NCBI GenBank assembly: GCA_013215095.1
Contig: JABSPM010000009.1
Span: 1-64,000 of the forward strand
Direction: 5' to 3'
Length of the DNA: 64,000 nt
DNA from: Flavobacteriaceae bacterium
GTDB lineage: Bacteria > Bacteroidota > Bacteroidia > Flavobacteriales > Flavobacteriaceae
Positions 1 to 64,000 of the stretch are shown one piece after another (positions within the stretch are counted from its first letter, which is position 1; each line of letters opens with the position of its first letter). The position numbers and the translations under genes were made by a program. The notes beneath the pieces were generated by a model. It was not told where the DNA came from. It ran no database searches and was given only the letters and a program-made list of their open reading frames with translations.

Positions 1-3000
1 CAAAAAAGAAATGAGTAGCAACATCTTTAGTAGCTTGATAGTACCCTATATTATCTTGCCATTTATACTTTGAAAGTACGTCAATAGGCTCTAAACCAGA
101 GGCACGTAAATCTTTTAAATGGACAAACTCCATGTCATTTTTTGAAATAATTTCTATATGAACTGTAATAAGGTCACCTATTTTTACTTTATAGTTTGGA
201 GTAATAGGAATTAGCTTTTCACCATCACTATTCGTTTTTTTGACAAAGAGTGACTTTTTAATAGATAATGGAGTATTTTCGGAAGAAGTAATTTTATCTA
301 AATCCTCAAAATACTGCCAATACACCCCACCAAAACCAGTAATATCGCTTTTATTTTGAAGTTTAACGGATGCTATTTTGGAACTGATTTCTTCCTTTTT
401 CCAGTTCACTTTCATATAGCCTGTTCCTGCTTCTTTTCTAATAGGGTCTAGCTTTTTGGTCTTTATGTTTTCATTGCCAATGGTAATCAAAGTGTTGTCA
501 GCAACGCTTAACCAATTATTGCCATGCGTCAGTAAAGCATAAATGGCTTCTGTTGTAGCCTTAGTTGAACCCCATTTATTTGCCTGTTTATTTTTTAACA
601 ACCATTGTTTCAACTTATCTACTTTTTCGATGTCCTGTGAAACTTCAGTAAATGCTTCTATTAGCAAAGCCTGTGTTTCAATATTTGATTTATACCAGTA
701 CCAACTATTTACATTCTCTTTCCAATACCACCCATTTTCATTACTTTGTACCGCTTGCTCTTCTAAGGCATCAACGATGTTTTTAGCTTCCTGTTCAAAT
801 CCATTTCTTACCAGAATAAGAGCAATCATCCCTTTGTTATATAGCGATTGAGTTAACCAAGAGGATTTGCATTTTTCAAAAAATAAGTTGACTATTTTGT
901 TGGTTTTTTCGGACAGGGGATGGTTTTTCAAGAAAAAACTCCTAGCGTATAAATAATGAATAGTATTGTGGTTAAGGCTTATGTCGGTAGAATCTTTTTG
1001 GTGCTTCAATCTGTTTTTGTAATTACCTACAAACTCAGTATCTAAATAAGTGATTGCTTTTTTCAAAAGCGGTTTTAGTTTATAATCATTCTCACTTTGA
1101 ACATTGAGTTTTTGCAAATGACCAATTCCTGCAACAATATGTCTTGTTATAAATGTATTCTCCCTTCCTCCAGCAAACCAAGGAAATCCTCCTGAGGGTA
1201 ATTGCAACTGCTTTAGTTTGGCTACAGCTTGTAGTTGTCCTTCTTGTACTTTTTGCGAATCAAATAATTCAGCTAGTCTAGCTTTATTTTCTTGATCACT
1301 TTTTAGATCTCTAACCCATGGAGATTCAGAAACAAGAACAGATTTTAAAGATTCATTTGTCTCAAGAGATGATTCTAATTGTCCGTTTGCTTTCCAACTT
1401 TTAAATACATCCTCTACTTGAGGATTCTTAACAAGAATATCCTCAGCCAAAGCGTTGGCATAAAATCTTGAGAACGTTTGTTCCGCACACTCATAAGGAA
1501 ATTCAATAAGATAAGGTAATGATTTTATAGCCAACCAAGCAGGATTAGATGTATATTCTAATATAAAGGAATGATTCTTCAAACTAGCTGAAGTCGATGT
1601 TTTTAATTTTTCAAATACAACTTCTTTTACCGTTCCCTTTGGCAACCACAATGGCTTAGCTTCTGTAACCAAAGTTCTATTGGATAGTACGGGCAATATA
1701 TTGGCTTCTCCATCACTATGGCTTCCCGACTTTGCAAGAATTTTATACTCGATGGCAGGAATGCCTTCAGGGATTTGCAACTTCCATGTCACCGAAGTAT
1801 TTCCTTTTGAGGGAATTGTAAAATTTTGATTGGATTTTAATGGGATAATTGAGACGGAAATAGGTTCTGATGTTACACCATTAAACAATTGTAATAATGC
1901 TGTGCCTGATGCTGTTTCATTAGTAAGGTTGCTGATTTTAGCACTTAAATAAATCGTGTCTTTTTCTCTCAAAAATCGTGGCGGATTGGAAATTACGTTA
2001 ATATCTTTCTGCGTAACTGCCGTTTTTTCTAATGCACCGACTTCAACTGATTTATTGTGAGCCAGTAACATGAACCTCCATTTTGTTAAGGCTTGAGGGG
2101 AATCGAAACTAAAAATTACTTCCCCTTTTTTATTGGTCTTTAAGTGTGGAAAGAAAAAGGCTGTCTCTTTCAAGTCGCTTCTTACTTCTACTTGCGTAAC
2201 TGATTTCAATCCTTTTTTTGTAGTGATGATAACAACACCATTCTTTGCTCTTGCTCCATATAATGCGGTTGCACTAGTGCCTTTCAATACAGAGATATCC
2301 TCAATATCATTAGAAGCAAGTTGCGTCCCTGCTGAATCCATTGGAACACCATCAATGATAAATAGGGTTTGTTTATTGTTTGCAATACTGCTATATCCAC
2401 GAATGACTATTTGACTCCCTGCTTCTGAAACGCCAGCAGTTGATGTGATATTAACTCCAGTTACTTTGCCTGATAATTTTCTAGTAATATCTTCAGAAAC
2501 ATCTTCAGCAGTTACATAAGCAACCGAATATCCTAACGCTTTTTTCTCCTTTTTGATTCCCATAGCCGTCACAACTACTTCATCTAAGTGAGCAGAATCT
2601 TCTTCTAAAGCTACATTATATGTGCCAGATTTTGTTACAAATGTGGATATATTACTGAATCCTATGTAGCTGAAAACCAGCTCGGAACCAATTGGTGCAT
2701 TAATGGAGTAGAACCCATCAAAGTCAGTAGTTGTTCCTGTGGACGTTTCTTTTACAATGACATTGACACCCGGAAGTGGCAATCCGCTCTCATCAGTTAT
2801 AATTCCAGTAATATTACCTTCTACATAATTTGGATTTTTCTTTTTGGTAGCCAATGATGACAGGTATAACTTATTGTCATAACCAATCCCTCCAAAATCA
2901 AAGCCAAACCATTTCAATTTGTGATAGTTCTTTAAAAACGAAAAGATAGGACTGCTTTTAGGATAATTAAAGAGGTCAAATGTAGTTGTTCCAAAAAAGT

Positions 3001-6000
3001 TGTCACTTTGAACTCTTGGGGCATAGGAGTAATTATAGGTGTCAAAGCTAATATCCGTTTTCCAATTATGCTCTTTGAATTGATCAAGCGAAGTATCATA
3101 CATAGAGGCTAATACTTCAGCTTCGGCATTTTTAGTATTGGCATCCGTGATTTTGAAACTCCACGTTTCCTTTTGATCAGGGACTAATTTATTTCTAAAA
3201 CTTAATGTTTCAATCTGTAACTCATTATCAACTTCTGGAAAGTTTACAGAAAACTGATCACTATAGAGGCTATTGTATTTCACAAAAAACACATTGAAAT
3301 CCAGTTTGTTTTTGTAGGACTTCTTAACAGGGATTTTTAGAAGTGAACGTCCATTTTTAATAGTCACCATCTCTTTCAATACAGACTTCCCGTTATAGAA
3401 AGCTTCAATATTAACATTAAGCGTCTCGCAAGATGTCTTTAATTGAACAGCTACAAAGCCATCAACTTTAAAATTAGAATTGGAAATTTTATATGTGAAA
3501 AGTTTATTGTCAGGTAGTTTTTGATCTCTCGGTTGAAATACTTCAAACTGTTTTTTAACGGAAATTGTGTCTTTAAAAATATCTACCGCTTTAGCTTCTA
3601 GAATGTACATTCCTGATTCCCAGTTGGAAATATCTTTTAATTCTACTGCTGTAGCCTCAGTAATGTTTTTCTTTTTAGAAAATATGAGTCTCCCTTTTTT
3701 CCAATATCTTTTTAAATCGGTACTATCGTATGCTTCGTGAGGAAATAATTTGGTAAACTTTTCTTTGGATAGATATGGTAATTCTACAACTTTCCAAGGT
3801 TTTTTACGAAGTACACGTTCAGAGCTTTGTAATTTATAAATAGAAAAAGACATCTGTGCTGATATAGGTTGATCGTTAAGGTTTTTGGTTTCAAAGGTTA
3901 CTTTTTGTGGTTTGGTTCCATCCCAAGTATTAGAAGTGGTTACATCCAATTGTAGGTTATGAAAACCAAGTGTGATGGTTTTTGAAGCACTTCTGGTTTC
4001 GCCATTGGTATCGGTAACATCCGCTTTAATTGTATACAGGAATATAGGCTTCGTTGCTTTTTTGGTTAGCGAATCTGGTACTGCAATAAAATCTATTTCA
4101 AAAACGCCTTTACCGCTCGTAGTTGTATTTCCTGTTTTTATGATTTGTGAATTCCCACCATAGTAGCCATTTTTCCAGTTGGGCTGTAATTCTCTTGAAA
4201 TAGAATAAGTTACTTTAGCATCAGAAATGGAACTTCCTAAAAATGCTTTTGCCAATCCTGAAACTTTTATACTGTCATTGAGTTTATAATTTTCAGTCAC
4301 GACATCAAAAGTGACCTCAAATTTTGGACGTTTATATTCTTCTACAGAAAAATAGACTTCAGCAGACTCAAAATCATCAATTTTATCAAAATAGGTTTCA
4401 TCATCAGATTCATAATCTTCATCCATTTCTATTGAGAATTCCCCTGTGAGTACATTGCTTGGGATTTTAAATTCTCCACTTACAGAGCCAAAATCGTTAG
4501 TCTTTAACCTAAATTCTTTAACTTCTTCATTGTTGACATCGTATATGGTAACGGATACATAAGTATTGGTAACAACTTTAGAAACTCCCTTTTTCTTTTC
4601 AACCAAAAGCCCCTTGAAATACATCGTCTGTCCCGGACGATAAATGCTCCTATCTAGATACAAGAACATTTTGGCTAAGCGTTCATCATCTTCATCGTCA
4701 TTGTTATATAATCTTTGCAAATAGTAATTGTCATTGGTTAGTGTATCTCCTTGATAAGTAGCCATCAATCGAAGATCATTGTGGTACTTTTTATCTTTTT
4801 TTATTGAGCATTCGCCTTGAGCATTCGTTGTTCCATTACGATTGAATCCTTTTGAATTAGTGACAGAGATTGTAACATTTTTAACAGGAGTTCCATTTTC
4901 CCTGTCTAACATTTTTGTTGCTAAATACTTGTCTTTGTTGATACTTAACATAGAAAGGTTAGTTGCCGTGACAATGCTATGACTAAATACTTCATCAACT
5001 GATTGCGCTCTTTCTTTATTTGACGCCACGATTAGATAATGTCCTTTATCAAGCTTGGGAAAGTCAATTTCAGTAGTGTATTTATAATAATTCTTTTGAG
5101 TTTGGAGTTTGTAAAATCTGCTTACTGAAGGATTGTTCTTTTTAACAATTTCGAGTGCAACACTATCTCTTTTGTATGAATATAGGTTTTCAAATTGTTC
5201 AAATGGAATTTTATATACTGACATATATAGACTATCAACGCTTTTAAAAGTAACTTTTGCTAAAAAGGGTTTGTCTGGGATCACATAGCGTTCAGTTTGA
5301 ATAGAAATAGTTTGTTCCTCAATTTTATTTTTCAGTATGGTGCATAAAAGTCCTCCATCAGAATTTGGATACTTTTCAAGAACACTATTACAAATTTCTA
5401 AAGCTTTGATTCGATAGTCTTTTAGTTCAGAGTCATTTTTAGCATTATGTTTTTTACTGGATTCAAAATAGAAACTAGCAATTTGATAAGCAATTGAAGC
5501 AAAAGTTTCGTGATTGCTGTAACGACCTGATAATTCTTTTAAAGCTTTTAAATAAAGTTCCTTTTTGTTTTCAATGGTGGCTTGCTTTTTTGAAAATTGT
5601 AATCGGTCGAGTACAACATCTATATATGCAATAGTATCCTTATCCTGATGAAATTGTTCCAAATTTTGGTAGAGTTTCAATACATTTCTATTGGATAGAA
5701 TGCTATCTGTTGTATAGAAAGGTTCTTCTGTAAATTCATCTGTAGATTCAAAAACGATCGGATTGTTGATATAGAACTGTGCTTTAGGTTTCTTTACGTA
5801 CCATTTATCTTGTGCATAAAATTCCAAAGCTCGGTGAACAAGAAAATCATATAAGGTTGGTCGGAAACGATGTGATGTTTTACTATCTGTTAAAATAGAT
5901 TGGAAACCAAGAATAGACAGTTTCTTTAATTCTTTAGATTTTGATAGCGATTGTTCATAGTGGCGTGCAATCTGAATAATGAACGTATTTATGTCCCATT

Positions 6001-6415
6001 GTTCGAATGCATTAGAATCTAATGGAAAATCAATTTTTGAGCGCTTACGGATACTATAGCGATTTTGTTGTAAATATTGTGTAAGGAAACTTGCATATAC
6101 CGATTTTAAAATTGTATTTGTTGGAAAAGCGGAAGTCTTAATAGTGGCTTCTAACTCATTAATTATTTTTCGCTTAGCGTCTTCGTGTAATAATAAAGCA
6201 AATTTAGATTTATAAATAAACCCTTTTACAATTTGGTCACTTTGATTTGAACGCTTGGCTTTTTTTAAAATTTTTTCTATGGTTTCATTTGCACTTTTGA
6301 ATTTGCCTTCCAATTCTAATGTCTCAACTTCCTTCCATAGTTTTTCATATTTTTTTTGAGCAAAAGAAAATTGAATTCCTGAAATCAATATGATAAATAG
6401 TAATATTTTTTTCAT
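1..6415 (-). CDS. Alpha-2-macroglobulin family protein with internal carboxypeptidase-regulatory and TonB-plug domains (partial)
   Basis: Reading the minus strand from the ATG at 6415 gives an open frame of about 2138 codons that runs off the left edge, so the C-terminus is missing. The start MKKILLFIILISG...FAQ is a signal peptide without a lipobox cysteine. Around residue 590 SIYRPGQTMYFKG is the typical MG2 segment of bacterial alpha-2-macroglobulins. Residues about 1193-1260 form a carboxypeptidase-D regulatory domain (DESGLPLPGVNVIVK...TDFDGFYSI). Residues about 1290-1400 form a SusC-like TonB plug (VIRGYSS, LFIIDGVPMD, ATALYGARAKNGVVIITTKKG) with no barrel after it. The thioester motif CAEQ lies at residues 1643-1646 (Cys codon 1487-1489) in the complement-like domain. 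The family traps proteases in the envelope; the plug insertion is unusual and its role is unknown. Several antisense frames over this gene are shadows. Confidence 0.9.
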   Translation of the reverse strand, partial: MKKILLFIILISGIQFSFAQKKYEKLWKEVETLELEGKFKSANETIEKILKKAKRSNQSDQIVKGFIYKSKFALLLHEDAKRKIINELEATIKTSAFPTNTILKSVYASFLTQYLQQNRYSIRKRSKIDFPLDSNAFEQWDINTFIIQIARHYEQSLSKSKELKKLSILGFQSILTDSKTSHRFRPTLYDFLVHRALEFYAQDKWYVKKPKAQFYINNPIVFESTDEFTEEPFYTTDSILSNRNVLKLYQNLEQFHQDKDTIAYIDVVLDRLQFSKKQATIENKKELYLKALKELSGRYSNHETFASIAYQIASFYFESSKKHNAKNDSELKDYRIKALEICNSVLEKYPNSDGGLLCTILKNKIEEQTISIQTERYVIPDKPFLAKVTFKSVDSLYMSVYKIPFEQFENLYSYKRDSVALEIVKKNNPSVSRFYKLQTQKNYYKYTTEIDFPKLDKGHYLIVASNKERAQSVDEVFSHSIVTATNLSMLSINKDKYLATKMLDRENGTPVKNVTISVTNSKGFNRNGTTNAQGECSIKKDKKYHNDLRLMATYQGDTLTNDNYYLQRLYNNDDEDDERLAKMFLYLDRSIYRPGQTMYFKGLLVEKKKGVSKVVTNTYVSVTIYDVNNEEVKEFRLKTNDFGSVSGEFKIPSNVLTGEFSIEMDEDYESDDETYFDKIDDFESAEVYFSVEEYKRPKFEVTFDVVTENYKLNDSIKVSGLAKAFLGSSISDAKVTYSISRELQPNWKNGYYGGNSQIIKTGNTTTSGKGVFEIDFIAVPDSLTKKATKPIFLYTIKADVTDTNGETRSASKTITLGFHNLQLDVTTSNTWDGTKPQKVTFETKNLNDQPISAQMSFSIYKLQSSERVLRKKPWKVVELPYLSKEKFTKLFPHEAYDSTDLKRYWKKGRLIFSKKKNITEATAVELKDISNWESGMYILEAKAVDIFKDTISVKKQFEVFQPRDQKLPDNKLFTYKISNSNFKVDGFVAVQLKTSCETLNVNIEAFYNGKSVLKEMVTIKNGRSLLKIPVKKSYKNKLDFNVFFVKYNSLYSDQFSVNFPEVDNELQIETLSFRNKLVPDQKETWSFKITDANTKNAEAEVLASMYDTSLDQFKEHNWKTDISFDTYNYSYAPRVQSDNFFGTTTFDLFNYPKSSPIFSFLKNYHKLKWFGFDFGGIGYDNKLYLSSLATKKKNPNYVEGNITGIITDESGLPLPGVNVIVKETSTGTTTDFDGFYSINAPIGSELVFSYIGFSNISTFVTKSGTYNVALEEDSAHLDEVVVTAMGIKKEKKALGYSVAYVTAEDVSEDITRKLSGKVTGVNITSTAGVSEAGSQIVIRGYSSIANNKQTLFIIDGVPMDSAGTQLASNDIEDISVLKGTSATALYGARAKNGVVIITTKKGLKSVTQVEVRSDLKETAFFFPHLKTNKKGEVIFSFDSPQALTKWRFMLLAHNKSVEVGALEKTAVTQKDINVISNPPRFLREKDTIYLSAKISNLTNETASGTALLQLFNGVTSEPISVSIIPLKSNQNFTIPSKGNTSVTWKLQIPEGIPAIEYKILAKSGSHSDGEANILPVLSNRTLVTEAKPLWLPKGTVKEVVFEKLKTSTSASLKNHSFILEYTSNPAWLAIKSLPYLIEFPYECAEQTFSRFYANALAEDILVKNPQVEDVFKSWKANGQLESSLETNESLKSVLVSESPWVRDLKSDQENKARLAELFDSQKVQEGQLQAVAKLKQLQLPSGGFPWFAGGRENTFITRHIVAGIGHLQKLNVQSENDYKLKPLLKKAITYLDTEFVGNYKNRLKHQKDSTDISLNHNTIHYLYARSFFLKNHPLSEKTNKIVNLFFEKCKSSWLTQSLYNKGMIALILVRNGFEQEAKNIVDALEEQAVQSNENGWYWKENVNSWYWYKSNIETQALLIEAFTEVSQDIEKVDKLKQWLLKNKQANKWGSTKATTEAIYALLTHGNNWLSVADNTLITIGNENIKTKKLDPIRKEAGTGYMKVNWKKEEISSKIASVKLQNKSDITGFGGVYWQYFEDLDKITSSENTPLSIKKSLFVKKTNSDGEKLIPITPNYKVKIGDLITVHIEIISKNDMEFVHLKDLRASGLEPIDVLSKYKWQDNIGYYQATKDVATHFFF

Positions 6416-6856
6416 GTTGGTTAATTTTCTGCTAAGAAATAAATGTGCTCTATAAAATAAAACTTATATTTAGTAAACATACCATTTTAATGAGTGATTG
6501 TGCTATTAAAAGCATTTTTTAGATATTGTCTTAGTCCAGTACCTAAAATTAAATGTTTTCTTTGATAACAAAATAATGATAAATATTCTAGGATTTACGC
6601 GTATTCCAAATAATTAGAGGGTATTGGTCTTGCTAGTTATATTACATCCAAAATATATACTTGAATTGAGAATAATTCCAGAATAGATGTAGTGCTATTG
6701 TTTTAAAAACACAAATATGATGATTTTGATAGGTGTAAAGGAAGCATTGTTATACACTATCCAATGCAATGCGATATGATGTATCCAAAATTCTTAAAAA
6801 GCAATTGTAAAGTAAAATATCTAAAAAAAACTATGCAGTTATATACTAACATTTAA

Positions 6857-6886
6857 ACAAAAAAACTGCCTTGGCCAAAGGCAGTT
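6857..6886 (-). terminator. Orphan minus-strand intrinsic terminator
   Basis: AACTGCC at 6864-6870 pairs with GGCAGTT at 6880-6886 around a TTGGCCAAA loop that can extend the stem. On the minus strand the hairpin is followed by a run of seven T. No minus-strand gene ends just to its right, so it may close a small untranslated RNA that starts between about 6890 and 7170. Confidence 0.6.
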
Positions 6887-7171
6887 GTCAGAAGAATTCA
6901 TATAAATAGTTGACAAAAACTAATACAATATATAAATACTAAATGAAGAAGCTTATATAAACTTGATACAAATTTCTACATCTAGATTGATGTAATTGTA
7001 ATCTAAGTATTAAGAAAATATTAATTGTAAACCTAGGTTATGGGGCAAAAAAAGGTTTGTAAGCTTTTTGATGCTTATAATTAATTTGTTTAAACTGTTG
7101 GTAAATAGGTGTATAAGGTTCTAATGTTATGATAACGTTAAGAAAATGTTTTTTTATTGTAAAAATTTTTT

Positions 7172-7179
7172 TAAATTTG
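7172..7179 (+). promoter_or_regulatory. Promoter -7 element of the MORN-repeat gene
   Basis: TAAATTTG matches the Bacteroidota -7 consensus TAnnTTTG. A start site about seven bases downstream would give a short leader before the ATG at 7211. It also argues against the earlier in-frame ATG at 7199, which would leave a leader of only some 13 bases. No good -33 box is visible. Confidence 0.55.
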
Positions 7180-7210
7180 TGTTATATAGCAATGATAAAT
7201 GATTTTAGAT

Positions 7211-7573
7211 ATGAAGAAGTATATTATAGTAGTCGTTGTTTTATTTTCGTCATTTTCAGTTTTTGCACAACTAGAAGCTAAGGTAAAGTATGAAAATAAA
7301 GGTGATGTAGTTTTGGCAACTTATTTTTATGAAGATGGAACGATACAGCAGGAAGGAACTTTTAATAAAGACGGTCAACTTCATGGAACATGGACGAGTT
7401 ATGATGTTAATGGTGCTAAATTAGCTGTAGGACATTATATGAATGGCATAAAAACTGGGAAATGGTTGTTCTGGGGAGATAAAGTTCTTAAGGAAGTTGA
7501 TTTTGTGGACTCTCAAATAGCAAGTGTTGATGAATGGAAGCACAAGGCTAAGATCGCTTTAAAAGACAAATAA
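7211..7573 (+). CDS. Secreted MORN-repeat (YwqK-like) protein
   Basis: The product has 120 residues when started at the ATG at 7211, chosen because MKKYIIVVVVLFSSFSVFAQ is a clean signal peptide; an upstream ATG at 7199 adds only MILD. After the signal come two to three MORN-variant repeats of the type YEDGTIQQEGTFNKDGQLHG and YDVNGAKLAVGHYMNGIKTGKW. Such repeats are found in YwqK-type proteins, sometimes annotated as toxin-antitoxin antitoxins, but the function of secreted flavobacterial versions is not established. It is a single gene ending in a bidirectional terminator shared with the convergent TonB receptor. Exact function unknown. Confidence 0.85.
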   Translation: MKKYIIVVVVLFSSFSVFAQLEAKVKYENKGDVVLATYFYEDGTIQQEGTFNKDGQLHGTWTSYDVNGAKLAVGHYMNGIKTGKWLFWGDKVLKEVDFVDSQIASVDEWKHKAKIALKDK

Positions 7574-7600
7574 AAAAAGCTCCCAATTGGGAGCTTTTTT
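7573..7600. terminator. Bidirectional intrinsic terminator
   Basis: AAAAAAGCTCCC and GGGAGCTTTTTT are perfect inverted arms around AATT. The A-run on the left and T-run on the right let it work in both directions, serving the MORN-repeat gene on plus and the TonB receptor gene on minus, whose stop is at 7621. Confidence 0.85.
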
Positions 7601-7620
7601 ATTAGAATAACTACTATGTA

Positions 7621-10482
7621 TTAAAATTTATAGGAGTAACCTAAAGAAAATGCTGTTCCAGGGTCTCTTAGTTTAAAAACTCGATCAGCAGCATTATACG
7701 ATTCATAAGCGCTTTCTCTTTTTTGTCCTAAGATATTTGATACCTTAAAGTCAATTGAAGAGTTTTTATTTTCACCAAAACTTTTGTTAAGTGTAAAGTT
7801 AAAACTGTGGAATGGTTTTGTATATACATCAGGAATAATCCCAGTACCAACAACTTCAAGTGTTTTGCCTTGCACATTGTAGAATAGACCTGTTCTTAAT
7901 CCTTTATCCTCGTTAGAATAGTCTAGGCCTACATTTACAAGTAAAGGTGATTGGCCTTGTAATTCACGTGTGTCATTAATAGTTTCTCCAACACGAGCTG
8001 CTAAAACTCTACTTTCATATTCATCGTCAGACATGTCCAAAACAGAATTCATAAGAGAAACATTAATATTGAGTTGAAGGTTGTCTAAGTTTTTTGCAAG
8101 CCATCCAAATTTTTGTCTTCCTTCTAGCTCTATACCATAAACTTTGGCATTACCTAGATTTGCAACGGTTAACTGTCTTGGGGCTGTTTTGAAGAATACA
8201 ATTTCTATAGGGTCTTTAAAGCTTTTGTAAAAACCACTAATTGCTATCATTTGACCGCTTTCTCTAAACCACTCGTATCGCATATCGAAGTTATTGATAT
8301 ACGTAGGGGCAATAGGATCATATTCGCCATTATCTAAACCTCCGATAAATAACCTACCTGTAATAGGATCTGCAATTTGAGCAGTTGAAGCTTCTTTAAA
8401 CGATGGTCTAGCGGTAGTGCGATAGTAAGATGACCTTAAATTCATGTCGTCATTTAGTGCGTAAATTAGGTTTGCAGACGGGAAAATATCGAGCACATCA
8501 ATTGTCTTTTCGCTTTCTACAGGAACATTATCTTTAACACCAGAATAGTATAACTCAAATTGTTCTACTCGCACACCTAAGACTGCTTTGAAAGCTTCAG
8601 AGACATTAAATTCATTCGATACATATAGCGAAGCAATATGACCCTCTCCTTCATAAGAGTTGGCAGGGTCAAAAATACTGTTAGAGTCTAAAAAGGCACC
8701 TTCATCTGTTTCCGGGGTCCAAATGTTTTCAGTAGCTAAGATGTTGTTGGCGTCTCCATTTGCAATGATTTTTGCAGCATCTGTTGCTGCAAAAATGTAA
8801 GTGTCTGTGTTAAAATCTCTAAATTTATAAGTATAGCCCGCTCCAAATATTACTTTAGCTGACCGTTCAAATAGTTCATATTTTTTGTCAATATCAAATT
8901 TACTCACCCAGTTTTCTTCAGATAAATTTCTCCAAATTCTCGTCGGACTACCTACAGAACTTGGGTCAATGGTATAAACATCACCAACAACATCACTTTG
9001 TTGAATTCTTAATGGGGTAATTCTATGGTCTTTATCTAGTACTTGAGAGAATGAAGGCGAAAATGCCCATTTTAATTTCCATCCATTATCTTTTCCTAGT
9101 TGATGATTTCCATTAAATGCAAAACTTGTAATAGCACGTTGCGTGTAAGTTAAGGCGTCTTTAGTAGCGCTAATAGCTCCAGAGCCACCGCCACCTTCAA
9201 AAATTTCATCATCATAGGCACCAGCCGATGACTCACCATTTTGAATATGTAAGAAGGTGAATTTGTATTTAGATACTTCGGTCTTATAAGTAATACCAGC
9301 TAATGTGTTAAGTAATGTTTCTCTAATACCTTCGTTACCTTCAGTATTTCTATCACCTAAAAGTGCGTATGCAGACGTGTCATTTTCATCTTTAGTATAA
9401 GAGCCATCTATACGGTTTTCATAAAAGGTTGATTTGTTTTTATATGATACAGAGGCTTGATATCCCAATTTGTTATTGCCAATTTCATATTGGTTGCCAG
9501 CAGTAAAGCCAAAATTAAAATTAAGACCACTATTTTCTTGATCAGCTTTTAATTGTTTTTGAAAGCGGTTCGTTAATGTTGTAAGCAATACCCTGTTTTC
9601 AGAAGTAGCAGGAATAGGTTGATACCTGTGAATAGGGCGGTTTCTTAATCCGTCATCATAACCTAACATGTCAGTCGCACTACCTTCATAGGTTAAGAAC
9701 TTATCATTAAAGTGCATGCTTAGGTTGTAATCGGCGCCAAGAGAAATAGAATACTCAGCCTTTGTTGGGAAATCTTTGGTTACGATATCTACAATACCTC
9801 CTGTAAAGTCAGCAGGATATTCGGCAGACGCAGATTTTAATATAATAACGTTATCAATTATATTCGTGGGGAAAATATCCATTGGAATCGTATTTCTATC
9901 TGGATCCAAACCAGGAATATCTAAACCATTTAAAATAGACTTTGTATAGCGGTCACCTAAACCGCGAACATATACATATTTTCCGCCTTGTACAGAAACG
10001 CCAGGGACGCTTTTTACTGCTCCAGCAATATTACCTGCTCCAGTCTTTTTAATGCTTTGAGCAGACAAACCATCGAGTAAAGTCACAGATTTTTTTTGAA
10101 AATTTAAAACTGCATTTTCAGTATTACGTTTGACCGAAGTGGTTATAACTACTGTTTCTAATGTATTTGCAGAAAGCGTAATATCGATGACAGTTTCTTT
10201 GTCTGAAGTAATAATAACATTGCTAATTTCTTGAGTATTATATCCTACATACGAAAACACCAATGTGTAAGTTCCAGGCTCTAAAAGCAATGAGTATTTA
10301 CCATCAAAATCCGAAGTTGTACCTGTTGTGGTGCCTTTAACAATGACATTGGAAAAAGCCATGGGTTCAGCAAATTCACCATCCATTATTGTACCTGTTA
10401 CAGTGCCTGATTGTGCAAAACTAAAGGTTAGAGTAAAGAGATAAACCAAACATAGTGTAAAGCATCTAGTTGTATTTTTCAT
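7621..10482 (-). CDS. TonB-dependent outer-membrane receptor with carboxypeptidase-like N-domain
   Basis: The 953-aa protein starts with a signal peptide ending in FSFAQ. Residues about 27-115 are a carboxypeptidase-D regulatory domain (GTVTGTIMDGEFAEPMAFSN, TSDFDGKYSL). A plug domain follows at about 120-240 with the signature YVRGLGDRYTKSILNGLDIP and FTGGIVDIVTKDFP, and then a 22-strand type barrel ending in LGYSYKF, with a terminal aromatic as usual for Bam substrates. It should import an unidentified ligand across the outer membrane with energy from TonB-ExbBD. The gene lies 114 bp downstream of a beta-helix lipoprotein on the same strand; the two probably form one operon, with the lipoprotein as surface partner. 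Substrate cannot be read from the sequence. Confidence 0.9.
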   Translation of the reverse strand: MKNTTRCFTLCLVYLFTLTFSFAQSGTVTGTIMDGEFAEPMAFSNVIVKGTTTGTTSDFDGKYSLLLEPGTYTLVFSYVGYNTQEISNVIITSDKETVIDITLSANTLETVVITTSVKRNTENAVLNFQKKSVTLLDGLSAQSIKKTGAGNIAGAVKSVPGVSVQGGKYVYVRGLGDRYTKSILNGLDIPGLDPDRNTIPMDIFPTNIIDNVIILKSASAEYPADFTGGIVDIVTKDFPTKAEYSISLGADYNLSMHFNDKFLTYEGSATDMLGYDDGLRNRPIHRYQPIPATSENRVLLTTLTNRFQKQLKADQENSGLNFNFGFTAGNQYEIGNNKLGYQASVSYKNKSTFYENRIDGSYTKDENDTSAYALLGDRNTEGNEGIRETLLNTLAGITYKTEVSKYKFTFLHIQNGESSAGAYDDEIFEGGGGSGAISATKDALTYTQRAITSFAFNGNHQLGKDNGWKLKWAFSPSFSQVLDKDHRITPLRIQQSDVVGDVYTIDPSSVGSPTRIWRNLSEENWVSKFDIDKKYELFERSAKVIFGAGYTYKFRDFNTDTYIFAATDAAKIIANGDANNILATENIWTPETDEGAFLDSNSIFDPANSYEGEGHIASLYVSNEFNVSEAFKAVLGVRVEQFELYYSGVKDNVPVESEKTIDVLDIFPSANLIYALNDDMNLRSSYYRTTARPSFKEASTAQIADPITGRLFIGGLDNGEYDPIAPTYINNFDMRYEWFRESGQMIAISGFYKSFKDPIEIVFFKTAPRQLTVANLGNAKVYGIELEGRQKFGWLAKNLDNLQLNINVSLMNSVLDMSDDEYESRVLAARVGETINDTRELQGQSPLLVNVGLDYSNEDKGLRTGLFYNVQGKTLEVVGTGIIPDVYTKPFHSFNFTLNKSFGENKNSSIDFKVSNILGQKRESAYESYNAADRVFKLRDPGTAFSLGYSYKF

Positions 10483-10596
10483 TCTAATATTTTAAAAAGC
10501 AACAACTACCCGATGTTTAAAATCGAGCAGTTGCCACTGGTGTTTGTACTTGTGTTTTTAAACGTTTTAAAAGTGGTCAATCTAAATCGTTTTGTA

Positions 10597-11880
10597 TTAG
10601 AACCCTAAGTTTCCAATTTGGTTAGCGTATGTCCAACTTAAGTTCGAAGTGTTAGCGCCAACAGTTTGAGAGCCTTGTGTAACGCCAGTTGCAAATGATG
10701 GAGCATCTGCTTCGAAAGTAGAGATGTCAGTTTCATTGTCTCCATTTTGTTCTTGGAAAATTGTCGCAATTGTTGCGTTATCAGGCAGAACAACTTCCCA
10801 GTTGCTAAACGTTAAGTTGCCATTAATATATGATTGAGCAACATCATTGTTATCGAGTTCAACATCAGAATCTGTTTTGAAACCGTAAGCATAAATGTTG
10901 TTGTTAGCACCAGTGGCAGATTTTCTGAAGTCTGCATATTCTCCCTTTGGTGTATCTTGGTTTCCAATTAAAGTTACATTTTCTAAAGTGTATGCACCAG
11001 TAGATGTTCCTTCAGGACCATCAATCTCTAAAGCGTGATCAGAAGCAGCTCCTAAAGCTACAACGGCATTAGAAATCGTCCCAGAGTAAGCTTGGTCTAT
11101 GTCTAATCCGTCATCTCCTTGAGCAAATACCAATAGGTTAGTTGCGTTTACAGTTCCTCCAAAGAATTCTATGCCGTCATCAACATTTCCAACAACTTCT
11201 ATATTATCTATAGTGGTACCAGAGCCACCCCCGCCAAGTGTCAGTCCATTAATTTCATTGCCCTCACCAATTAAAGCACCACCATGTCTTATAGAGACAT
11301 ATTGTAAGCTTCCTGAGTTATCATTAGGATTAGTGCCACCGTAAAGACCAAAAGTATCATCAGCAGGAATCCCTTCAATTTGCAATTCTGTTACATCACC
11401 AGAGAATGAACATGGGGCATTACCTAAGATTAATAAACCACCCCAAAGACCTCTGTCATTTTCATCTAAGTTTGTACCAGCTGTTTGACCAATAGTAATA
11501 TTATCTTGAGTAGAGGTGAAAATAATAGGCTTTGAGGCCGTGCCAATAGCGTTAATTTTACCGTCACGTGCTACAATAAGAGCTGAGGCTAATGACCCTG
11601 TTCCCGGGTTAGATTTAATAATAGTTCCAGGCTCTATGGTTAATGTTACTCCTGCATCAACAACTACTTTTTGATTTAATTCATAAATTCGATCACTTGT
11701 CCAAGTGGTATTTGAACTGATGACTCCTGAAATTGTAACAACAGTATCTGTAGTTTCATCTCCGCCTTCCTCGGTAATAATTGTCGTTTCTTCAATGATA
11801 ATAGGTGTGTCGTCGTCCTTAATGCATCCAGTGAAAATAATTGTTGATACTAGTGCGAGCGATAAAATTAATGTTTTCAT
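10597..11880 (-). CDS. Lipoprotein with parallel beta-helix, partner of the TonB receptor
   Basis: The 427-aa product has a lipoprotein signal peptide with the lipid-accepting cysteine in FTGC (about residue 19), then an acidic linker rich in D, E and T. From about residue 50 onward short hydrophobic strands alternate with glycine/asparagine turns (SGVISSNTTWTSDRIYEL, LTIEPGTIIKSNPG, GDDGLDIDQAYSGTISNAVV), the pattern of a right-handed beta-helix. Proteins of this type are common next to TonB receptors in Flavobacteriia, and the gene sits directly upstream of one here. I infer a surface-exposed ligand-capture role. No enzymatic motif was recognised. Confidence 0.8.
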   Translation of the reverse strand: MKTLILSLALVSTIIFTGCIKDDDTPIIIEETTIITEEGGDETTDTVVTISGVISSNTTWTSDRIYELNQKVVVDAGVTLTIEPGTIIKSNPGTGSLASALIVARDGKINAIGTASKPIIFTSTQDNITIGQTAGTNLDENDRGLWGGLLILGNAPCSFSGDVTELQIEGIPADDTFGLYGGTNPNDNSGSLQYVSIRHGGALIGEGNEINGLTLGGGGSGTTIDNIEVVGNVDDGIEFFGGTVNATNLLVFAQGDDGLDIDQAYSGTISNAVVALGAASDHALEIDGPEGTSTGAYTLENVTLIGNQDTPKGEYADFRKSATGANNNIYAYGFKTDSDVELDNNDVAQSYINGNLTFSNWEVVLPDNATIATIFQEQNGDNETDISTFEADAPSFATGVTQGSQTVGANTSNLSWTYANQIGNLGF

Positions 11881-12074
11881 TTTAGTTTTAATTTTAATAA
11901 TAATTGATTCTTATCGTTTATCACCGCAAAGAACTATGATTTTAGCGGCGTAAACGTTAATTGATATTTATATAACTATTATTTAAATGTTATTTGTACG
12001 CCTCTTTTTTGAGTATTTTGGAAACAATTTTTTAACATTGAAATATGTATATTGCGTCTTTTATAATAGATATT

Positions 12075-13412
12075 ATGAACTGGGAACAATTACTGTCTTT
12101 AAAAAGATTTGGCGATACTAATAAGAGATTAAGAAAAGAGCAAGATGATACGCGTCTTGGTTTTGAAGTCGATTATGATCGTATTATATTTTCTACAGAA
12201 TTTAGGTCCTTACAAGATAAAACACAGGTTATTCCATTATCACAAACAGATTTTATACATACACGTTTAACACATAGTTTAGAAGTGAGTGTCGTGGGAC
12301 GTTCTTTAGGGAGACAAGTTGGAAAAAAGGTCTTAGAGAAATACCCACATTTAAAAGAAGTTCATGGGTATCAGGCTAATGATTTTGGTGCTATTGTTGC
12401 TGCCGCTGCGTTGTCGCATGACATAGGTAATCCGCCTTTTGGGCACTCTGGAGAAAAAGCTATTGGAGCGTTTTTTAGCAATGGCGATGGTGTTAAGTTT
12501 AAACAAACGCTAACGGCTAAAGAATATCAAGATTTATGTGATTTTGAAGGCAATGCAAATGGGTTTAAAATACTAACGCAAACTTCAGAAGGAAAAGAAG
12601 GAGGCTTGCGATTGAGTTATGCTACACTTGGTGCTTTTATGAAGTACCCCAAAGCGTCTTTACCCAAAAAGCCAACAACTCATATTGCAGATAAGAAATA
12701 TGGTTTTTTTCAATCAGATCAGTTAGCGTTTGAAGATGTGGCTAAAGAATTAGGTTTGTCAGCAGTGCAGTCCGATAACTATTATCGTCATCCTTTGGCC
12801 TACTTGGTTGAGGCAGCAGATGATATATGTTATACCATTATAGATTTTGAAGATGGAATTAATCTCGGCTTAATTCAAGAAGAATTTGCGTTGGAGTATT
12901 TGATCAATTTGGTTAGAGACTCTATTCATGTAGAGAAATATAACCAATTGAAAACAACTCAAGATAGGGTGAGTTATCTAAGAGCATTGGCTATTGGAGC
13001 ATTAATTAATGATGCGGTGGCTATTTTTATGAAAAATGAAGAAGCCTTGCTCAATGGTACATTTCCTATGGCGTTATTGGATAAAAGTAAATACGAAGCT
13101 CAGATAAATGATATCCTTAAATTAAGTATGGAACAAATTTATCAATCTCATGAAGTTGTTGAAAAAGAATTGTCGGGTTTTGAGATTATAAATCATTTAC
13201 TTAAAGTGTATATAAATGCCGTAAATTCGAATTATCATAATACCGCATCCAATTATGATAAATTGATATTGAAAACGCTACCAAAGCGAGAACATTTTGC
13301 AAGTGACCAACTTTATTTGAGGTTATTAGAGGTCTGCAATTATATAGCCTTGTTTTCAGATAGCAAAGCAGTTTTAACCTATAAAAAGTTAAAAGGGCTT
13401 CAAATCAATTAA
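12075..13412 (+). CDS. dgt: Deoxyguanosinetriphosphate triphosphohydrolase (dGTPase-like HD protein)
   Basis: The 445-aa enzyme is started at the ATG at 12075 (MNWEQLLSLKRFGDT), the usual N-terminus of the family; an upstream ATG at 12045 would add ten hydrophobic residues that do not belong. The HD-domain metal ligands are visible: H in HTRLTHSLEVS, HD in LSHDIGNPPFGHSGE, and a later D in VEAADDICYTIIDFEDG. Family members hydrolyse dGTP or other dNTPs to the nucleoside and triphosphate, adjusting dNTP pools and sometimes limiting phage replication. It is a single gene, convergent with dxs, with no clear terminator in the 44-bp gap. Confidence 0.93.
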   Translation: MNWEQLLSLKRFGDTNKRLRKEQDDTRLGFEVDYDRIIFSTEFRSLQDKTQVIPLSQTDFIHTRLTHSLEVSVVGRSLGRQVGKKVLEKYPHLKEVHGYQANDFGAIVAAAALSHDIGNPPFGHSGEKAIGAFFSNGDGVKFKQTLTAKEYQDLCDFEGNANGFKILTQTSEGKEGGLRLSYATLGAFMKYPKASLPKKPTTHIADKKYGFFQSDQLAFEDVAKELGLSAVQSDNYYRHPLAYLVEAADDICYTIIDFEDGINLGLIQEEFALEYLINLVRDSIHVEKYNQLKTTQDRVSYLRALAIGALINDAVAIFMKNEEALLNGTFPMALLDKSKYEAQINDILKLSMEQIYQSHEVVEKELSGFEIINHLLKVYINAVNSNYHNTASNYDKLILKTLPKREHFASDQLYLRLLEVCNYIALFSDSKAVLTYKKLKGLQIN

Positions 13413-13456
13413 TCAAAATCGTTGTGCAATTTCTACGGACATAAGGAAGGATAGTC

Positions 13457-15211
13457 CTAAAGTTGTTGTGTTATTGTATGGCGTATAGCTTCGGCAGATA
13501 GGTTAATGCTGTGTTGTAGCACAGCAATAGAACCATGCTCTATAAATTCATCGGGGATGCCCAAAGTTGTAATGTTTGTGAGGTAATTATGTGCCGAGGC
13601 AAATTCTAAAATAGCGCTTCCCAATCCACCTCTTATAGTGCCATCTTCAATAGTGATAATCTGTTTGTAAGTTGTAAAAATCTTATGAAGCAAGGTGTCG
13701 TCTAAAGGTTTTAAAAATCGAAAGTCATAATGCGAAACATCAAGGTCTTTGATAGCTTCAGATACATTTTTGGCTATAGTTCCAATGCTAATGATAGCCA
13801 TACGACTTCCTTTTTTGAGTTGAACTGCTTTACCAATACTAATGGTTTTAAAAGCTTGTTTCCAATCAATAGTTACACCACGGCCTCTTGGGTATCGGAT
13901 GGCAATAGGACCATTTAACCTCAGTTGAGCGGTGTACATAATGTTGCGCAATTCTATTTCATTACGCGGAGCAAAAATGATGAGGTTGGGGATACATCTC
14001 AAATAGGCTAAGTCAAAAACACCATGATGCGTTGCCCCATCTTCTCCAACTAATCCAGCGCGGTCCAAACACAAAACAATAGGTAATTTTTGTAAAGCCA
14101 CATCATGTATTACCTGATCGTAGGCGCGTTGCAAAAAGCTAGAATAAATATTACAAAATACAATTACGCCTTGTGTTGCCATTCCGGCAGCTAAAGTTAC
14201 TGCATGTTGCTCTGCAATACCCACATCAATGGCACGTTCAGGAAAAGCATCCATCATAAATTTTAAGGAACTTCCAGTGGGCATAGCAGGTGTAATACCT
14301 ACGATATTTTTATTTGTTGCAGCCAGTTCTACAAGAGTGTGTCCAAAAACATCTTGATATTTTGGGGGCTGAATCGTTTCGCTCTTTATGATTATGTCAC
14401 CAGTTTTAGCATCAAATTTTCCTGGAGCATGGTATTTTACTTGGTCTTCTTCGGCTTGTCTTAAACCTTTGCCTTTGGTGGTAATTATATGTAAAAACTT
14501 AGGACCTTTTACCGATTTTAAACGCTTTAATTCAGAAACAAGTTGAGAAATATCATGACCATCAATAGGACCAGAGTAATCAAAATTTAGGGCTTCAAAA
14601 ATATTATCTTGTGTTTGAGTGCCTTTTTTAACGTTGGTTAAATATTGCTTTAAGGCACCTACACTTGGGTCAATACCAATAGCATTATCATTAAGAATAA
14701 CTAATAAATTAGCATCCGTTACGCCTGCATGATTTAAGCCTTCAAAAGCCATTCCGCTTGCAATGGAAGCATCTCCAATAACTGCAATATGATGTTTGTT
14801 TTCACCTTTGAGTTGAGAGGCTATTGCCATTCCTAAGGCCGCAGAAATTGAAGTAGAAGAATGTCCTACTCCAAAAGTATCATAGACACTTTCGGCGCGT
14901 TTTGGAAAACCACTAATACCACCAAATTGCCGATTGGTATCAAATATAGTTTTACGCTCTGTTAAAATTTTATGCCCGTAAGCTTGATGTCCAACATCCC
15001 AAATTAAGAGGTCATAAGGGGTGTTAAAAACGTAGTGCAATGCAATAGTAAGTTCTGTAACCCCCAAGCTGGCGCCCAAGTGTCCTTCTTTTGCTGCGAC
15101 GATATTAATAATGAAATCGCGTAGCTCTTTAGCTAATTGTGGTAATTGCTCTACTTGAAGTTGGCGTAACTCCTTGGGCGAATGGATATGTTTTAACAAA
15201 TGCTTTTGCAT
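13457..15211 (-). CDS. dxs: 1-deoxy-D-xylulose-5-phosphate synthase
   Basis: The 584-aa enzyme catalyses the first step of the MEP isoprenoid pathway, joining pyruvate and glyceraldehyde 3-phosphate with thiamine diphosphate. It contains the conserved KEGHLGASLGVTELTIALHY, the GHQAYGHKILTER segment, the ThDP-binding GDASIASGMAFEGLNHAG...NDN and the transketolase C-terminal part IAEQHAVTLAAGMA. The start at 15211 (MQKHLLKHIHSPKELR) is preferred to the ATG at 15224-15226 because it fits the usual N-terminus and leaves a 4-bp gap to the upstream gene; the longer start would overlap that gene by 11 bp. It follows a TonB-like gene with which it is probably co-transcribed. Confidence 0.95.
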   Translation of the reverse strand: MQKHLLKHIHSPKELRQLQVEQLPQLAKELRDFIINIVAAKEGHLGASLGVTELTIALHYVFNTPYDLLIWDVGHQAYGHKILTERKTIFDTNRQFGGISGFPKRAESVYDTFGVGHSSTSISAALGMAIASQLKGENKHHIAVIGDASIASGMAFEGLNHAGVTDANLLVILNDNAIGIDPSVGALKQYLTNVKKGTQTQDNIFEALNFDYSGPIDGHDISQLVSELKRLKSVKGPKFLHIITTKGKGLRQAEEDQVKYHAPGKFDAKTGDIIIKSETIQPPKYQDVFGHTLVELAATNKNIVGITPAMPTGSSLKFMMDAFPERAIDVGIAEQHAVTLAAGMATQGVIVFCNIYSSFLQRAYDQVIHDVALQKLPIVLCLDRAGLVGEDGATHHGVFDLAYLRCIPNLIIFAPRNEIELRNIMYTAQLRLNGPIAIRYPRGRGVTIDWKQAFKTISIGKAVQLKKGSRMAIISIGTIAKNVSEAIKDLDVSHYDFRFLKPLDDTLLHKIFTTYKQIITIEDGTIRGGLGSAILEFASAHNYLTNITTLGIPDEFIEHGSIAVLQHSINLSAEAIRHTITQQL

Positions 15212-15215
15212 ATCG

Positions 15216-16223
15216 CTAAAGTACAAGTTTTAATTCATCTTCTACCTCAAAAATTATCGGTAAAGTGTAATTTACAGGAACAGCAATGTTATTTTGTTTT
15301 CCAGGTGAGAATTTTGGAAATAGTGTTAAGATTCGTTGTGCTTCTTCTTCTAGTTTTATATGAGGAGCTCTGGTTTTTATATGTTCAATTTGACCATTTT
15401 TAGTGATAGTAAATTGTACAAAAATGCGTTGTTTTCCGATTAAATTAAGTGCTTTAGCAATGTTAATGTTAAAATTTTCGGAAATAATCGCGCTTACTTT
15501 TTTCTGAAAATACCTTCTTTTTTCTTCAGCAGAAAGATGACGGGGTGTGTTTTTAAATTGCGGAGGTGTATCAACATGTATAAAACCAATTATGGTGTTT
15601 TTTGGTTCTACTGTTATGTCACCAACTATTTCAATGTCGGGAACGGCATTTTTTGATGGCGATGTGTTAGAGGTCTTCATAACCCCCTTGGTTGTTATGT
15701 TTACGGTGTCTTGTTTGTATTCTAGCTTCTTAGATTGTAATGTTCTCGTTAAAGTTGGCGTTGGTTTAGGAGTTTTTGTTTTTGCAGCGCGTTTTAGTTT
15801 TGAAGTTGTATCACAAACCATTTCCAACGTATTTATATAAATGACTTTATGAGAAATACTATCTATAATTTTTACACTATCTATTTGTTGTTTCGAACCA
15901 TTAGTTTTGGTACAACTGAACAACGAAGTTCCCATAGTAATGAGTAAAGCTAATAAAAATAATTTGTGAAAGCTTCTAGATGAAAAGCTTTGAATAGGTA
16001 CATGTAAATGAATACTTTCTAATTGGGTTTGTTTAAAATGACCACAGATACGTTGTCCTTGATTTTGAATAATGAAATCTTGAATATCATTTGACTTCAT
16101 TTTAGTGAAATCAATGACCGTTTTTGAACACGAATCGCAAAATCGTCCTTTGTCTTTTGGTGTCATTTGACTCCAATCTTTATGACAAGGCTCTGGTATA
16201 GAAATAGAATGGTGTGTTTTCAT
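15216..16223 (-). CDS. TonB-family energy transducer with N-terminal cysteine motif
   Basis: The protein is 335 aa from the ATG at 16223 (MKTHHSISIPEPC); an ATG at 16253 would add ten residues. The N-terminus carries a putative metal-binding knuckle, CHKDW...RFCDSCSKTVIDFTKM, typical of a flavobacterial group of TonB-like proteins. One membrane segment follows (LFLLALLITMGTSLFSC, about 95-112), then a proline/threonine-rich linker (KTPKPTPTLTRTL). The C-terminal TonB domain at about 245-335 has IFVQFTITKNGQIEHI and a terminal FEVEDELKL. It would link proton-motive force to an outer-membrane receptor, or act as a sensor; the N-terminal motif has no assigned role. It lies directly upstream of dxs. 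Confidence 0.8.
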   Translation of the reverse strand: MKTHHSISIPEPCHKDWSQMTPKDKGRFCDSCSKTVIDFTKMKSNDIQDFIIQNQGQRICGHFKQTQLESIHLHVPIQSFSSRSFHKLFLLALLITMGTSLFSCTKTNGSKQQIDSVKIIDSISHKVIYINTLEMVCDTTSKLKRAAKTKTPKPTPTLTRTLQSKKLEYKQDTVNITTKGVMKTSNTSPSKNAVPDIEIVGDITVEPKNTIIGFIHVDTPPQFKNTPRHLSAEEKRRYFQKKVSAIISENFNINIAKALNLIGKQRIFVQFTITKNGQIEHIKTRAPHIKLEEEAQRILTLFPKFSPGKQNNIAVPVNYTLPIIFEVEDELKLVL

Positions 16224-16278
16224 AATGGAATAGCTTTGATGATATGTCGTCAAACTTCGTACCGAAAGCTTTATGTTC

Positions 16279-16286
16279 TATTTTTG
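16279..16286 (+). promoter_or_regulatory. Promoter -7 element of tadA
   Basis: TATTTTTG matches TAnnTTTG and lies 30 bp before the tadA ATG at 16317. No convincing -33 box is seen. Confidence 0.45.
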
Positions 16287-16316
16287 AAATTGTATTTTTA
16301 CTTTATAATATAGATT

Positions 16317-16766
16317 ATGATAGAACCTTTTGACGATACGTATTTTATGAAAAAAGCGCTTCAGGAAGCGGAAGCAGCTTTTGACAAAGGCGAAATTCCG
16401 GTAGGAGCAGTCATTGTAGCAGATAATAGGATTATTGCTCGTGCGCATAACCTAACAGAAATACTTAATGATGTTACGGCGCATGCCGAAATGCAAGCGA
16501 TTACAGCTGCATCTAATTTTTTGGGAGGGAAATATTTACACAATTGCACACTCTATGTTACTTTAGAACCTTGTCAAATGTGTGCCGGTGCTTTGTATTG
16601 GAGCCAAATAAGTCATGTGGTATTTGGTGCAACTGATGCGAAACGTGGTTGTACTGCTATGGGGACCCATTTGCATCCCAAAACAACCCTAAAAGGTGGT
16701 GTTCTTGCTGATGATGCTTCTAACTTAATGAAACGTTTTTTTATAGAAAAACGTAACTTAAACTAA
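16317..16766 (+). CDS. tadA: tRNA-specific adenosine deaminase (A34 to inosine)
   Basis: The 149-aa protein has the complete cytidine/deoxycytidylate deaminase zinc site: HAEMQAI (zinc His and catalytic Glu) and PCQMCAGAL (two zinc cysteines). The spacing and the segments GEIPVGAVIV and LTVTLEPC-type core fit TadA rather than a free-nucleoside deaminase. It converts the wobble adenosine of tRNA-Arg to inosine. The stop codon overlaps by 4 bp with the end of the convergent small membrane-protein gene. Confidence 0.93.
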   Translation: MIEPFDDTYFMKKALQEAEAAFDKGEIPVGAVIVADNRIIARAHNLTEILNDVTAHAEMQAITAASNFLGGKYLHNCTLYVTLEPCQMCAGALYWSQISHVVFGATDAKRGCTAMGTHLHPKTTLKGGVLADDASNLMKRFFIEKRNLN

Positions 16767-17002
16767 TTTTTGTCTTTACTGTCATTATATGCGCGCATCT
16801 TATCTAGATTTTCTTTAGTAAGCATATAATCATTAACGTCTTTATCTTTCCAGCGATAATAGGAGAATAAAGGGAATACCACTAAAAATAGCCCTGCAAC
16901 TCCAAAACCAATGCATTTTTGAGCAGATTTGATGTCAAGAATATATCCTAAAAGGATGCTTACAATACAGGCAATAAATAGAAACCAGAGTAGATATTTC
17001 AT
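16763..17002 (-). CDS. Small two-TM membrane protein
   Basis: The 79-aa product has two hydrophobic segments, LLWFLFIACIVSILLGYIL (about 4-22) and IGFGVAGLFLVVFPLFSYY (about 31-49), and a charged C-terminal tail with YMLTKENLDKMRAYNDSKD. It lies 10 bp downstream of the ClC gene on the same strand and is probably co-transcribed. Function unknown; the conserved-looking tail suggests a real flavobacterial protein rather than a chance frame. Confidence 0.7.
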   Translation of the reverse strand: MKYLLWFLFIACIVSILLGYILDIKSAQKCIGFGVAGLFLVVFPLFSYYRWKDKDVNDYMLTKENLDKMRAYNDSKDKN

Positions 17003-17012
17003 GCGGATAAAT

Positions 17013-18791
17013 TTAAGTGCTAAAATTAATCAATTCTCGGCGATATGCAGTTAATAATTTAGATTTAGAGATAAATCCATAATATTTTCCATCTTTAATT
17101 ACGGGCAAATTCCAAGCGCCAGAATTTTGAAATTTGCGCATTACTGTTTTCATTTCGTCCTTGTTGTAGTCAATACATTCTGGAGGATAACTCATAAAAG
17201 TTTGTACAGAAGTGGTAGCATATAAGGTTTGGTCAAACATCACAGTTCTAATGTCGTCTAATACAATAATGCCCACAAGATAATCGTCTTTATCTATTAC
17301 AGGGAATAGGTTTCTGCTAGATTTGGAAACCCCTTCTTTAAGCATTTGTCCAAGAGACATTTCGGGCTGAAGTGTGATAAAATTCTTTTCAATAACTTTG
17401 TCTAAAGACATTATGGTTAGAATATTTTGGTCTTTGTTGTGGGTTAAAAGCGCACCTTTTTCTGCGAGTTCTTTTGTGTATATGGTATGTTCTATAGTGT
17501 TTTTAGTAATTAAAAACGATGTAGATACTGCAAGCATTAGTGGTACAAAAAGCTCGTAGCCACCAGTGATTTCTGCAATTAGGAAAATTGCTGTCAGCGG
17601 TGCATGAAGCACACCAGCGATAAGTCCAGCCATTCCAATAAGTGTAAAATTAGCTTCCGAAACATGTAGGTTTAATCCCAAATTATTAATGGTTTTAGCT
17701 AATGCATTTCCAAGAGCGCTTCCCATTACCATTGTTGGAATGATGATGCCGCCATTACCGCCAGCAGCTATGGTTATAGTCATGGCAACAGTTTTGAAAA
17801 TAGTGATGCCAATAAGTAATGCAATAACCACCCAAATATTATCAATATAAGATTCAAACGGTGTTTTTCCTAACGCACCGCTATGATTTCCAGACATCAG
17901 TTCATTAATAAATCCAAAGCCTTCACCGTAGAGTGGAGGAATAAAAAAGAGTAGAACACCAATGGCAATTCCTCCAATAATGAGTTTTTTTCTTTGTGTT
18001 TTAATCCGATTAAAAAACGCATGTATTGCAAAGTAAATTTTGTTAAAATAGATAGAAGCAATTCCTGTACCTATGCCTAAGACAAGATAAAAAAGCGTGT
18101 CTCTCAATGTAAATTTGTCTGTCGTTGTGAAATTGAAAATAGTATCATCACCCAAAAAGAAGTAAGAGGTCAGTACAGAACTTACCGAGGCTACGAGCAA
18201 AGGTAAAAGTGATGCAAAGGTAAGGTCTAAGCTAAATATTTCAATCGCAAATATAATAGCAGCAATGGGCGATTTGAAAATTGAGGCGATGGCACCTGCT
18301 GCTGCACAACCAATGAGTAAGGTTCTTGTTTTTCTATCAACATGAAACAAGCCTGCAATATTGGAGCTTGCAGCAGAAGCAGAGGCAATGGCTGGACTCA
18401 GTAAGCCAACAGACCCTCCAAAACCAACCGTCAATGGTGCTGTAATTAAGGGGTAAATGATTTTATAGCGTTTTAGTAAACCACTTTTTTTAGATAGCGA
18501 AAAGAGTATGGACGGAATTGCCATTTCTACAGGTCGCTTAGAAATATGTTTGACAAATAAAAACACAATAAACAAACCAATAACTGGGAGTATAAAATAA
18601 ATGTAGTCTTTTGAAAATACGACACTATGCTCCAATAACCATTGGATAGAAAAAGTAATGTTTTTAATGGTTACGGACACTAACCCAGATAATAGTCCAA
18701 TAAGAATACTTAAAAGTAACACAAAGTTTTTGTCAGAAATGTACTTGTATTTCCATATTAAAAAACGCTTTAAAAAAGTCTGTCTTGCCAT
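17013..18791 (-). CDS. ClC-family chloride channel/transporter with C-terminal CBS pair
   Basis: The 592-aa membrane protein has the ClC fold (residues about 20-440) and two CBS domains (about 450-585). Landmarks are VEMAIPSIL, GGSVGLLSP (125-133), SIFKSPIAAIIFAIE, GGNGGIIIP and ITGGYELFVP. In proton-coupled ClC transporters the GGSxGxE segment carries the gating glutamate (E148 of the E. coli protein); here that position is Leu131. The second proton glutamate (E203) also appears replaced, since the residue after the conserved IE is Ile. These changes point to channel-like or uncoupled behaviour, but this is inference. The CBS pair may bind adenine nucleotides. It lies upstream of the small two-TM gene. 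Confidence 0.9.
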   Translation of the reverse strand: MARQTFLKRFLIWKYKYISDKNFVLLLSILIGLLSGLVSVTIKNITFSIQWLLEHSVVFSKDYIYFILPVIGLFIVFLFVKHISKRPVEMAIPSILFSLSKKSGLLKRYKIIYPLITAPLTVGFGGSVGLLSPAIASASAASSNIAGLFHVDRKTRTLLIGCAAAGAIASIFKSPIAAIIFAIEIFSLDLTFASLLPLLVASVSSVLTSYFFLGDDTIFNFTTTDKFTLRDTLFYLVLGIGTGIASIYFNKIYFAIHAFFNRIKTQRKKLIIGGIAIGVLLFFIPPLYGEGFGFINELMSGNHSGALGKTPFESYIDNIWVVIALLIGITIFKTVAMTITIAAGGNGGIIIPTMVMGSALGNALAKTINNLGLNLHVSEANFTLIGMAGLIAGVLHAPLTAIFLIAEITGGYELFVPLMLAVSTSFLITKNTIEHTIYTKELAEKGALLTHNKDQNILTIMSLDKVIEKNFITLQPEMSLGQMLKEGVSKSSRNLFPVIDKDDYLVGIIVLDDIRTVMFDQTLYATTSVQTFMSYPPECIDYNKDEMKTVMRKFQNSGAWNLPVIKDGKYYGFISKSKLLTAYRRELINFST

Positions 18792-18827
18792 GGTTCAAAA
18801 TTACATAAAAGCCATGAGCTTCTGACT

Positions 18828-19634
18828 TTAATTTAAGCTGTGCAGTAAATTCTCTAAATCTTCGGGGTAAATTTGGCGTAATGTCTCAACATAAGGTCGA
18901 CTATTGTTGTAGCCCAAATTGTAATCTTCAATAGCGTCTAGTGTATGGACTTTGGCGGCTTTAAGGTCGCCTTTAGCCTTTAAAATTAGTGCTTTGTAAT
19001 ATTTTGCATCTGCCGAAATATTGTTAAATAAGCGCAATAGTTCGTTGAAATTATGCAACGCTTCATCTAAATTTCCGCTTTCATAATAGGCAATACCACG
19101 ATAAAGAAAAGCATTGATTTCTACCCAATCTTCACCAGATTCTTCGGTTTCTTTTTTTATATGTTTATCCCAGTATTTGATTGAGTTTTCGTAATCTTTT
19201 AACCCCAAATAGGCTATGCCTCTCCAATAATCTACGCTGTGTCCTTGAGGTGCGTCTGTGTAAAGTGGTGTTAGTGTATCAGTGGCATTAAAATCGGCAA
19301 TAGCTTTTTTATAATCTCTGTAAAACCATAAATAATTATAACCACGATAACCTTGCCATGTTACAGGGTCGTATGCCACAGCTTTATCCATATAAGGTTT
19401 CCATTCATGTGGTATACCACGTTTTAAATAGGTTACCGAAAGTTCCCGCCAGTTTTCAGCGTTGGTAGAATCTAGTTCCAAAGCATAAGCAAAGGCGTTC
19501 ATATGAGTTGGACTACCTTGGTAAAAGCTGAAGCCGTAGTCGGTAATACGTTTTATTTCTTCGTCCTTACTCTCACAATTATAAATACAAAGTATGAGTA
19601 AAATACTAGGGTAATATTTCAATAATTTCTCCAT
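18828..19634 (-). CDS. Tetratricopeptide-repeat lipoprotein
   Basis: The 268-aa protein begins with a hydrophobic signal ending in ILLILCIYNC, a loose lipobox of the kind accepted in Bacteroidota. The remainder consists of TPR helices: ALELDSTNAENWRELSVTYLKRG, GYNYLWFYRDYKKAIADF, WRGIAYLGLKDYENSIKYWD, YRGIAYYESGNLDEALHNFNELL and AKYYKALILKAKGDLKAA. TPR proteins act as protein-binding scaffolds; the partner is unknown. Its start overlaps the end of the upstream gene by 29 bp, so the two are likely translationally coupled. Confidence 0.8.
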   Translation of the reverse strand: MEKLLKYYPSILLILCIYNCESKDEEIKRITDYGFSFYQGSPTHMNAFAYALELDSTNAENWRELSVTYLKRGIPHEWKPYMDKAVAYDPVTWQGYRGYNYLWFYRDYKKAIADFNATDTLTPLYTDAPQGHSVDYWRGIAYLGLKDYENSIKYWDKHIKKETEESGEDWVEINAFLYRGIAYYESGNLDEALHNFNELLRLFNNISADAKYYKALILKAKGDLKAAKVHTLDAIEDYNLGYNNSRPYVETLRQIYPEDLENLLHSLN

Positions 19635-20178
19635 TTTCTATACGATAACTAATATACATGTAAGAATCTCTATTGGCGCCTCTCATATAATTAGGATGCC
19701 ATTGTTTTAAACTCGTGGTAATCTCAAATAATTGTTGTAAAAGTTCTGGGTCAAATTGTTTCGGATTAAGATCTAGATCATTTTCATGAATGACATAAGC
19801 ACCTGCTTCACCTTTGCAATTCACTAAAAATCGAAAGTTCAGATAACCAGAATCTGTGTAATTCCGATTTTGATATTGAGATAGGACTTCTTTACGTAAA
19901 CCATTCTTGCCATCAATATAACGAGTAATACTATTTTCAGTGTATCCCTTTGCGTAGTTGTAATAGTCAACTATATAGCTACTGTCACAAATAGAGAACC
20001 CTTTTGTAAGTTGAGCCGTTTTTAAATCTATATATGCTACACGTTTGGTAAATTGATTTTTAGACGCTACGTCTAAAGTATTTTTTTTATAATGTGCATA
20101 GCCGTATAGTCCAAACATAATAATTGTAAAACCTAAAACGATGCCGAGAATTATCTTTTTTATATTGATTTTAGACAT
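19606..20178 (-). CDS. Membrane-anchored protein of unknown function, TonB-C-like tail
   Basis: The 190-aa product has one N-terminal membrane segment (IILGIVLGFTIIMFGLYGYA, about 9-28) and a soluble domain exposed to the periplasm. The part YLNFRFLVNCKGEAGAYVI followed by ITTSLKQWHPNYMRGANRDSYMYISY and ENGEIIEILP recalls the C-terminal domain of TonB/TolA-like proteins, but the match is weak and no TonB box is seen. It precedes the TPR lipoprotein, overlapping it by 29 bp. Function unknown. Confidence 0.7.
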   Translation of the reverse strand: MSKINIKKIILGIVLGFTIIMFGLYGYAHYKKNTLDVASKNQFTKRVAYIDLKTAQLTKGFSICDSSYIVDYYNYAKGYTENSITRYIDGKNGLRKEVLSQYQNRNYTDSGYLNFRFLVNCKGEAGAYVIHENDLDLNPKQFDPELLQQLFEITTSLKQWHPNYMRGANRDSYMYISYRIENGEIIEILP

Positions 20179-20191
20179 AATTTAAATGTAA

Positions 20192-20224
20192 ACAAAAAAT
20201 CCTGCAAATGATGCAGGATTTTTA
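20192..20224. terminator. Intrinsic terminator of aspS, bidirectional
   Basis: AATCCTGCA pairs with TGCAGGATT around AATGA, flanked by an A-run on the left and a T-run on the right. On the minus strand it lies 28 bp after the aspS stop. Confidence 0.8.
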
Positions 20225-20251
20225 CAAACAACAGTAATAACTGTATGAATG

Positions 20252-22003
20252 TTATTTTAAATTGAGTTTTAAACTCAGTTCATTTAATTGAGCATCATCA
20301 ATTGCAGCAGGGGCGTCAATCATTACATCGCGTCCTGAATTGTTTTTAGGAAAGGCGATAAAATCTCTAATGGTTTCTTGTCCACCTAAAATAGCTACCA
20401 ATCTATCCAATCCAAATGCTAGTCCACCGTGAGGCGGTGCACCATATTCAAAGGCATCCATTAAGAATCCAAACTGCGCTTTAGCTTCTTCCGCAGTAAA
20501 TCCTAAGTGTTTAAACATGATAGCCTGTGTTTCTTTATCGTGAATACGAATAGATCCACCACCAATTTCATTTCCGTTTAAAACCAAATCATAAGCGTTG
20601 GCTTTTACGGCCCCTGGTGTAGTGTCTAGTAATTCTATTTGACCTGGTTTTGGCGAGGTAAATGGATGGTGCATAGCGTGGTAATGCCCAGTTTCTTCGT
20701 CGAGTTCTAATAATGGAAAATCAACAACCCAAAGCGGTGCGAATTCATCTGATTTGCGAAGATCAAGGCGTTCTGCTATTTCCATACGTAAGGCACTTAA
20801 TTGTGGTCTTACCTTATTGGTGTCTCCAGAAAGTACACAAATCAAATCACCTGCTTTCGCCCCAGTAGCTTCTGCCCATTTTGCCAAATCATCTTGGTCA
20901 TAGAATTTGTCTACTGAAGATTTGAATGTGCCATCAGCGTTGCATTTTACGTATACCATTCCTAGAGCGCCAACTTGTGGACGCTTTACCCAATCTATAA
21001 GTTTGTCAATGTCTTTTCGGGTATAAGAAGCTCCTCCAGGAACCGCGATACCAACAACTAATTCTGCACTGTTAAATACTTTGAAATCTTTGTGTTGTGC
21101 GACTTCGTTTAATTCTCCGAATTCCATTCCAAAACGAATATCTGGTTTGTCATTACCGTATAAACGCATGGCATCGTCAAAACGCATTCTCGGAAATTTG
21201 TCAACCTCTACACCATTAATTTCTTTTAATAGATGACGTGTTAAACCTTCAAAAATATTTAGGATATCTTCTTGCTCTACAAAAGCCATTTCGCAGTCTA
21301 TTTGTGTGAATTCTGGCTGTCTGTCTGCACGCAAATCTTCGTCTCTAAAACACTTTACAATTTGGAAATATTTATCCATACCTCCAACCATAAGCAATTG
21401 CTTAAAGGTTTGTGGCGATTGCGGTAACGCATAAAATTGTCCCTCGTTCATGCGTGAAGGTACTACGAAATCACGTGCCCCCTCGGGAGTAGATTTAATT
21501 AAATAAGGAGTTTCTACTTCAATAAAATCTTTTTGAGATAAGTAGTTTCTAACCTCTTGAGTCACTTTATGTCTAAATATTAAGCTGTCCTTTACAGGAT
21601 TACGTCTGATATCTAAATAACGATATTGCATGCGCAATTCTTCGCCGCCATCCGTTGTATCTTCAATAGTAAACGGAGGGAGCTTAGCCGTGTTAAGAAT
21701 AATTAATTCTGAAACTAAGAGTTCAATATCACCAGTAGGTAAATTGGGGTTTTTTGAATCACGTTCAATCACAGTACCTCGAACTTGAATCACAAATTCA
21801 CGACCTAAAGTTTTTGCTTTATTCATGATGTCTTTTGGTGTACGCTCTTCATCAAAAATCAATTGGGTAATACCGTAACGATCTCTAAGATCTACCCAGA
21901 TCATAAATCCTTTGTCTCTAGATTTTTGAACCCAACCAGATAGTGTTACACTTTCATTAATATTGTTGGCTCTTAATTGGCCATTATTATGACTTCTGTA
22001 CAT
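20252..22003 (-). CDS. aspS: Aspartyl-tRNA synthetase
   Basis: The 583-aa class II aminoacyl-tRNA synthetase has an N-terminal OB-fold anticodon domain ([26 protein letters not shown]), motif 2 with [23 protein letters not shown], the bacterial GAD insertion, and motif 3 [16 protein letters not shown]. The flipping loop and [11 protein letters not shown] are intact. It charges tRNA-Asp. A good promoter is seen just upstream and a terminator just downstream, so it is transcribed alone. Confidence 0.97.
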
Positions 22004-22022
22004 GCTTAAAAAATTTGATGTG

Positions 22023-22051
22023 CAAATTTAGTAAGTTATAGGTGTAATCAA
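22023..22051 (-). promoter_or_regulatory. Promoter of aspS (TTG - 18 - TAAATTTG)
   Basis: Read on the minus strand, TTG at 22051-22049 is followed after 18 bases by TAAATTTG at 22030-22023. This is close to the Bacteroidota consensus, and the aspS ATG begins 20 bp after the -7 box. Confidence 0.65.
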
Positions 22052-22153
22052 TATTTTTTTAAAGAAGATTCTTTTAAATCAAGAATTTTTTTTTGATAAA
22101 ATCTCATTAATATAACTTATTTTATAGTGTTTATTTTATTTTTATATTAAAAT

Positions 22154-22188
22154 TTTGTTAATATGTTAACTATGAAATTGTATATTTG
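22154..22188 (+). promoter_or_regulatory. Promoter of the second TonB-receptor gene
   Basis: TTTG at 22154-22157 and TATATTTG at 22181-22188 are separated by 23 bases. The -7 box overlaps a possible TTG start at 22186, which is therefore not the real start; the ATG at 22210 is. Confidence 0.65.
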
Positions 22189-22209
22189 ACAATAATTAAA
22201 ACGAAAGCT

Positions 22210-24864
22210 ATGATGAACAAACACTTTTTTAAAACATTATTTTACATATTTCTAATAGCGCCATTTTTTGCGTTCTCGCAAGGTGTTGTTACAGGAACTG
22301 TCTATGAAGCAAGTACTGGAAGTCCCTTGGCTGGTGCTAATGTTGTTGTTAAAGGAACGACAACAGGGGCGATTACGGATTTTGATGGTAAATTCACTTT
22401 AAATGTAGAAGTTTTCCCTGTAGTTGTAGTTGTTACATCGGTGGGTTTTTCCAACCAAGAAATCACAGTAACATCAGCGGGGAATATTCAGGTTTCAATG
22501 CAAGATGGTGTGGAACTAGATGCTATTATTTTAACAGGGAATAGAAATAAACCTAGAACGATTTTAGATTCTCCTGTACCTATAGATAATATTGGTGTAG
22601 CAGAATTGCAATCCACAGGTCAGCCTACTGTTGATAAAATGTTGACCTATAAGGTGCCTTCATTTAACTCTTCAAACCAAACTATTTCTGATGCAACCGC
22701 TCATTTTGATCCTGCAGATTTAAGAGGGTTAGGGCCAAGTAGGACATTGGTATTAGTTAATGGTAAACGAAAAAATCAAAGTGCATTGGTTTATATCAAT
22801 GATACTCCAGGAAAGGGAGAGGTTGGCGTAGATTTAAAGAGTATTCCTTCGGCAGCTATAGAACGAATAGAAGTTTTGAGAGACGGTGCGTCTGCACAAT
22901 ATGGTTCTGATGCTATTGCAGGTGTTATTAATATGATTTTAAAGAAGGATGTTGAGTATACTGTGGTCAATGTTAATTCTGGAATTACAACTGAAGGTGA
23001 TGGTTTTAATCTTGGTGCCAATTTAAACACGGCCATAAAGGCTGGAGAAAATGGGGGATATATAAATTTTACGGCCGCTTATTATCAACAAGAAGAAACA
23101 AATAGAGCAGGAGAACCTGGAGGAGATGGTTTGTTTGGTGTTATTTTTGACGATGAGGATATCTTAAACGGAAACACACCTTGGTTACAAGAAAATCCAG
23201 ATTTAGGAATGACTATTGGGCAACCTGAATTGAAAAAAATGGATGTATTTATCAATGCAAGTGTGCCATTTAAAAGTGGAAATGGTGAGTTTTATGGTTT
23301 TGGAGGTTTAACCCATAGAAAAGGAAAAAGTTTTGCTTTGTACAGAACGCCTTATTGGGTAGAAGATCCTTATAATCTTTTGCATGAAGAAGGTACAGAA
23401 TATCAAGGGTTTCAGCCAACTTTTGAAACAGACATTAGAGATAATAATATAACGCTGGGTTCGAAATGGAAAATGTATGGATTTGATGTGGATTTAAGTG
23501 GAACTTTTGGAAGAAATGCGGTGGATTATGAAGTTAATAATACTTTGAATCCAGATTTAGGTGCAAATAGTCCAACCTCATTTGATGTTGGCGCCTATAG
23601 ATTTAGTAATGCACTTGCAAACTTAGATGTGTCTAGAAATTTAGATCAAGTAAGTATTGCTTTTGGAGCTGAAATTAGAAAAGAGAGATTTAGGTCTATT
23701 GCAGGAGAACCAGCATCTTATTTTGGTGGTGGAGCACAGTCTTTTCCAGGGCTACAGCCAAGAGACGAAGTGAACGCTGATAGGGATAACTTGGGTGTAT
23801 ATGCAGATTTGGAATGGGAGCCTACCGATAAAATTTTAATTGGTGGTGCAATCCGTTATGAGGATTTTAGTGATTTTGGGGATAACACTTCTTGGAAAAT
23901 TAATGGACGATATACATTAGGTGAGGACAAAGGGGCTGTAAGGGCAACCTATAGTACAGGATTTAGAGCGCCTTCGTTACATCAAATATATTTAAGTAAT
24001 ATTCAGACCTTAGTTTCTGGAGGAACTGTATCTAATCAAGGAACCTTTAGTAACGTAGACCCTGTTATAAGAGATGGGCTAGGAGTCCCACAGTTGACGG
24101 CAGAAACTTCTAATAATATTTCTGCAGGTGTTACGTTTAAGCCAATGCCTAAATTGTCTTTTTCATTGGATTTGTATAATGTAAAAGTAGATAATAGAGT
24201 CTTATTTACTGGTGAAATTGGATATATAGATGGTGAAGTTGGAAATCCACAAAATCCTGTAGAACAAATTTTGGAAGACAATTCAATTACCAGTTTGAAA
24301 TTCTTTGTAAATGCTGTAAATACGAGTACAACTGGAGCTGATTTTGTAGTGAGTTACTCTAATATTGCATTGGGCGAAGGTAAGCTAACTGCAACATTAG
24401 CAGCTAATTATAATAAAACAAAAATTGATGGAAAAATCGATACACCAGATTTGCTAGAAGAAAATGGTTATGAGATTTTTAATAGAAAAGAACAGTCTAG
24501 AATTATCTCTGCAAGACCGAAGTCTAAGGTGTTAATTGGATTAAATTATGACCTTGATAAATGGAATATAGGACTAAATAATACTTATTTTGGAGAAGTT
24601 ACTTGGCAACATGCAACAGATGCAAGTAAGGATCAAACCTTTAAAGGTAAGGTCATTACAGATGTGTTTGTGAACTATGATTTTTCAGAGCGTTTTAGTG
24701 CTAGAGTTTCTGCAAATAACCTATTAAATGTTTATCCAGATGAGATTGATACCAAAGGTGATTTTGTTACAGATCTTGGAGGGCGTTTTAAATACCCTTG
24801 GGAGGTAAATCAGTTTGGATTTAATGGTACTGTCATAAATGCTGGATTAACTTATAAGTTTTAA
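22210..24864 (+). CDS. TonB-dependent outer-membrane receptor
   Basis: The product is 884 aa from the ATG at 22210; a second ATG follows at 22213, and an upstream TTG at 22186 falls inside the promoter. The signal peptide ends FFAFSQ. Residues about 25-105 are a carboxypeptidase-D regulatory domain (SPLAGANVVVKGTTTGAITD). The plug at about 110-245 contains RTLVLVNGKRKNQSA, AAIERIEVLRDGASAQYGSD and AIAGVINMILKK, followed by a barrel ending in NAGLTYKF. The GSDAIAGVIN-type plug is that of stand-alone receptors rather than SusC, and no SusD gene is adjacent. The substrate is unknown. The gene ends in a strong terminator. Confidence 0.9.
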   Translation: MMNKHFFKTLFYIFLIAPFFAFSQGVVTGTVYEASTGSPLAGANVVVKGTTTGAITDFDGKFTLNVEVFPVVVVVTSVGFSNQEITVTSAGNIQVSMQDGVELDAIILTGNRNKPRTILDSPVPIDNIGVAELQSTGQPTVDKMLTYKVPSFNSSNQTISDATAHFDPADLRGLGPSRTLVLVNGKRKNQSALVYINDTPGKGEVGVDLKSIPSAAIERIEVLRDGASAQYGSDAIAGVINMILKKDVEYTVVNVNSGITTEGDGFNLGANLNTAIKAGENGGYINFTAAYYQQEETNRAGEPGGDGLFGVIFDDEDILNGNTPWLQENPDLGMTIGQPELKKMDVFINASVPFKSGNGEFYGFGGLTHRKGKSFALYRTPYWVEDPYNLLHEEGTEYQGFQPTFETDIRDNNITLGSKWKMYGFDVDLSGTFGRNAVDYEVNNTLNPDLGANSPTSFDVGAYRFSNALANLDVSRNLDQVSIAFGAEIRKERFRSIAGEPASYFGGGAQSFPGLQPRDEVNADRDNLGVYADLEWEPTDKILIGGAIRYEDFSDFGDNTSWKINGRYTLGEDKGAVRATYSTGFRAPSLHQIYLSNIQTLVSGGTVSNQGTFSNVDPVIRDGLGVPQLTAETSNNISAGVTFKPMPKLSFSLDLYNVKVDNRVLFTGEIGYIDGEVGNPQNPVEQILEDNSITSLKFFVNAVNTSTTGADFVVSYSNIALGEGKLTATLAANYNKTKIDGKIDTPDLLEENGYEIFNRKEQSRIISARPKSKVLIGLNYDLDKWNIGLNNTYFGEVTWQHATDASKDQTFKGKVITDVFVNYDFSERFSARVSANNLLNVYPDEIDTKGDFVTDLGGRFKYPWEVNQFGFNGTVINAGLTYKF

Positions 24865-24895
24865 TAAACGAAAACACGAATCATGTAAGCAAATA

Positions 24896-24931
24896 AAAGC
24901 GCCTTAACAGATGGTTAAGGCGCTTTTATTT
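24896..24931. terminator. Bidirectional intrinsic terminator
   Basis: AAAAGCGCCTTAAC pairs with GTTAAGGCGCTTTT around AGATG. It separates the TonB-receptor gene on plus from the RND pump gene on minus. Confidence 0.85.
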
Positions 24932-24967
24932 TAGTTATATTATGTTTTATGTGTAATGGATAGCAAT

Positions 24968-27900
24968 TTATTCTACAGCAGGTTTTTGAGATGATGATGT
25001 GTTTCGTTTTAACCACATTTTAAATCTTGTGCTTAAGTAGAATAGGATTGGCACTACAATTAAAGTTAAAAAGGTTGCAATGAATAGTCCATAAATTACC
25101 GACCAAGCTAGAGGTCCCCAAAATATAACGTTATCTCCGCCCATGTAAATATTTGGATTTAAATCACTCATTAAGGTGAAAAAGTTAATATTTAATCCTA
25201 TGGCTAATGGAATTAGACCAAGAATAGTTGTAATTGCAGTAAGTAGTACGGGACGTAAACGTGCTTTTCCTCCTTTCACTATGGCATTGTGTAAAATATT
25301 ATGACTCACAAACTGGTTTTCAGGAATATTGTGTTCTATTTTTTTCCTGTCAATTAATAATTGTGTGTAATCTAAAAGTACCACACCATTATTTACAACA
25401 ATACCAGCAAGTGATATAATACCCATCATAGTCATCATAATAACGAAAGGCGCTCCTGTAATGACCAAGCCTCCAAACACTCCGATGAAACTTAAAAAGA
25501 CTGCTAGCATTATAATTCCAGGTTTAGATACTGAGTTAAACTGAAAAATTAAAATAAAGAAAATTAAACTCAACCCAGTAAGTAAGGCTCCTGTCAAGAA
25601 TGCCATTTGCTTGTTTTGCTCTTCAATTTGTCCTGTATAGTCAATTTTTACATCAGAAGGTAAGGTCCTAAAGGTCTTCATCTCATTTTGTATCTGTTTT
25701 ACAATAGCTCCAGCATCCGTGTGTCCTGGTGCTAATGCTGAATATAGTGTTACAACACGCTTGGTGTCTTTATGTTTAATGGCGCTAAATCCAGAATTGT
25801 TAGTTGCACTTGCTAATGCCGAAATAGGAATGGCTTTAGTTTGCCCTTTATTGTTTTTAAATGTGATGGGTTGATTAAACAAGGCGCTTCTATTATATCT
25901 GTTTTCTTTATTAAAACGCACATAGATATCAAAGTCATCGCCATTTTTTTTGTAAACTCCAGCTTTGTTCCCAAAAATAGAGTTACGTAATTGAGAGCCA
26001 ACCTGTGCCGTTACCACGCCAAGTTCTCCAGCTTTTTTGCGGTCTACAATGACTTGCATTGATGGTTTGTCTTTGTTGACATCAATTTTAAGCTCGTCTA
26101 TTCCTCCAATATTTTTTTGATTGATGAAATTTCTCATGTCTTCTGCAATGGCAATTAATTCGTTGTAATCATTGCCCTCAATTTCTATATTAATGGGATG
26201 ACCAGCTGGTGGTCCATTGGCGTCTTTCTCAACAGTAATCAATAGCCCAGGGTAAATGCCAACGACAGCTTCTTGTACTTTTTGGCGCATGATTTCGCTA
26301 TCTTCCCCACGGCGATATTTGTACTCTCGCATAGACGCTGTAATCTTTCCTTTGTGCGGAAGTTCTGCAGAAGAGCCACCATCAGTTTGTGGATTTCCAG
26401 CTCCAGCACCTACTTGAGATACTGCGCTTTCTACCATAAAATTATAATCGCCATCGGTATATTGTGGAGCATTCAAGACCTCAAAAACACGCTTTTCAAT
26501 GTCTTTTGTAATGGCATTGGTTTTTTCAATATCCGTGCCTTGAGGGTATTCTATGTAAACAATAATTTGGTTGGGTTTATTGTCTGGGAAGAATTCAATT
26601 TTTGTTCGTTTAGAGGAAATGGACTCATCAAATCCAACAAAAGAGAGTATGAGTAGAATGAATGTTCCAATAATAATAATTCCTGGTCGCCAACCTTTTA
26701 AAGCTGTTTTAAGAATTTTTTCATAGAAATTTTCAAGACGAACTAAGGCACCATTTTGAAACGCATTTGCCCAATTTCTTAAAAATAATCTATAAACCCA
26801 TAGCATAATTGCTGTAAATATCATTAAGGTTCCTATGCTCTTGTAGGTGCTTCCTAAAAAGAAGATCAATACACCTATAATACCCATTACAGAAGTAATC
26901 GTTATAATTTGCTTCAAAGGCATGTCTTTATCTTCAGTGGTCATAAATTTTGAGACGAGAACCGAATTGAAAAAGATGGCAACAAATAATGACGATCCAA
27001 GTACAGTAGATAAGGTAATTGGAAGGAGTTTCATAAACTCTCCCATCACCCCTGGCCATAGTCCTAATGGTACAAAGGCTGCAACTGTTGTTAGTGTAGA
27101 AATAATAATAGGAAAGGCAATTTCTCCGATACCTTTTTTGGCGGCTTCTATTCTTGGCATGCCTTCTTCATCAATAAGACGATAAACATTTTCAACAACT
27201 ACAATACCGTTATCCACAAGCATACCTAGACCCATAACAAGACCAAAGAGAATCATTACATTAAGCGTGTATCCTAAGGCGTTAAGTATCATTAATGACA
27301 TAAACATGGACATTGGGATGGCAAAACCAACGAAAATTGCATTTTTGAACCCTAAGAAAAACATTAATACCGTAACGACTAAGATGACACCAAAAATGAT
27401 GTTGTTAACCAAATCATCTACTTGACTAATTGTTTTTGGAGATTGGTCGTTAGTAATAGTAACATCTAAATCTTTTGGGAATATGTTTGCTTTGGCTTCA
27501 GATACAATGTGTTGTGCTTTGTTGGCGGCTTCTACCATGTTACTGCCTGCACGTTTCTTTACATCTATCATTACAACCGTGTTTCCGTTTTCTCGGGCAT
27601 AGGTTGTTTTGTCTTTTTCTTTAAAAGAAACGGTGGCGATATCTTTTAGGTAAATGGGACTGTTGTTGTCTGACTTTACGACAAAGTTTTCTAAATCTGA
27701 GGGGTTTTCTATTTCTCCTAGCATTCTAATTGTGCGTCGTTGTCCGCTAGTGATAAGATTGCCTGCAGACATCGTAACATTGCCGCCACTGATGGCGTCC
27801 GTAATGTTTTTAAAACTTACCTCAGCAGCCATCATCTTATAAATATCTACAGCGACTTCAACTTCACGGTTTTGAGCACCACGAATGTCAGCTTGTTTGA

Positions 27901-28456
27901 TTTCGGGCAGATTTTCAATTTCATCTTGAAGGTATTCTGCAAAATCTTTTAAGCGTTGTACAGTATAATCACCAGAAATGTTAATGTTTAATATTGGCAT
28001 TTCTTCAGACATGCTTAACGCAAAAACATTAGGCTCTACTTTTGCATCGTTAAATGTTGGCCAATCTTCGGATGAGGTTTTGGCATCTATCTCATCTTTT
28101 ACCTTTTGCTTGGCTTGGTCAACAGTAATATTTTCGTCAAATTCTACAATAACTATAGAATAGTCTTCTTGTGAAGTGGAAATAATTTCTACAACATTAC
28201 TTACTGTTTTGAGCTTATCCTCTAAAGGGTCTGTAATTAATTTTTCTATATCTTCTGCTGTATTTCCTGGAAATAATGAGCTAATGTAAATTTTGGTGTC
28301 ATTAATTTCTGGGAAATTTTCTCTCGGCATGCTGTAGAAGGCTTTAATTCCTAAGAATAGAATTAAAGCGATCAAAACATATATTGTGGTAGAATTGTTA
28401 ATTGCCCACGTAGAGGATTTAAATTCCTTATGTACCTTTTTTTGATCTTTAGTCAT
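24968..28456 (-). CDS. RND efflux pump inner-membrane subunit
   Basis: The 1162-aa transporter has the RND layout: a first membrane helix (STTIYVLIALILFLGIKAFY, about 20-40), a periplasmic porter domain beginning YISSLFPGNTAEDIEKLITDP, a helix bundle with GLGMLVDNGIVVVENVYRL, a second porter domain, and a second bundle with GIVVNNGVVLLDYTQLL. In the proton-relay helix one Asp is followed by Asn rather than by the second Asp of AcrB. It pumps out a hydrophobic or amphiphilic substrate using proton-motive force. It lies at the end of a tetR-tolC-MFP-RND operon with 7 bp to the MFP gene; the neighbours supply the rest of the tripartite pump. Confidence 0.93.
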   Translation of the reverse strand: MTKDQKKVHKEFKSSTWAINNSTTIYVLIALILFLGIKAFYSMPRENFPEINDTKIYISSLFPGNTAEDIEKLITDPLEDKLKTVSNVVEIISTSQEDYSIVIVEFDENITVDQAKQKVKDEIDAKTSSEDWPTFNDAKVEPNVFALSMSEEMPILNINISGDYTVQRLKDFAEYLQDEIENLPEIKQADIRGAQNREVEVAVDIYKMMAAEVSFKNITDAISGGNVTMSAGNLITSGQRRTIRMLGEIENPSDLENFVVKSDNNSPIYLKDIATVSFKEKDKTTYARENGNTVVMIDVKKRAGSNMVEAANKAQHIVSEAKANIFPKDLDVTITNDQSPKTISQVDDLVNNIIFGVILVVTVLMFFLGFKNAIFVGFAIPMSMFMSLMILNALGYTLNVMILFGLVMGLGMLVDNGIVVVENVYRLIDEEGMPRIEAAKKGIGEIAFPIIISTLTTVAAFVPLGLWPGVMGEFMKLLPITLSTVLGSSLFVAIFFNSVLVSKFMTTEDKDMPLKQIITITSVMGIIGVLIFFLGSTYKSIGTLMIFTAIMLWVYRLFLRNWANAFQNGALVRLENFYEKILKTALKGWRPGIIIIGTFILLILSFVGFDESISSKRTKIEFFPDNKPNQIIVYIEYPQGTDIEKTNAITKDIEKRVFEVLNAPQYTDGDYNFMVESAVSQVGAGAGNPQTDGGSSAELPHKGKITASMREYKYRRGEDSEIMRQKVQEAVVGIYPGLLITVEKDANGPPAGHPINIEIEGNDYNELIAIAEDMRNFINQKNIGGIDELKIDVNKDKPSMQVIVDRKKAGELGVVTAQVGSQLRNSIFGNKAGVYKKNGDDFDIYVRFNKENRYNRSALFNQPITFKNNKGQTKAIPISALASATNNSGFSAIKHKDTKRVVTLYSALAPGHTDAGAIVKQIQNEMKTFRTLPSDVKIDYTGQIEEQNKQMAFLTGALLTGLSLIFFILIFQFNSVSKPGIIMLAVFLSFIGVFGGLVITGAPFVIMMTMMGIISLAGIVVNNGVVLLDYTQLLIDRKKIEHNIPENQFVSHNILHNAIVKGGKARLRPVLLTAITTILGLIPLAIGLNINFFTLMSDLNPNIYMGGDNVIFWGPLAWSVIYGLFIATFLTLIVVPILFYLSTRFKMWLKRNTSSSQKPAVE

Positions 28457-28463
28457 GTCTCGG

Positions 28464-29633
28464 TTAGTTTTGTGTTACAATCTCTACTTCTTGATCTGCT
28501 TTTACGCTTCTTGCGCCTTCTTCAATGATTTGCATGTTTGGAGAAATACCTTCGGTAACTTCAATACTATCGCCTTGTGATTTACCAGTCTCAATAATAA
28601 TTCGTTTTGTGATACCAATATTATCTTTGATGTCTTCAACACTATAGACATACTGTTGACCTTTAGCATTTTCAGAAATGACACTTTGAGGTATTAAGAT
28701 TGCTTTCTCATTCGTGTAATCGTTAATTTTTATTTTAGCAGTAAGATTAGGTTTGATGGTTTTGTCCTTATTGGGTATTGCAACTTCTATTTTGAAGGTG
28801 CGATTAGATGGGTTAATAAAACTACCAGCTTGTCTAATCGAAGTATTATACGTTTTTCCTAAAATAGGAAATTCTACAATAACGTTCTTTCCTTTGGTTA
28901 CAGCATTAATGTAGGTTTCTGGGACATCGGTTTCAATGTACATATTGTTGAGGTTTACAATGCGAAATAGTTGAGATGCACCAGCAGCTACAACAGTTCC
29001 TGGGTCTGTAATTATATCGTCAATAGTGCCGTTAAATGGCGCTTTTATAATGGTCTTTCCAATTTGACTGTTTAGGCTTTCAACGGCTTTTTGTTGCGAC
29101 TCATAATTGGATTTTGCTTGCAAAAATTGAATTTCGCTTCCAATTTTTTGTTGCCACAAACGCTCTTGACGTTCAAATGTTGTTTTTGCCAAATTGGCTT
29201 GTATTTTGAGCTGGGCGAGTTGCTGACTTAAGCCGCCATCATCAATTTTACCTAAGGTCTGTCCCTTTTTGACATGTTGTCCCTCTTTGACATAAATATG
29301 AGTTAAAATGCCGTTGTATTCAGGTGTAATTACAATATTTTGTTTAGTAGATACATTGCCTTGTAATTCTAGATAATGATCGAAATGCTGTGGTGTGACT
29401 TTAAACGTTGTAATCTGTGACCACTTTTTGTTCGTGTCTAAGGTGTTAATCTTGTCATTTAAAAGCTGTAATTGCGTTGCTAGTGTCGCTTGTTGGGTTT
29501 CTAAAGCTACTTTTTTCTCTTGAATCTGTTTCAAATCGCCTGTTGCAATGATAGCTTCAACAGAAGTCTCGTTATCACTTCCACAAGAGACAAGACTTAA
29601 TGTTAATACAAATAGTGAAAATAGGTTTTTCAT
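28464..29633 (-). CDS. RND efflux membrane-fusion (adaptor) lipoprotein
   Basis: The 389-aa protein starts MKNLFSLFVLTLSLVSCGSD with lipobox LVSC, so it is anchored by lipid. A coiled coil at about 35-70 and again at about 135-195 forms the hairpin. A biotinyl-lipoyl-like domain has TPEYNGILTHIYVKEGQHVK and IIKAPFNGTIDDIITDPGTV, followed by beta-barrel and membrane-proximal domains. It joins the RND subunit to the TolC-like channel. It sits between these two genes in the operon. Confidence 0.92.
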   Translation of the reverse strand: MKNLFSLFVLTLSLVSCGSDNETSVEAIIATGDLKQIQEKKVALETQQATLATQLQLLNDKINTLDTNKKWSQITTFKVTPQHFDHYLELQGNVSTKQNIVITPEYNGILTHIYVKEGQHVKKGQTLGKIDDGGLSQQLAQLKIQANLAKTTFERQERLWQQKIGSEIQFLQAKSNYESQQKAVESLNSQIGKTIIKAPFNGTIDDIITDPGTVVAAGASQLFRIVNLNNMYIETDVPETYINAVTKGKNVIVEFPILGKTYNTSIRQAGSFINPSNRTFKIEVAIPNKDKTIKPNLTAKIKINDYTNEKAILIPQSVISENAKGQQYVYSVEDIKDNIGITKRIIIETGKSQGDSIEVTEGISPNMQIIEEGARSVKADQEVEIVTQN

Positions 29634-29666
29634 GATATAAGGATTATATTTTTGTGCTTTGATTAA

Positions 29667-31004
29667 TTATTTTCTCGTAATGATAGTTTCTAAATCTGCC
29701 TTTTTATTAATGATTTCTAACATGGCTTGTAGGTATTGTTGCTGCGAACTGTAAAGTTGCATTTGCGCTTGCCTTAATTCGAAACTTGAAGCAATACCTT
29801 CAAAAAATTTGGTTTGGTTCTTAGCTTCTATGCGTTCTGCTAGAGCTAGACTTTCCTTTTTATTATCATAATCTTCAATAGCAAATTGGTAATTGCTTTT
29901 TGCTTGCTCAATTTGAAGCTTGAGCTTTTGTTCTGATTCTGATAACGTATGTTTTGATTTTTCTAAATTAATTCTTGCGCGCTGTGTTGCAGCACTGCGT
30001 CCAAATGAGCTGAATATTGGTACATTCATGGTTACCCCAATTAAAGATGATCCAAACCATTGCTGCGTGTTGTCTAAAAATTTGAACTGGTCATTATTAC
30101 CATTGTATCCACCATTTATAAAAGCGTTAAGTGTTGGTAAGCTTTTACTCTTTTCTAATTTTAAAAGGAGTTCTTTAGAACGGGTGTCATTGGCTGCTAT
30201 TTTATAGTCTATGGTATTTTTAACATCATTTTTAGAAGCGATGAGTTTGAGGTCAATGTTTTTTAATGTCAGTGCATCTAGGTTGTCACTTAATGTTGTT
30301 ATGGCGTTTATATCTCGCCCTAAAGTAACATTTAGCATTTGATAGCTTAAGGTTTTTAAGCGCGTGGTATTGTTAAGAGAGCTTTTCACTTCAGCAAGTG
30401 TAATTTGAAGCTGCTCTACGCTTTCTTCTTCTTCAAGACCATTATTGTATATGGTTGTGGTTTCGTCTAAATTTTTCTGAAGTACGGCTTTGTTACGTTC
30501 TAAAATCTTGATGTTTTCTTCAGCCAAAAGCACATTGCCATAGGCGTTAATTACGGATCTTCTAACTTCTAGATCTGTTTTCTCTTTTGCGTTTTTAGAA
30601 ATTTCTAAAAATACTTTTGCTGATTGCAGAGCAACGATATAAGAGCCGTCAAATAACTTTTGCTTTAGGGTCGCAGTGGCACTCATGGTTTGTTTAGTAC
30701 CAAACACAACCTCTGCAAATTCTCCAGGATTTCCGCCAAAAAACTCTGCAGGAATTAATGATACTTGTTGTTTTAGCCAGTTTTGGTAATCTATTTTAGC
30801 GTTGATTTGTGGTAAACCAGTTGCGGTGGTTTCCCATTTTTGTTTTTCCGCAGCTTGTATGTCTAAGCTTGCATTTTTTACGGTTCTATTATGCTTAAGC
30901 GCATAATTAATGGCTTCGTCAAGACTAAATGCTTCCTGCGCATCTTGTCCATAAAGATGGGTGGCAAAGCATAAACTTAAAGTTATAATCAGGTGTTTGA
31001 TCAT
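29667..31004 (-). CDS. TolC-family outer-membrane efflux channel
   Basis: The 445-aa protein has a signal peptide ending in HLYGQ and two outer-membrane efflux protein repeats: FSLDEAINYALKHNRTVKN starts the first, and the long helices LEKSKHTLSESEQKLKLQIEQ and KFFEGIASSFELRQAQMQLY belong to the second. It forms the exit duct of the tripartite pump. It lies 2 bp downstream of the TetR gene, so regulator and pump share one transcript. Confidence 0.92.
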   Translation of the reverse strand: MIKHLIITLSLCFATHLYGQDAQEAFSLDEAINYALKHNRTVKNASLDIQAAEKQKWETTATGLPQINAKIDYQNWLKQQVSLIPAEFFGGNPGEFAEVVFGTKQTMSATATLKQKLFDGSYIVALQSAKVFLEISKNAKEKTDLEVRRSVINAYGNVLLAEENIKILERNKAVLQKNLDETTTIYNNGLEEEESVEQLQITLAEVKSSLNNTTRLKTLSYQMLNVTLGRDINAITTLSDNLDALTLKNIDLKLIASKNDVKNTIDYKIAANDTRSKELLLKLEKSKSLPTLNAFINGGYNGNNDQFKFLDNTQQWFGSSLIGVTMNVPIFSSFGRSAATQRARINLEKSKHTLSESEQKLKLQIEQAKSNYQFAIEDYDNKKESLALAERIEAKNQTKFFEGIASSFELRQAQMQLYSSQQQYLQAMLEIINKKADLETIITRK

Positions 31005-31006
31005 GA

Positions 31007-31618
31007 TTAATTGTTTAGATGATATTTTTTTAATTCTTCTTCTAGAATGGATAGCCCGTATAGTGTGGCAATTGCACGGGTGTGGTATTCTAATATTTTG
31101 ACTTCGGTTTTTATAGCTTCTGAAGAGGTATGATCAAATAGTTCACTCTCATAGGCTCCAAATACGAGTGTGAAATAAAATTTCATTACCATGGTAACAT
31201 CAATTTCTGGTCGATATAGCTTTTCTACAATACCTTTGTTAAGATTAGCAGTAACACAATCTGTAAACGTGCAAATCTCATTAGATACCAGTTTTGAAAA
31301 TGTCTCTGGATAGTATTTTTTTAATTGATACATCGGTGAGGTCTTTGCGTTCTTAAACATGTCTTTAAAGACTTTTTTTATAGCAAAATTTTCTTCAATG
31401 GCATTGTGGTTTTGTTGCATGATGTTCTCAATAATGGTGTCAATTTCTTTTTGTACAAAGCATACAGTGTCATCTACCAAATGATCTTTATTATCAAAAT
31501 ATTTGTAAATGGTCTTTTTAGAAATGCCCATAGTTTTGGCAATATCATCCATGGTAACACTTTTAAAGCCTAGCTTTAAAAACATATCTCCCGCAATATC
31601 AATTATTTTTTCACGCAT
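31007..31618 (-). CDS. TetR-family transcriptional regulator of the efflux operon
   Basis: The product is 203 aa from the ATG at 31618 (MREKIIDIAGDMFLKLG), the usual TetR start; an ATG at 31702 would lie upstream of the promoter found at 31639-31669 and is rejected. The N-terminal helix-turn-helix is complete: VTMDDIAKTMGISKKTIYKYFDNKDHLV. The C-terminal ligand domain is not recognisable by substrate. It is the first gene of the pump operon, so it very probably represses its own operon. A matching dyad lies in the promoter. Confidence 0.9.
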   Translation of the reverse strand: MREKIIDIAGDMFLKLGFKSVTMDDIAKTMGISKKTIYKYFDNKDHLVDDTVCFVQKEIDTIIENIMQQNHNAIEENFAIKKVFKDMFKNAKTSPMYQLKKYYPETFSKLVSNEICTFTDCVTANLNKGIVEKLYRPEIDVTMVMKFYFTLVFGAYESELFDHTSSEAIKTEVKILEYHTRAIATLYGLSILEEELKKYHLNN

Positions 31619-31638
31619 TAGTGTATTTAATTGGACCG

Positions 31639-31669
31639 CAAATGTAAAAAAGGAAACTTGTAGCACAAA
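31639..31669 (-). promoter_or_regulatory. Promoter of the tetR-efflux operon (TTTG - 19 - TACATTTG)
   Basis: On the minus strand TTTG at 31669-31666 is followed after exactly 19 bases by TACATTTG at 31646-31639, a near-perfect Bacteroidota promoter. The -7 box lies 20 bp before the ATG at 31618. Confidence 0.75.
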
Positions 31670-31679
31670 AAAAGTTTCC
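31652..31679. promoter_or_regulatory. Inverted repeat, probable TetR operator
   Basis: GGAAACTT at 31652-31659 and AAGTTTCC at 31672-31679 are perfect inverted arms separated by 12 bases. The dyad covers the -33 box of the operon promoter, so a bound dimer would block transcription. Arm length and overall span suit TetR-family operators. Confidence 0.6.
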
Positions 31680-31741
31680 AAAGTTTTGTATTTTTTTAAC
31701 ATTTAATTGATTTGTAATGGTTTTTATGTATTGAATTGACG

Positions 31742-31749
31742 TATTTTTG
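31742..31749 (+). promoter_or_regulatory. Possible -7 element close to the polyprenyl synthase start
   Basis: TATTTTTG matches TAnnTTTG, but the ATG at 31754 is only four bases away. If real, the transcript would be nearly leaderless. No -33 box is found at the right distance. Confidence 0.35.
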
Positions 31750-31753
31750 TGTC

Positions 31754-32728
31754 ATGAAAGTCATAGAAGCGTATCAAAAAGAATTCTTGAAAAGTTTAAA
31801 GGGTTTTGAGCTTGACAAAGCCCCACAATCATTATATGAGCCAGTTAACTATATCTTGTCATTGGGTGGAAAGCGTTTGAGACCTGTACTGACCTTAATG
31901 ACCTGTGATATATTTAATTCAGATTATAAAGACGCTATCAATGCAGCGCTAGCTGTAGAAGTGTTTCATAATTTTTCATTAATACATGATGATATTATGG
32001 ATGAGGCGCCTTTGAGACGTGGTCAGGAAACGGTACATAAAAAATGGAATTTGAATACGGGCATTTTATCTGGAGATGCCATGTTAATATTGGCGTATCA
32101 GTTGTTTGAACATTACGATCCAGAGGTTTTTCAATCGCTAGCAAAGCTTTTTAGTAAGACTGCATTAGAGGTTTGTGAAGGGCAGCAATATGATATGGAC
32201 TTTGAAACAAGAGATGATGTTACGATTGCAGAGTACCTCCAAATGATTGAATATAAAACGGCTGTTTTGGTTGGTGCTGCTATGAAAATGGGTGCTATTA
32301 TTGCTAATGCATCGATATCGGATCAGCACGGTGTTTATGAGTTTGGTAAAAATCTAGGTATTGCCTTTCAGTTGCAAGATGACTATTTGGATGCATTTGG
32401 CGACCCAGAAACTTTTGGAAAACAAATAGGGGGCGATATTATCGAAAATAAGAAAACATATTTATACTTAAAGGCTCTAGAGCTTGCTGATGGTGCTCAA
32501 AAGGAAGAGTTAACCCACTTATATAGCTTAACCTCAAATGAGAGTTCTGTAAAAATAGATGGTGTTAAGTCTATATTTGAATCTAGTGGTTCTAGCGAGG
32601 CTTCTAAAGCCGCTATAGAATTATATACCAGCAAGGCTTTTGCAGTTTTAGAAACCTTGTCAATTTCTAAAGCTAATAAAGTTGCGCTTCGAAATTTTGG
32701 GACAGCCTTAATGACGAGAAAGGTGTAA
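31754..32728 (+). CDS. Trans-isoprenyl diphosphate synthase (polyprenyl synthetase)
   Basis: The product is 324 aa from the ATG at 31754 (MKVIEAYQKEFLKSL); the ATG at 31736 is less likely as it lies upstream of a possible promoter box. Both aspartate-rich motifs are present: HDDIMDEAPLRRG (DDxxD with the following basic pair) and QLQDDYLDAFGD. The segment GGKRLRPVLTLM is the substrate-binding GKRxRP motif. It condenses isopentenyl diphosphate onto an allylic substrate; chain length cannot be set with confidence. It is divergent from the tetR operon and overlaps the next gene by one base. Confidence 0.9.
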   Translation: MKVIEAYQKEFLKSLKGFELDKAPQSLYEPVNYILSLGGKRLRPVLTLMTCDIFNSDYKDAINAALAVEVFHNFSLIHDDIMDEAPLRRGQETVHKKWNLNTGILSGDAMLILAYQLFEHYDPEVFQSLAKLFSKTALEVCEGQQYDMDFETRDDVTIAEYLQMIEYKTAVLVGAAMKMGAIIANASISDQHGVYEFGKNLGIAFQLQDDYLDAFGDPETFGKQIGGDIIENKKTYLYLKALELADGAQKEELTHLYSLTSNESSVKIDGVKSIFESSGSSEASKAAIELYTSKAFAVLETLSISKANKVALRNFGTALMTRKV

Positions 32729-33078
32729 TGAAATCACTTCCTAATTTTGATGAATTGATTGCAGAAGCTAATACTTGTGGTTTGTATGAAAATTTGATTC
32801 ATCAATTAAATAAAGATTTATTGTACGCTAATGTAGATCTTGAATTTGATAGTGAAATACTGCCGCAAAGTCTTAAATACATGTTGCAAGATACGGTATA
32901 TCAACTCATAAATACTTGTTTTGCAGAGTACCTTAGCCTACTATACATTATTGATGTACCTGAGCATAAGGTAAAACAGCTAGATGGTAGTAATGCTTTT
33001 AAATTATCGGAGCAAGTAACTTTTCTTATCCTGCTGCGAGAATGGCAAAAAGTATGGTATAAAAGCCAATATAGCTAA
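32728..33078 (+). CDS. Conserved-looking hypothetical protein downstream of polyprenyl synthase
   Basis: The 116-aa soluble, mostly helical product has no signal peptide or membrane segment. Its ATG shares a base with the stop of the polyprenyl synthase gene, so translation is coupled. No motif was recognised. Tight coupling suggests a real gene, but no function is offered. Confidence 0.7.
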   Translation: MKSLPNFDELIAEANTCGLYENLIHQLNKDLLYANVDLEFDSEILPQSLKYMLQDTVYQLINTCFAEYLSLLYIIDVPEHKVKQLDGSNAFKLSEQVTFLILLREWQKVWYKSQYS

Positions 33079-33233
33079 GCAGATGCCATACTTTGGTTGT
33101 GCTAAACCGTTTATTTAATCCGATTTATGCGTTCTTATGGCATGCTTTTATTGGTTGAATTTGTACGTGTTTTTCTGTAGTCTCTATGGTTTTATTTAGA
33201 ATGAAAATAAATGTTTAATTATAAGAGTTTTGT

Positions 33234-33264
33234 ATAAAAAATCGCCATCAAAAATGATGGCGAT
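33234..33264 (-). terminator. Intrinsic terminator, better fitted to the minus strand
   Basis: AATCGCCATCA pairs with TGATGGCGATT around a short A loop. On the minus strand a long T-run follows, while on plus only three T follow. It lies about 30 bp after the stop of the minus-strand remnant, but might also serve the plus-strand gene ending at 33078. Confidence 0.65.
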
Positions 33265-33295
33265 TTCGTGTTAGGATTATTTTGTTTAAGCTGAG

Positions 33296-33412
33296 TCATA
33301 TCTCCACAAATTCCTCAACAGTATAATTGGTAAATAAATCCTCACATACAAATTCTGATAAGAATTTGCTAATTAGTAAATTAGACTTATGTAATGTAGT
33401 CTTTTTGTGTTT
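33296..33412 (-). pseudogene. Short coding remnant (C-terminal end of a lost gene)
   Basis: Thirty-eight open codons between two stops read KHKKTTLHKSNLLIS...FVEI. The composition looks protein-like, with SEFVCEDLFTNYTVEEF, and there is no start codon. A terminator on the same strand follows directly. I infer the tail of a decayed gene; the family is not recognised, and chance cannot be excluded. Confidence 0.35.
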
Positions 33413-33821
33413 TTAGTTAACAGCACTTCTTATTAAGGGTAAGAAAACGCGATTCGAAAGTATAAAAAATGAAAGAATTAGCCTAAATTAGAGTGAATAA
33501 TTTTTTAAAAATGGCTAGTGTGTCGCTTAATAAGGTTGAAATGCAAATTTTAGGGAATTAGGTCTATAAATATAAAAATATAATCTTTTGAGTAGAGGAA
33601 TTATCACAAAACTATATCTCGATAATGTGTCTATTTTGGAAGTGTTTTTTTGGTTTGTGTTGCCGTGGTTCTTAAGTGTATAATGATGTTGTAGGTTGTT
33701 CTAATATATAATTTTTCAGTAAGTTTATTCGCATAAAAACATAGGTCTAATGAATGCCTTTATTTTTAAGGGTTGATATACTTTTGTAATGCTAGTAATG
33801 CAGAAAAATAAAGCATAAAAA

Positions 33822-33854
33822 TTATTTAGATTACCTCTAAATAAAATATATTTG
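33822..33854 (+). promoter_or_regulatory. Dyad operator and -7 box of the iron-transport operon
   Basis: TTATTTAGA at 33822-33830 and TCTAAATAA at 33836-33844 are perfect 9-bp inverted arms around TTACC. Two bases further on, TATATTTG at 33847-33854 matches the -7 consensus, and the ATG at 33886 is 31 bp downstream. The dyad covers the space where RNA polymerase binds, and its TTAG...CTAA shape recalls DtxR-type boxes. An iron-dependent repressor site is the likely reading. Confidence 0.6.
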
Positions 33855-33885
33855 TAGGGTTAAAATTTAAAATTTTTCAGAAACC

Positions 33886-34938
33886 ATGTTTAAGAAGTAC
33901 ATATTACTAGCCTTGGTAGTGTTAACCTTTTCTTGTAAAAATGATAAGAAAACGGATGACGTAACTCAAGAAGAGGAGATTAAAGAACAAGTGGTAAATC
34001 TATATACCCATAGACATTACGACACGGATAAAATGATTTTTGCCAATTTCGAAAAAGAAACTGGTATAAAAGTAAATGTTGTAAAAGCTAATGCAGATGA
34101 GCTTATTCAAAAAATGGAAAGCGAAGGTGAGCAATCGCCCGCAGACGTTTTAATTACTGTAGATGCTGGTCGTTTGGTTAGAGCGAAGGCAAAAGGGATT
34201 TTACAAGGAGTAAATTCTACAACTTTAACCACAACTATTCCAGAGTATTTAAGAGATGCAGATGGCTATTGGTTTGGTTTAACAAAACGTGCAAGAGTAA
34301 TTGTGTACGACAAAGATAAAGTAAAACCTGAGGATTTAACTACTTATGAAGCTTTAACTGATGCAAAGTGGAATAAAAAAGTGTTAATTCGTTCTTCTGG
34401 AAACATCTATAACCAATCTTTAATGGCTTCGATTATTGCTAATGACGGTAAAGAGAAAGCTAAAGAATGGGCAGAAGGAATGGTAAACAATTTTGCGCGT
34501 ACGCCTAAAGGAAATGATCGTGATCAAGTTAAAGCTATTCTTGCTGGAGAAGGTGAGTTGGCTGTGATTAATACATACTATTTAGGAAAATTATTAAACT
34601 CTAAAGACGCTTTAGAAGTTGATGCAGGAAAAGCAGTTGACGTGTTTTTCCCTAATCAAGGTGATAGAGGAACGCATATTAATATTAGTGGAATTGGTGT
34701 CGCTAAGTATGCGCCAAATAAAGCGAATGCCGTGAAGTTTATTGAGTATTTGGTAAGTAAAGAGGTTCAAGAGGTTTTTGCAAAAGCGAACTATGAGTAT
34801 CCTGTAAACGAAACAGCTCAAGCTTCTGAATTATTAAAATCTTGGGGAGACTTTAAAGAAGATAGATTACCGCTTTCAAAGCTAGGCGAACTTAATAAAG
34901 AAGCTGTTGTGCTTTTTGATGAAGTTAAGTGGCAGTAA
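33886..34938 (+). CDS. Ferric-iron ABC transporter substrate-binding lipoprotein
   Basis: The 350-aa protein has a lipoprotein signal ending LTFSC with Cys at about residue 17. The mature part is a class II (FbpA/FutA-like) periplasmic-binding fold: VNLYTHRHYDTDKMIFANFEKETG with the N-terminal Tyr/His ligands, ADVLITVDAGRL, and the paired tyrosines in VINTYYLGKLL that bind Fe(III) in this family. It should capture ferric iron and hand it to the permease. It heads the cluster with permease and ATPase genes, although a 169-bp gap separates it from the permease. Confidence 0.9.
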   Translation: MFKKYILLALVVLTFSCKNDKKTDDVTQEEEIKEQVVNLYTHRHYDTDKMIFANFEKETGIKVNVVKANADELIQKMESEGEQSPADVLITVDAGRLVRAKAKGILQGVNSTTLTTTIPEYLRDADGYWFGLTKRARVIVYDKDKVKPEDLTTYEALTDAKWNKKVLIRSSGNIYNQSLMASIIANDGKEKAKEWAEGMVNNFARTPKGNDRDQVKAILAGEGELAVINTYYLGKLLNSKDALEVDAGKAVDVFFPNQGDRGTHINISGIGVAKYAPNKANAVKFIEYLVSKEVQEVFAKANYEYPVNETAQASELLKSWGDFKEDRLPLSKLGELNKEAVVLFDEVKWQ

Positions 34939-35107
34939 GTATACTTATGAGTTCTTAAAGTAGCGCATTGGCATTTTTATAAACCTACACAGAAGCACTT
35001 AAAAAAATAACATTTTAAGATTATGCCTTGTGACACTTTGGGCATCACAAAATTACCTTTTTGAGAATGGATGAAAAGCAAAGTGTAATTTATTATCTTT
35101 ACATTGT

Positions 35108-36748
35108 ATGTTAAAGCATTTAAAAAGAGATAGCAACCAATGGTCACTGTACACGGTGACCATTAGTTTATTTATAGCGATACCTTTGCTGGCTGTTGTT
35201 ATCTATTTGTTTAATGGACCAGGTGATATGTGGTCGCATATAAGCAATCATTTTTTATGGGATTACATTAGCAATTCGATTATTTTATTATTTGGTACAG
35301 GGCTACTTAGTGCTCTTTTTGGTGTTTCTGCAGCGTGGATTGTGAGTAATTATCAATTCAGGTTTAGAAATTGGATACAATGGTTGCTTTTTTTGCCATT
35401 AGCTATTCCGTCATATATTGTTGCTTATGCTTATGTGGGTTTGTTTGGTAATGGAGGTAGCTTTATTCAGATATTGAACAGCCTTGGGATATCTATTCAA
35501 AAGATTGAAATGATGAATCACTTGGGGCTTATTTGGGTGCTCAGTTGTTCATTGTTTCCATATGTGTATGCCAGTTCTCGTGCTGTATTTTTAAGTTTTC
35601 CAAAAAGTATTAAAGAAAGCGCCCAACTCCTAGGTGCATCCCATCGCCGTTATTTCTTTTCGGTGGCTTTGCCATTAGCTTCTCCTGCTATTATTGGCGG
35701 GCTATTTTTGGTCTTTATGGAAGTGCTTAATGATTTTGGCGCGGCAAAATACTATGGTATCAATACCTTTACTACGGGGATTTTTAGAACCTGGACGGCT
35801 TTAGAAGATTTACAATCGGCTATTTATTTATCTGCTTTATTGGTGTTAATGGTCTTCGGGATTAATGCCTTTATAACATGGAGACGTCGCAAAAAATCCT
35901 ACGAATTAAAAATTAACCAATCGCAACGAAACAATTTTAATAAAAAAACACTGAAAGGAAAAAAAAGGTGGTTATATGGTTTTATACTTAGTATTCCAGT
36001 ACTTTTTGGATTTGTATTGCCAGTAGTGCAGTTGGTGTATTGGGCTGTTTTAACCTTTGCTGAAATGTTTAATGCCGAATTGTTTTGGATTGCCTTACAA
36101 AGTGTCGGTGTTGCCTTGAGTGCTGCGTTTTTTATAGTCATTACAAGTATTGTTTTAATCTATTTTACCAAATGGAATCATTTAAAAGGATTAAGATTCT
36201 TTAAAAAAATGGTGACTATTGGTTATGTCTTGCCAGGTGCCATAATTGGTATTGGAATTATACGAAGTAGTCAGTCTGTTATCGATTTTTTTAGTGATGG
36301 TTTTGGTTTAAAAATAGGCTTTTTATTCTATGGGAGTAGTTTCATTTTGGTATATGCTTATATTTTTAGGTTTTTGGCAGTAGCGTTCAACCCTATTGAA
36401 GCCAACGCTTTAAAAATTGGAAAAAATCTAGGAGAAGCATCTCAGATTTTAGGTGTCAATAAATTTAAAACCTTATTAAAGGTTGAGTTGCCTTTGTTGC
36501 GAAATGTCATTATTAGTGCTTTTGTGTTGGTGTTTATTGATGTCTTGAAAGAATTACCGTTGACTCTAATATTAAAACCGTACAACCTCAATACGCTTGC
36601 AGTTTCGGCTTATGCTTACGCTGATGATGAGCGCGTTGCAGAAGCTGCATTGCCGGCCTTGGTACTCATTTTTATAATAGCACTATTAATGGTATTTTTA
36701 AATTATGCTGAAAAGACGTTTTTAAAAGCTACGGCAAAAACAAAATAA
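35108..36748 (+). CDS. Ferric-iron ABC transporter permease (fused double permease)
   Basis: The 546-aa protein contains two binding-protein-dependent transport domains in one chain, as in FbpB. Each has a coupling EAA-like loop: ESAQLLGASHRRYFFSVALPLASPAI in the first half and EASQILGVNKFKTLLKVELPLL in the second. About twelve membrane helices are evident. It forms the iron channel in the inner membrane. The ATPase gene begins 7 bp after its stop. Confidence 0.92.
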   Translation: MLKHLKRDSNQWSLYTVTISLFIAIPLLAVVIYLFNGPGDMWSHISNHFLWDYISNSIILLFGTGLLSALFGVSAAWIVSNYQFRFRNWIQWLLFLPLAIPSYIVAYAYVGLFGNGGSFIQILNSLGISIQKIEMMNHLGLIWVLSCSLFPYVYASSRAVFLSFPKSIKESAQLLGASHRRYFFSVALPLASPAIIGGLFLVFMEVLNDFGAAKYYGINTFTTGIFRTWTALEDLQSAIYLSALLVLMVFGINAFITWRRRKKSYELKINQSQRNNFNKKTLKGKKRWLYGFILSIPVLFGFVLPVVQLVYWAVLTFAEMFNAELFWIALQSVGVALSAAFFIVITSIVLIYFTKWNHLKGLRFFKKMVTIGYVLPGAIIGIGIIRSSQSVIDFFSDGFGLKIGFLFYGSSFILVYAYIFRFLAVAFNPIEANALKIGKNLGEASQILGVNKFKTLLKVELPLLRNVIISAFVLVFIDVLKELPLTLILKPYNLNTLAVSAYAYADDERVAEAALPALVLIFIIALLMVFLNYAEKTFLKATAKTK

Positions 36749-36755
36749 CAACGCT

Positions 36756-37508
36756 ATGTCACACATTTTAGATATTAAAAACCTATCTAAATCCTACGAC
36801 GGAAAAAACTATGCATTATCGGAGTGTACATTTGCTCTAGATACAGGGAAAATTTGTGCTGTTGTAGGCGAAAGCGGTAGTGGAAAATCTACCCTCATTC
36901 GTTTAATTGCCGGTTTGGAACGTCCAAACGGTGGATCTATCACTATAAAAGGCGCCGTGATGAGTGATGATAATAAGATTACTGCACCGCAAAATCGCCA
37001 TGTTGGGTTGGTTTTTCAGGATTATGCCTTGTTTCCACATTTGCCCGTTGCTCAAAATATAGGTTTTGGTATCAAAGCCCATAAAGATGAGACGCTTCAA
37101 CAAATGTTAAAGCTCATTAAAATGGACACCTATGCAAGTGCTTATCCCTCTGAGTTAAGTGGGGGGCAAGAACAACGTGTGGCATTGGCTAGAGCTTTAG
37201 CTTTAAATCCGGAGTTGCTCTTGTTAGACGAGCCTTTTAGTAACTTGGATGCGGCATTAAAATCAGATTTACGACAAGAGATTAAACAAATAGTCAATCA
37301 AGTAGGAACCTCAATGATTTTTATCACACATGACCTTTATGACGCTATTGATATTGCCGATGAAATTCTATTCTTAAAAAAAGGAAAAATACAATTGCAT
37401 TGCCCTTTAAGTGCGCTCTCAAAATCTACAGAAAATCAAGCTGTAAAATCCCTTATTGATGAGCTTAAGCACAATGCTGAGCATTTGTTGCAATTGCTTA
37501 AACATTAA
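36756..37508 (+). CDS. Ferric-iron ABC transporter ATPase
   Basis: The 250-aa ATPase has Walker A GESGSGKST (about 37-45), Q-loop VFQDYALFPHL, signature LSGGQEQRVALARAL, Walker B ELLLLDEPFSNLD and the switch histidine in FITHDLYDA. The length is shorter than FbpC of proteobacteria, lacking most of the C-terminal regulatory domain. It powers the permease encoded just upstream, and the methyltransferase gene starts 3 bp downstream. Confidence 0.93.
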   Translation: MSHILDIKNLSKSYDGKNYALSECTFALDTGKICAVVGESGSGKSTLIRLIAGLERPNGGSITIKGAVMSDDNKITAPQNRHVGLVFQDYALFPHLPVAQNIGFGIKAHKDETLQQMLKLIKMDTYASAYPSELSGGQEQRVALARALALNPELLLLDEPFSNLDAALKSDLRQEIKQIVNQVGTSMIFITHDLYDAIDIADEILFLKKGKIQLHCPLSALSKSTENQAVKSLIDELKHNAEHLLQLLKH

Positions 37509-37511
37509 ATA

Positions 37512-38189
37512 ATGACCAAACCTCTTAGTGCATCAGATTTAAAAGCCTTAGAAGCACAGTTGTATTGCCCTAGTGGTGTATTGGGTGTTGATATTGGTAA
37601 GCGTTTACATCAAAATAATATCGGTATGACTATGGGTTCTGTTGATGCGATGCAGCTTTCCAAAGGGGATTGTGTTTTAGAAATTGGTCATGGGAATTGC
37701 GGCCATTTATATGCGCTTTTATCTAAAGCTGAACATCTTAACTATCAAGGTTTAGAAATTTCGGAACTCATGAAAACCGAAGCAGAAAGGATAAATCAGG
37801 AGTTATGTGCGAATTACCCCGTGAAGTTTCAACTTTATGATGGCTTAACCTTGCCGTATAATGGAGCTATATTTCACAAAATAGTTTCGGTTAATACCAT
37901 TTATTTTTGGCAAGAGCCTTTGGGGTTTCTTAATCAGATGTATGATATATTGCAGCCCAATGGGATCTGCGTTATCGCATTTGCTCTAAAGGATTTTATG
38001 GAAACGCTTCCGTTTGTTGGCAATTATTTTCGGTTGTACGCTACTGCAGATTTCAAAGTTTTAGTAGGGCAATCTAAATTTGATAGTGTATCGATTACTA
38101 CGCATGAAGAAGCTGTAATGAACAAAGCCAATGAACCTGTAAAACGCACTTATGCTATTGCAGTACTAAAAAAATCCATGTCACAATAG
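37512..38189 (+). CDS. Class I SAM-dependent methyltransferase
   Basis: The 225-aa protein has the SAM-binding motif I CVLEIGHGNCGHLYALL, an acidic residue at the end of the next strand (YQGLEISELM), and motif IV-like FHKIVSVNTIYFWQEPLGFLNQM. This is the UbiE/ArsM-like core. The substrate is unknown. It begins 3 bp after the iron-transport ATPase gene and is thus in the same operon, which makes an iron- or siderophore-related role possible but unproven. Confidence 0.85.
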   Translation: MTKPLSASDLKALEAQLYCPSGVLGVDIGKRLHQNNIGMTMGSVDAMQLSKGDCVLEIGHGNCGHLYALLSKAEHLNYQGLEISELMKTEAERINQELCANYPVKFQLYDGLTLPYNGAIFHKIVSVNTIYFWQEPLGFLNQMYDILQPNGICVIAFALKDFMETLPFVGNYFRLYATADFKVLVGQSKFDSVSITTHEEAVMNKANEPVKRTYAIAVLKKSMSQ

Positions 38190-38362
38190 ACGTATTCAAT
38201 TGTTAAATAAAAGACTGAATTACGTTTCTATTTTTGGATGTTTTAAGGCTATGGTCTGCTGCAATGTTACTGTCAGCTGTGGTTTTATAGTAGAGAAATA
38301 TTTTGTCTTTAAATGTGAGAATGCGTGGTGCTAAAATGCCATTTAAAAATCTCTAACACCTA

Positions 38363-38520
38363 TTCTTCTGTTAAATTACACATTATAAAAATGATAATTT
38401 TTTAGGTTAGATAAAAAAGAAAAATCAGTCATAGCATTAGTTGAGAGTTGTTTTTATTTTGAAAGATAAGACAAAAAAGCGCATTTTAACGCAGTAATTT
38501 AGGAGTAGAGATGGTATAAC
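38363..38520 (+). repeat. Dispersed repeat, copy A
   Basis: About 160 bp align with the minus strand of 46971-47135, with few mismatches and small indels. Shared words include TTCTTCTGTTAAATTAC, GATAAAAAAGAAA, CAGTCATAGC, GCATTTTAA and GTAATTTAGGAGTAGA. The first 40 bases also match 63581-63620. No open frame survives in this copy. Confidence 0.75.
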
Positions 38521-38709
38521 ACGCTTGTGTTAAGGTGTCAAATCCTTAGTGTAAGTGTTTTCAAAATTTGGCGTTATTTTGCCAATTTCGGGTTTTAAGA
38601 TTTGCAATCAAAATCAAAAGGCGTAAAGCACCAAGGTTGTGCTAAGTTGCACACGAAATAATTAATAATCAGTCATAATGCCTTGTTTTGAAATAAACTC
38701 ATGAGACTG

Positions 38710-38740
38710 TTTGTTAATCAAATATATAATTGTAAATTTG
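38710..38740 (+). promoter_or_regulatory. Promoter of rplM operon (TTTG - 19 - TAAATTTG)
   Basis: TTTG at 38710-38713 is followed after exactly 19 bases by TAAATTTG at 38733-38740, the best consensus match in the window. A leader of about 40 bases follows before the GTG start of rplM. It contains a weak CTCT/GAGAG hairpin. Confidence 0.8.
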
Positions 38741-38785
38741 CAAACTCTTTTTGAGAGAGGAATGTTTAATTTAAAATTAATTAGT

Positions 38786-39241
38786 GTGGATACATTAAGC
38801 TACAAAACAATATCAGCTAATAAAGCTACTGTAAACAAAGAGTGGGTTTTAGTTGATGCTGAAGGACAGAACTTAGGGCGTCTTGCATCAAGAGTGGCAA
38901 TACTTTTGAGAGGTAAGCACAAGCCTAATTTCACACCACACGTTGATTGCGGTGATAACGTAATTATTATCAATGCCGAGAAAATCAACTTAACTGGAAA
39001 TAAGTGGGAGGAAAAAACATATGTTCGTCACACAGGATACCCAGGTGGTCAAAGAACTTTATCTGCTAATGAAATGTTTGCAAAAGATCCTGCAAGATTA
39101 GTAGAGAAATCAGTAAAAGGAATGTTGCCTAAAAACAAATTAGGTGCAAATTTATTCCGTAATTTAAAAGTTGTGACTGGTACAGAGCATGATCATGACG
39201 CTCAAAAGCCAAAAACAATAAACTTAAACGACGTTAACTAA
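38786..39241 (+). CDS. rplM: Ribosomal protein L13
   Basis: The 151-aa protein is started at the GTG at 38786 because the family in Flavobacteriia begins MDTLSYKTISANKATVNKEW, and here GTG precedes DTLSYKT. The upstream ATG at 38711 would lie inside the -33 box of the promoter. Conserved segments are DAEGQNLGRLAS, RGKHKPNFTPHVDCGD and RHTGYPGGQR. It is a 50S subunit protein. The rpsI start shares a base with its stop. Confidence 0.96.
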   Translation: MDTLSYKTISANKATVNKEWVLVDAEGQNLGRLASRVAILLRGKHKPNFTPHVDCGDNVIIINAEKINLTGNKWEEKTYVRHTGYPGGQRTLSANEMFAKDPARLVEKSVKGMLPKNKLGANLFRNLKVVTGTEHDHDAQKPKTINLNDVN

Positions 39242-39627
39242 TGGAAGTGATTCACAAAATTGGTCGTAGAAAAACGGCTGTAGCGCGTGTTTATGTTTCA
39301 GAAGGAACTGGAAACATCACGGTGAACAAAAAAGATGTAAAAACATACTTCCCAACAGCAACATTACAGTACAAAGTAAACCAACCGTTAGCATTAACAG
39401 GTAACGAAGGTCACTTTGATATTAAAGTAAATGTTTATGGTGGAGGTGTTGCAGGGCAGGCAGAAGCTGTACGTTTAGCATTATCTCGTGCAATGTGCGA
39501 ACTAAACGAAGAAAACAGAAGTGTCTTAAAACCTGAAGGTTTATTAACAAGAGACCCAAGAATGGTAGAGCGTAAGAAATTCGGTCAGAAGAAAGCGCGT
39601 AAGAAATTCCAGTTCTCTAAACGTTAA
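39241..39627 (+). CDS. rpsI: Ribosomal protein S9
   Basis: The 128-aa protein has the complete S9 pattern: IGRRKTAVARVYVSEGTGNI, VYGGGVAGQAEAVRLALSRA and the basic C-terminal KKFGQKKARKKFQFSKR whose tail reaches the ribosomal P site. It is translationally coupled to rplM through the TAATG overlap. Confidence 0.97.
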   Translation: MEVIHKIGRRKTAVARVYVSEGTGNITVNKKDVKTYFPTATLQYKVNQPLALTGNEGHFDIKVNVYGGGVAGQAEAVRLALSRAMCELNEENRSVLKPEGLLTRDPRMVERKKFGQKKARKKFQFSKR

Positions 39628-39831
39628 TATTAGGGTTGTTTTACTATCGATATATCAGATATTCAAAACAAATTCGAAGAAAAAAATAATAGAACCAAAT
39701 AGCATTTGGTTCAAAACCAGTTTTTGTTGTCCATGACAATGTTGTCAGGATTTAGTTTAGCATCTAAATGATTAAGGCGATTAATGACCACTTAATCATT
39801 GCTAATTCAACAGAACGTAAACTATTACAAA
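39628..39831 (+). promoter_or_regulatory. Structured leader upstream of rpsB
   Basis: Three hairpins follow one another in 204 bp. GAACCAAAT/ATTTGGTTC is at 39692-39712. TGACA/TGTCA is at 39734-39747. A 10-bp perfect stem AATGATTAAG/CTTAATCATT is at 39767-39800 with a 14-base loop, ending 31 bp before the rpsB ATG. The set looks like an autoregulatory ribosomal-protein leader; no TAnnTTTG promoter was found inside the gap. Confidence 0.5.
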
Positions 39832-40599
39832 ATGGCAAAAGTAGAAGTAAAAGAATTATTGGATGGTGGTGTTCACTTTGGACACTTAACCAGAAAATGG
39901 GATCCAAATATGGCACCGTATATTTATATGGAGCGCAATGGTATCCACATTATCAATTTATACAAAACTGCTGCAAAATTAGAAGAGGCAAGTACTGCAC
40001 TTAGTAAAATTGCAGCATCAGGTAGAAAAATTTTATTCGTAGCTACCAAAAAACAAGCAAAAGACATCGTTGCTGAAAAAGCAGGAAACGTAAACATGCC
40101 TTACATCACAGAAAGATGGCCAGGAGGGATGTTAACTAACTTTGTTACTATTAGAAAAGCCGTTAAGAAAATGGCTTCTATTGATAGAATGAAGAAAGAC
40201 GGAACTTTCAATACACTTTCTAAGAAAGAGCGTCTTCAAGTAGATCGTTTAAGAGCAAAATTAGAAAAGAACTTAGGTTCTATTTCTGATATGACACGTC
40301 TTCCAGGAGCTTTGTTTGTAGTTGATATTAAGCGTGAGCATATCGCGATTAAAGAAGCACAAAAATTAAACATTCCAATCTTTGCAATGGTAGATACTAA
40401 TTCAGACCCTAGACAGGTAGATTATGTAATTCCAGCAAATGACGATGCTTCAAAATCTATTGATAAGATTTTAACGCACGTGAGTAACGCAGTAGCCCAA
40501 GGTTTGGCTGATAGAAAAGCTGAGCGTGAAGCAAAGGCAGAGGTAAAATCGGCACCAAAAGCTGAAGCTGCTCCAGCTGCAACTCAAGAAGAAGAATAA
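39832..40599 (+). CDS. rpsB: Ribosomal protein S2
   Basis: The 255-aa protein is started at the ATG at 39832 (MAKVEVKELLDGGVHFGHLTRKW); the ATG at 39799 sits in the leader hairpin. Conserved S2 segments include GRKILFVATKKQAKDIV, RWPGGMLTNFVTIRKAV, RLPGALFVVDIKREHIA and the C-terminal FAMVDTNSDPRQVDYVIPAND. It ends in an alanine/glutamate-rich tail. It is a 30S protein followed by tsf, the usual order in bacteria. Confidence 0.97.
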   Translation: MAKVEVKELLDGGVHFGHLTRKWDPNMAPYIYMERNGIHIINLYKTAAKLEEASTALSKIAASGRKILFVATKKQAKDIVAEKAGNVNMPYITERWPGGMLTNFVTIRKAVKKMASIDRMKKDGTFNTLSKKERLQVDRLRAKLEKNLGSISDMTRLPGALFVVDIKREHIAIKEAQKLNIPIFAMVDTNSDPRQVDYVIPANDDASKSIDKILTHVSNAVAQGLADRKAEREAKAEVKSAPKAEAAPAATQEEE

Positions 40600-40626
40600 A
40601 CTTTTTATAATAAATAGATAACATTT

Positions 40627-40677
40627 ATAAGTCGTTTAGTTCTTTTCTTTGAAAAAATTGAACGGCTTATCTTTTTT
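40627..40677 (+). terminator. Terminator-like hairpin between rpsB and tsf
   Basis: ATAAGTCGTT at 40627-40636 pairs with AACGGCTTAT at 40661-40670 with one G-U pair, followed by CTTTTTT. It lies 28 bp after rpsB and 21 bp before tsf, and would give partial termination or attenuation between them. Confidence 0.65.
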
Positions 40678-40697
40678 AAAACTAAATTTTAGAAATA

Positions 40698-41663
40698 ATG
40701 ACAAAAATTAGTGCTGCAGACGTAAAAAAACTTAGAGAAGCTACAGGTGCTGGTATGATGGATTGTAAAAAAGCTTTAGTTGAGGCTGAAGGTGATTTTG
40801 ATAAAGCTATCGAAGTATTACGTAAAAAAGGACAAAAGGTTGCTGCAAAAAGAGCTGACAGAGATTCTTCTGAAGGTGTAGCAATCACTAAAGTTAATGA
40901 GGAAAATACAGCTGCTGTTGCTATCGTTTTAGCATGTGAGACCGATTTCGTTGCAAAAAATGATTCTTATAAAAAAATGGCAAATGAATTTGCAGACATC
41001 GCACTAAAGCACAAAACAAAAGAAGAGTTTTTAGCTGCTGATTTTGGTGAGATGACAGTTGCTGAAAAATTAATTGAGCAAACTGGGGTTATCGGTGAAA
41101 AAATTGAAATTGCTTCATTTGAGCGCTTAGAAGCACCATACATTGGTTCTTACACTCACGTTGGTAAAATTGCTGCTATTGTTGGCTTAGATACTGTTGT
41201 AGAAAATGCAGATACATTAACTAAAGATCTTGCAATGCAGATAGCTTCTATGGGAGCAACTTCACTGACATATAAAGATTTTGATGCAGAATTCATCGCT
41301 AATGAAACTGAAGCTAGAATTGCTGCAATTGAAAAAGAAAATGAAGAATTAGTACGCTTAGGTAAAACACTTAAAAACGTACCAAAATACATTTCTAGAG
41401 CACAATTAACAGAAGACGTTTTAGCCCAAGCTGAAGAAGATGCAAAAGCACAGTTAAAAGCTGAAGGCAAACCAGAAAAAATCTGGGACAAAATTTTACC
41501 AGGGAAGTTAGAGCGTTTTATCTCAGATAACACAACCTTAGATCAAGAGCAATGTTTATTGGATCAGAACTTTATTAAAGATGAGAAGAAGAGCGTTGCA
41601 GATTATATCAAAACCTATGGTGATGTTGCTGTAACGCAATTTGTAAGATTAACTTTAGGCTAA
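40698..41663 (+). CDS. tsf: Translation elongation factor Ts
   Basis: The 321-aa factor has the N-terminal UBA-like domain ISAADVKKLREATGAGMMDCKKAL, the EF-Tu contact region ACETDFVAKNDSYKKMA (TDFV), and the later repeat HVGKIAAIVGL. It recycles EF-Tu-GDP to EF-Tu-GTP. It is slightly longer than the E. coli protein, as usual for Bacteroidota. Confidence 0.96.
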   Translation: MTKISAADVKKLREATGAGMMDCKKALVEAEGDFDKAIEVLRKKGQKVAAKRADRDSSEGVAITKVNEENTAAVAIVLACETDFVAKNDSYKKMANEFADIALKHKTKEEFLAADFGEMTVAEKLIEQTGVIGEKIEIASFERLEAPYIGSYTHVGKIAAIVGLDTVVENADTLTKDLAMQIASMGATSLTYKDFDAEFIANETEARIAAIEKENEELVRLGKTLKNVPKYISRAQLTEDVLAQAEEDAKAQLKAEGKPEKIWDKILPGKLERFISDNTTLDQEQCLLDQNFIKDEKKSVADYIKTYGDVAVTQFVRLTLG

Positions 41664-41689
41664 TTGCGGCTAAGTTTAAATGATAAAAG

Positions 41690-41720
41690 AAAGCCTCGAA
41701 TTAATTATTCGGGGCTTTTT
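41690..41720 (+). terminator. Intrinsic terminator of the tsf transcript
   Basis: AAGCCTCGAA pairs with TTCGGGGCTT (one G-U pair) around TTAATTA, followed by T-run. It lies 27 bp after the tsf stop. Confidence 0.8.
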
Positions 41721-41745
41721 ATATATATCAATTCTATATTATCAA

Positions 41746-41753
41746 TATATTTG
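41746..41753 (+). promoter_or_regulatory. Promoter -7 element of pyrH
   Basis: TATATTTG lies 23 bp before the pyrH ATG and just after the tsf terminator, so pyrH-frr begins a new transcript. No clear -33 box. Confidence 0.55.
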
Positions 41754-41776
41754 CAAAACTGCATTTTAAAACTATT

Positions 41777-42484
41777 ATGAAATACAAAAGAATTCTATTA
41801 AAATTATCAGGCGAAGCTTTAATGGGTGAACGCCAATATGGTATTGACCCAGAACGTTTGGCTGAGTATGCTCAAGACATTAAAGAAATTACAAATTTGG
41901 GCATCGAAGTAGCCATTGTTATTGGTGGAGGAAACATCTTTAGAGGTGTTGCTGGTGCTAGCAATGGCATGGATAGAGTTCAAGGCGATCATATGGGAAT
42001 GCTGGCAACGGTTATTAACGGACTGGCATTACAAAGTGCTTTAGAAGATGCAGAAATACCAACCCGTTTGCAAACCGCGATAAAGATTAATGAAGTAGCA
42101 GAGCCTTTCATTAGAAGAAAAGCTATGCGACATTTAGAAAAGGGGCGCGTCGTTATTTTTGGAGGTGGAACAGGAAATCCTTATTTTACAACCGATTCTG
42201 CGGCTGTATTAAGGGCAATTGAAGTCGAAGCTGATGTCATTTTAAAAGGAACGCGTGTAGATGGAATTTATAACGCAGACCCAGAAAAAAATGCAGATGC
42301 CATAAAATTCGATCATATTAGTTTTGAGGATGTGCTAAGAAAAGGTCTCAAAGTTATGGATACAACTGCCTTTACATTAAGTCAGGAAAATAATTTACCA
42401 ATTATTGTGTTTGATATGAACACTAAAGGTAACTTACTTAAAGTTGTTACAGGAGAAAATATTGGAACAACAGTAAATGTATAA
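41777..42484 (+). CDS. pyrH: UMP kinase
   Basis: The 235-aa enzyme of the amino-acid kinase fold phosphorylates UMP to UDP. Visible motifs are [57 protein letters not shown] and [18 protein letters not shown]. It starts directly after a good -7 box and is followed 54 bp later by frr, a common pairing. Confidence 0.96.
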
Positions 42485-42538
42485 CCATGTTTTGGCTTAG
42501 TTTTTGAATAGACTAACCCTAATTAATATAACAGAACA

Positions 42539-43096
42539 ATGAACGAAGAGTTAAAGTTTGTCTTAGATTCGGCAAAAGAAGCCATGGATAATGCAATCAA
42601 GCATTTAGAAAAAGAATTTGTAAATATTAGAGCTGGTAAAGCGTCACCTGCAATGCTTGGTGGAGTTATGGTAGAATATTATGGCTCTCAAACCCCTTTA
42701 AGTCAGGTGGCCAATGTGAATACCCCAGACGGTAGAACCATTACGGTACAACCATGGGAAAAAAGCATGCTACAAGAAATAGAACGTGCTATTATGATCG
42801 CAAATCTAGGTTTCAATCCAATGAATAATGGAGAAAGCATCATCATTAATGTACCTGCATTAACGGAAGAACGTCGTAAAGAGTTGGCAAAACAAGCAAA
42901 ATCAGAGGCAGAAGATGCTAAAGTAGGTATCAGAAATGCTAGAAAAGAAGGCAATAACGATATAAAAAAAATGGATGAGATTTCTGAAGATCTTAAAGGT
43001 AATGCAGAAATTGATATCCAAGAAATGACGGATAATTACGTTAAGAAAGTTGACGCGCTATTTGCAGTCAAAGAAAAAGAAATTATGACAGTTTAA
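42539..43096 (+). CDS. frr: Ribosome recycling factor
   Basis: The 185-aa protein has the long three-helix bundle and the conserved RAGKASPAMLGGVMVEYYGS, VNTPDGRTITVQPWEKSM and LTEERRKELAKQAKSEAEDAK. With EF-G it splits post-termination ribosomes. It follows pyrH and ends in a strong terminator. Confidence 0.97.
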   Translation: MNEELKFVLDSAKEAMDNAIKHLEKEFVNIRAGKASPAMLGGVMVEYYGSQTPLSQVANVNTPDGRTITVQPWEKSMLQEIERAIMIANLGFNPMNNGESIIINVPALTEERRKELAKQAKSEAEDAKVGIRNARKEGNNDIKKMDEISEDLKGNAEIDIQEMTDNYVKKVDALFAVKEKEIMTV

Positions 43097-43127
43097 AAAA
43101 AGCGACATTAACGTCGCTTTTTTTTCT
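43095..43127 (+). terminator. Intrinsic terminator of pyrH-frr
   Basis: AGCGAC at 43101-43106 pairs with GTCGCT at 43113-43118, with A-run before and eight T after. Confidence 0.85.
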
Positions 43128-43154
43128 GATATAACGTTCTATTAATATACTTCT

Positions 43155-44432
43155 ATGCAAAGCTCTTGGTTGATTATTTGCTTTTTTGCACTTTTAAATT
43201 TAGGACAGTCTCAAACGAATCCTAAAGGCAAAACTGAGCAGCAAAATGACACAATAAAAAAAGCAAAACTGATCAGGTATATTGGTAATGGCTACTTCCC
43301 TACAAAGTACTTTGATTTTGATTTGCGTTATCTTATAAAGTACAACCAATTTGAAGGATTTAGAACAGGACTAGGAGGTGTAACAAGTAAGAACTTCTCT
43401 AACCGTTTTAGAATCACAGGCTATACAGTTTATGGTTTTTTAGACCGTAAATATAAATACAGTATTGGTGGTGGATTTAAAGTATTTCCTAATTCGAATA
43501 CCTGGATTAATGCCAGTTATACCAAAGATTTGCATGAGACAGGAAGTTCTAATTTTATAATAGATAAACGGTTTTTTCAATTTTTTGAACCCCGTTTAAT
43601 TAATATTGAATTGTTTCATAAGTACATTTCCAAAATTGTATCTATAGAACATCAGATTTCGCCCAAAATAGTAACAGAAACCGAATTTTCTGTCCGCAAA
43701 ATCGCCCCAACCTACAGCTATGCATATAGGGCTTCTCAAAACAGAAAATTTTCGCGTTTTGATTTGACATTGGCAAGAATTTCTATGCAATGGAGTCCCT
43801 TTAGTGTGTTTGTGAAATCCGATAAAGGCGTCAAAGAAACCAAAAATGAATACCCAAAATTCACACTACAATATACCAAAAGTTTTAGAGACGTTTTAAA
43901 GAGTGATTTTAATTTTTCTAAAATAGATTTTAGAACCATTCAGCAATTTGACCACGCTTCAAACTCCAATACGCGCTTGGTGTTAACAGCAGGTCTAGCA
44001 CAAGGTGATGTGCCTATAACCCACATGTACAATGCATATCCCAATAATGTAAACAAAGAAACCATAATGCAACGTTTCTCGGTAGCTGGTAACACTGGCT
44101 TTGAAACCATGTATTTTAATGAGTTCTTCTCAGACCGTTTGGTAACATTTCAATGTAAACATGTTTTAGAACCCTTAAAAATTACACCTTGGTTTCAACC
44201 ACAATTCGCATTAATTACAAAACATGCTATAGGAAATATGCGTCATCAAAATAGACATGAAGATATTGAGTTTAATACTTTAGAGCAAGGTTACTCAGAA
44301 TCTGGCATTGAAATTAATAAACTGTTTTTGGGTTTTGGTCTTAGTTTTTCTTATCGTTATGGAGCTTATCATTTGTCTCGATTTGAGGATAACTTTGCGT
44401 TTAAATTCACGTTCAATATGAAGCTTAATTAA
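43155..44432 (+). CDS. DUF5686-like outer-membrane barrel protein (stand-alone barrel)
   Basis: The 425-aa product has a signal peptide ending NLGQSQ. Most of the chain alternates short amphipathic strands and ends FAFKFTFNMKLN with an aromatic/hydrophobic terminal strand, as for Bam substrates. The region FEGFRTGLGGVTSKNFSNRF...GYTVYGFLDRKYKYS resembles the C-terminal barrel of DUF5686 proteins. Those usually carry an N-terminal carboxypeptidase-like domain and are about twice as long, so this is a short version. Function unknown. It stands between frr and the MMPL gene. Confidence 0.75.
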   Translation: MQSSWLIICFFALLNLGQSQTNPKGKTEQQNDTIKKAKLIRYIGNGYFPTKYFDFDLRYLIKYNQFEGFRTGLGGVTSKNFSNRFRITGYTVYGFLDRKYKYSIGGGFKVFPNSNTWINASYTKDLHETGSSNFIIDKRFFQFFEPRLINIELFHKYISKIVSIEHQISPKIVTETEFSVRKIAPTYSYAYRASQNRKFSRFDLTLARISMQWSPFSVFVKSDKGVKETKNEYPKFTLQYTKSFRDVLKSDFNFSKIDFRTIQQFDHASNSNTRLVLTAGLAQGDVPITHMYNAYPNNVNKETIMQRFSVAGNTGFETMYFNEFFSDRLVTFQCKHVLEPLKITPWFQPQFALITKHAIGNMRHQNRHEDIEFNTLEQGYSESGIEINKLFLGFGLSFSYRYGAYHLSRFEDNFAFKFTFNMKLN

Positions 44433-44479
44433 TGGGAATATTAGCACCGCTTTTAGGCTTATAATCCTTTGCTTTTTTC

Positions 44480-44487
44480 TACATTTG
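44480..44487 (+). promoter_or_regulatory. Promoter -7 element of the MMPL transporter gene
   Basis: TACATTTG matches TAnnTTTG and lies 19 bp before the ATG at 44507. No -33 box at standard spacing. Confidence 0.5.
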
Positions 44488-44506
44488 CAACTCTTTTGAA
44501 AATACT

Positions 44507-46900
44507 ATGATGAAACTCTTTTCAGTTGGTTTTTGGGAAGCCGTTGCAAGAATTATTCTTCGCAATAGAGGAGGTATTATATGCGTTATTTTTGCGGCAA
44601 CTATATTTTGGGGAATGCAATGGCATAAAATGCGTTTTAGCTATACTGAAGCCAACTTACTACCAGATGATCATGACGTCAACCTAAAATATAATGCCTT
44701 TCTTGATATCTTTGGAGATGAGGGAAATTTAGTTATCATAGGGGTTAAAGATACGGCACTTTTTACTGTTGAAAAGTTTAATGCTTGGAATCGCCTATCG
44801 GATCAACTCAAGACTTATGACGAAGTTGAAACTGTTGTGAATATTAGTGACCTTCAAAAACTTATTAAAAACAAAAAGGAAAAGAAGTTTGACTTAGAAC
44901 CTTTTATTAGAGATTCTATTGCATCACAAGAAGCGATTGAAGCTTTGAGGGATGATTTATTTAATAACTATCCATTTTATGACAACTTCCTATTTAATAA
45001 GGAAACTCAGACGATAAGATCTGCAATTTATCTCAAAAAAGAAATTGTAAATACAGCAGTACGTCGTGATTTTATTCTGGACACTTTTGAGGACAAAATA
45101 CAAGAGTTTAGAGACCAAACGGGCTTAGATGTTCGTGTTTCTGGTATGCCATACATCAGAACTTTAAATGCACAGCTAATAACCAACGAGATTAGCAGTT
45201 TTATTCTCGCAGCTCTTGGGGTCACATCATTAATTTTCTTTTTCTTTTTTAGGTCCTTTAGAGCAACATTCATTTCTATGATTGTTGTATGTATTGGGGT
45301 AATGTGGACTTTTGGAATTTTGGGATGTTTGGAGTATGAAATTACTGTACTTACAGCCTTAATACCGCCGCTGATTATCGTAATTGGAATTCCTAATTGT
45401 ATTTTCCTGATTAATAAATATCAGCACGAAGTTAAAAAGCATGGCAATAAGGCACGTTCTCTGCAGCGTGTCATTACTAAAATTGGTAATGCCACATTAA
45501 TGACTAATGTAACTACCGCTTCTGGCTTTGCTACATTTATTTTTACCAATAGTAAACTTTTACAAGAATTTGGAACCGTAGCTTCTTTAAGCATATTGGC
45601 TATTTTTTTCTTATGCTTATTGATTATTCCTATCATCTACAGTTTTATGCCAATGCCTAAGGAAAAACACTTGCAGCACCTTGGAAAAAATTGGATTAAT
45701 AACTTTGTAGATTGGATGGAACGTATGGTAAAACATCGTAAGATTACCATTTATGTAACCTCTTTAATTCTGCTTATTGGAAGTATTATTGGGATCTATC
45801 AGATCAGGATTTCTGGAAGTTTGATTGAAGACATGCCAAGACAATCAGAATTTTTTAAAGACATTCGTTTCTTTGAACAAGAATTTAATGGGATTATGCC
45901 ATTAGAAATCATGATAGATACCAAACGCAAAAAGGGTGTTATGAAATTGGCAACCTTAAAACGTATGAATCAACTTGAAGCGCTTATTTTAGAAACACCA
46001 GAGCTGTCAAAACCACTTTCGGTCGTTGGATTGGTTAAATACGCTAAGCAAGCATATTATAATGGTAATCCAAAATACTACCAATTACCTACTGCACAAG
46101 AAAATAGCTTTATCTTATCTTATGCCAAAAAATCTTCTGGTGATTTAGATTTACTTAAAAACTTTGTAGATAGTACTGGACAATATGCACGTATTACAAC
46201 ATTTATGAAGGATGTTGAAATCGAAAAAATGGAGCGTATTGAAGAGGATTTGAGTGCAAAAATTGCCAAAGTATTTCCAAGTGAAAAATACAATGTGACC
46301 ATTACAGGAAAACCCTATGTATTTCAAAAAGGCACCTACTATTTGGTAAAGAACTTAGTGGTTTCATTAGCCTTAGCCATCTTACTTATTGCCTTGTTTA
46401 TGGCATATATGTTTCGATCGTTTAGAATGATTATTGTGTCATTGATACCAAATTTATTGCCATTGTTAATTACAGCTGGTTTAATGGGCTTTATTGGCGT
46501 ACCTATAAAACCATCTACCATATTAGTCTTTAGTATTGCCTTTGGAATTTCGGTAGATGATACCATTCATTTCTTAGCCAAATACAGACAAGAATTAAAA
46601 GCCAATCATTGGCGTATTAGAAAATCTGTGTTTAATGCTCTCAGAGAAACAGGAGTAAGTATGTTTTATACCTCTATAGTGTTATTCTTTGGTTTCTCTA
46701 CATTTATCATTTCTAGTTTTGGTGGTACTGTCGCTTTGGGGGCTTTGGTTTCTACAACCTTGCTTTTTGCTATGTTGGCGAATTTATTATTATTACCTTC
46801 ATTATTGTTAGCTTTAGAACGTAGTATTGCAAATAAAAAGGTCTTAAAGGAACCTAACTTCAGAATTATACCCGAAGAAGAAGACGATAAAGCCAAATAG
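44507..46900 (+). CDS. MMPL/RND-superfamily exporter
   Basis: The 797-aa transporter has two six-helix halves, each with a large periplasmic loop. The first bundle has SFILAALGVTSLIFFFFFRSF and IPPLIIVIGIPNCIFLINKYQHE. The second has FSIAFGISVDDTIHFLAKYRQEL with the aspartate pair of the proton relay. The N-terminal loop RFSYTEANLLPDDHDVNLKYN matches predicted lipid exporters of this group. It probably moves a lipid or hydrophobic compound. The start could be the ATG at 44507 or 44510. Confidence 0.88.
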   Translation: MMKLFSVGFWEAVARIILRNRGGIICVIFAATIFWGMQWHKMRFSYTEANLLPDDHDVNLKYNAFLDIFGDEGNLVIIGVKDTALFTVEKFNAWNRLSDQLKTYDEVETVVNISDLQKLIKNKKEKKFDLEPFIRDSIASQEAIEALRDDLFNNYPFYDNFLFNKETQTIRSAIYLKKEIVNTAVRRDFILDTFEDKIQEFRDQTGLDVRVSGMPYIRTLNAQLITNEISSFILAALGVTSLIFFFFFRSFRATFISMIVVCIGVMWTFGILGCLEYEITVLTALIPPLIIVIGIPNCIFLINKYQHEVKKHGNKARSLQRVITKIGNATLMTNVTTASGFATFIFTNSKLLQEFGTVASLSILAIFFLCLLIIPIIYSFMPMPKEKHLQHLGKNWINNFVDWMERMVKHRKITIYVTSLILLIGSIIGIYQIRISGSLIEDMPRQSEFFKDIRFFEQEFNGIMPLEIMIDTKRKKGVMKLATLKRMNQLEALILETPELSKPLSVVGLVKYAKQAYYNGNPKYYQLPTAQENSFILSYAKKSSGDLDLLKNFVDSTGQYARITTFMKDVEIEKMERIEEDLSAKIAKVFPSEKYNVTITGKPYVFQKGTYYLVKNLVVSLALAILLIALFMAYMFRSFRMIIVSLIPNLLPLLITAGLMGFIGVPIKPSTILVFSIAFGISVDDTIHFLAKYRQELKANHWRIRKSVFNALRETGVSMFYTSIVLFFGFSTFIISSFGGTVALGALVSTTLLFAMLANLLLLPSLLLALERSIANKKVLKEPNFRIIPEEEDDKAK

Positions 46901-46970
46901 GTCTCACCCTGCAAATCCTACAAAGTAGTGTTGGATTGCACTTTAAGTCAAGTCTAACTTTTTTAAGGTT

Positions 46971-47135
46971 GATGGTATAACATCTATCTACTCCTAAATT
47001 ACTCAATTAAAATGCACTTTTTTTGCCTTGTCTTTCACAATAAAAATAACTCTTATAACTAAGGCTATGACTGTTATTTCTTTTTTATCTACTACAAAAA
47101 TCATTATTTTTCTAATGCGTAATTTAACAGAAGAA
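46971..47135 (-). repeat. Dispersed repeat, copy B (inverted)
   Basis: Read on minus, this is the longest copy, matching 38363-38520 over its whole length and 63581-63620 over the first 40 bases. In one frame its beginning reads LLLNYALEK then stop, which copy C repeats as LLLNYTLEK then stop, with two of three base changes synonymous. A 33-codon frame (47003-47104, minus) follows but is not conserved in the other copies. Confidence 0.75.
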
Positions 47136-47404
47136 CTGCTATAATACCATCATAATAGTTTTTTGTAAGTAATTTGAGTAAGTCTATATTTACTTTAATA
47201 GTTAGTCTTTGTTTATAAGCACTGGTCGCGTAGTCAACACTAGCCTCGTATTTCTATGATATGAAGAGTCTGTAGATAAAAGTGAAATATCCTTTAATCA
47301 AGGTTGGATGAGCTTTGTCAACACACTTTTTGTACTTTAAAGTTTTGTATATCATGTTGTTATGTTTTTAATTGTAAGGGTGTATTATGCTAAAAAACGA
47401 TGGG

Positions 47405-47452
47405 TTTTTGTTTTAAAAAATACGTAGGACTACGTATTTTTTAAAACAAAAA
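47405..47452. repeat. Perfect 22-bp inverted repeat with GGAC loop
   Basis: The arms are TTTTTGTTTTAAAAAA plus TACGTA and the exact reverse complement, separated by GGAC. The 48-bp element could extrude as a cruciform or form an RNA hairpin in either direction. The innermost TACGTA is itself a palindrome. No gene lies within 500 bp on either side. Confidence 0.8.
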
Positions 47453-47989
47453 GATGTACTATTTTGCAAGAGGTTTTGTTGTGTTGATTTTTTGACCTGA
47501 AGAAAATTTATATGAGAACCATCATTATAATTTGAAATAGTGAATATAAAAATTCTGTCATTAGGATTAATGCGAGTACAAAAGGTATAGAAAATACACC
47601 TGTACTTATGCGCTAATGCGTTCATGGGGCGTCGTATATCAATTAGGGCAGTAATACCATTGAAAAATGAGATGAATTTAAAAATAAATATACGCGTAGA
47701 AATGATAAATTTTCAGAATTCATAAGGCCTGCATGCTATACGTTTAAGATGCGAGCCTGTTGTGGAAGATTTTAAAAACTTTACAAGTATTACTGTAGTA
47801 AAATCGATATAAGACAAATCAAGACAAAACAATAGCGCCTCTGTTGTAGTGCACTTAAAAAGGTGTAAATAAGCGTTATGTCTATGGTGTTTTCAATGCT
47901 AATGGTACAACAATACGCTACAGCATTATAGCGCCATTGGTTAATAAAATAAACAAAAAATTATAAAAAACCCTTAAAAAAAAGTAAAA

Positions 47990-48547
47990 ATGAAAACAGT
48001 AAAAATACTACTAGCAAGCATGATTCTTATAACAAGTTTAGCGTCATGTAGTTCAAATGATGACAATGATAACACATCAAATGAATGTGAAGAATTTATA
48101 GATCAAGATGCAAAAGGAACAGTAAAAGGTTTTGACTATACCAATCAGGGAGGTACTTATATCTTACTCTCTAGCGGAAAATATCAGTGTGCCATTAGAA
48201 CAAAACAAGCAACTGGAGGCTCTTGTGCCTTTCCAGAATTTGACCCCTTTAGTAATACGCTTCTAGAAGTTAAAATTGTGTTTAATTTAGACGAATTGGT
48301 AACACAAACCATAACGTTTTCTGATGTTGCTGATGAGGATGGGAATCTAACCAATACCTTAAATTTTAACGCGATTCATTATGATACCACCGAAAATAGT
48401 ACCTATACTGACTTAGAATTAGCAACTTGTGGGACATTAGAAATAACTGAAGTTAGTAGTACTGAAATTAGTGGAAAAATTGTCGCAGAAGGGCAACAAG
48501 GAAGTACCATTAATGGAAACTTTACACTAGAATTGTGTGAGTTTTAA
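47990..48547 (+). CDS. Small secreted lipoprotein of unknown function
   Basis: The 185-aa product starts with a signal peptide and lipobox LASC (Cys about residue 20), followed by a typical acidic linker SSNDDNDNTSN. The mature part has four to five further cysteines, in NECEEF, YQCAIR, GSCAFPE, LATCGT and a terminal ELCEF, suggesting disulfides, and looks beta-rich. It stands alone between two gene-poor stretches. No family recognised. Confidence 0.75.
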   Translation: MKTVKILLASMILITSLASCSSNDDNDNTSNECEEFIDQDAKGTVKGFDYTNQGGTYILLSSGKYQCAIRTKQATGGSCAFPEFDPFSNTLLEVKIVFNLDELVTQTITFSDVADEDGNLTNTLNFNAIHYDTTENSTYTDLELATCGTLEITEVSSTEISGKIVAEGQQGSTINGNFTLELCEF

Positions 48548-49139
48548 AATACGTTTGTTATATAGCGGTTAAAAAACACCCCCACTCGTGGGCTAATACT
48601 TATGTATTGCAATTTAAAAATAAGTATGTTGAACCAAAATTGAGAACCGCAGTGGCTGAAAAACACTAAGAACTACCTGTTTTTTAAAACAATAGGAACC
48701 ATTATTTTATATCACTTAATGTTTTATAGGTTTTTGAAGTACTCGGGGTGTGTTAACAAACTAAAAACTTTTTTGGCTTGATTGTTGTTGATTTAAATCA
48801 CTTCCTAATTAATCAGTGCGTTTCACTCAGTGAAATGATACGTACACGCATTTTAGTTAGTAATTGTTATATGTAAATAGGAATTTAGATGCCTAAAATA
48901 GTAGTAAAACATTTAACAAAAGTTTAATTGGTGCGTATATACCAAGAACGAGATTCCAACGTAAATAATTAGAGTGAGTTAAGTAGTAGTAAAAATTAAC
49001 AAAAAAAGATACTAAAAATTTTAGTAACAGAAAGAAAATAGCTACTCTATAAATTCTCTTTTTAAGAGTTGTAGTTTTCAAAATTTTAAAAACAAAAGAT
49101 ATAATTACTGTTCTTATTTTAATATAAAAAAAACAATAA
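48548..49139. other. Intergenic stretch before the accessory operon
   Basis: Nearly 600 bases. A short hairpin CCCAC/GTGGG lies at 48581-48592 and a perfect palindrome TTTCACT-C-AGTGAAA at 48821-48835. No TAnnTTTG box was found before the ATG at 49140. A minus-strand frame of 62 codons at 48893-49081 is hydrophobic but unconvincing. Confidence 0.55.
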
Positions 49140-51728
49140 ATGGCATTTTACTTTTTTACAGAACCTTCAAAATTACTAGACCAAACAAGTACACAAGGAT
49201 TTGGTGCTATTGATGAAGAAAATTATAGATTGGGTAACATGTTTGCGGCTAATCCATCAGATGAGCCAAAAGCTTTTGCTGTTATAAATGGTTCTGTGTT
49301 AGTACAACAAATAGGAGCATCTGATAAATATTCAATTATCCTAAAGCCTTCAGAACAACCAGATCTTGGTTTACCTAAAATAGACTTTATTATTTATAAA
49401 GGAATAAAAAAAGATAGTATTATTGATGGAGAGCAAGTTAAAATTCCTAGTTCTAATGAAAATGAAGATCACTTAATCAGAAATATATATGACAGCCTAT
49501 CTTTATATGAGACTGCCGTAGCTTATGTCTTTCCTGACGAACCAGATGCTGCCACATCTCTTGGGTTTGCCTATAGTTCAGTTGCTACAGAGACTGCTTT
49601 ACAGAAAGCAGATACCGATTTTCTTAATGATGTATTTTACACTAATGATGGGATTACTTTACCTGTTGTCAAATCAGGAGATCATATTGGTAATTTTGAC
49701 AGTTCGGGTGATTTTGAAATTTTAATTATTTTTGAAAAAATAGGATATCAGCCTACATTTAGTTTAGCAAGAGAGTTAGATTCTAAAATTACTTTTACTG
49801 CATTAGCTGCAACTGCGTCTAATGCAGATACATTTGAGCGTAAACATGAAAAAGAACAAGTCTTGGCTTTTATAGATTCTGCTGCATTCTTTGGAGCTTT
49901 TTCAACTTTAGGACTCCAAGTTTATAATGGAAGTGAATTTGTGAACAAAACTGGAGATTCTTTATATACAGACGTTATCTCAAAACACATAAATAGAAAT
50001 AAAATCTATTTAGATATTCGAAATGAGTATGATGATTCTTTTAACTATTATGAAAACTATGATAATACCGTAAGATGGAGTTTAGACAATACTGATACTT
50101 TAGTTGATGTTGAATATGATAGAAATCATGAATGGCCTATTTTAGTTATAGAGGACAGTCAATTTAACGTTGTAGCTGGTGACAATAAAACGATTCAACT
50201 ATCTCTTCCAAATGCTGATAATGAATTCCCGCTAATTTATTTAAAGAGAGCTTTTAGAGAAGATTTAGGGATAGAAGCTTTACCAGAAACTATTGATAAA
50301 TTTTTAACACCTATAACTATAGCTAATGTCACATTAGCTAATTATGTAAGGCTAAATCAAAACCTCATAATTCCACAATCTAACGATCTAGTTTTTTCAA
50401 ATTATTTTCTGATAAAATATATAAAAAGAACGAAAGTAGATGATGATGATGGTAGCGGAACAGACACAAATAATCCAACTAGCGGATACTCTCTCCACAA
50501 GCGTGTTTATCTGGATAATTTGTTTCCTATTTTTGACATGCACATTCCATTCCAGAATACAGATTACACAAATTTAAAAGTATATCAAGATGTATCTCAT
50601 ATTGATAAGTTATTAGTTAAAGATATTGCACAAGCTAACATTGTAGGAGATTATACATTACGAGATTACACTTCGAGTATCGGTGTTGCACAAGATCCTG
50701 ATTATGTCACATTTATTTCTTTTCCATTTACCTATAATAATAATGTAAATTTAAATGATGATGTGTTACCTCTAAGTACTATGGAAATGGGGAACAACAA
50801 TCCGTTTTTAATCGAACTTAACTCATTAATTAGCTCTGTAGACCTTGTTAGAAGTGAGTTTACTAATAATGGACAAACAGTAGGTTTTTTAAAATTTATA
50901 AATAACACGGAAACAACAGATTCAACTTTTACTTCAACTGACTATACTTTTAACGATGTTATTATACTTTCACTAACTACGCAACAAAATACTGCTTTAC
51001 AAACATTAAAGGACACTAATTTTCCAGATGGATACAAAATATATTTAGGAGTAAAAGATATTACTCCCATTATATCAGGAGGCAACACTTATTTTTCTTT
51101 TGAATTAGTGCTTAGAGGCTTACGGTCTCAAAATGATGAAATAGAGACTCACGTAGTAGATTCTGGTATTATTGCATATACTGATGCACAAATACTTGGG
51201 ATAGATAGCGGACATGTATTTCCTGTTTCTCAAGCTTATATAGAAGAAGATTTTGGTGAAAGAACTGGCGGAAGACACAAAGGGATTGATATTGAAACGA
51301 CTTCAGATGCAACAACACCAGGGTCACCTGTTTATGCTGCTCGTGGTGGAACAGTTGAAAGAATTATTAAAGCAACTAATAATGGGACTATTACTGCCTA
51401 CCTTACAGAAAATGGAGGAACAGATAATAATGCAGCTGGGATTCGTGTAAGAATTCTTGGTGACAATGGCTATTATTATTATTATTTTCATTTAGCTCCA
51501 GGAACTAATGACCATTTAAATATAGGAGATGTTGTAGCTATTGGAGATCAAATAGGGGAAATTGGATTATCTGGGGAAGGAAATGAGGTAAATAGTCCTG
51601 CTTGGACACAATATCATTTACATTTTGAAATATGGAGTGGTACAAATTATAGAACAGATAAAGTTAGTCCATATACCGTTTTTCCAGAACTAGCATTACT
51701 GCCTTTTGATACTCATAGAAACGATTAG
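49140..51728 (+). CDS. M23-family peptidase with large unknown N-terminal part, no signal peptide
   Basis: The 862-aa protein opens MAFYFFTEPSKLL with no signal peptide. Residues 1-690 are unrecognised, largely beta/alpha mixed, with an acidic linker VDDDDGSGTDTNNPTSG near 440-455. The C-terminal domain (about 695-850) is an M23/LytM metallopeptidase: zinc ligands in RHKGIDIE (His713, Asp717) and in YHLHFEIW (His826, His828), with VYAARGGTVERI, YYYYFHLAPG and IGDQIGEIGLSG between. It would cut peptidoglycan cross-bridge peptides. Lacking a secretion signal, it must either be exported by a dedicated machine or released when the membrane is breached. It is the first gene of a 14-kb operon and 3 bp upstream of a lipoprotein. 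Confidence 0.85.
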   Translation: MAFYFFTEPSKLLDQTSTQGFGAIDEENYRLGNMFAANPSDEPKAFAVINGSVLVQQIGASDKYSIILKPSEQPDLGLPKIDFIIYKGIKKDSIIDGEQVKIPSSNENEDHLIRNIYDSLSLYETAVAYVFPDEPDAATSLGFAYSSVATETALQKADTDFLNDVFYTNDGITLPVVKSGDHIGNFDSSGDFEILIIFEKIGYQPTFSLARELDSKITFTALAATASNADTFERKHEKEQVLAFIDSAAFFGAFSTLGLQVYNGSEFVNKTGDSLYTDVISKHINRNKIYLDIRNEYDDSFNYYENYDNTVRWSLDNTDTLVDVEYDRNHEWPILVIEDSQFNVVAGDNKTIQLSLPNADNEFPLIYLKRAFREDLGIEALPETIDKFLTPITIANVTLANYVRLNQNLIIPQSNDLVFSNYFLIKYIKRTKVDDDDGSGTDTNNPTSGYSLHKRVYLDNLFPIFDMHIPFQNTDYTNLKVYQDVSHIDKLLVKDIAQANIVGDYTLRDYTSSIGVAQDPDYVTFISFPFTYNNNVNLNDDVLPLSTMEMGNNNPFLIELNSLISSVDLVRSEFTNNGQTVGFLKFINNTETTDSTFTSTDYTFNDVIILSLTTQQNTALQTLKDTNFPDGYKIYLGVKDITPIISGGNTYFSFELVLRGLRSQNDEIETHVVDSGIIAYTDAQILGIDSGHVFPVSQAYIEEDFGERTGGRHKGIDIETTSDATTPGSPVYAARGGTVERIIKATNNGTITAYLTENGGTDNNAAGIRVRILGDNGYYYYYFHLAPGTNDHLNIGDVVAIGDQIGEIGLSGEGNEVNSPAWTQYHLHFEIWSGTNYRTDKVSPYTVFPELALLPFDTHRND

Positions 51729-51731
51729 AAA

Positions 51732-52427
51732 ATGAATAAAACAATCTATTTAGTAATATTTATTCTCAGTCTGTATAATTGCAAACAGGTTGAGAAAAAA
51801 AATTTGCCTAATAAAGCAGCAGATACTTTAGAAAATACTGTTGAAATTAAAGACGAAATTACGCTTAAGAATAGTGAAACTAAAAATCAAAAAAAATGTG
51901 TTACAGATATTTTTTTAGAAGGTGCAATTCCTACATTCAATTATAAAAGTATTTATAAGCAAAATTATAGTAGTAACACTTTCTTACTGGATACATTGTT
52001 TAAAAATTTTAACGCTTTACATATAAAAGCTGTTAAAAATAATAATAGAAATTATACAGAATTTTCACAAAAACACACACCATCAGCAAATATCAAAACA
52101 TCAAAAATAAAAGAAAATACATTTGGCTTTTTTATAGGATTAGACTCTATTAATATAAAAGATAATAAAACAAACGTATTAGAATATGCTCAAATAAACT
52201 TCCCAACAAAATATTACAAAAACACCAACAAAGATCTTTTTAAAATTAAAAAAGATTCTTCTTTAATAGACATTGGCATAACTAAACAAGAGTTTGCATT
52301 AATTTTCGAAAAAGACACAAAAAAATTATGCGACACAGTATTTGTTGGTAACGAAACAGACGAGAGCTTTTACATTTTTAAAGAAGGAAAGCTTAATAAA
52401 ATAATATTTAATTTTTATACGCCGTAA
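51732..52427 (+). CDS. Lipoprotein following the M23 peptidase (possible immunity protein)
   Basis: The 231-aa product has a signal peptide with ILSLYNC as loose lipobox (Cys about residue 17), then a lysine/glutamate-rich linker and a compact domain of unknown fold (YKSIYKQNYSSNTFLLDTLF, FGFFIGLDSINIKDN, EFALIFEKDTKKLCDTVFVG). It starts 3 bp after the peptidase gene and ends 2 bp before the lysozyme-like gene. By position it could be a periplasmic immunity protein against the peptidase; that is inference only. Confidence 0.75.
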   Translation: MNKTIYLVIFILSLYNCKQVEKKNLPNKAADTLENTVEIKDEITLKNSETKNQKKCVTDIFLEGAIPTFNYKSIYKQNYSSNTFLLDTLFKNFNALHIKAVKNNNRNYTEFSQKHTPSANIKTSKIKENTFGFFIGLDSINIKDNKTNVLEYAQINFPTKYYKNTNKDLFKIKKDSSLIDIGITKQEFALIFEKDTKKLCDTVFVGNETDESFYIFKEGKLNKIIFNFYTP

Positions 52428-52429
52428 TT

Positions 52430-54283
52430 ATGATAGCAATTACTGATGCAAATAATAGCGTCTTCTCTAATTTGGAGTTAGAGCCTATACAGAGTGCAGT
52501 TATTCCTACTGAAGCTGAAATCAATTCACTTATCGGAGCTTCAGAGTTTATTAATGAATCTATTACAACTGCATTTAAAAATTTATTGATTAGAATTAGT
52601 AATGATATTAATGATATATATACTCCTATTTCAATAGAGGTTCAAAACAACTCATCTATTATGTTTAATAGAGTAGGTTTCTATTATGATGGTAGTAATA
52701 CTCTAAGTTTTTCAAATAACGACAATGCTTTAGCTGCTGGAACAGAAATAATTATTGATGAATTAAATGATTTTACAACATTTCAAGAAATAGCTTATAA
52801 TGCTTTCCATGACAATAGTTGGGCGCAAGATGCTAATAACATTAGGGCTATGGAAAATTCCAACTTGCAAAAATTACATTATATAACTGTTTATAGTGAT
52901 TCAAACGCTAATACAGGGTTTAATCATACGGCAAACTTAACTAATGAAATAAACATTTTAAACGTAAGAAGTGAAAGTACTCAGAGATTTTTGTTGATTG
53001 GCTTTGATAATAATACAGATGCCAATCCAGAAATGCCTAATGTTAGAATATATAATAATTCTGATGGTCAATTAAAATTTAGAGTCAAGGTAGAATACAG
53101 CAATTATGTTAACCCTACTGCCGAAGGAGGCATGGCAGGAGCTTTTGGTCCTGCAATACCTAATGATAATAATCTAGACGGAACAATTGGAACAAATGAA
53201 AATGTTCATCTTAATAGGCATTTTTTAGATTACTTCCCTAATCAAACAAATGCGACTGATATAGAAGGAGATATTTATAGTAGAGTTGTCCAACCTCAAA
53301 GTCATTGGAATATTGATTTTGATGATAGAATTAGAGGAGGAGAAGTAACCATCGAATTTTTTCCAGAACCAGAAAACATAAATCTTTGGAACGAAGGAAA
53401 TCATCATTTTTTTAAGTTTCACATAAGAGGTAAAAACCCTACATATCTACAAGTACAAAATTACTTAACTAATCAAAACTACTTAGGTAGGTTTTGGTTT
53501 ATGGTAAGAAAACTTCGCCAAGAATCAGGCTCTATAGGAAATTTTAACGGAATTAATAGAACCAATAATAATTATGAATTTAGACATTTTGATAGAGTAA
53601 CTAATATCAATCAATATAATCATAGAAAAAATTCAGATAATGGATTTCCTGTCTTTGGATTCCCAAGAGGTTATGGAATGACACAAATAGATAATATAGG
53701 AACAGCCAATACAACCGATGTTCCAAACCCTCCAGCTTTAGGTGATACTATGGAAGTGCAAATTAGTACAGGCACAACAGCTGGAACTCGCACTGTAGAT
53801 CATTATAGAGTAATAGTTGCTACAGATCAAGAAGTATGGCATTGGAAAGAGAATATCGATAGAAGTGTTTGGTTTTTAGAGACAGAAAAGATGAATACTA
53901 CAATAAATGAAATAACTAGAATAAGAGATAGAGTAGTTGCTTGGAATACTGCTCATCCTACAGATTTAGTTGTAATACCTACTCCTGAATACTATAATAC
54001 TGTTATTTATTGCTGGACAGCAAGTGCAATTACTGAATTTGCCCCATATAACAATCTTTTTAACCAAGGTACACCACCAACAATTATTAACCAAGGAACA
54101 AGGCAATTGAAATCTTTCTTTGATGCTATGCTGCTCAAAACATATAACGGTATCCCAAATGGACATTTTATGGACATTAATAATGCCTCGAGTAATCCAT
54201 TGATAAAACCTGTATTGACCATCTATAATTCAACAACTCCTAATCCATTTTATGTAAGAAACCTATCAAATAGAGATGATTAG
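52430..54283 (+). CDS. Lysozyme/lytic-transglycosylase-like protein without signal peptide
   Basis: The 617-aa protein begins MIAITDANNSVFSNLEL and has no signal peptide or membrane helix. Residues 1-330 are unrecognised. From about 340 to 500 it shows the layout of a lysozyme-like glycan-cleaving domain: the putative catalytic acid Glu365 in KLRQESGS, then FPVFGFPRGYGMTQID (GYGMTQID at 414-421), and VWHWKENI (469-476) where related lytic transglycosylases have a W-x-W-x-x-N segment. I infer cleavage of the glycan strand. It follows a lipoprotein by 2 bp and overlaps the next lipoprotein gene by 8 bp. Confidence 0.75.
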   Translation: MIAITDANNSVFSNLELEPIQSAVIPTEAEINSLIGASEFINESITTAFKNLLIRISNDINDIYTPISIEVQNNSSIMFNRVGFYYDGSNTLSFSNNDNALAAGTEIIIDELNDFTTFQEIAYNAFHDNSWAQDANNIRAMENSNLQKLHYITVYSDSNANTGFNHTANLTNEINILNVRSESTQRFLLIGFDNNTDANPEMPNVRIYNNSDGQLKFRVKVEYSNYVNPTAEGGMAGAFGPAIPNDNNLDGTIGTNENVHLNRHFLDYFPNQTNATDIEGDIYSRVVQPQSHWNIDFDDRIRGGEVTIEFFPEPENINLWNEGNHHFFKFHIRGKNPTYLQVQNYLTNQNYLGRFWFMVRKLRQESGSIGNFNGINRTNNNYEFRHFDRVTNINQYNHRKNSDNGFPVFGFPRGYGMTQIDNIGTANTTDVPNPPALGDTMEVQISTGTTAGTRTVDHYRVIVATDQEVWHWKENIDRSVWFLETEKMNTTINEITRIRDRVVAWNTAHPTDLVVIPTPEYYNTVIYCWTASAITEFAPYNNLFNQGTPPTIINQGTRQLKSFFDAMLLKTYNGIPNGHFMDINNASSNPLIKPVLTIYNSTTPNPFYVRNLSNRDD

Positions 54284-55496
54284 ATATTATATTAAAATAT
54301 TAATAATTGTTTTAAGTCTTACTTCCTGTAAAAAGCAAGAGGGTATAAGTACACGGCAATTAATTTCAAACTATAATCTTGAAAGTTATGGAGATTATAA
54401 AGGAGCGAAGAAGCAACAAAACAAGTGGTTTTCGAAGGACTCTATGCAAATTTTTACTTTATATGAAAATCACAAAACAAATCATTTTCTTTACATAGTT
54501 CAGAATAAAAAAAATGACACCATTTTTAAATTTTTTGATAGTGCAGCTATAGAGTTAAAAATTCGAGATTTCGTTAAACTGAACAATAGCTATTATGTTA
54601 CGCTTTGGGAACCTTCTTTGGAGAACTATAAAGGAAAGCTCACATTACCGAATAGTAAAAATGACAATTACGAAAGCTTATATAGATACGACTCTTTAAA
54701 CATCTATAAAATAGATACATTATCTTATCTGTTAACTAAAATAGAAAAACCATCACTTAAACATATTGAAGAAACAGCTAAAAGAGATTTCAACATAAAA
54801 GGCAATTTTAAAGCTATTAAAAATAATTCAAAAATAAGGTTAATAAAGAGTACGCTACATAATCAAAAGGCTTTATATAGTTACGATGTTGGATTAGAGA
54901 TTAAAAAAGACAATGAAGAATATAGTTTAGAACCCTACTTATTTAATGAATCTAAGATAGAATTAGACAAAAACAACTTATCATCATATAGTGATAGATT
55001 TTTAATTGATGAAAATTTCAAAGGAGATATAAAATATTATTATCAATATGACAATAAATATAATAACCTAGGGTTTTCAAAAATAGACTTTATTTTTCAT
55101 CAATCTAATAAGCAACATGTAATAAAGACGTCTCTTGACAGTTTATTTGTTCTTGATAAAAATTATAGAATTAAAAAAATAGACTCTTTAAGTTCATTGC
55201 GGGTCGAAGCTTTTAAATATAAAAATGGAGATTATTTTTTTCATGTAGCTCAAGATCCTCTTGAATATTGGAGCGGCTCTTTTCCTATCATATACAACAT
55301 AGATACTATAAATTGGAAAATTCGACGTGTTGTACCAATTGGCAATGAAAGTGATAAAAAAACCAAGAAACTAGTAGAAACTCATAAGATCGAAGTTTTA
55401 TCAAATATTCATAACAGCAGCTTAAAATTTATTTTAGAAGATTTTGAAATAGTAAGAGGTAATGATGAATTTAAAATAATAAAAACTAAACAATAA
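54276..55496 (+). CDS. Large lipoprotein following the lysozyme-like gene (possible immunity protein)
   Basis: The 406-aa protein has the signal MIRYYIKILIIVLSLTSCKK with lipobox LTSC (Cys18). The mature part is rich in short charged strands (SKIRLIKSTLHNQKALYSYDVG, FSKIDFIFHQSNKQHVIKTS) and shows no known motif. The start overlaps the preceding gene by 8 bp and its stop shares one base with the next ATG, so it is translated in step with the lysozyme-like protein. An immunity or anchoring role is possible. Confidence 0.75.
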   Translation: MIRYYIKILIIVLSLTSCKKQEGISTRQLISNYNLESYGDYKGAKKQQNKWFSKDSMQIFTLYENHKTNHFLYIVQNKKNDTIFKFFDSAAIELKIRDFVKLNNSYYVTLWEPSLENYKGKLTLPNSKNDNYESLYRYDSLNIYKIDTLSYLLTKIEKPSLKHIEETAKRDFNIKGNFKAIKNNSKIRLIKSTLHNQKALYSYDVGLEIKKDNEEYSLEPYLFNESKIELDKNNLSSYSDRFLIDENFKGDIKYYYQYDNKYNNLGFSKIDFIFHQSNKQHVIKTSLDSLFVLDKNYRIKKIDSLSSLRVEAFKYKNGDYFFHVAQDPLEYWSGSFPIIYNIDTINWKIRRVVPIGNESDKKTKKLVETHKIEVLSNIHNSSLKFILEDFEIVRGNDEFKIIKTKQ

Positions 55497-56395
55497 TGCC
55501 AACACCACAATTTTATCCGGCTTTAAATAAACTAATTAGTTCAGACAGTTTGCCAGAACCAATTAAGTTTATTGTAGAAAGTGTATCAAACAAACTTTTT
55601 TATAAGGCATATTATACAGAAAAAAGTATACATGGTGAAGCTGCTTATCATCATATTATTTTAGTTTTTAATAAAGAAATAGGTTTTAATCTTTTTGGTG
55701 GTGAAGATGGTTTTGAAATATTATTTAACCCAGGAAGTACAGAAAACACAACAGAGCTACCTCTATCTATATACCATAATCTCCCAATTTTAAAGTATGT
55801 TCGTCAAGTAAAGATGGAAGACCTTAATTCAGTAGAAGATTATTTTAATCTTATTCTGGAAATGTTTGATATCTCCAAGCAAGAACTATTGCTTGAAGCC
55901 ATTAATGTATTTTTTAATGGATATTCAGACCCAATAAGTACGTTTGTAACTCAATTTAATACTAATCCAGATTATAGTTCATATCCTCCACTTGAGAATC
56001 CTATTTCTAATGATGAATTCGATGAGCAATATAATATTATATCTGAAATTGTTTCTCAATTAGAAGATAGTGGTATTAATGTTTATCAATATATACTAGA
56101 AAATCATATTGATATTTCTAGTATTTCTGTTGGATTTGAAAGCTTAAAACAATTGTTCAATAGATGGTTAGGGGAATTTTCATTTGATACATTTATTAAC
56201 CTTTTTATTCCAAAATTTTCTGTGTCAGTACCGCAATTAGAAGTTGCACTGGCTTTCCCAAGAAAATGGTTACAACCTGTAGATGCTAATGGAGAAGTTA
56301 ACCCAGATACTAATGTAAAGTCCATGCTTACCTATAATGCGGGAAGCATAAATTATCATTCAGAAACAGGTTTAGAACTTAGCCGAGCATTATAA
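55496..56395 (+). CDS. Unknown 299-aa soluble protein of the accessory operon
   Basis: The product starts MPTPQFYPALNKLISSDSLPEPIK without a signal peptide. An alpha-rich middle (LILEMFDISKQELLLEAINVF, VSQLEDSGINVYQYILENH) is followed by ALAFPRKWLQPVDANGEVNPD and VKSMLTYNAGSINYHSETGLEL. No family was recognised. It lies between the second lipoprotein and the amidase. It might be an adaptor or carrier for the neighbouring wall hydrolases, but there is no direct evidence. Confidence 0.7.
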   Translation: MPTPQFYPALNKLISSDSLPEPIKFIVESVSNKLFYKAYYTEKSIHGEAAYHHIILVFNKEIGFNLFGGEDGFEILFNPGSTENTTELPLSIYHNLPILKYVRQVKMEDLNSVEDYFNLILEMFDISKQELLLEAINVFFNGYSDPISTFVTQFNTNPDYSSYPPLENPISNDEFDEQYNIISEIVSQLEDSGINVYQYILENHIDISSISVGFESLKQLFNRWLGEFSFDTFINLFIPKFSVSVPQLEVALAFPRKWLQPVDANGEVNPDTNVKSMLTYNAGSINYHSETGLELSRAL

Positions 56396-56412
56396 TAAAA
56401 TAAAATTATTTT

Positions 56413-57036
56413 ATGATAGTATTAATAGATAATGGTCATGGTGGCCTAATAAATGGCGAATATCAAACAGCAGGCAAACGTAAAGATTGGCAAGGTAATG
56501 GTATTATTTATGAAGGAGAGTTTAATCGTGCTATAGTAAATGGTATTATAGAAGAGCTTACGTTTTTAAACATACCTTATGTAAACATCGCTCCAGAATA
56601 TTGGGACGTACGTTTAGAGACTCGTGTAAAACGTGCTAATAAATATGCAGCGCAAAGCAGTTTTTATTTAAGTGTACATAGCAATGCTGGTGGTGGTCAT
56701 GGGAGTGAAATATTTACCTCTCCAGGTAATACTAAAAGCGATAAAATAGCCAGTGTTTTTGGAGAAGAGTTCCAAAAAGAATTTCCAGACAGAACATTGC
56801 GTACAGATTTTAGTGATGGTGATTTAGATAAAGAACGACGCTTTTATGTACTCACTAAAACGAAGATGCCAGCAATATTAACGGAGAATTTTTTTATGGA
56901 TAATTTCGAGGAATTTCGAGATATTTTGAATACCAGAGCAGGTAGACGTAAAATCATAGACTACCATGTAAATGCAATCATAAGAACAAGAGTAGAAATA
57001 TTTAAGAAGACGACACCTTTAAATTTTAGGTTATGA
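56413..57036 (+). CDS. N-acetylmuramoyl-L-alanine amidase (amidase_3), no signal peptide
   Basis: The 207-aa enzyme has the complete amidase_3 site: His9 in LIDNGHGG, Glu36 in YEGEFNRAIV, His89 in LSVHSNAGGGHGSE and the catalytic Glu158 in ILTENFFMDN. The family cleaves the bond between MurNAc and L-alanine. Cellular amidases of this family carry a signal peptide; this one begins directly with the first strand, as phage endolysins do. It is the third wall hydrolase of the operon, 61 bp before a small lipoprotein gene. Confidence 0.88.
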   Translation: MIVLIDNGHGGLINGEYQTAGKRKDWQGNGIIYEGEFNRAIVNGIIEELTFLNIPYVNIAPEYWDVRLETRVKRANKYAAQSSFYLSVHSNAGGGHGSEIFTSPGNTKSDKIASVFGEEFQKEFPDRTLRTDFSDGDLDKERRFYVLTKTKMPAILTENFFMDNFEEFRDILNTRAGRRKIIDYHVNAIIRTRVEIFKKTTPLNFRL

Positions 57037-57097
57037 TGCTTTTTAATTGAGCGGAGAGTGGAAAAAATGAATATAAATTTTATGAAAATAAATTAAA

Positions 57098-57556
57098 ATG
57101 AAACACATAAAACACATAATAGCGCTTATCGTAATTAGCTGTGCAATGCTTTCATGCAATACTCTAAAAACAGCGGTATACGATCAATATTCGTATCAAA
57201 AAACAGTAGAAATAAAAGTAGAAGCAGAACACCTAATGGATAAAGCCACGACACCATATCAAGACCATTTACAAGATATAGGTGAATTAGGAATGGAAAT
57301 TCAAAAAATAATTGAATACGAAAAAAATAAACCCAATAACGAGATTACCTATGCCATGTGGCAAGTATTAGCAAATAAAGACAAAAATCTATTAGTGGGT
57401 TTCTTTAAGCGTTGGAAAGAAAAAGGACAATTAAAATCTTTTTTTGTTGAAGAAGCTAAAGCACAAATTATGAGCGCTATGGATTTGTTAATTCAGTACG
57501 AAGCAAAAAAGGATAAAGAATCAAAAGATGGATTATTACAACTAATAACACAATAG
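57098..57556 (+). CDS. Small helical lipoprotein downstream of the amidase
   Basis: The 152-aa product has a signal peptide with AMLSC lipobox (Cys20). The mature part is helical and charged: YQKTVEIKVEAEHLMDKATTPY, NNEITYAMWQVLANKD, LLVGFFKRWKEKGQLKSFFV and EAKAQIMSAMDLLIQYE. It ends 3 bp before the next gene. The combination of amidase, small lipoprotein and holin-like membrane protein recalls a phage lysis cassette in which a lipoprotein acts on the outer membrane; immunity is another possibility. Confidence 0.78.
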   Translation: MKHIKHIIALIVISCAMLSCNTLKTAVYDQYSYQKTVEIKVEAEHLMDKATTPYQDHLQDIGELGMEIQKIIEYEKNKPNNEITYAMWQVLANKDKNLLVGFFKRWKEKGQLKSFFVEEAKAQIMSAMDLLIQYEAKKDKESKDGLLQLITQ

Positions 57557-57559
57557 GGC

Positions 57560-57883
57560 ATGGATTTTGACGCAATACTAAAGGAACTAAAAACATCCTT
57601 AATTTCTCTTTTTGGAGATAAATGGGCAGATTTAAAAAGAGAATCTAAAAAAGATATCGACCAGTTTTTAAACGATAGTAAAGATAAACTAAAACGTTGG
57701 ACAGAGCTTTTGGTAAATGGGGATTTAGATTTAGAGGATTACGAGTGGCTGATAAAAAGCCAAAAAGATGTAATGCTGATGCAAGCCTTACATAGTGCAG
57801 GCGTAAATAAAATTAGCTTAGGGCATTTTAAAAATAAAGTGATAAAAGTAATTATAGATGTTGTTAAGACCATAGTGCTTTAA
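57560..57883 (+). CDS. Small helical soluble protein of unknown function
   Basis: The 107-aa product is nearly all helix, amphipathic and lysine-rich: DFDAILKELKTSLISLFGDKW, SKKDIDQFLNDSKDKLKRWTE, LEDYEWLIKSQKDVMLMQAL and a hydrophobic tail KVIKVIIDVVKTIVL. The tail could insert peripherally in a membrane. It lies 3 bp after the small lipoprotein gene. No family name is offered. Confidence 0.7.
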   Translation: MDFDAILKELKTSLISLFGDKWADLKRESKKDIDQFLNDSKDKLKRWTELLVNGDLDLEDYEWLIKSQKDVMLMQALHSAGVNKISLGHFKNKVIKVIIDVVKTIVL

Positions 57884-57913
57884 AAAAATAATCAGTAATA
57901 GGTATTTATAATT

Positions 57914-58210
57914 ATGACAGAAGAATTAACTTTAGAGAAAAAGAATCAGATCATGACAACCAATCAAATTAAAGATCAAGATATTGCTCATTGTATTGAA
58001 AGTTGTGCTATAGATAATGAGTATTGGATTGATAAAGAACAAATAGCAAAACAATTACAAGTGCCCGTAGATGTTATACAAAAAATTGTTAAAAAATCTC
58101 AAACTATTGTTTTAAATAGTGAAGGCGAATTAACCACAAGAGCATTATACAAACAGAGAACGCCGTTTTTTGATAAACTATTAAATAGTATAAAAAACAA
58201 AATAGATTAA
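57914..58210 (+). CDS. Small possibly DNA-binding (winged-helix-like) protein
   Basis: The product is 98 aa from the ATG at 57914, or 85 aa from the ATG at 57953 (MTTNQIKDQDIAHCIESC). The segment IAHCIESCAIDNEYWIDKEQIAKQLQVPVDVIQKIVKKS resembles a helix-turn-helix, followed by IVLNSEGELTTRALYKQ like the wing of a small winged helix. It may regulate the operon, or simply be a structural partner. Its stop shares a base with the start of the holin-like gene. Confidence 0.65.
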   Translation: MTEELTLEKKNQIMTTNQIKDQDIAHCIESCAIDNEYWIDKEQIAKQLQVPVDVIQKIVKKSQTIVLNSEGELTTRALYKQRTPFFDKLLNSIKNKID

Positions 58211-58536
58211 TGGAATTTTTAAGCTCAATATTTACCGAAGGTGTTATCCTTTCTGCTCTAGGAGGATTGGCATATCCTTTGTTAACATTACTTGAGCGTA
58301 TACAACAACCCAATGCAAAAAAGATAGATTTAAAAGACGTGTCATTTTATGTGTCAATTCTTATTTATGTATTTTTAGCAAGTGTTGTAGGTTATATCTA
58401 TTTTCATGGAAAAGGAAATTTTGAAGTTAACGATAGACTTTTAGCATTCCATGTTGGTATTACAGCTCCTCTACTTATAAGAACACTGGCAACAGCACTT
58501 CCAAAAAATTCTACACCAATACTACCTAAAAAATAA
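58210..58536 (+). CDS. Three-TM holin-like small membrane protein
   Basis: The 108-aa protein has three hydrophobic segments: about 11-28 (VILSALGGLAYPLLTLLE), about 46-65 (VSFYVSILIYVFLASVVGYI) and about 79-96 (AFHVGITAPLLIRTLATAL). Size and topology resemble class I phage holins, but sequence similarity cannot be judged here. It is coupled by one-base overlaps to the genes on either side. In a lysis reading it would open the membrane for the three wall hydrolases that lack signal peptides. Confidence 0.7.
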   Translation: MEFLSSIFTEGVILSALGGLAYPLLTLLERIQQPNAKKIDLKDVSFYVSILIYVFLASVVGYIYFHGKGNFEVNDRLLAFHVGITAPLLIRTLATALPKNSTPILPKK

Positions 58537-60005
58537 TGGTAAAACAAAAAGATACCACCATATATAATTGCCATACACATACTTTTACCATAGATCATGT
58601 ACCTAATTTGTTTGGAAAGAAAATGTTGCCTTTACTATATCAAGTTGTAACAATGCGTTTAGTAAAGTGGTATTACCTTAATCTTACAAATAGAAACAGG
58701 CGGTATAGAAAATTAGTTCATTATAAAAATAAGGTCAAATACTTTTTTTTAGATGTCTTAAAGTTTACAATAGTTGGGTATTGGATTTACACACTCATAC
58801 TGTTTTTATTAAATTGGATGTTTAAAATTGTCTCTAACATTATTGTAATAGATGGTTTTTTTAGCAAGCAAAGTAAGGCGGCATATAAACGTTATATAAC
58901 TCTAGGTCGTTATGCAACATATAGTAAACAGGGACAAGGTAAAGTGTTTGATTTGTTAGAAAAAACCTACGATAAAAATACCAAATTTGTTGTATTACCA
59001 ATGGATATGGATTATATGGAAGCAGGTAAGCCTATTGCTAATTATATGCAACAGTTAGAGGAACTACTAAAAGTTACGAAAAATAATAAAAATAATCTTT
59101 TACCATTTGTGTTTTTAGATCCAAGACGAATTTCAGAAACCATTAATTTAGATGGGGTTAATTCTTATGAAAATTATGTAAAACGCAATTTGTCTAGAGG
59201 AGTCTTCCATGGTATCAAAATGTATCCTGCTTTAGGCTATTATCCTTTTGATACTAACCTAATAAAAACCTATAAATTTGCACAAGAATATCAAATTCCA
59301 ATCATAACACATTGTATTGAAGGAACTGTTTTTTACAGAGGTAAGAAGAAGAAAGAATGGTGTCATCACCCTATTTTAAAATACAGAAAAGACAAAACTA
59401 AAGCGCCAATTTCTATCCCATTAAAGCAAAAAAAGAACTACGATTTTACAACCAATTTCACTCATCCGTTAAATTATCATTGCTTATTAAATAAAGACTT
59501 GTTGTCAGAATATCTCGGCGTAGAAACCGATTTGAGCAAACTAAAAATCTGTTTGGCTCATTTTGGAGGTACAAAAGAATGGAATCGTTATTCTGAAGAC
59601 AATTGGAACAATTACAATAATAATATTTCTCATCTGTCAAAAAATGAATACCTAAACAAAAAAATAAAAAACACGCTTAATCATGGAAGCTCCAGAACCA
59701 TCTGGTGGAATGCTAGTTGGTTATCTATAATCTATGATTTAATGATTCAATACGAAGGTGTTTATACAGATATTAGTTTTATCATCTTTAATCAAGAATT
59801 GTTCCCGCTTTTAAAATACATATTAGAAGATGAAAAGGTAAGTCATAAAATCCTTTTCGGAACCGATTATTATGTAGTAGCACAAAAAAATACAGAAAAG
59901 GCACTCTTTCAAAATTTGCGCAGCTATATTGGCGAAGATTTGTTTTATAAAATTGCTAACAAGAATCCAAAACAGTTTTTGAGTACTAATTTTAAAAATT
60001 TTTAA
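58536..60005 (+). CDS. Membrane-inserted amidohydrolase-2-like metal-dependent hydrolase
   Basis: The 489-aa protein contains the metal-site residues of an amidohydrolase TIM barrel: His13 and His15 in YNCHTHTF, Lys in GVFHGIKMYPALG, His259 in PIITHCIEG, His342 in CLAHFGG and Asp444 in LFGTDYYV. Unusually, between strand 1 and strand 2 it has a hydrophobic insert (about 68-108: FFLDVLKFTIVGYWIYTLIL, FLLNWMFKIVSNIIVI), so the enzyme is probably held at the membrane. The substrate is unknown. It overlaps the holin-like gene by one base and ends 6 bp before the NACHT gene. Confidence 0.8.
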   Translation: MVKQKDTTIYNCHTHTFTIDHVPNLFGKKMLPLLYQVVTMRLVKWYYLNLTNRNRRYRKLVHYKNKVKYFFLDVLKFTIVGYWIYTLILFLLNWMFKIVSNIIVIDGFFSKQSKAAYKRYITLGRYATYSKQGQGKVFDLLEKTYDKNTKFVVLPMDMDYMEAGKPIANYMQQLEELLKVTKNNKNNLLPFVFLDPRRISETINLDGVNSYENYVKRNLSRGVFHGIKMYPALGYYPFDTNLIKTYKFAQEYQIPIITHCIEGTVFYRGKKKKEWCHHPILKYRKDKTKAPISIPLKQKKNYDFTTNFTHPLNYHCLLNKDLLSEYLGVETDLSKLKICLAHFGGTKEWNRYSEDNWNNYNNNISHLSKNEYLNKKIKNTLNHGSSRTIWWNASWLSIIYDLMIQYEGVYTDISFIIFNQELFPLLKYILEDEKVSHKILFGTDYYVVAQKNTEKALFQNLRSYIGEDLFYKIANKNPKQFLSTNFKNF

Positions 60006-60011
60006 TTTTCA

Positions 60012-63000
60012 ATGAATATTTCTACACTGTTTGATAGTTTAAGTACACGTTTTGGGTTGTTAAAAGCTAAAATGAAGGTTGAGAATTCCGTCAATGACTA
60101 TGGATTACAATTAATGCTAGAAAATACAGTAATCAGTATACTAAATACGGTTTATAATTATCAACTGGTTAATGCAAATAGCATTGAATATAATTATCCG
60201 GCAGTGGATGGTTTATGTAATGACAATGGAATTGCTTTACAGATTACATCCACATTTAATAAAACGAAAATAATATCAACAGTAAAAAAATATCTAAAAA
60301 ACGAAGTTTATAAAACACATGACAATTTAAAGTTCTTCTTTTTAAAAGATATTAGATCAATTAATAAGGATACTATTAAGGAAATAGAAACTCTTTTAGT
60401 TCAAAAAAATATCCGTTTTGATCAGAAAACATGTTTTATAGATTACGATACTATTTACCAGAAACTGTATTACGATCAAGATGTTTCCAAGACGCAAAAA
60501 GTCTTGGAAATTATAGATAAAGTTTTAGGAGTACTTCCAACAGATAAAATCTCAGGTTTTACCTCTATAGGTGTATCATTTGAAAATGATGAGATACAAA
60601 ACACGAAATTAGTTATAGATAGTATATTAAAACAAGGAATTAATACTTATATAACATCAGAAGAGCTTTATAAATCCTTTAAAGAACATAAAGATTTTGA
60701 TTATTTAATTTTTACTAATGAAGCTACAAAAATTCAGCATATAAAACATTTTATTATTATCCTCTCTGATAAATATATTAGTTGTAATCTAGCAAATTCA
60801 TTAAAATGTTCCTTGCTAAAGTATATTATTAATGAAAGTGTTAAAACCAAGATAGTGGCATTTAACGCTTATTTAAAAAATATAAAAAATATTCAGAACA
60901 AGCGTTTTTCTACTTATAGTTTTATAGATAATGTTCCTGAAAATATTCAGGAGTTTACAGATGATTTCTTAAAAGAGTTTTTATCTTCAAAAGTTAATGA
61001 AGTTATAGTGAATCCTGAAAACATAAAGAGTAGCCTTATTAATATTCGTAAAGGATTTAAGCATAAAATTCTTAAAAACACCAAACAATATAAGACTATT
61101 TTATTTTTCATGGAAAACATGGATATAGAGATTCTTTATGTCGTATTAAAAAATCGTTTTTCAACAAAAGAGGCAATAAATTATCTTAAAACTTTATCTC
61201 ATACATTTAATTCAAAAAATATTAATGTATTAATTCCTCGAAATCCAGATCATAAAACACGTCGGGTTATACAGAATTTTAAGTATGAACTAAAGCATTC
61301 AAATGTGTATTATATTGACGAGTTCCTTTTTGAAGAAACTATTAAAAATATTTCGCAGTTACCAATTTTAGGCGTAGAAGATTTTGTGAAACCTGTAATC
61401 AAAGAAAAAGGAAAAATAATTCATCTATCTAATATTTTTCATTGGATTATTGAAGAGCGTTATCCATCAATAGCAATAATAAAAGCACCAGGAGGTATTG
61501 GGAAAACTACATTAGTTGAGAAAATACATGATGATTTTATTGATAAAGAAAATCAATACAAATATTTAGTACTATTCATTGAGGCAAATGACTTTATAAA
61601 AAACTTTGGTCTTGTAGATTTTTCAGATGAAAATGAATATGATTTGTATACAATTTTTAAGAAATGCCACAGTCAAGGAAATAATATTGATGAACAATTA
61701 TTTTATAATAACTATAGGCATGGAAATATCTTGATGATTATTGATGGCGTCGATGAAATTATATCTACAATTACAAGCTTTAATTTAGAAACATTTTTGG
61801 CTAAAATATCTCAATTTGCAGAAAAAATAGGTAAAGGAAAGATACTATTGACTAGCAGAGATCTTTATGTTAAGGATATTGAAAGTTTTTTAAATAGTGT
61901 TAATGGAAATGAAAAATCTATAGTTACTTACGATTTAATGCCATTTAATAAAGATCTAGCACTAGAATATTTTAAACTGAATGCATTGTCTGAAAGTCAA
62001 TCTAATACTGCATTAAATTTACTGGAAGGTTTTGTGTTGGAGATTGATAAAAACGAAGAGTATATTTACCCTCCTTTCGTTTTAGATATTGTTTTAGATT
62101 TTATTAGAGTTACTAATGAAATAGACAATGATATGTTAGATTATAGCATGTTTGATTCAAAATATTTGGTGCAAAACCATAGGTTAGATTATATTATTCA
62201 ACAAACATTTAATAGAGAAAATAACAAGAAATTTACTTATGGTTATGATCTAGGAATAGATGAGCAAGTTGCCTTCTTTTGCCTAATGGCAATAGAAAAA
62301 AAAGGACATATAAAAGAAAAACAAGTTTTACCCTTATTAAATCAATTGGGTTATATCAGTAATTCAGAAAAAATTGCACAAAGTCTGAAGGATCACCCTT
62401 TTTTGAAAGAGAATGATGGTGTGTATTCATTTCTGTACCGCTTTTTAGAAACAGAATTTTCAATAATTGGACTTTTTAACTTATTGAAAAAACAGGGATT
62501 CACAAGTTATAATGATTATTTTATAGATGTTTTTGCATATGAATGTAGTTATAATTCCATTATTTCAAAGGGGCTGATGAAGAAAATAAAATTAGATAGT
62601 TTCTTTACAGACAAGAATATTATACCAATTATTGCAGATGCGATTCGAACAATTTTATTGAGGAAAGAAATTAATATTAACCAAAAAAAAGCTGTTAGTA
62701 ATCTTTTTTTATTATTGTATGAGTACTTCTATAAAAAAAGTGATATAAGACTTCTTACAAACACGCTTATAAAGAACATATTCAGTCATAATAACAATCA
62801 ATATATTTCTAACTTTTTTCTTTATGATATTCCTGATAGCTTAAACATGATACTAGACTTAAGAGGTCTATACTTTAGTTGTTCTGAAATTAATAACTAT
62901 GCGAATTTTGTGTTTTGTGATTTTGATGAAATCACATCATTTGAAAATTCTTGTAGAATAGAAAATATTAATCTGACTGGTGTTTCAATATTTGATAAGT

Positions 63001-63377
63001 TGGATAGCTTATCGTTGTCAGAGGAGAATTTTGATAATGTAAGAGGTAATGACAATAGTTTACACAAAATTTTAAGTTTAAAAAAATTAGGTAAAGGTGG
63101 AATTGAAAAAGAATTGAGAAAATACTTAAAGGCGTTTTATAATAATCGAATATTGAAAGACAATATAACTATTCGCCAACTAAAGACGAATTACCAAAAC
63201 AAGCATTTAGTAAATCTAATTACTGAAGAAATGGTAAGAGAAGGAGTATTATCTGTTTCTGACGAAACAATCACTTTAAATCCAAATTTAAAAGGAAAGA
63301 TTAATAAATTTGTATATCAAGCTAGATCGTTTATTGAAATAAAAAGGGTATATCGAAAGATTGCAATGAATATGTGA
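60012..63377 (+). CDS. SMEK-like domain / NACHT NTPase, conflict-system type
   Basis: The 1121-aa protein has an N-terminal domain (about 1-165) with YPAVDGLCNDNGIALQITS and KTKIISTVKKYLK, matching my memory of the SMEK domain of bacterial conflict proteins. Residues about 175-480 form two alpha/beta regions of uncertain type. The NACHT domain has Walker A APGGIGKTT (Lys498), Walker B ILMIIDGVDEI (Asp578, Asp581-Glu582) and sensor-like ILLTSRD. Helical repeats follow, then a short leucine/asparagine-rich stretch and a C-terminal winged-helix-like end (GVLSVSDETITLNPNLKG). NACHT proteins sense invaders or danger and switch on effectors. It is the last gene of the operon, 6 bp after the amidohydrolase gene. 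Confidence 0.82.
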   Translation: MNISTLFDSLSTRFGLLKAKMKVENSVNDYGLQLMLENTVISILNTVYNYQLVNANSIEYNYPAVDGLCNDNGIALQITSTFNKTKIISTVKKYLKNEVYKTHDNLKFFFLKDIRSINKDTIKEIETLLVQKNIRFDQKTCFIDYDTIYQKLYYDQDVSKTQKVLEIIDKVLGVLPTDKISGFTSIGVSFENDEIQNTKLVIDSILKQGINTYITSEELYKSFKEHKDFDYLIFTNEATKIQHIKHFIIILSDKYISCNLANSLKCSLLKYIINESVKTKIVAFNAYLKNIKNIQNKRFSTYSFIDNVPENIQEFTDDFLKEFLSSKVNEVIVNPENIKSSLINIRKGFKHKILKNTKQYKTILFFMENMDIEILYVVLKNRFSTKEAINYLKTLSHTFNSKNINVLIPRNPDHKTRRVIQNFKYELKHSNVYYIDEFLFEETIKNISQLPILGVEDFVKPVIKEKGKIIHLSNIFHWIIEERYPSIAIIKAPGGIGKTTLVEKIHDDFIDKENQYKYLVLFIEANDFIKNFGLVDFSDENEYDLYTIFKKCHSQGNNIDEQLFYNNYRHGNILMIIDGVDEIISTITSFNLETFLAKISQFAEKIGKGKILLTSRDLYVKDIESFLNSVNGNEKSIVTYDLMPFNKDLALEYFKLNALSESQSNTALNLLEGFVLEIDKNEEYIYPPFVLDIVLDFIRVTNEIDNDMLDYSMFDSKYLVQNHRLDYIIQQTFNRENNKKFTYGYDLGIDEQVAFFCLMAIEKKGHIKEKQVLPLLNQLGYISNSEKIAQSLKDHPFLKENDGVYSFLYRFLETEFSIIGLFNLLKKQGFTSYNDYFIDVFAYECSYNSIISKGLMKKIKLDSFFTDKNIIPIIADAIRTILLRKEININQKKAVSNLFLLLYEYFYKKSDIRLLTNTLIKNIFSHNNNQYISNFFLYDIPDSLNMILDLRGLYFSCSEINNYANFVFCDFDEITSFENSCRIENINLTGVSIFDKLDSLSLSEENFDNVRGNDNSLHKILSLKKLGKGGIEKELRKYLKAFYNNRILKDNITIRQLKTNYQNKHLVNLITEEMVREGVLSVSDETITLNPNLKGKINKFVYQARSFIEIKRVYRKIAMNM

Positions 63378-63670
63378 TTTTGTTTGTAAATCTTCATACG
63401 GGAAAAGTTAATCTTGTCAAAGATGATATCAAAAGGAATTTTTATAATAGAAGAAAAGATAAATATTCCAAAGCACTATGATTTATGAGATGCACTAGGC
63501 TTTATAAGATATTGTCGCTCCCACACGAAAGAATGCTTTCGGTAGCAAGGAATAGCTGTAAATGATAAACATTATACGAGTTCTTTTGTTAAATTATACA
63601 TTAGAAAAATGATGATTTTGGTAACACAACCAACATATATAGAAAAACATTCAAATCCAGACTTAGAAGA
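63378..63670. other. Gap between the NACHT gene and the endonuclease V remnant
   Basis: No intact gene. A decayed frame reads GIFIIEEKINIPKHYDL then stop around 63440-63490, and repeat copy C lies at 63581-63620. No clear terminator follows the NACHT gene. Confidence 0.5.
63581..63620 (+). repeat. Dispersed repeat, copy C (short)
   Basis: About 40 bases match the starts of copies A (38363) and B (47135 on minus): TTCTTTTGTTAAATTA, then CATTAGAAAAATGATGATTTT. Similarity stops after that. Confidence 0.6.
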
Positions 63671-64000
63671 ATGATTTTAGCAATTGATGTACATTACAAA
63701 GGACATGGTAGTGCTCGAGCGGTAGGGGCTTTGTTTCATTGGAATGCTATGAAAGCAGAACAGGTTGTAATCGAATCCATAGCGGATGTCCAACCATAAA
63801 TTTCTGGTCAGTCTTACAAAAGAGAGCTGCCTTGTGTCATGACAATTATCAGAAAGATACAACTTTCAGAAATAGAGGTTGTTATAGTAGATGGTCATGT
63901 GTATGTAGATAATAATAAAACCTACGGTTTAGGAGGTTATACTTGGGAGGCTATAGAGTACAAAGTACCTGTAATAGGTGTTGCTAAAAGAGGATTTTTT
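63671..64000 (+). pseudogene. nfi: Endonuclease V-like gene with in-frame stop (partial)
   Basis: From the ATG at 63671 the frame reads MILAIDVHYKGHGSARAVG and continues to TAA at 63797-63799. The same frame stays open afterwards to the window end, with SYKRELPCVMTIIRKIQLSE, EVVIVDGHVYVD and GLGGYTWEAIEYKVPVIGVAK, all typical of the endonuclease V (deoxyinosine 3'-endonuclease) family. The active-site Asp of the first strand (Asp6), the Glu in RELP and the Asp in VDGHV are retained. The stop replaces the residue expected to be Tyr in the PYIP-like wedge (P-stop-I-S). The gene runs off the right edge. Probably a recent nonsense pseudogene; sequencing error or readthrough is possible. Confidence 0.75.

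Follow-up and report, generated by a model that had tools for sequence, protein, structure and literature searches.

The intergenic DNA in front of rplM recurs elsewhere in the same stretch, which raises the question of what kind of repeat it is and how it came to be dispersed. The window, i.e. the whole stretch of 64,000 nucleotides that was analysed, is part of contig C108 of the host genome (G000, 3.07 Mb). The first-pass annotation had described a dispersed non-coding repeat at three places, had reported that no terminal inverted repeats were seen, and had interpreted the repeat as a possible remnant of a coding unit.

Copies of the repeat in the window

The three places are homologous. 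A search with copy A recovered copy B with E=5.9e-42 and 84% identity over 159 nt, and the first 53 nt of copy B matched copy C with E=1.2e-11, the match spanning 63571-63623. A 23-nt probe taken from the start of the repeat matched only three places in the window, namely copies A, B and C, compared to an expected number of 0.01. The dispersed non-coding repeat is thus confirmed; its three places stand, and their limits were corrected to those given here:

38354..38356: TAA, left target-site duplication of copy A
38357..38516, plus strand: copy A, full-length MITE of 160 nt between the gene ending at 38189 and rplM; found by similarity searches and matched over exactly these bases by a covariance model (E=2.0e-17)
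38517..38519: TAA, right target-site duplication of copy A
46978..47141, minus strand: copy B, full-length MITE of 164 nt with small insertions and an eroded 3' end, located after the MMPL gene
47142..47144: TTA on the 5' side of copy B
63572..63574: TTA adjoining the 5' end of copy C
63575..63623, plus strand: copy C, the 5' third of the MITE alone, its 3' part being lost; found by its similarity to copy B

The 3' side of copy B reads GATG-TTA-TACC. Its TTA is either the target duplication, left after loss of GTA, or else a mutated end. Copy B (window 46965-47150) is flanked by GATGGTATTA on one side and by TACCATC on the other, which suggests that its target was itself a palindrome of element-like ends. 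Copies on contigs C25 and C82 likewise adjoin other element-like ends. A reading frame starts just 3' of copy C and extends over window positions 63671-64000 and beyond (C108:63000-67000). We take it to be endonuclease V-like; an in-frame stop after 42 codons and more stops further on give it the appearance of a pseudogene.

Anatomy of the repeat family in the host genome

Counting copies and defining their ends, the check proposed by the first-pass annotation, gave about 43 separate places in similarity searches of the host genome with copies A and B. The repeat therefore has further genomic copies, and the alignment between copies A and B is far from chance level. The copies have a size of about 160 nt or about 100 nt, and fragments occur as well. 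The intact unit comprises 160 nt, begins with TACC, ends with GGTA and carries imperfect inverted repeats at both ends; its host-genome consensus is TACCAGTTCTTCTGTTAAATTACACATTAGAAAAATGATGATTTTTTGTGTTAGATAAAAAAGAAAAATCAGTCATAGCCTTAGTTAAGAGTTATTTTTATTTTGAAAGATAACGCAAAAAAGCGCATTTTAATTGAGTAATTTAGGAGTAGAGATGGTA. The terminal repeats that had been missed match at 17 of 28 mirror-register positions in copy A and at 21-26 of 28 in intact relatives (17-26 across the intact copies including copy A). The 100-nt forms are devoid of the apical part of the hairpin described below, and their loop is seen in two inverted orientations, GTGTTAGAT and ATCTAACGC. Among 162 copies compared to simple ORF calls, five overlap a reading frame and the remainder are intergenic. 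No outward promoter motif was evident in the consensus upon inspection by eye.

The host genome also contains a second MITE subfamily, whose ends are of the type TACCATTTTTCAATTGAAATTACTTGAATAAAACGCC and whose centre (TAGCTGAGGCTAT) is similar. Its places are C24:46060, C31:44943, C40:74296, C106:10047 and one on C107.

In copies B and C, the first part of the repeat contains a short open stretch, LLLNYxLEK followed by a stop, which had been taken as a hint that the repeat is the degenerate end of a repeated unit that formerly was coding. Across 28 copies, this frame shows 14 substitutions at the first, 14 at the second and 7 at the third codon position. Third positions are therefore the least variable, which is the reverse of a synonymous pattern. 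Moreover, the stretch is the terminal inverted repeat itself, and complete relatives consist of 160 nt that encode no protein and have no common reading frame. A coding origin can practically be dismissed.

Target-site duplications and empty sites

In 14 of the 16 host-genome copies that have both ends intact, the same 3-mer is found on both sides. These 3-mers are TTA, TAA and, once, TGA (contig C98). The middle base of the flanking 3-mer agrees in 15 of the 16 copies, a value that was reached in 12 of 100,000 permutations. For copies with intact ends from other genomes, identical 3-mers were found in 57 of 90 cases (TTA/TTA 31, TAA/TAA 26); the corresponding permutations (n=20,000) gave 27 on average and never more than 43. 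Duplications of other lengths were rare among these 90 copies, with none at k=2 and three at k=4. Short forms without the apical domain also bear target duplications; the apical domain may thus be dispensable for mobility.

In order to look for unoccupied sites, the flanks of six copies from one species were joined without the element and searched across the genus. The joined flanks align continuously over the junction in sister species, i.e. these species possess precise empty sites. The clearest example is site 0, where three species contain a single TTA and another sister carries the element. The repeat is short (160 nt), is present in many copies without a transposase gene, has terminal inverted repeats and a 3-bp target-site duplication, and its insertion is shown by empty sites. 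With high confidence, it is a MITE.

Relationship to IS630-type transposases

A search of the host genome with the end pattern of the MITE detected further ends near contig breaks, which are part of a longer repeat. This longer repeat encodes an IS630-type transposase, whose HTH part and DDE_3 part (PF13358) lie in two frames; many of its host-genome copies are broken at contig ends. Its ends read TACCATTTCTTG... and are flanked mostly by TTA or TAA. In the related genome G006, the IS630 copies start with TACC, end with GGTA and are bounded on both sides by TTA or on both sides by TAA. Beyond the common TACCA, the ends of IS630 and MITE are identical at up to 22 of 25 positions. The maximum at 324 control TACCA sites was 18, sites with values of at least 20 having been set aside as element ends. 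Furthermore, separate IS630 groups pair with separate MITE subfamilies according to their end sequences.

Because the MITE resembles these elements in its ends and has the same TTA/TAA duplication, it is likely to be mobilised by an IS630-like transposase. On account of the TNA duplication, an IS5-type parent was also considered; it was rejected, as no transposase other than the IS630 type turned up with matching ends. In general, the duplication ascribed to IS630 elements is TA and not TNA. The duplication observed here, for the MITE as well as for the IS630 copies seen, is the 3-bp TTA/TAA rather than TA, and the TGA case fits poorly to a plain TA target. Taken together, there is good support from end sequences and flanks that IS630-type (DDE_3) transposases mobilise the MITE in trans.

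The best end matches of the IS630 groups from the host genome and from G006 are MITE subfamilies of other genera or genomes, and a strong same-genome match of IS630 and MITE ends was not found for these groups. Additionally, of 12 MITE-rich genomes searched with a single query protein, 11 gave no IS630 relative at E<=1e-10. For this kind of element in general, mobilisation by IS630-type transposases thus has good support, which does not extend to every single genome. No autonomous element with the inner sequence of the MITE was found, and a search via unpaired ends revealed no parent carrying the full MITE sequence at its ends. The last 250 bases of C24 contain what appears to be an IS630 reduced to about 240 nt by an internal deletion, possibly a MITE in the making. 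Note that it is located at a contig end, such that a misjoin is possible.

Distribution

By similarity search, full-length elements with approximately 69-73% identity were found in G036 and G006, which belong to the same family, and in G037, which represents a different family within this order. From 14 sequences a covariance model was derived, which gave matches in 59 of 249 genomes of the host family (E<=1e-5), in 15 of 296 genomes of the order (E<=1e-6), four of which lie in two other families, and in 8 of 345 genomes of the phylum, one of which belongs to another family of the class. Five closely examined genomes contain 12 to 53 matches each, counts in which a few places were matched on the other strand too. 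The repeat is dispersed over many genomes of marine flavobacteria. The named hosts of a core pattern are Flavobacteriaceae and include Algibacter, Tamlana, Flavivirga, Kordia, Dokdonia, Tenacibaculum, Polaribacter and Lutibacter, among others. The length is 158-162 nt in 117 of 121 non-redundant copies outside the host genome; longer variants of 179-184 nt also occur. In G160, a subfamily of about 183-184 nt exists alongside the usual one of 160 nt.

A conserved hairpin with covarying inner helices

Descriptions of bacterial MITEs usually concern one species or its close relatives, and the hairpins of such elements can be regarded as a side effect of the DNA being palindromic. Individual elements from other genera form one end-to-end hairpin with z-scores of -7 to -10 relative to dinucleotide shuffles; the z-score of host-genome copies is only about -2. 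RNAalifold analysis of 30 sequences yielded 58 pairs, 44 of which display compensatory changes. The inner helices, which lie outside the inverted repeats, are 94.7% paired compared to 84.3% in shuffles, two-sided changes occur at 21 pairs compared to 9.5, and the covariation score is 0.321 compared to 0.132. These scores were equalled by none of 500 shuffles, and the signal was destroyed when partners were slid against each other. The best-conserved part is the apex, GCATAGCC-n-TAGYTACGG; the apical motif GCATAGCCnTAGYTACGG includes conserved mismatched positions. At gathering score, the Rfam models had no hit in the window; 7 loci were also compared to Rfam at E<=1, again with no hit on the element.

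Strand asymmetry of the hairpin

Were double-stranded DNA the form in which the palindrome is maintained, pairs should be lost to G-T and to A-C equally often. In 16 representatives of exactly 160 nt, we counted 86 G-U and 9 A-C pairs. For the inverted repeats alone, where the register is set by geometry, the ratio is 47 to 7. Most representatives used for these counts came from the structure-aware model; the copies from G036 and G037, which had been found by similarity before that model existed, show an agreeing pattern. At the level of subfamily consensus sequences, G-U exceeds A-C by 42 to 3. The element strand is more stable than its complement in all of 32 representatives, with means of -49 and -33 kcal/mol, respectively. 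At the level of individual copies, the ratio is 32 to 18 in other genomes (p=0.065), and no bias exists in the host genome (G-U 21, A-C 25, other 35).

The one-sided wobble suggests selection on one strand, in the form of RNA or of single-stranded DNA, in those lineages that have spread, and a strand-specific hairpin under selection has good support from these comparisons. The resident host-genome copies seem to decay neutrally, with no sign of individual maintenance. One might argue that the hairpin is a passive, unselected by-product of the palindromic origin of an IS630-type MITE, given that palindromic sequence and good folding are general properties of MITEs (PMC2229807) and that host-genome copies change neutrally. 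This explanation predicts equal numbers of G-U and A-C pairs, against the ratios found for subfamily consensus sequences and representatives, and does not account for covariation in helices outside the inverted repeats; we consider it unlikely.

The strand is probably selected as RNA, single-stranded DNA being less likely. An element moving as a strand-specific single-stranded DNA hairpin would agree with the strand-specific pairing asymmetry, because DNA hairpins tolerate G-T wobble and the G-U excess would then reflect G-T pairs. The two inverted orientations of the apical loop in the short forms, which suggest arm-to-arm recombination, point in the same direction. Against this, the element creates a 3-bp duplication at empty sites and has ends in common with DDE-type IS630 elements; transposons that move as single strands (IS200/IS605) are not known to duplicate their target. 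Transposition as single-stranded DNA is therefore quite unlikely.

The broad distribution, the near-constant length of 158-162 nt and the covarying pairs could also be expected of a structured regulatory RNA family that is owned by the host and was copied by a transposon only by accident. It is very unlikely that the element is such an RNA, as target duplications lie right at its ends, empty sites exist, host-genome copies decay without pair bias, and presence is patchy even within the family (59 of 249 genomes).

We conclude that the repeat is very probably an IS630-mobilised MITE one strand of which forms a selected hairpin, and propose a role in read-through for the latter. An inserted element might be read through from the neighbouring gene, and the transcript might fold into the hairpin, which might be cut by a double-strand RNase or attenuate the read-through. 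The harm of insertion would thus be limited, and subfamilies keeping the hairpin would be favoured. This role in processing or attenuation, similar to what has been proposed for NEMIS and ERIC RNA (PMC2229807), is a tentative guess of low confidence. The gene 5' of the element is in sense in 61 versus 46 cases outside the host genome (p=0.18) and in 25 versus 8 cases within it (p=0.005); sense-only arrangements number 52 and antisense-only arrangements 32 (p=0.04). As this orientation bias is weak, a read-through function is not strongly supported.

Comparison with known elements

Compared by published description, the closest in kind is RUP from Streptococcus pneumoniae, a short, gene-free, intergenic and hairpin-forming MITE whose ends resemble IS630-Spn1 (PMC2229807, PMC3049150). 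RUP has a length of 107 bp, uses a TA target and is confined to one species and close relatives (PMC2229807, PMC3049150), whereas the element described here has 160 nt, a TTA/TAA 3-bp duplication, hosts from many genera and several families, and strand-specific covariation across genera. The Correia/NEMIS elements of Neisseria exist in two sizes of about 155 and 107 bp, which differ by an internal segment; their transcripts fold as long hairpins, and cutting of NEMIS RNA by RNase III has been proposed (PMC2229807). By description, the two size classes resemble the 160- and 100-nt forms of the host genome, whereas host phylum and target differ. ERIC/RU-1 of enterobacteria is likewise an intergenic, hairpin-forming MITE, albeit, by its description, with 127 bp and different hosts; its RNA alters the stability of co-transcribed mRNA in an orientation-dependent manner (PMC2229807). 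Nearest by phylum is MITECca01 from Cardinium (Bacteroidota), which has spread in one genome, apparently via a parent insertion sequence, but has about 240 bp and IS982-type ends and is known from one strain only (PMC9769881).

What distinguishes the present element from these systems is its TTA/TAA duplication, its occurrence in many genera with hardly any variation in length, and the bias of its wobble pairs to one side. No published description of such a family in Bacteroidetes or Flavobacteriaceae was found in the open-access literature.

Implications

The covariance model offers an annotation route for a repeat that is present in about a quarter of the sampled family genomes. The comparison of 30 sequences indicates that pairing on one strand only is preserved in lineages where the element spreads, but not among the copies residing in the host genome. 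RNA folding as a fitness trait of a selfish element thereby becomes testable. It is possible, though short of probable, that the element is a mobile structured RNA, whose success rests on the 160-nt strand-specific hairpin with its conserved apical motif. If this is true, the transcript would join the DNA ends as part of the mechanism of transposition or persistence.
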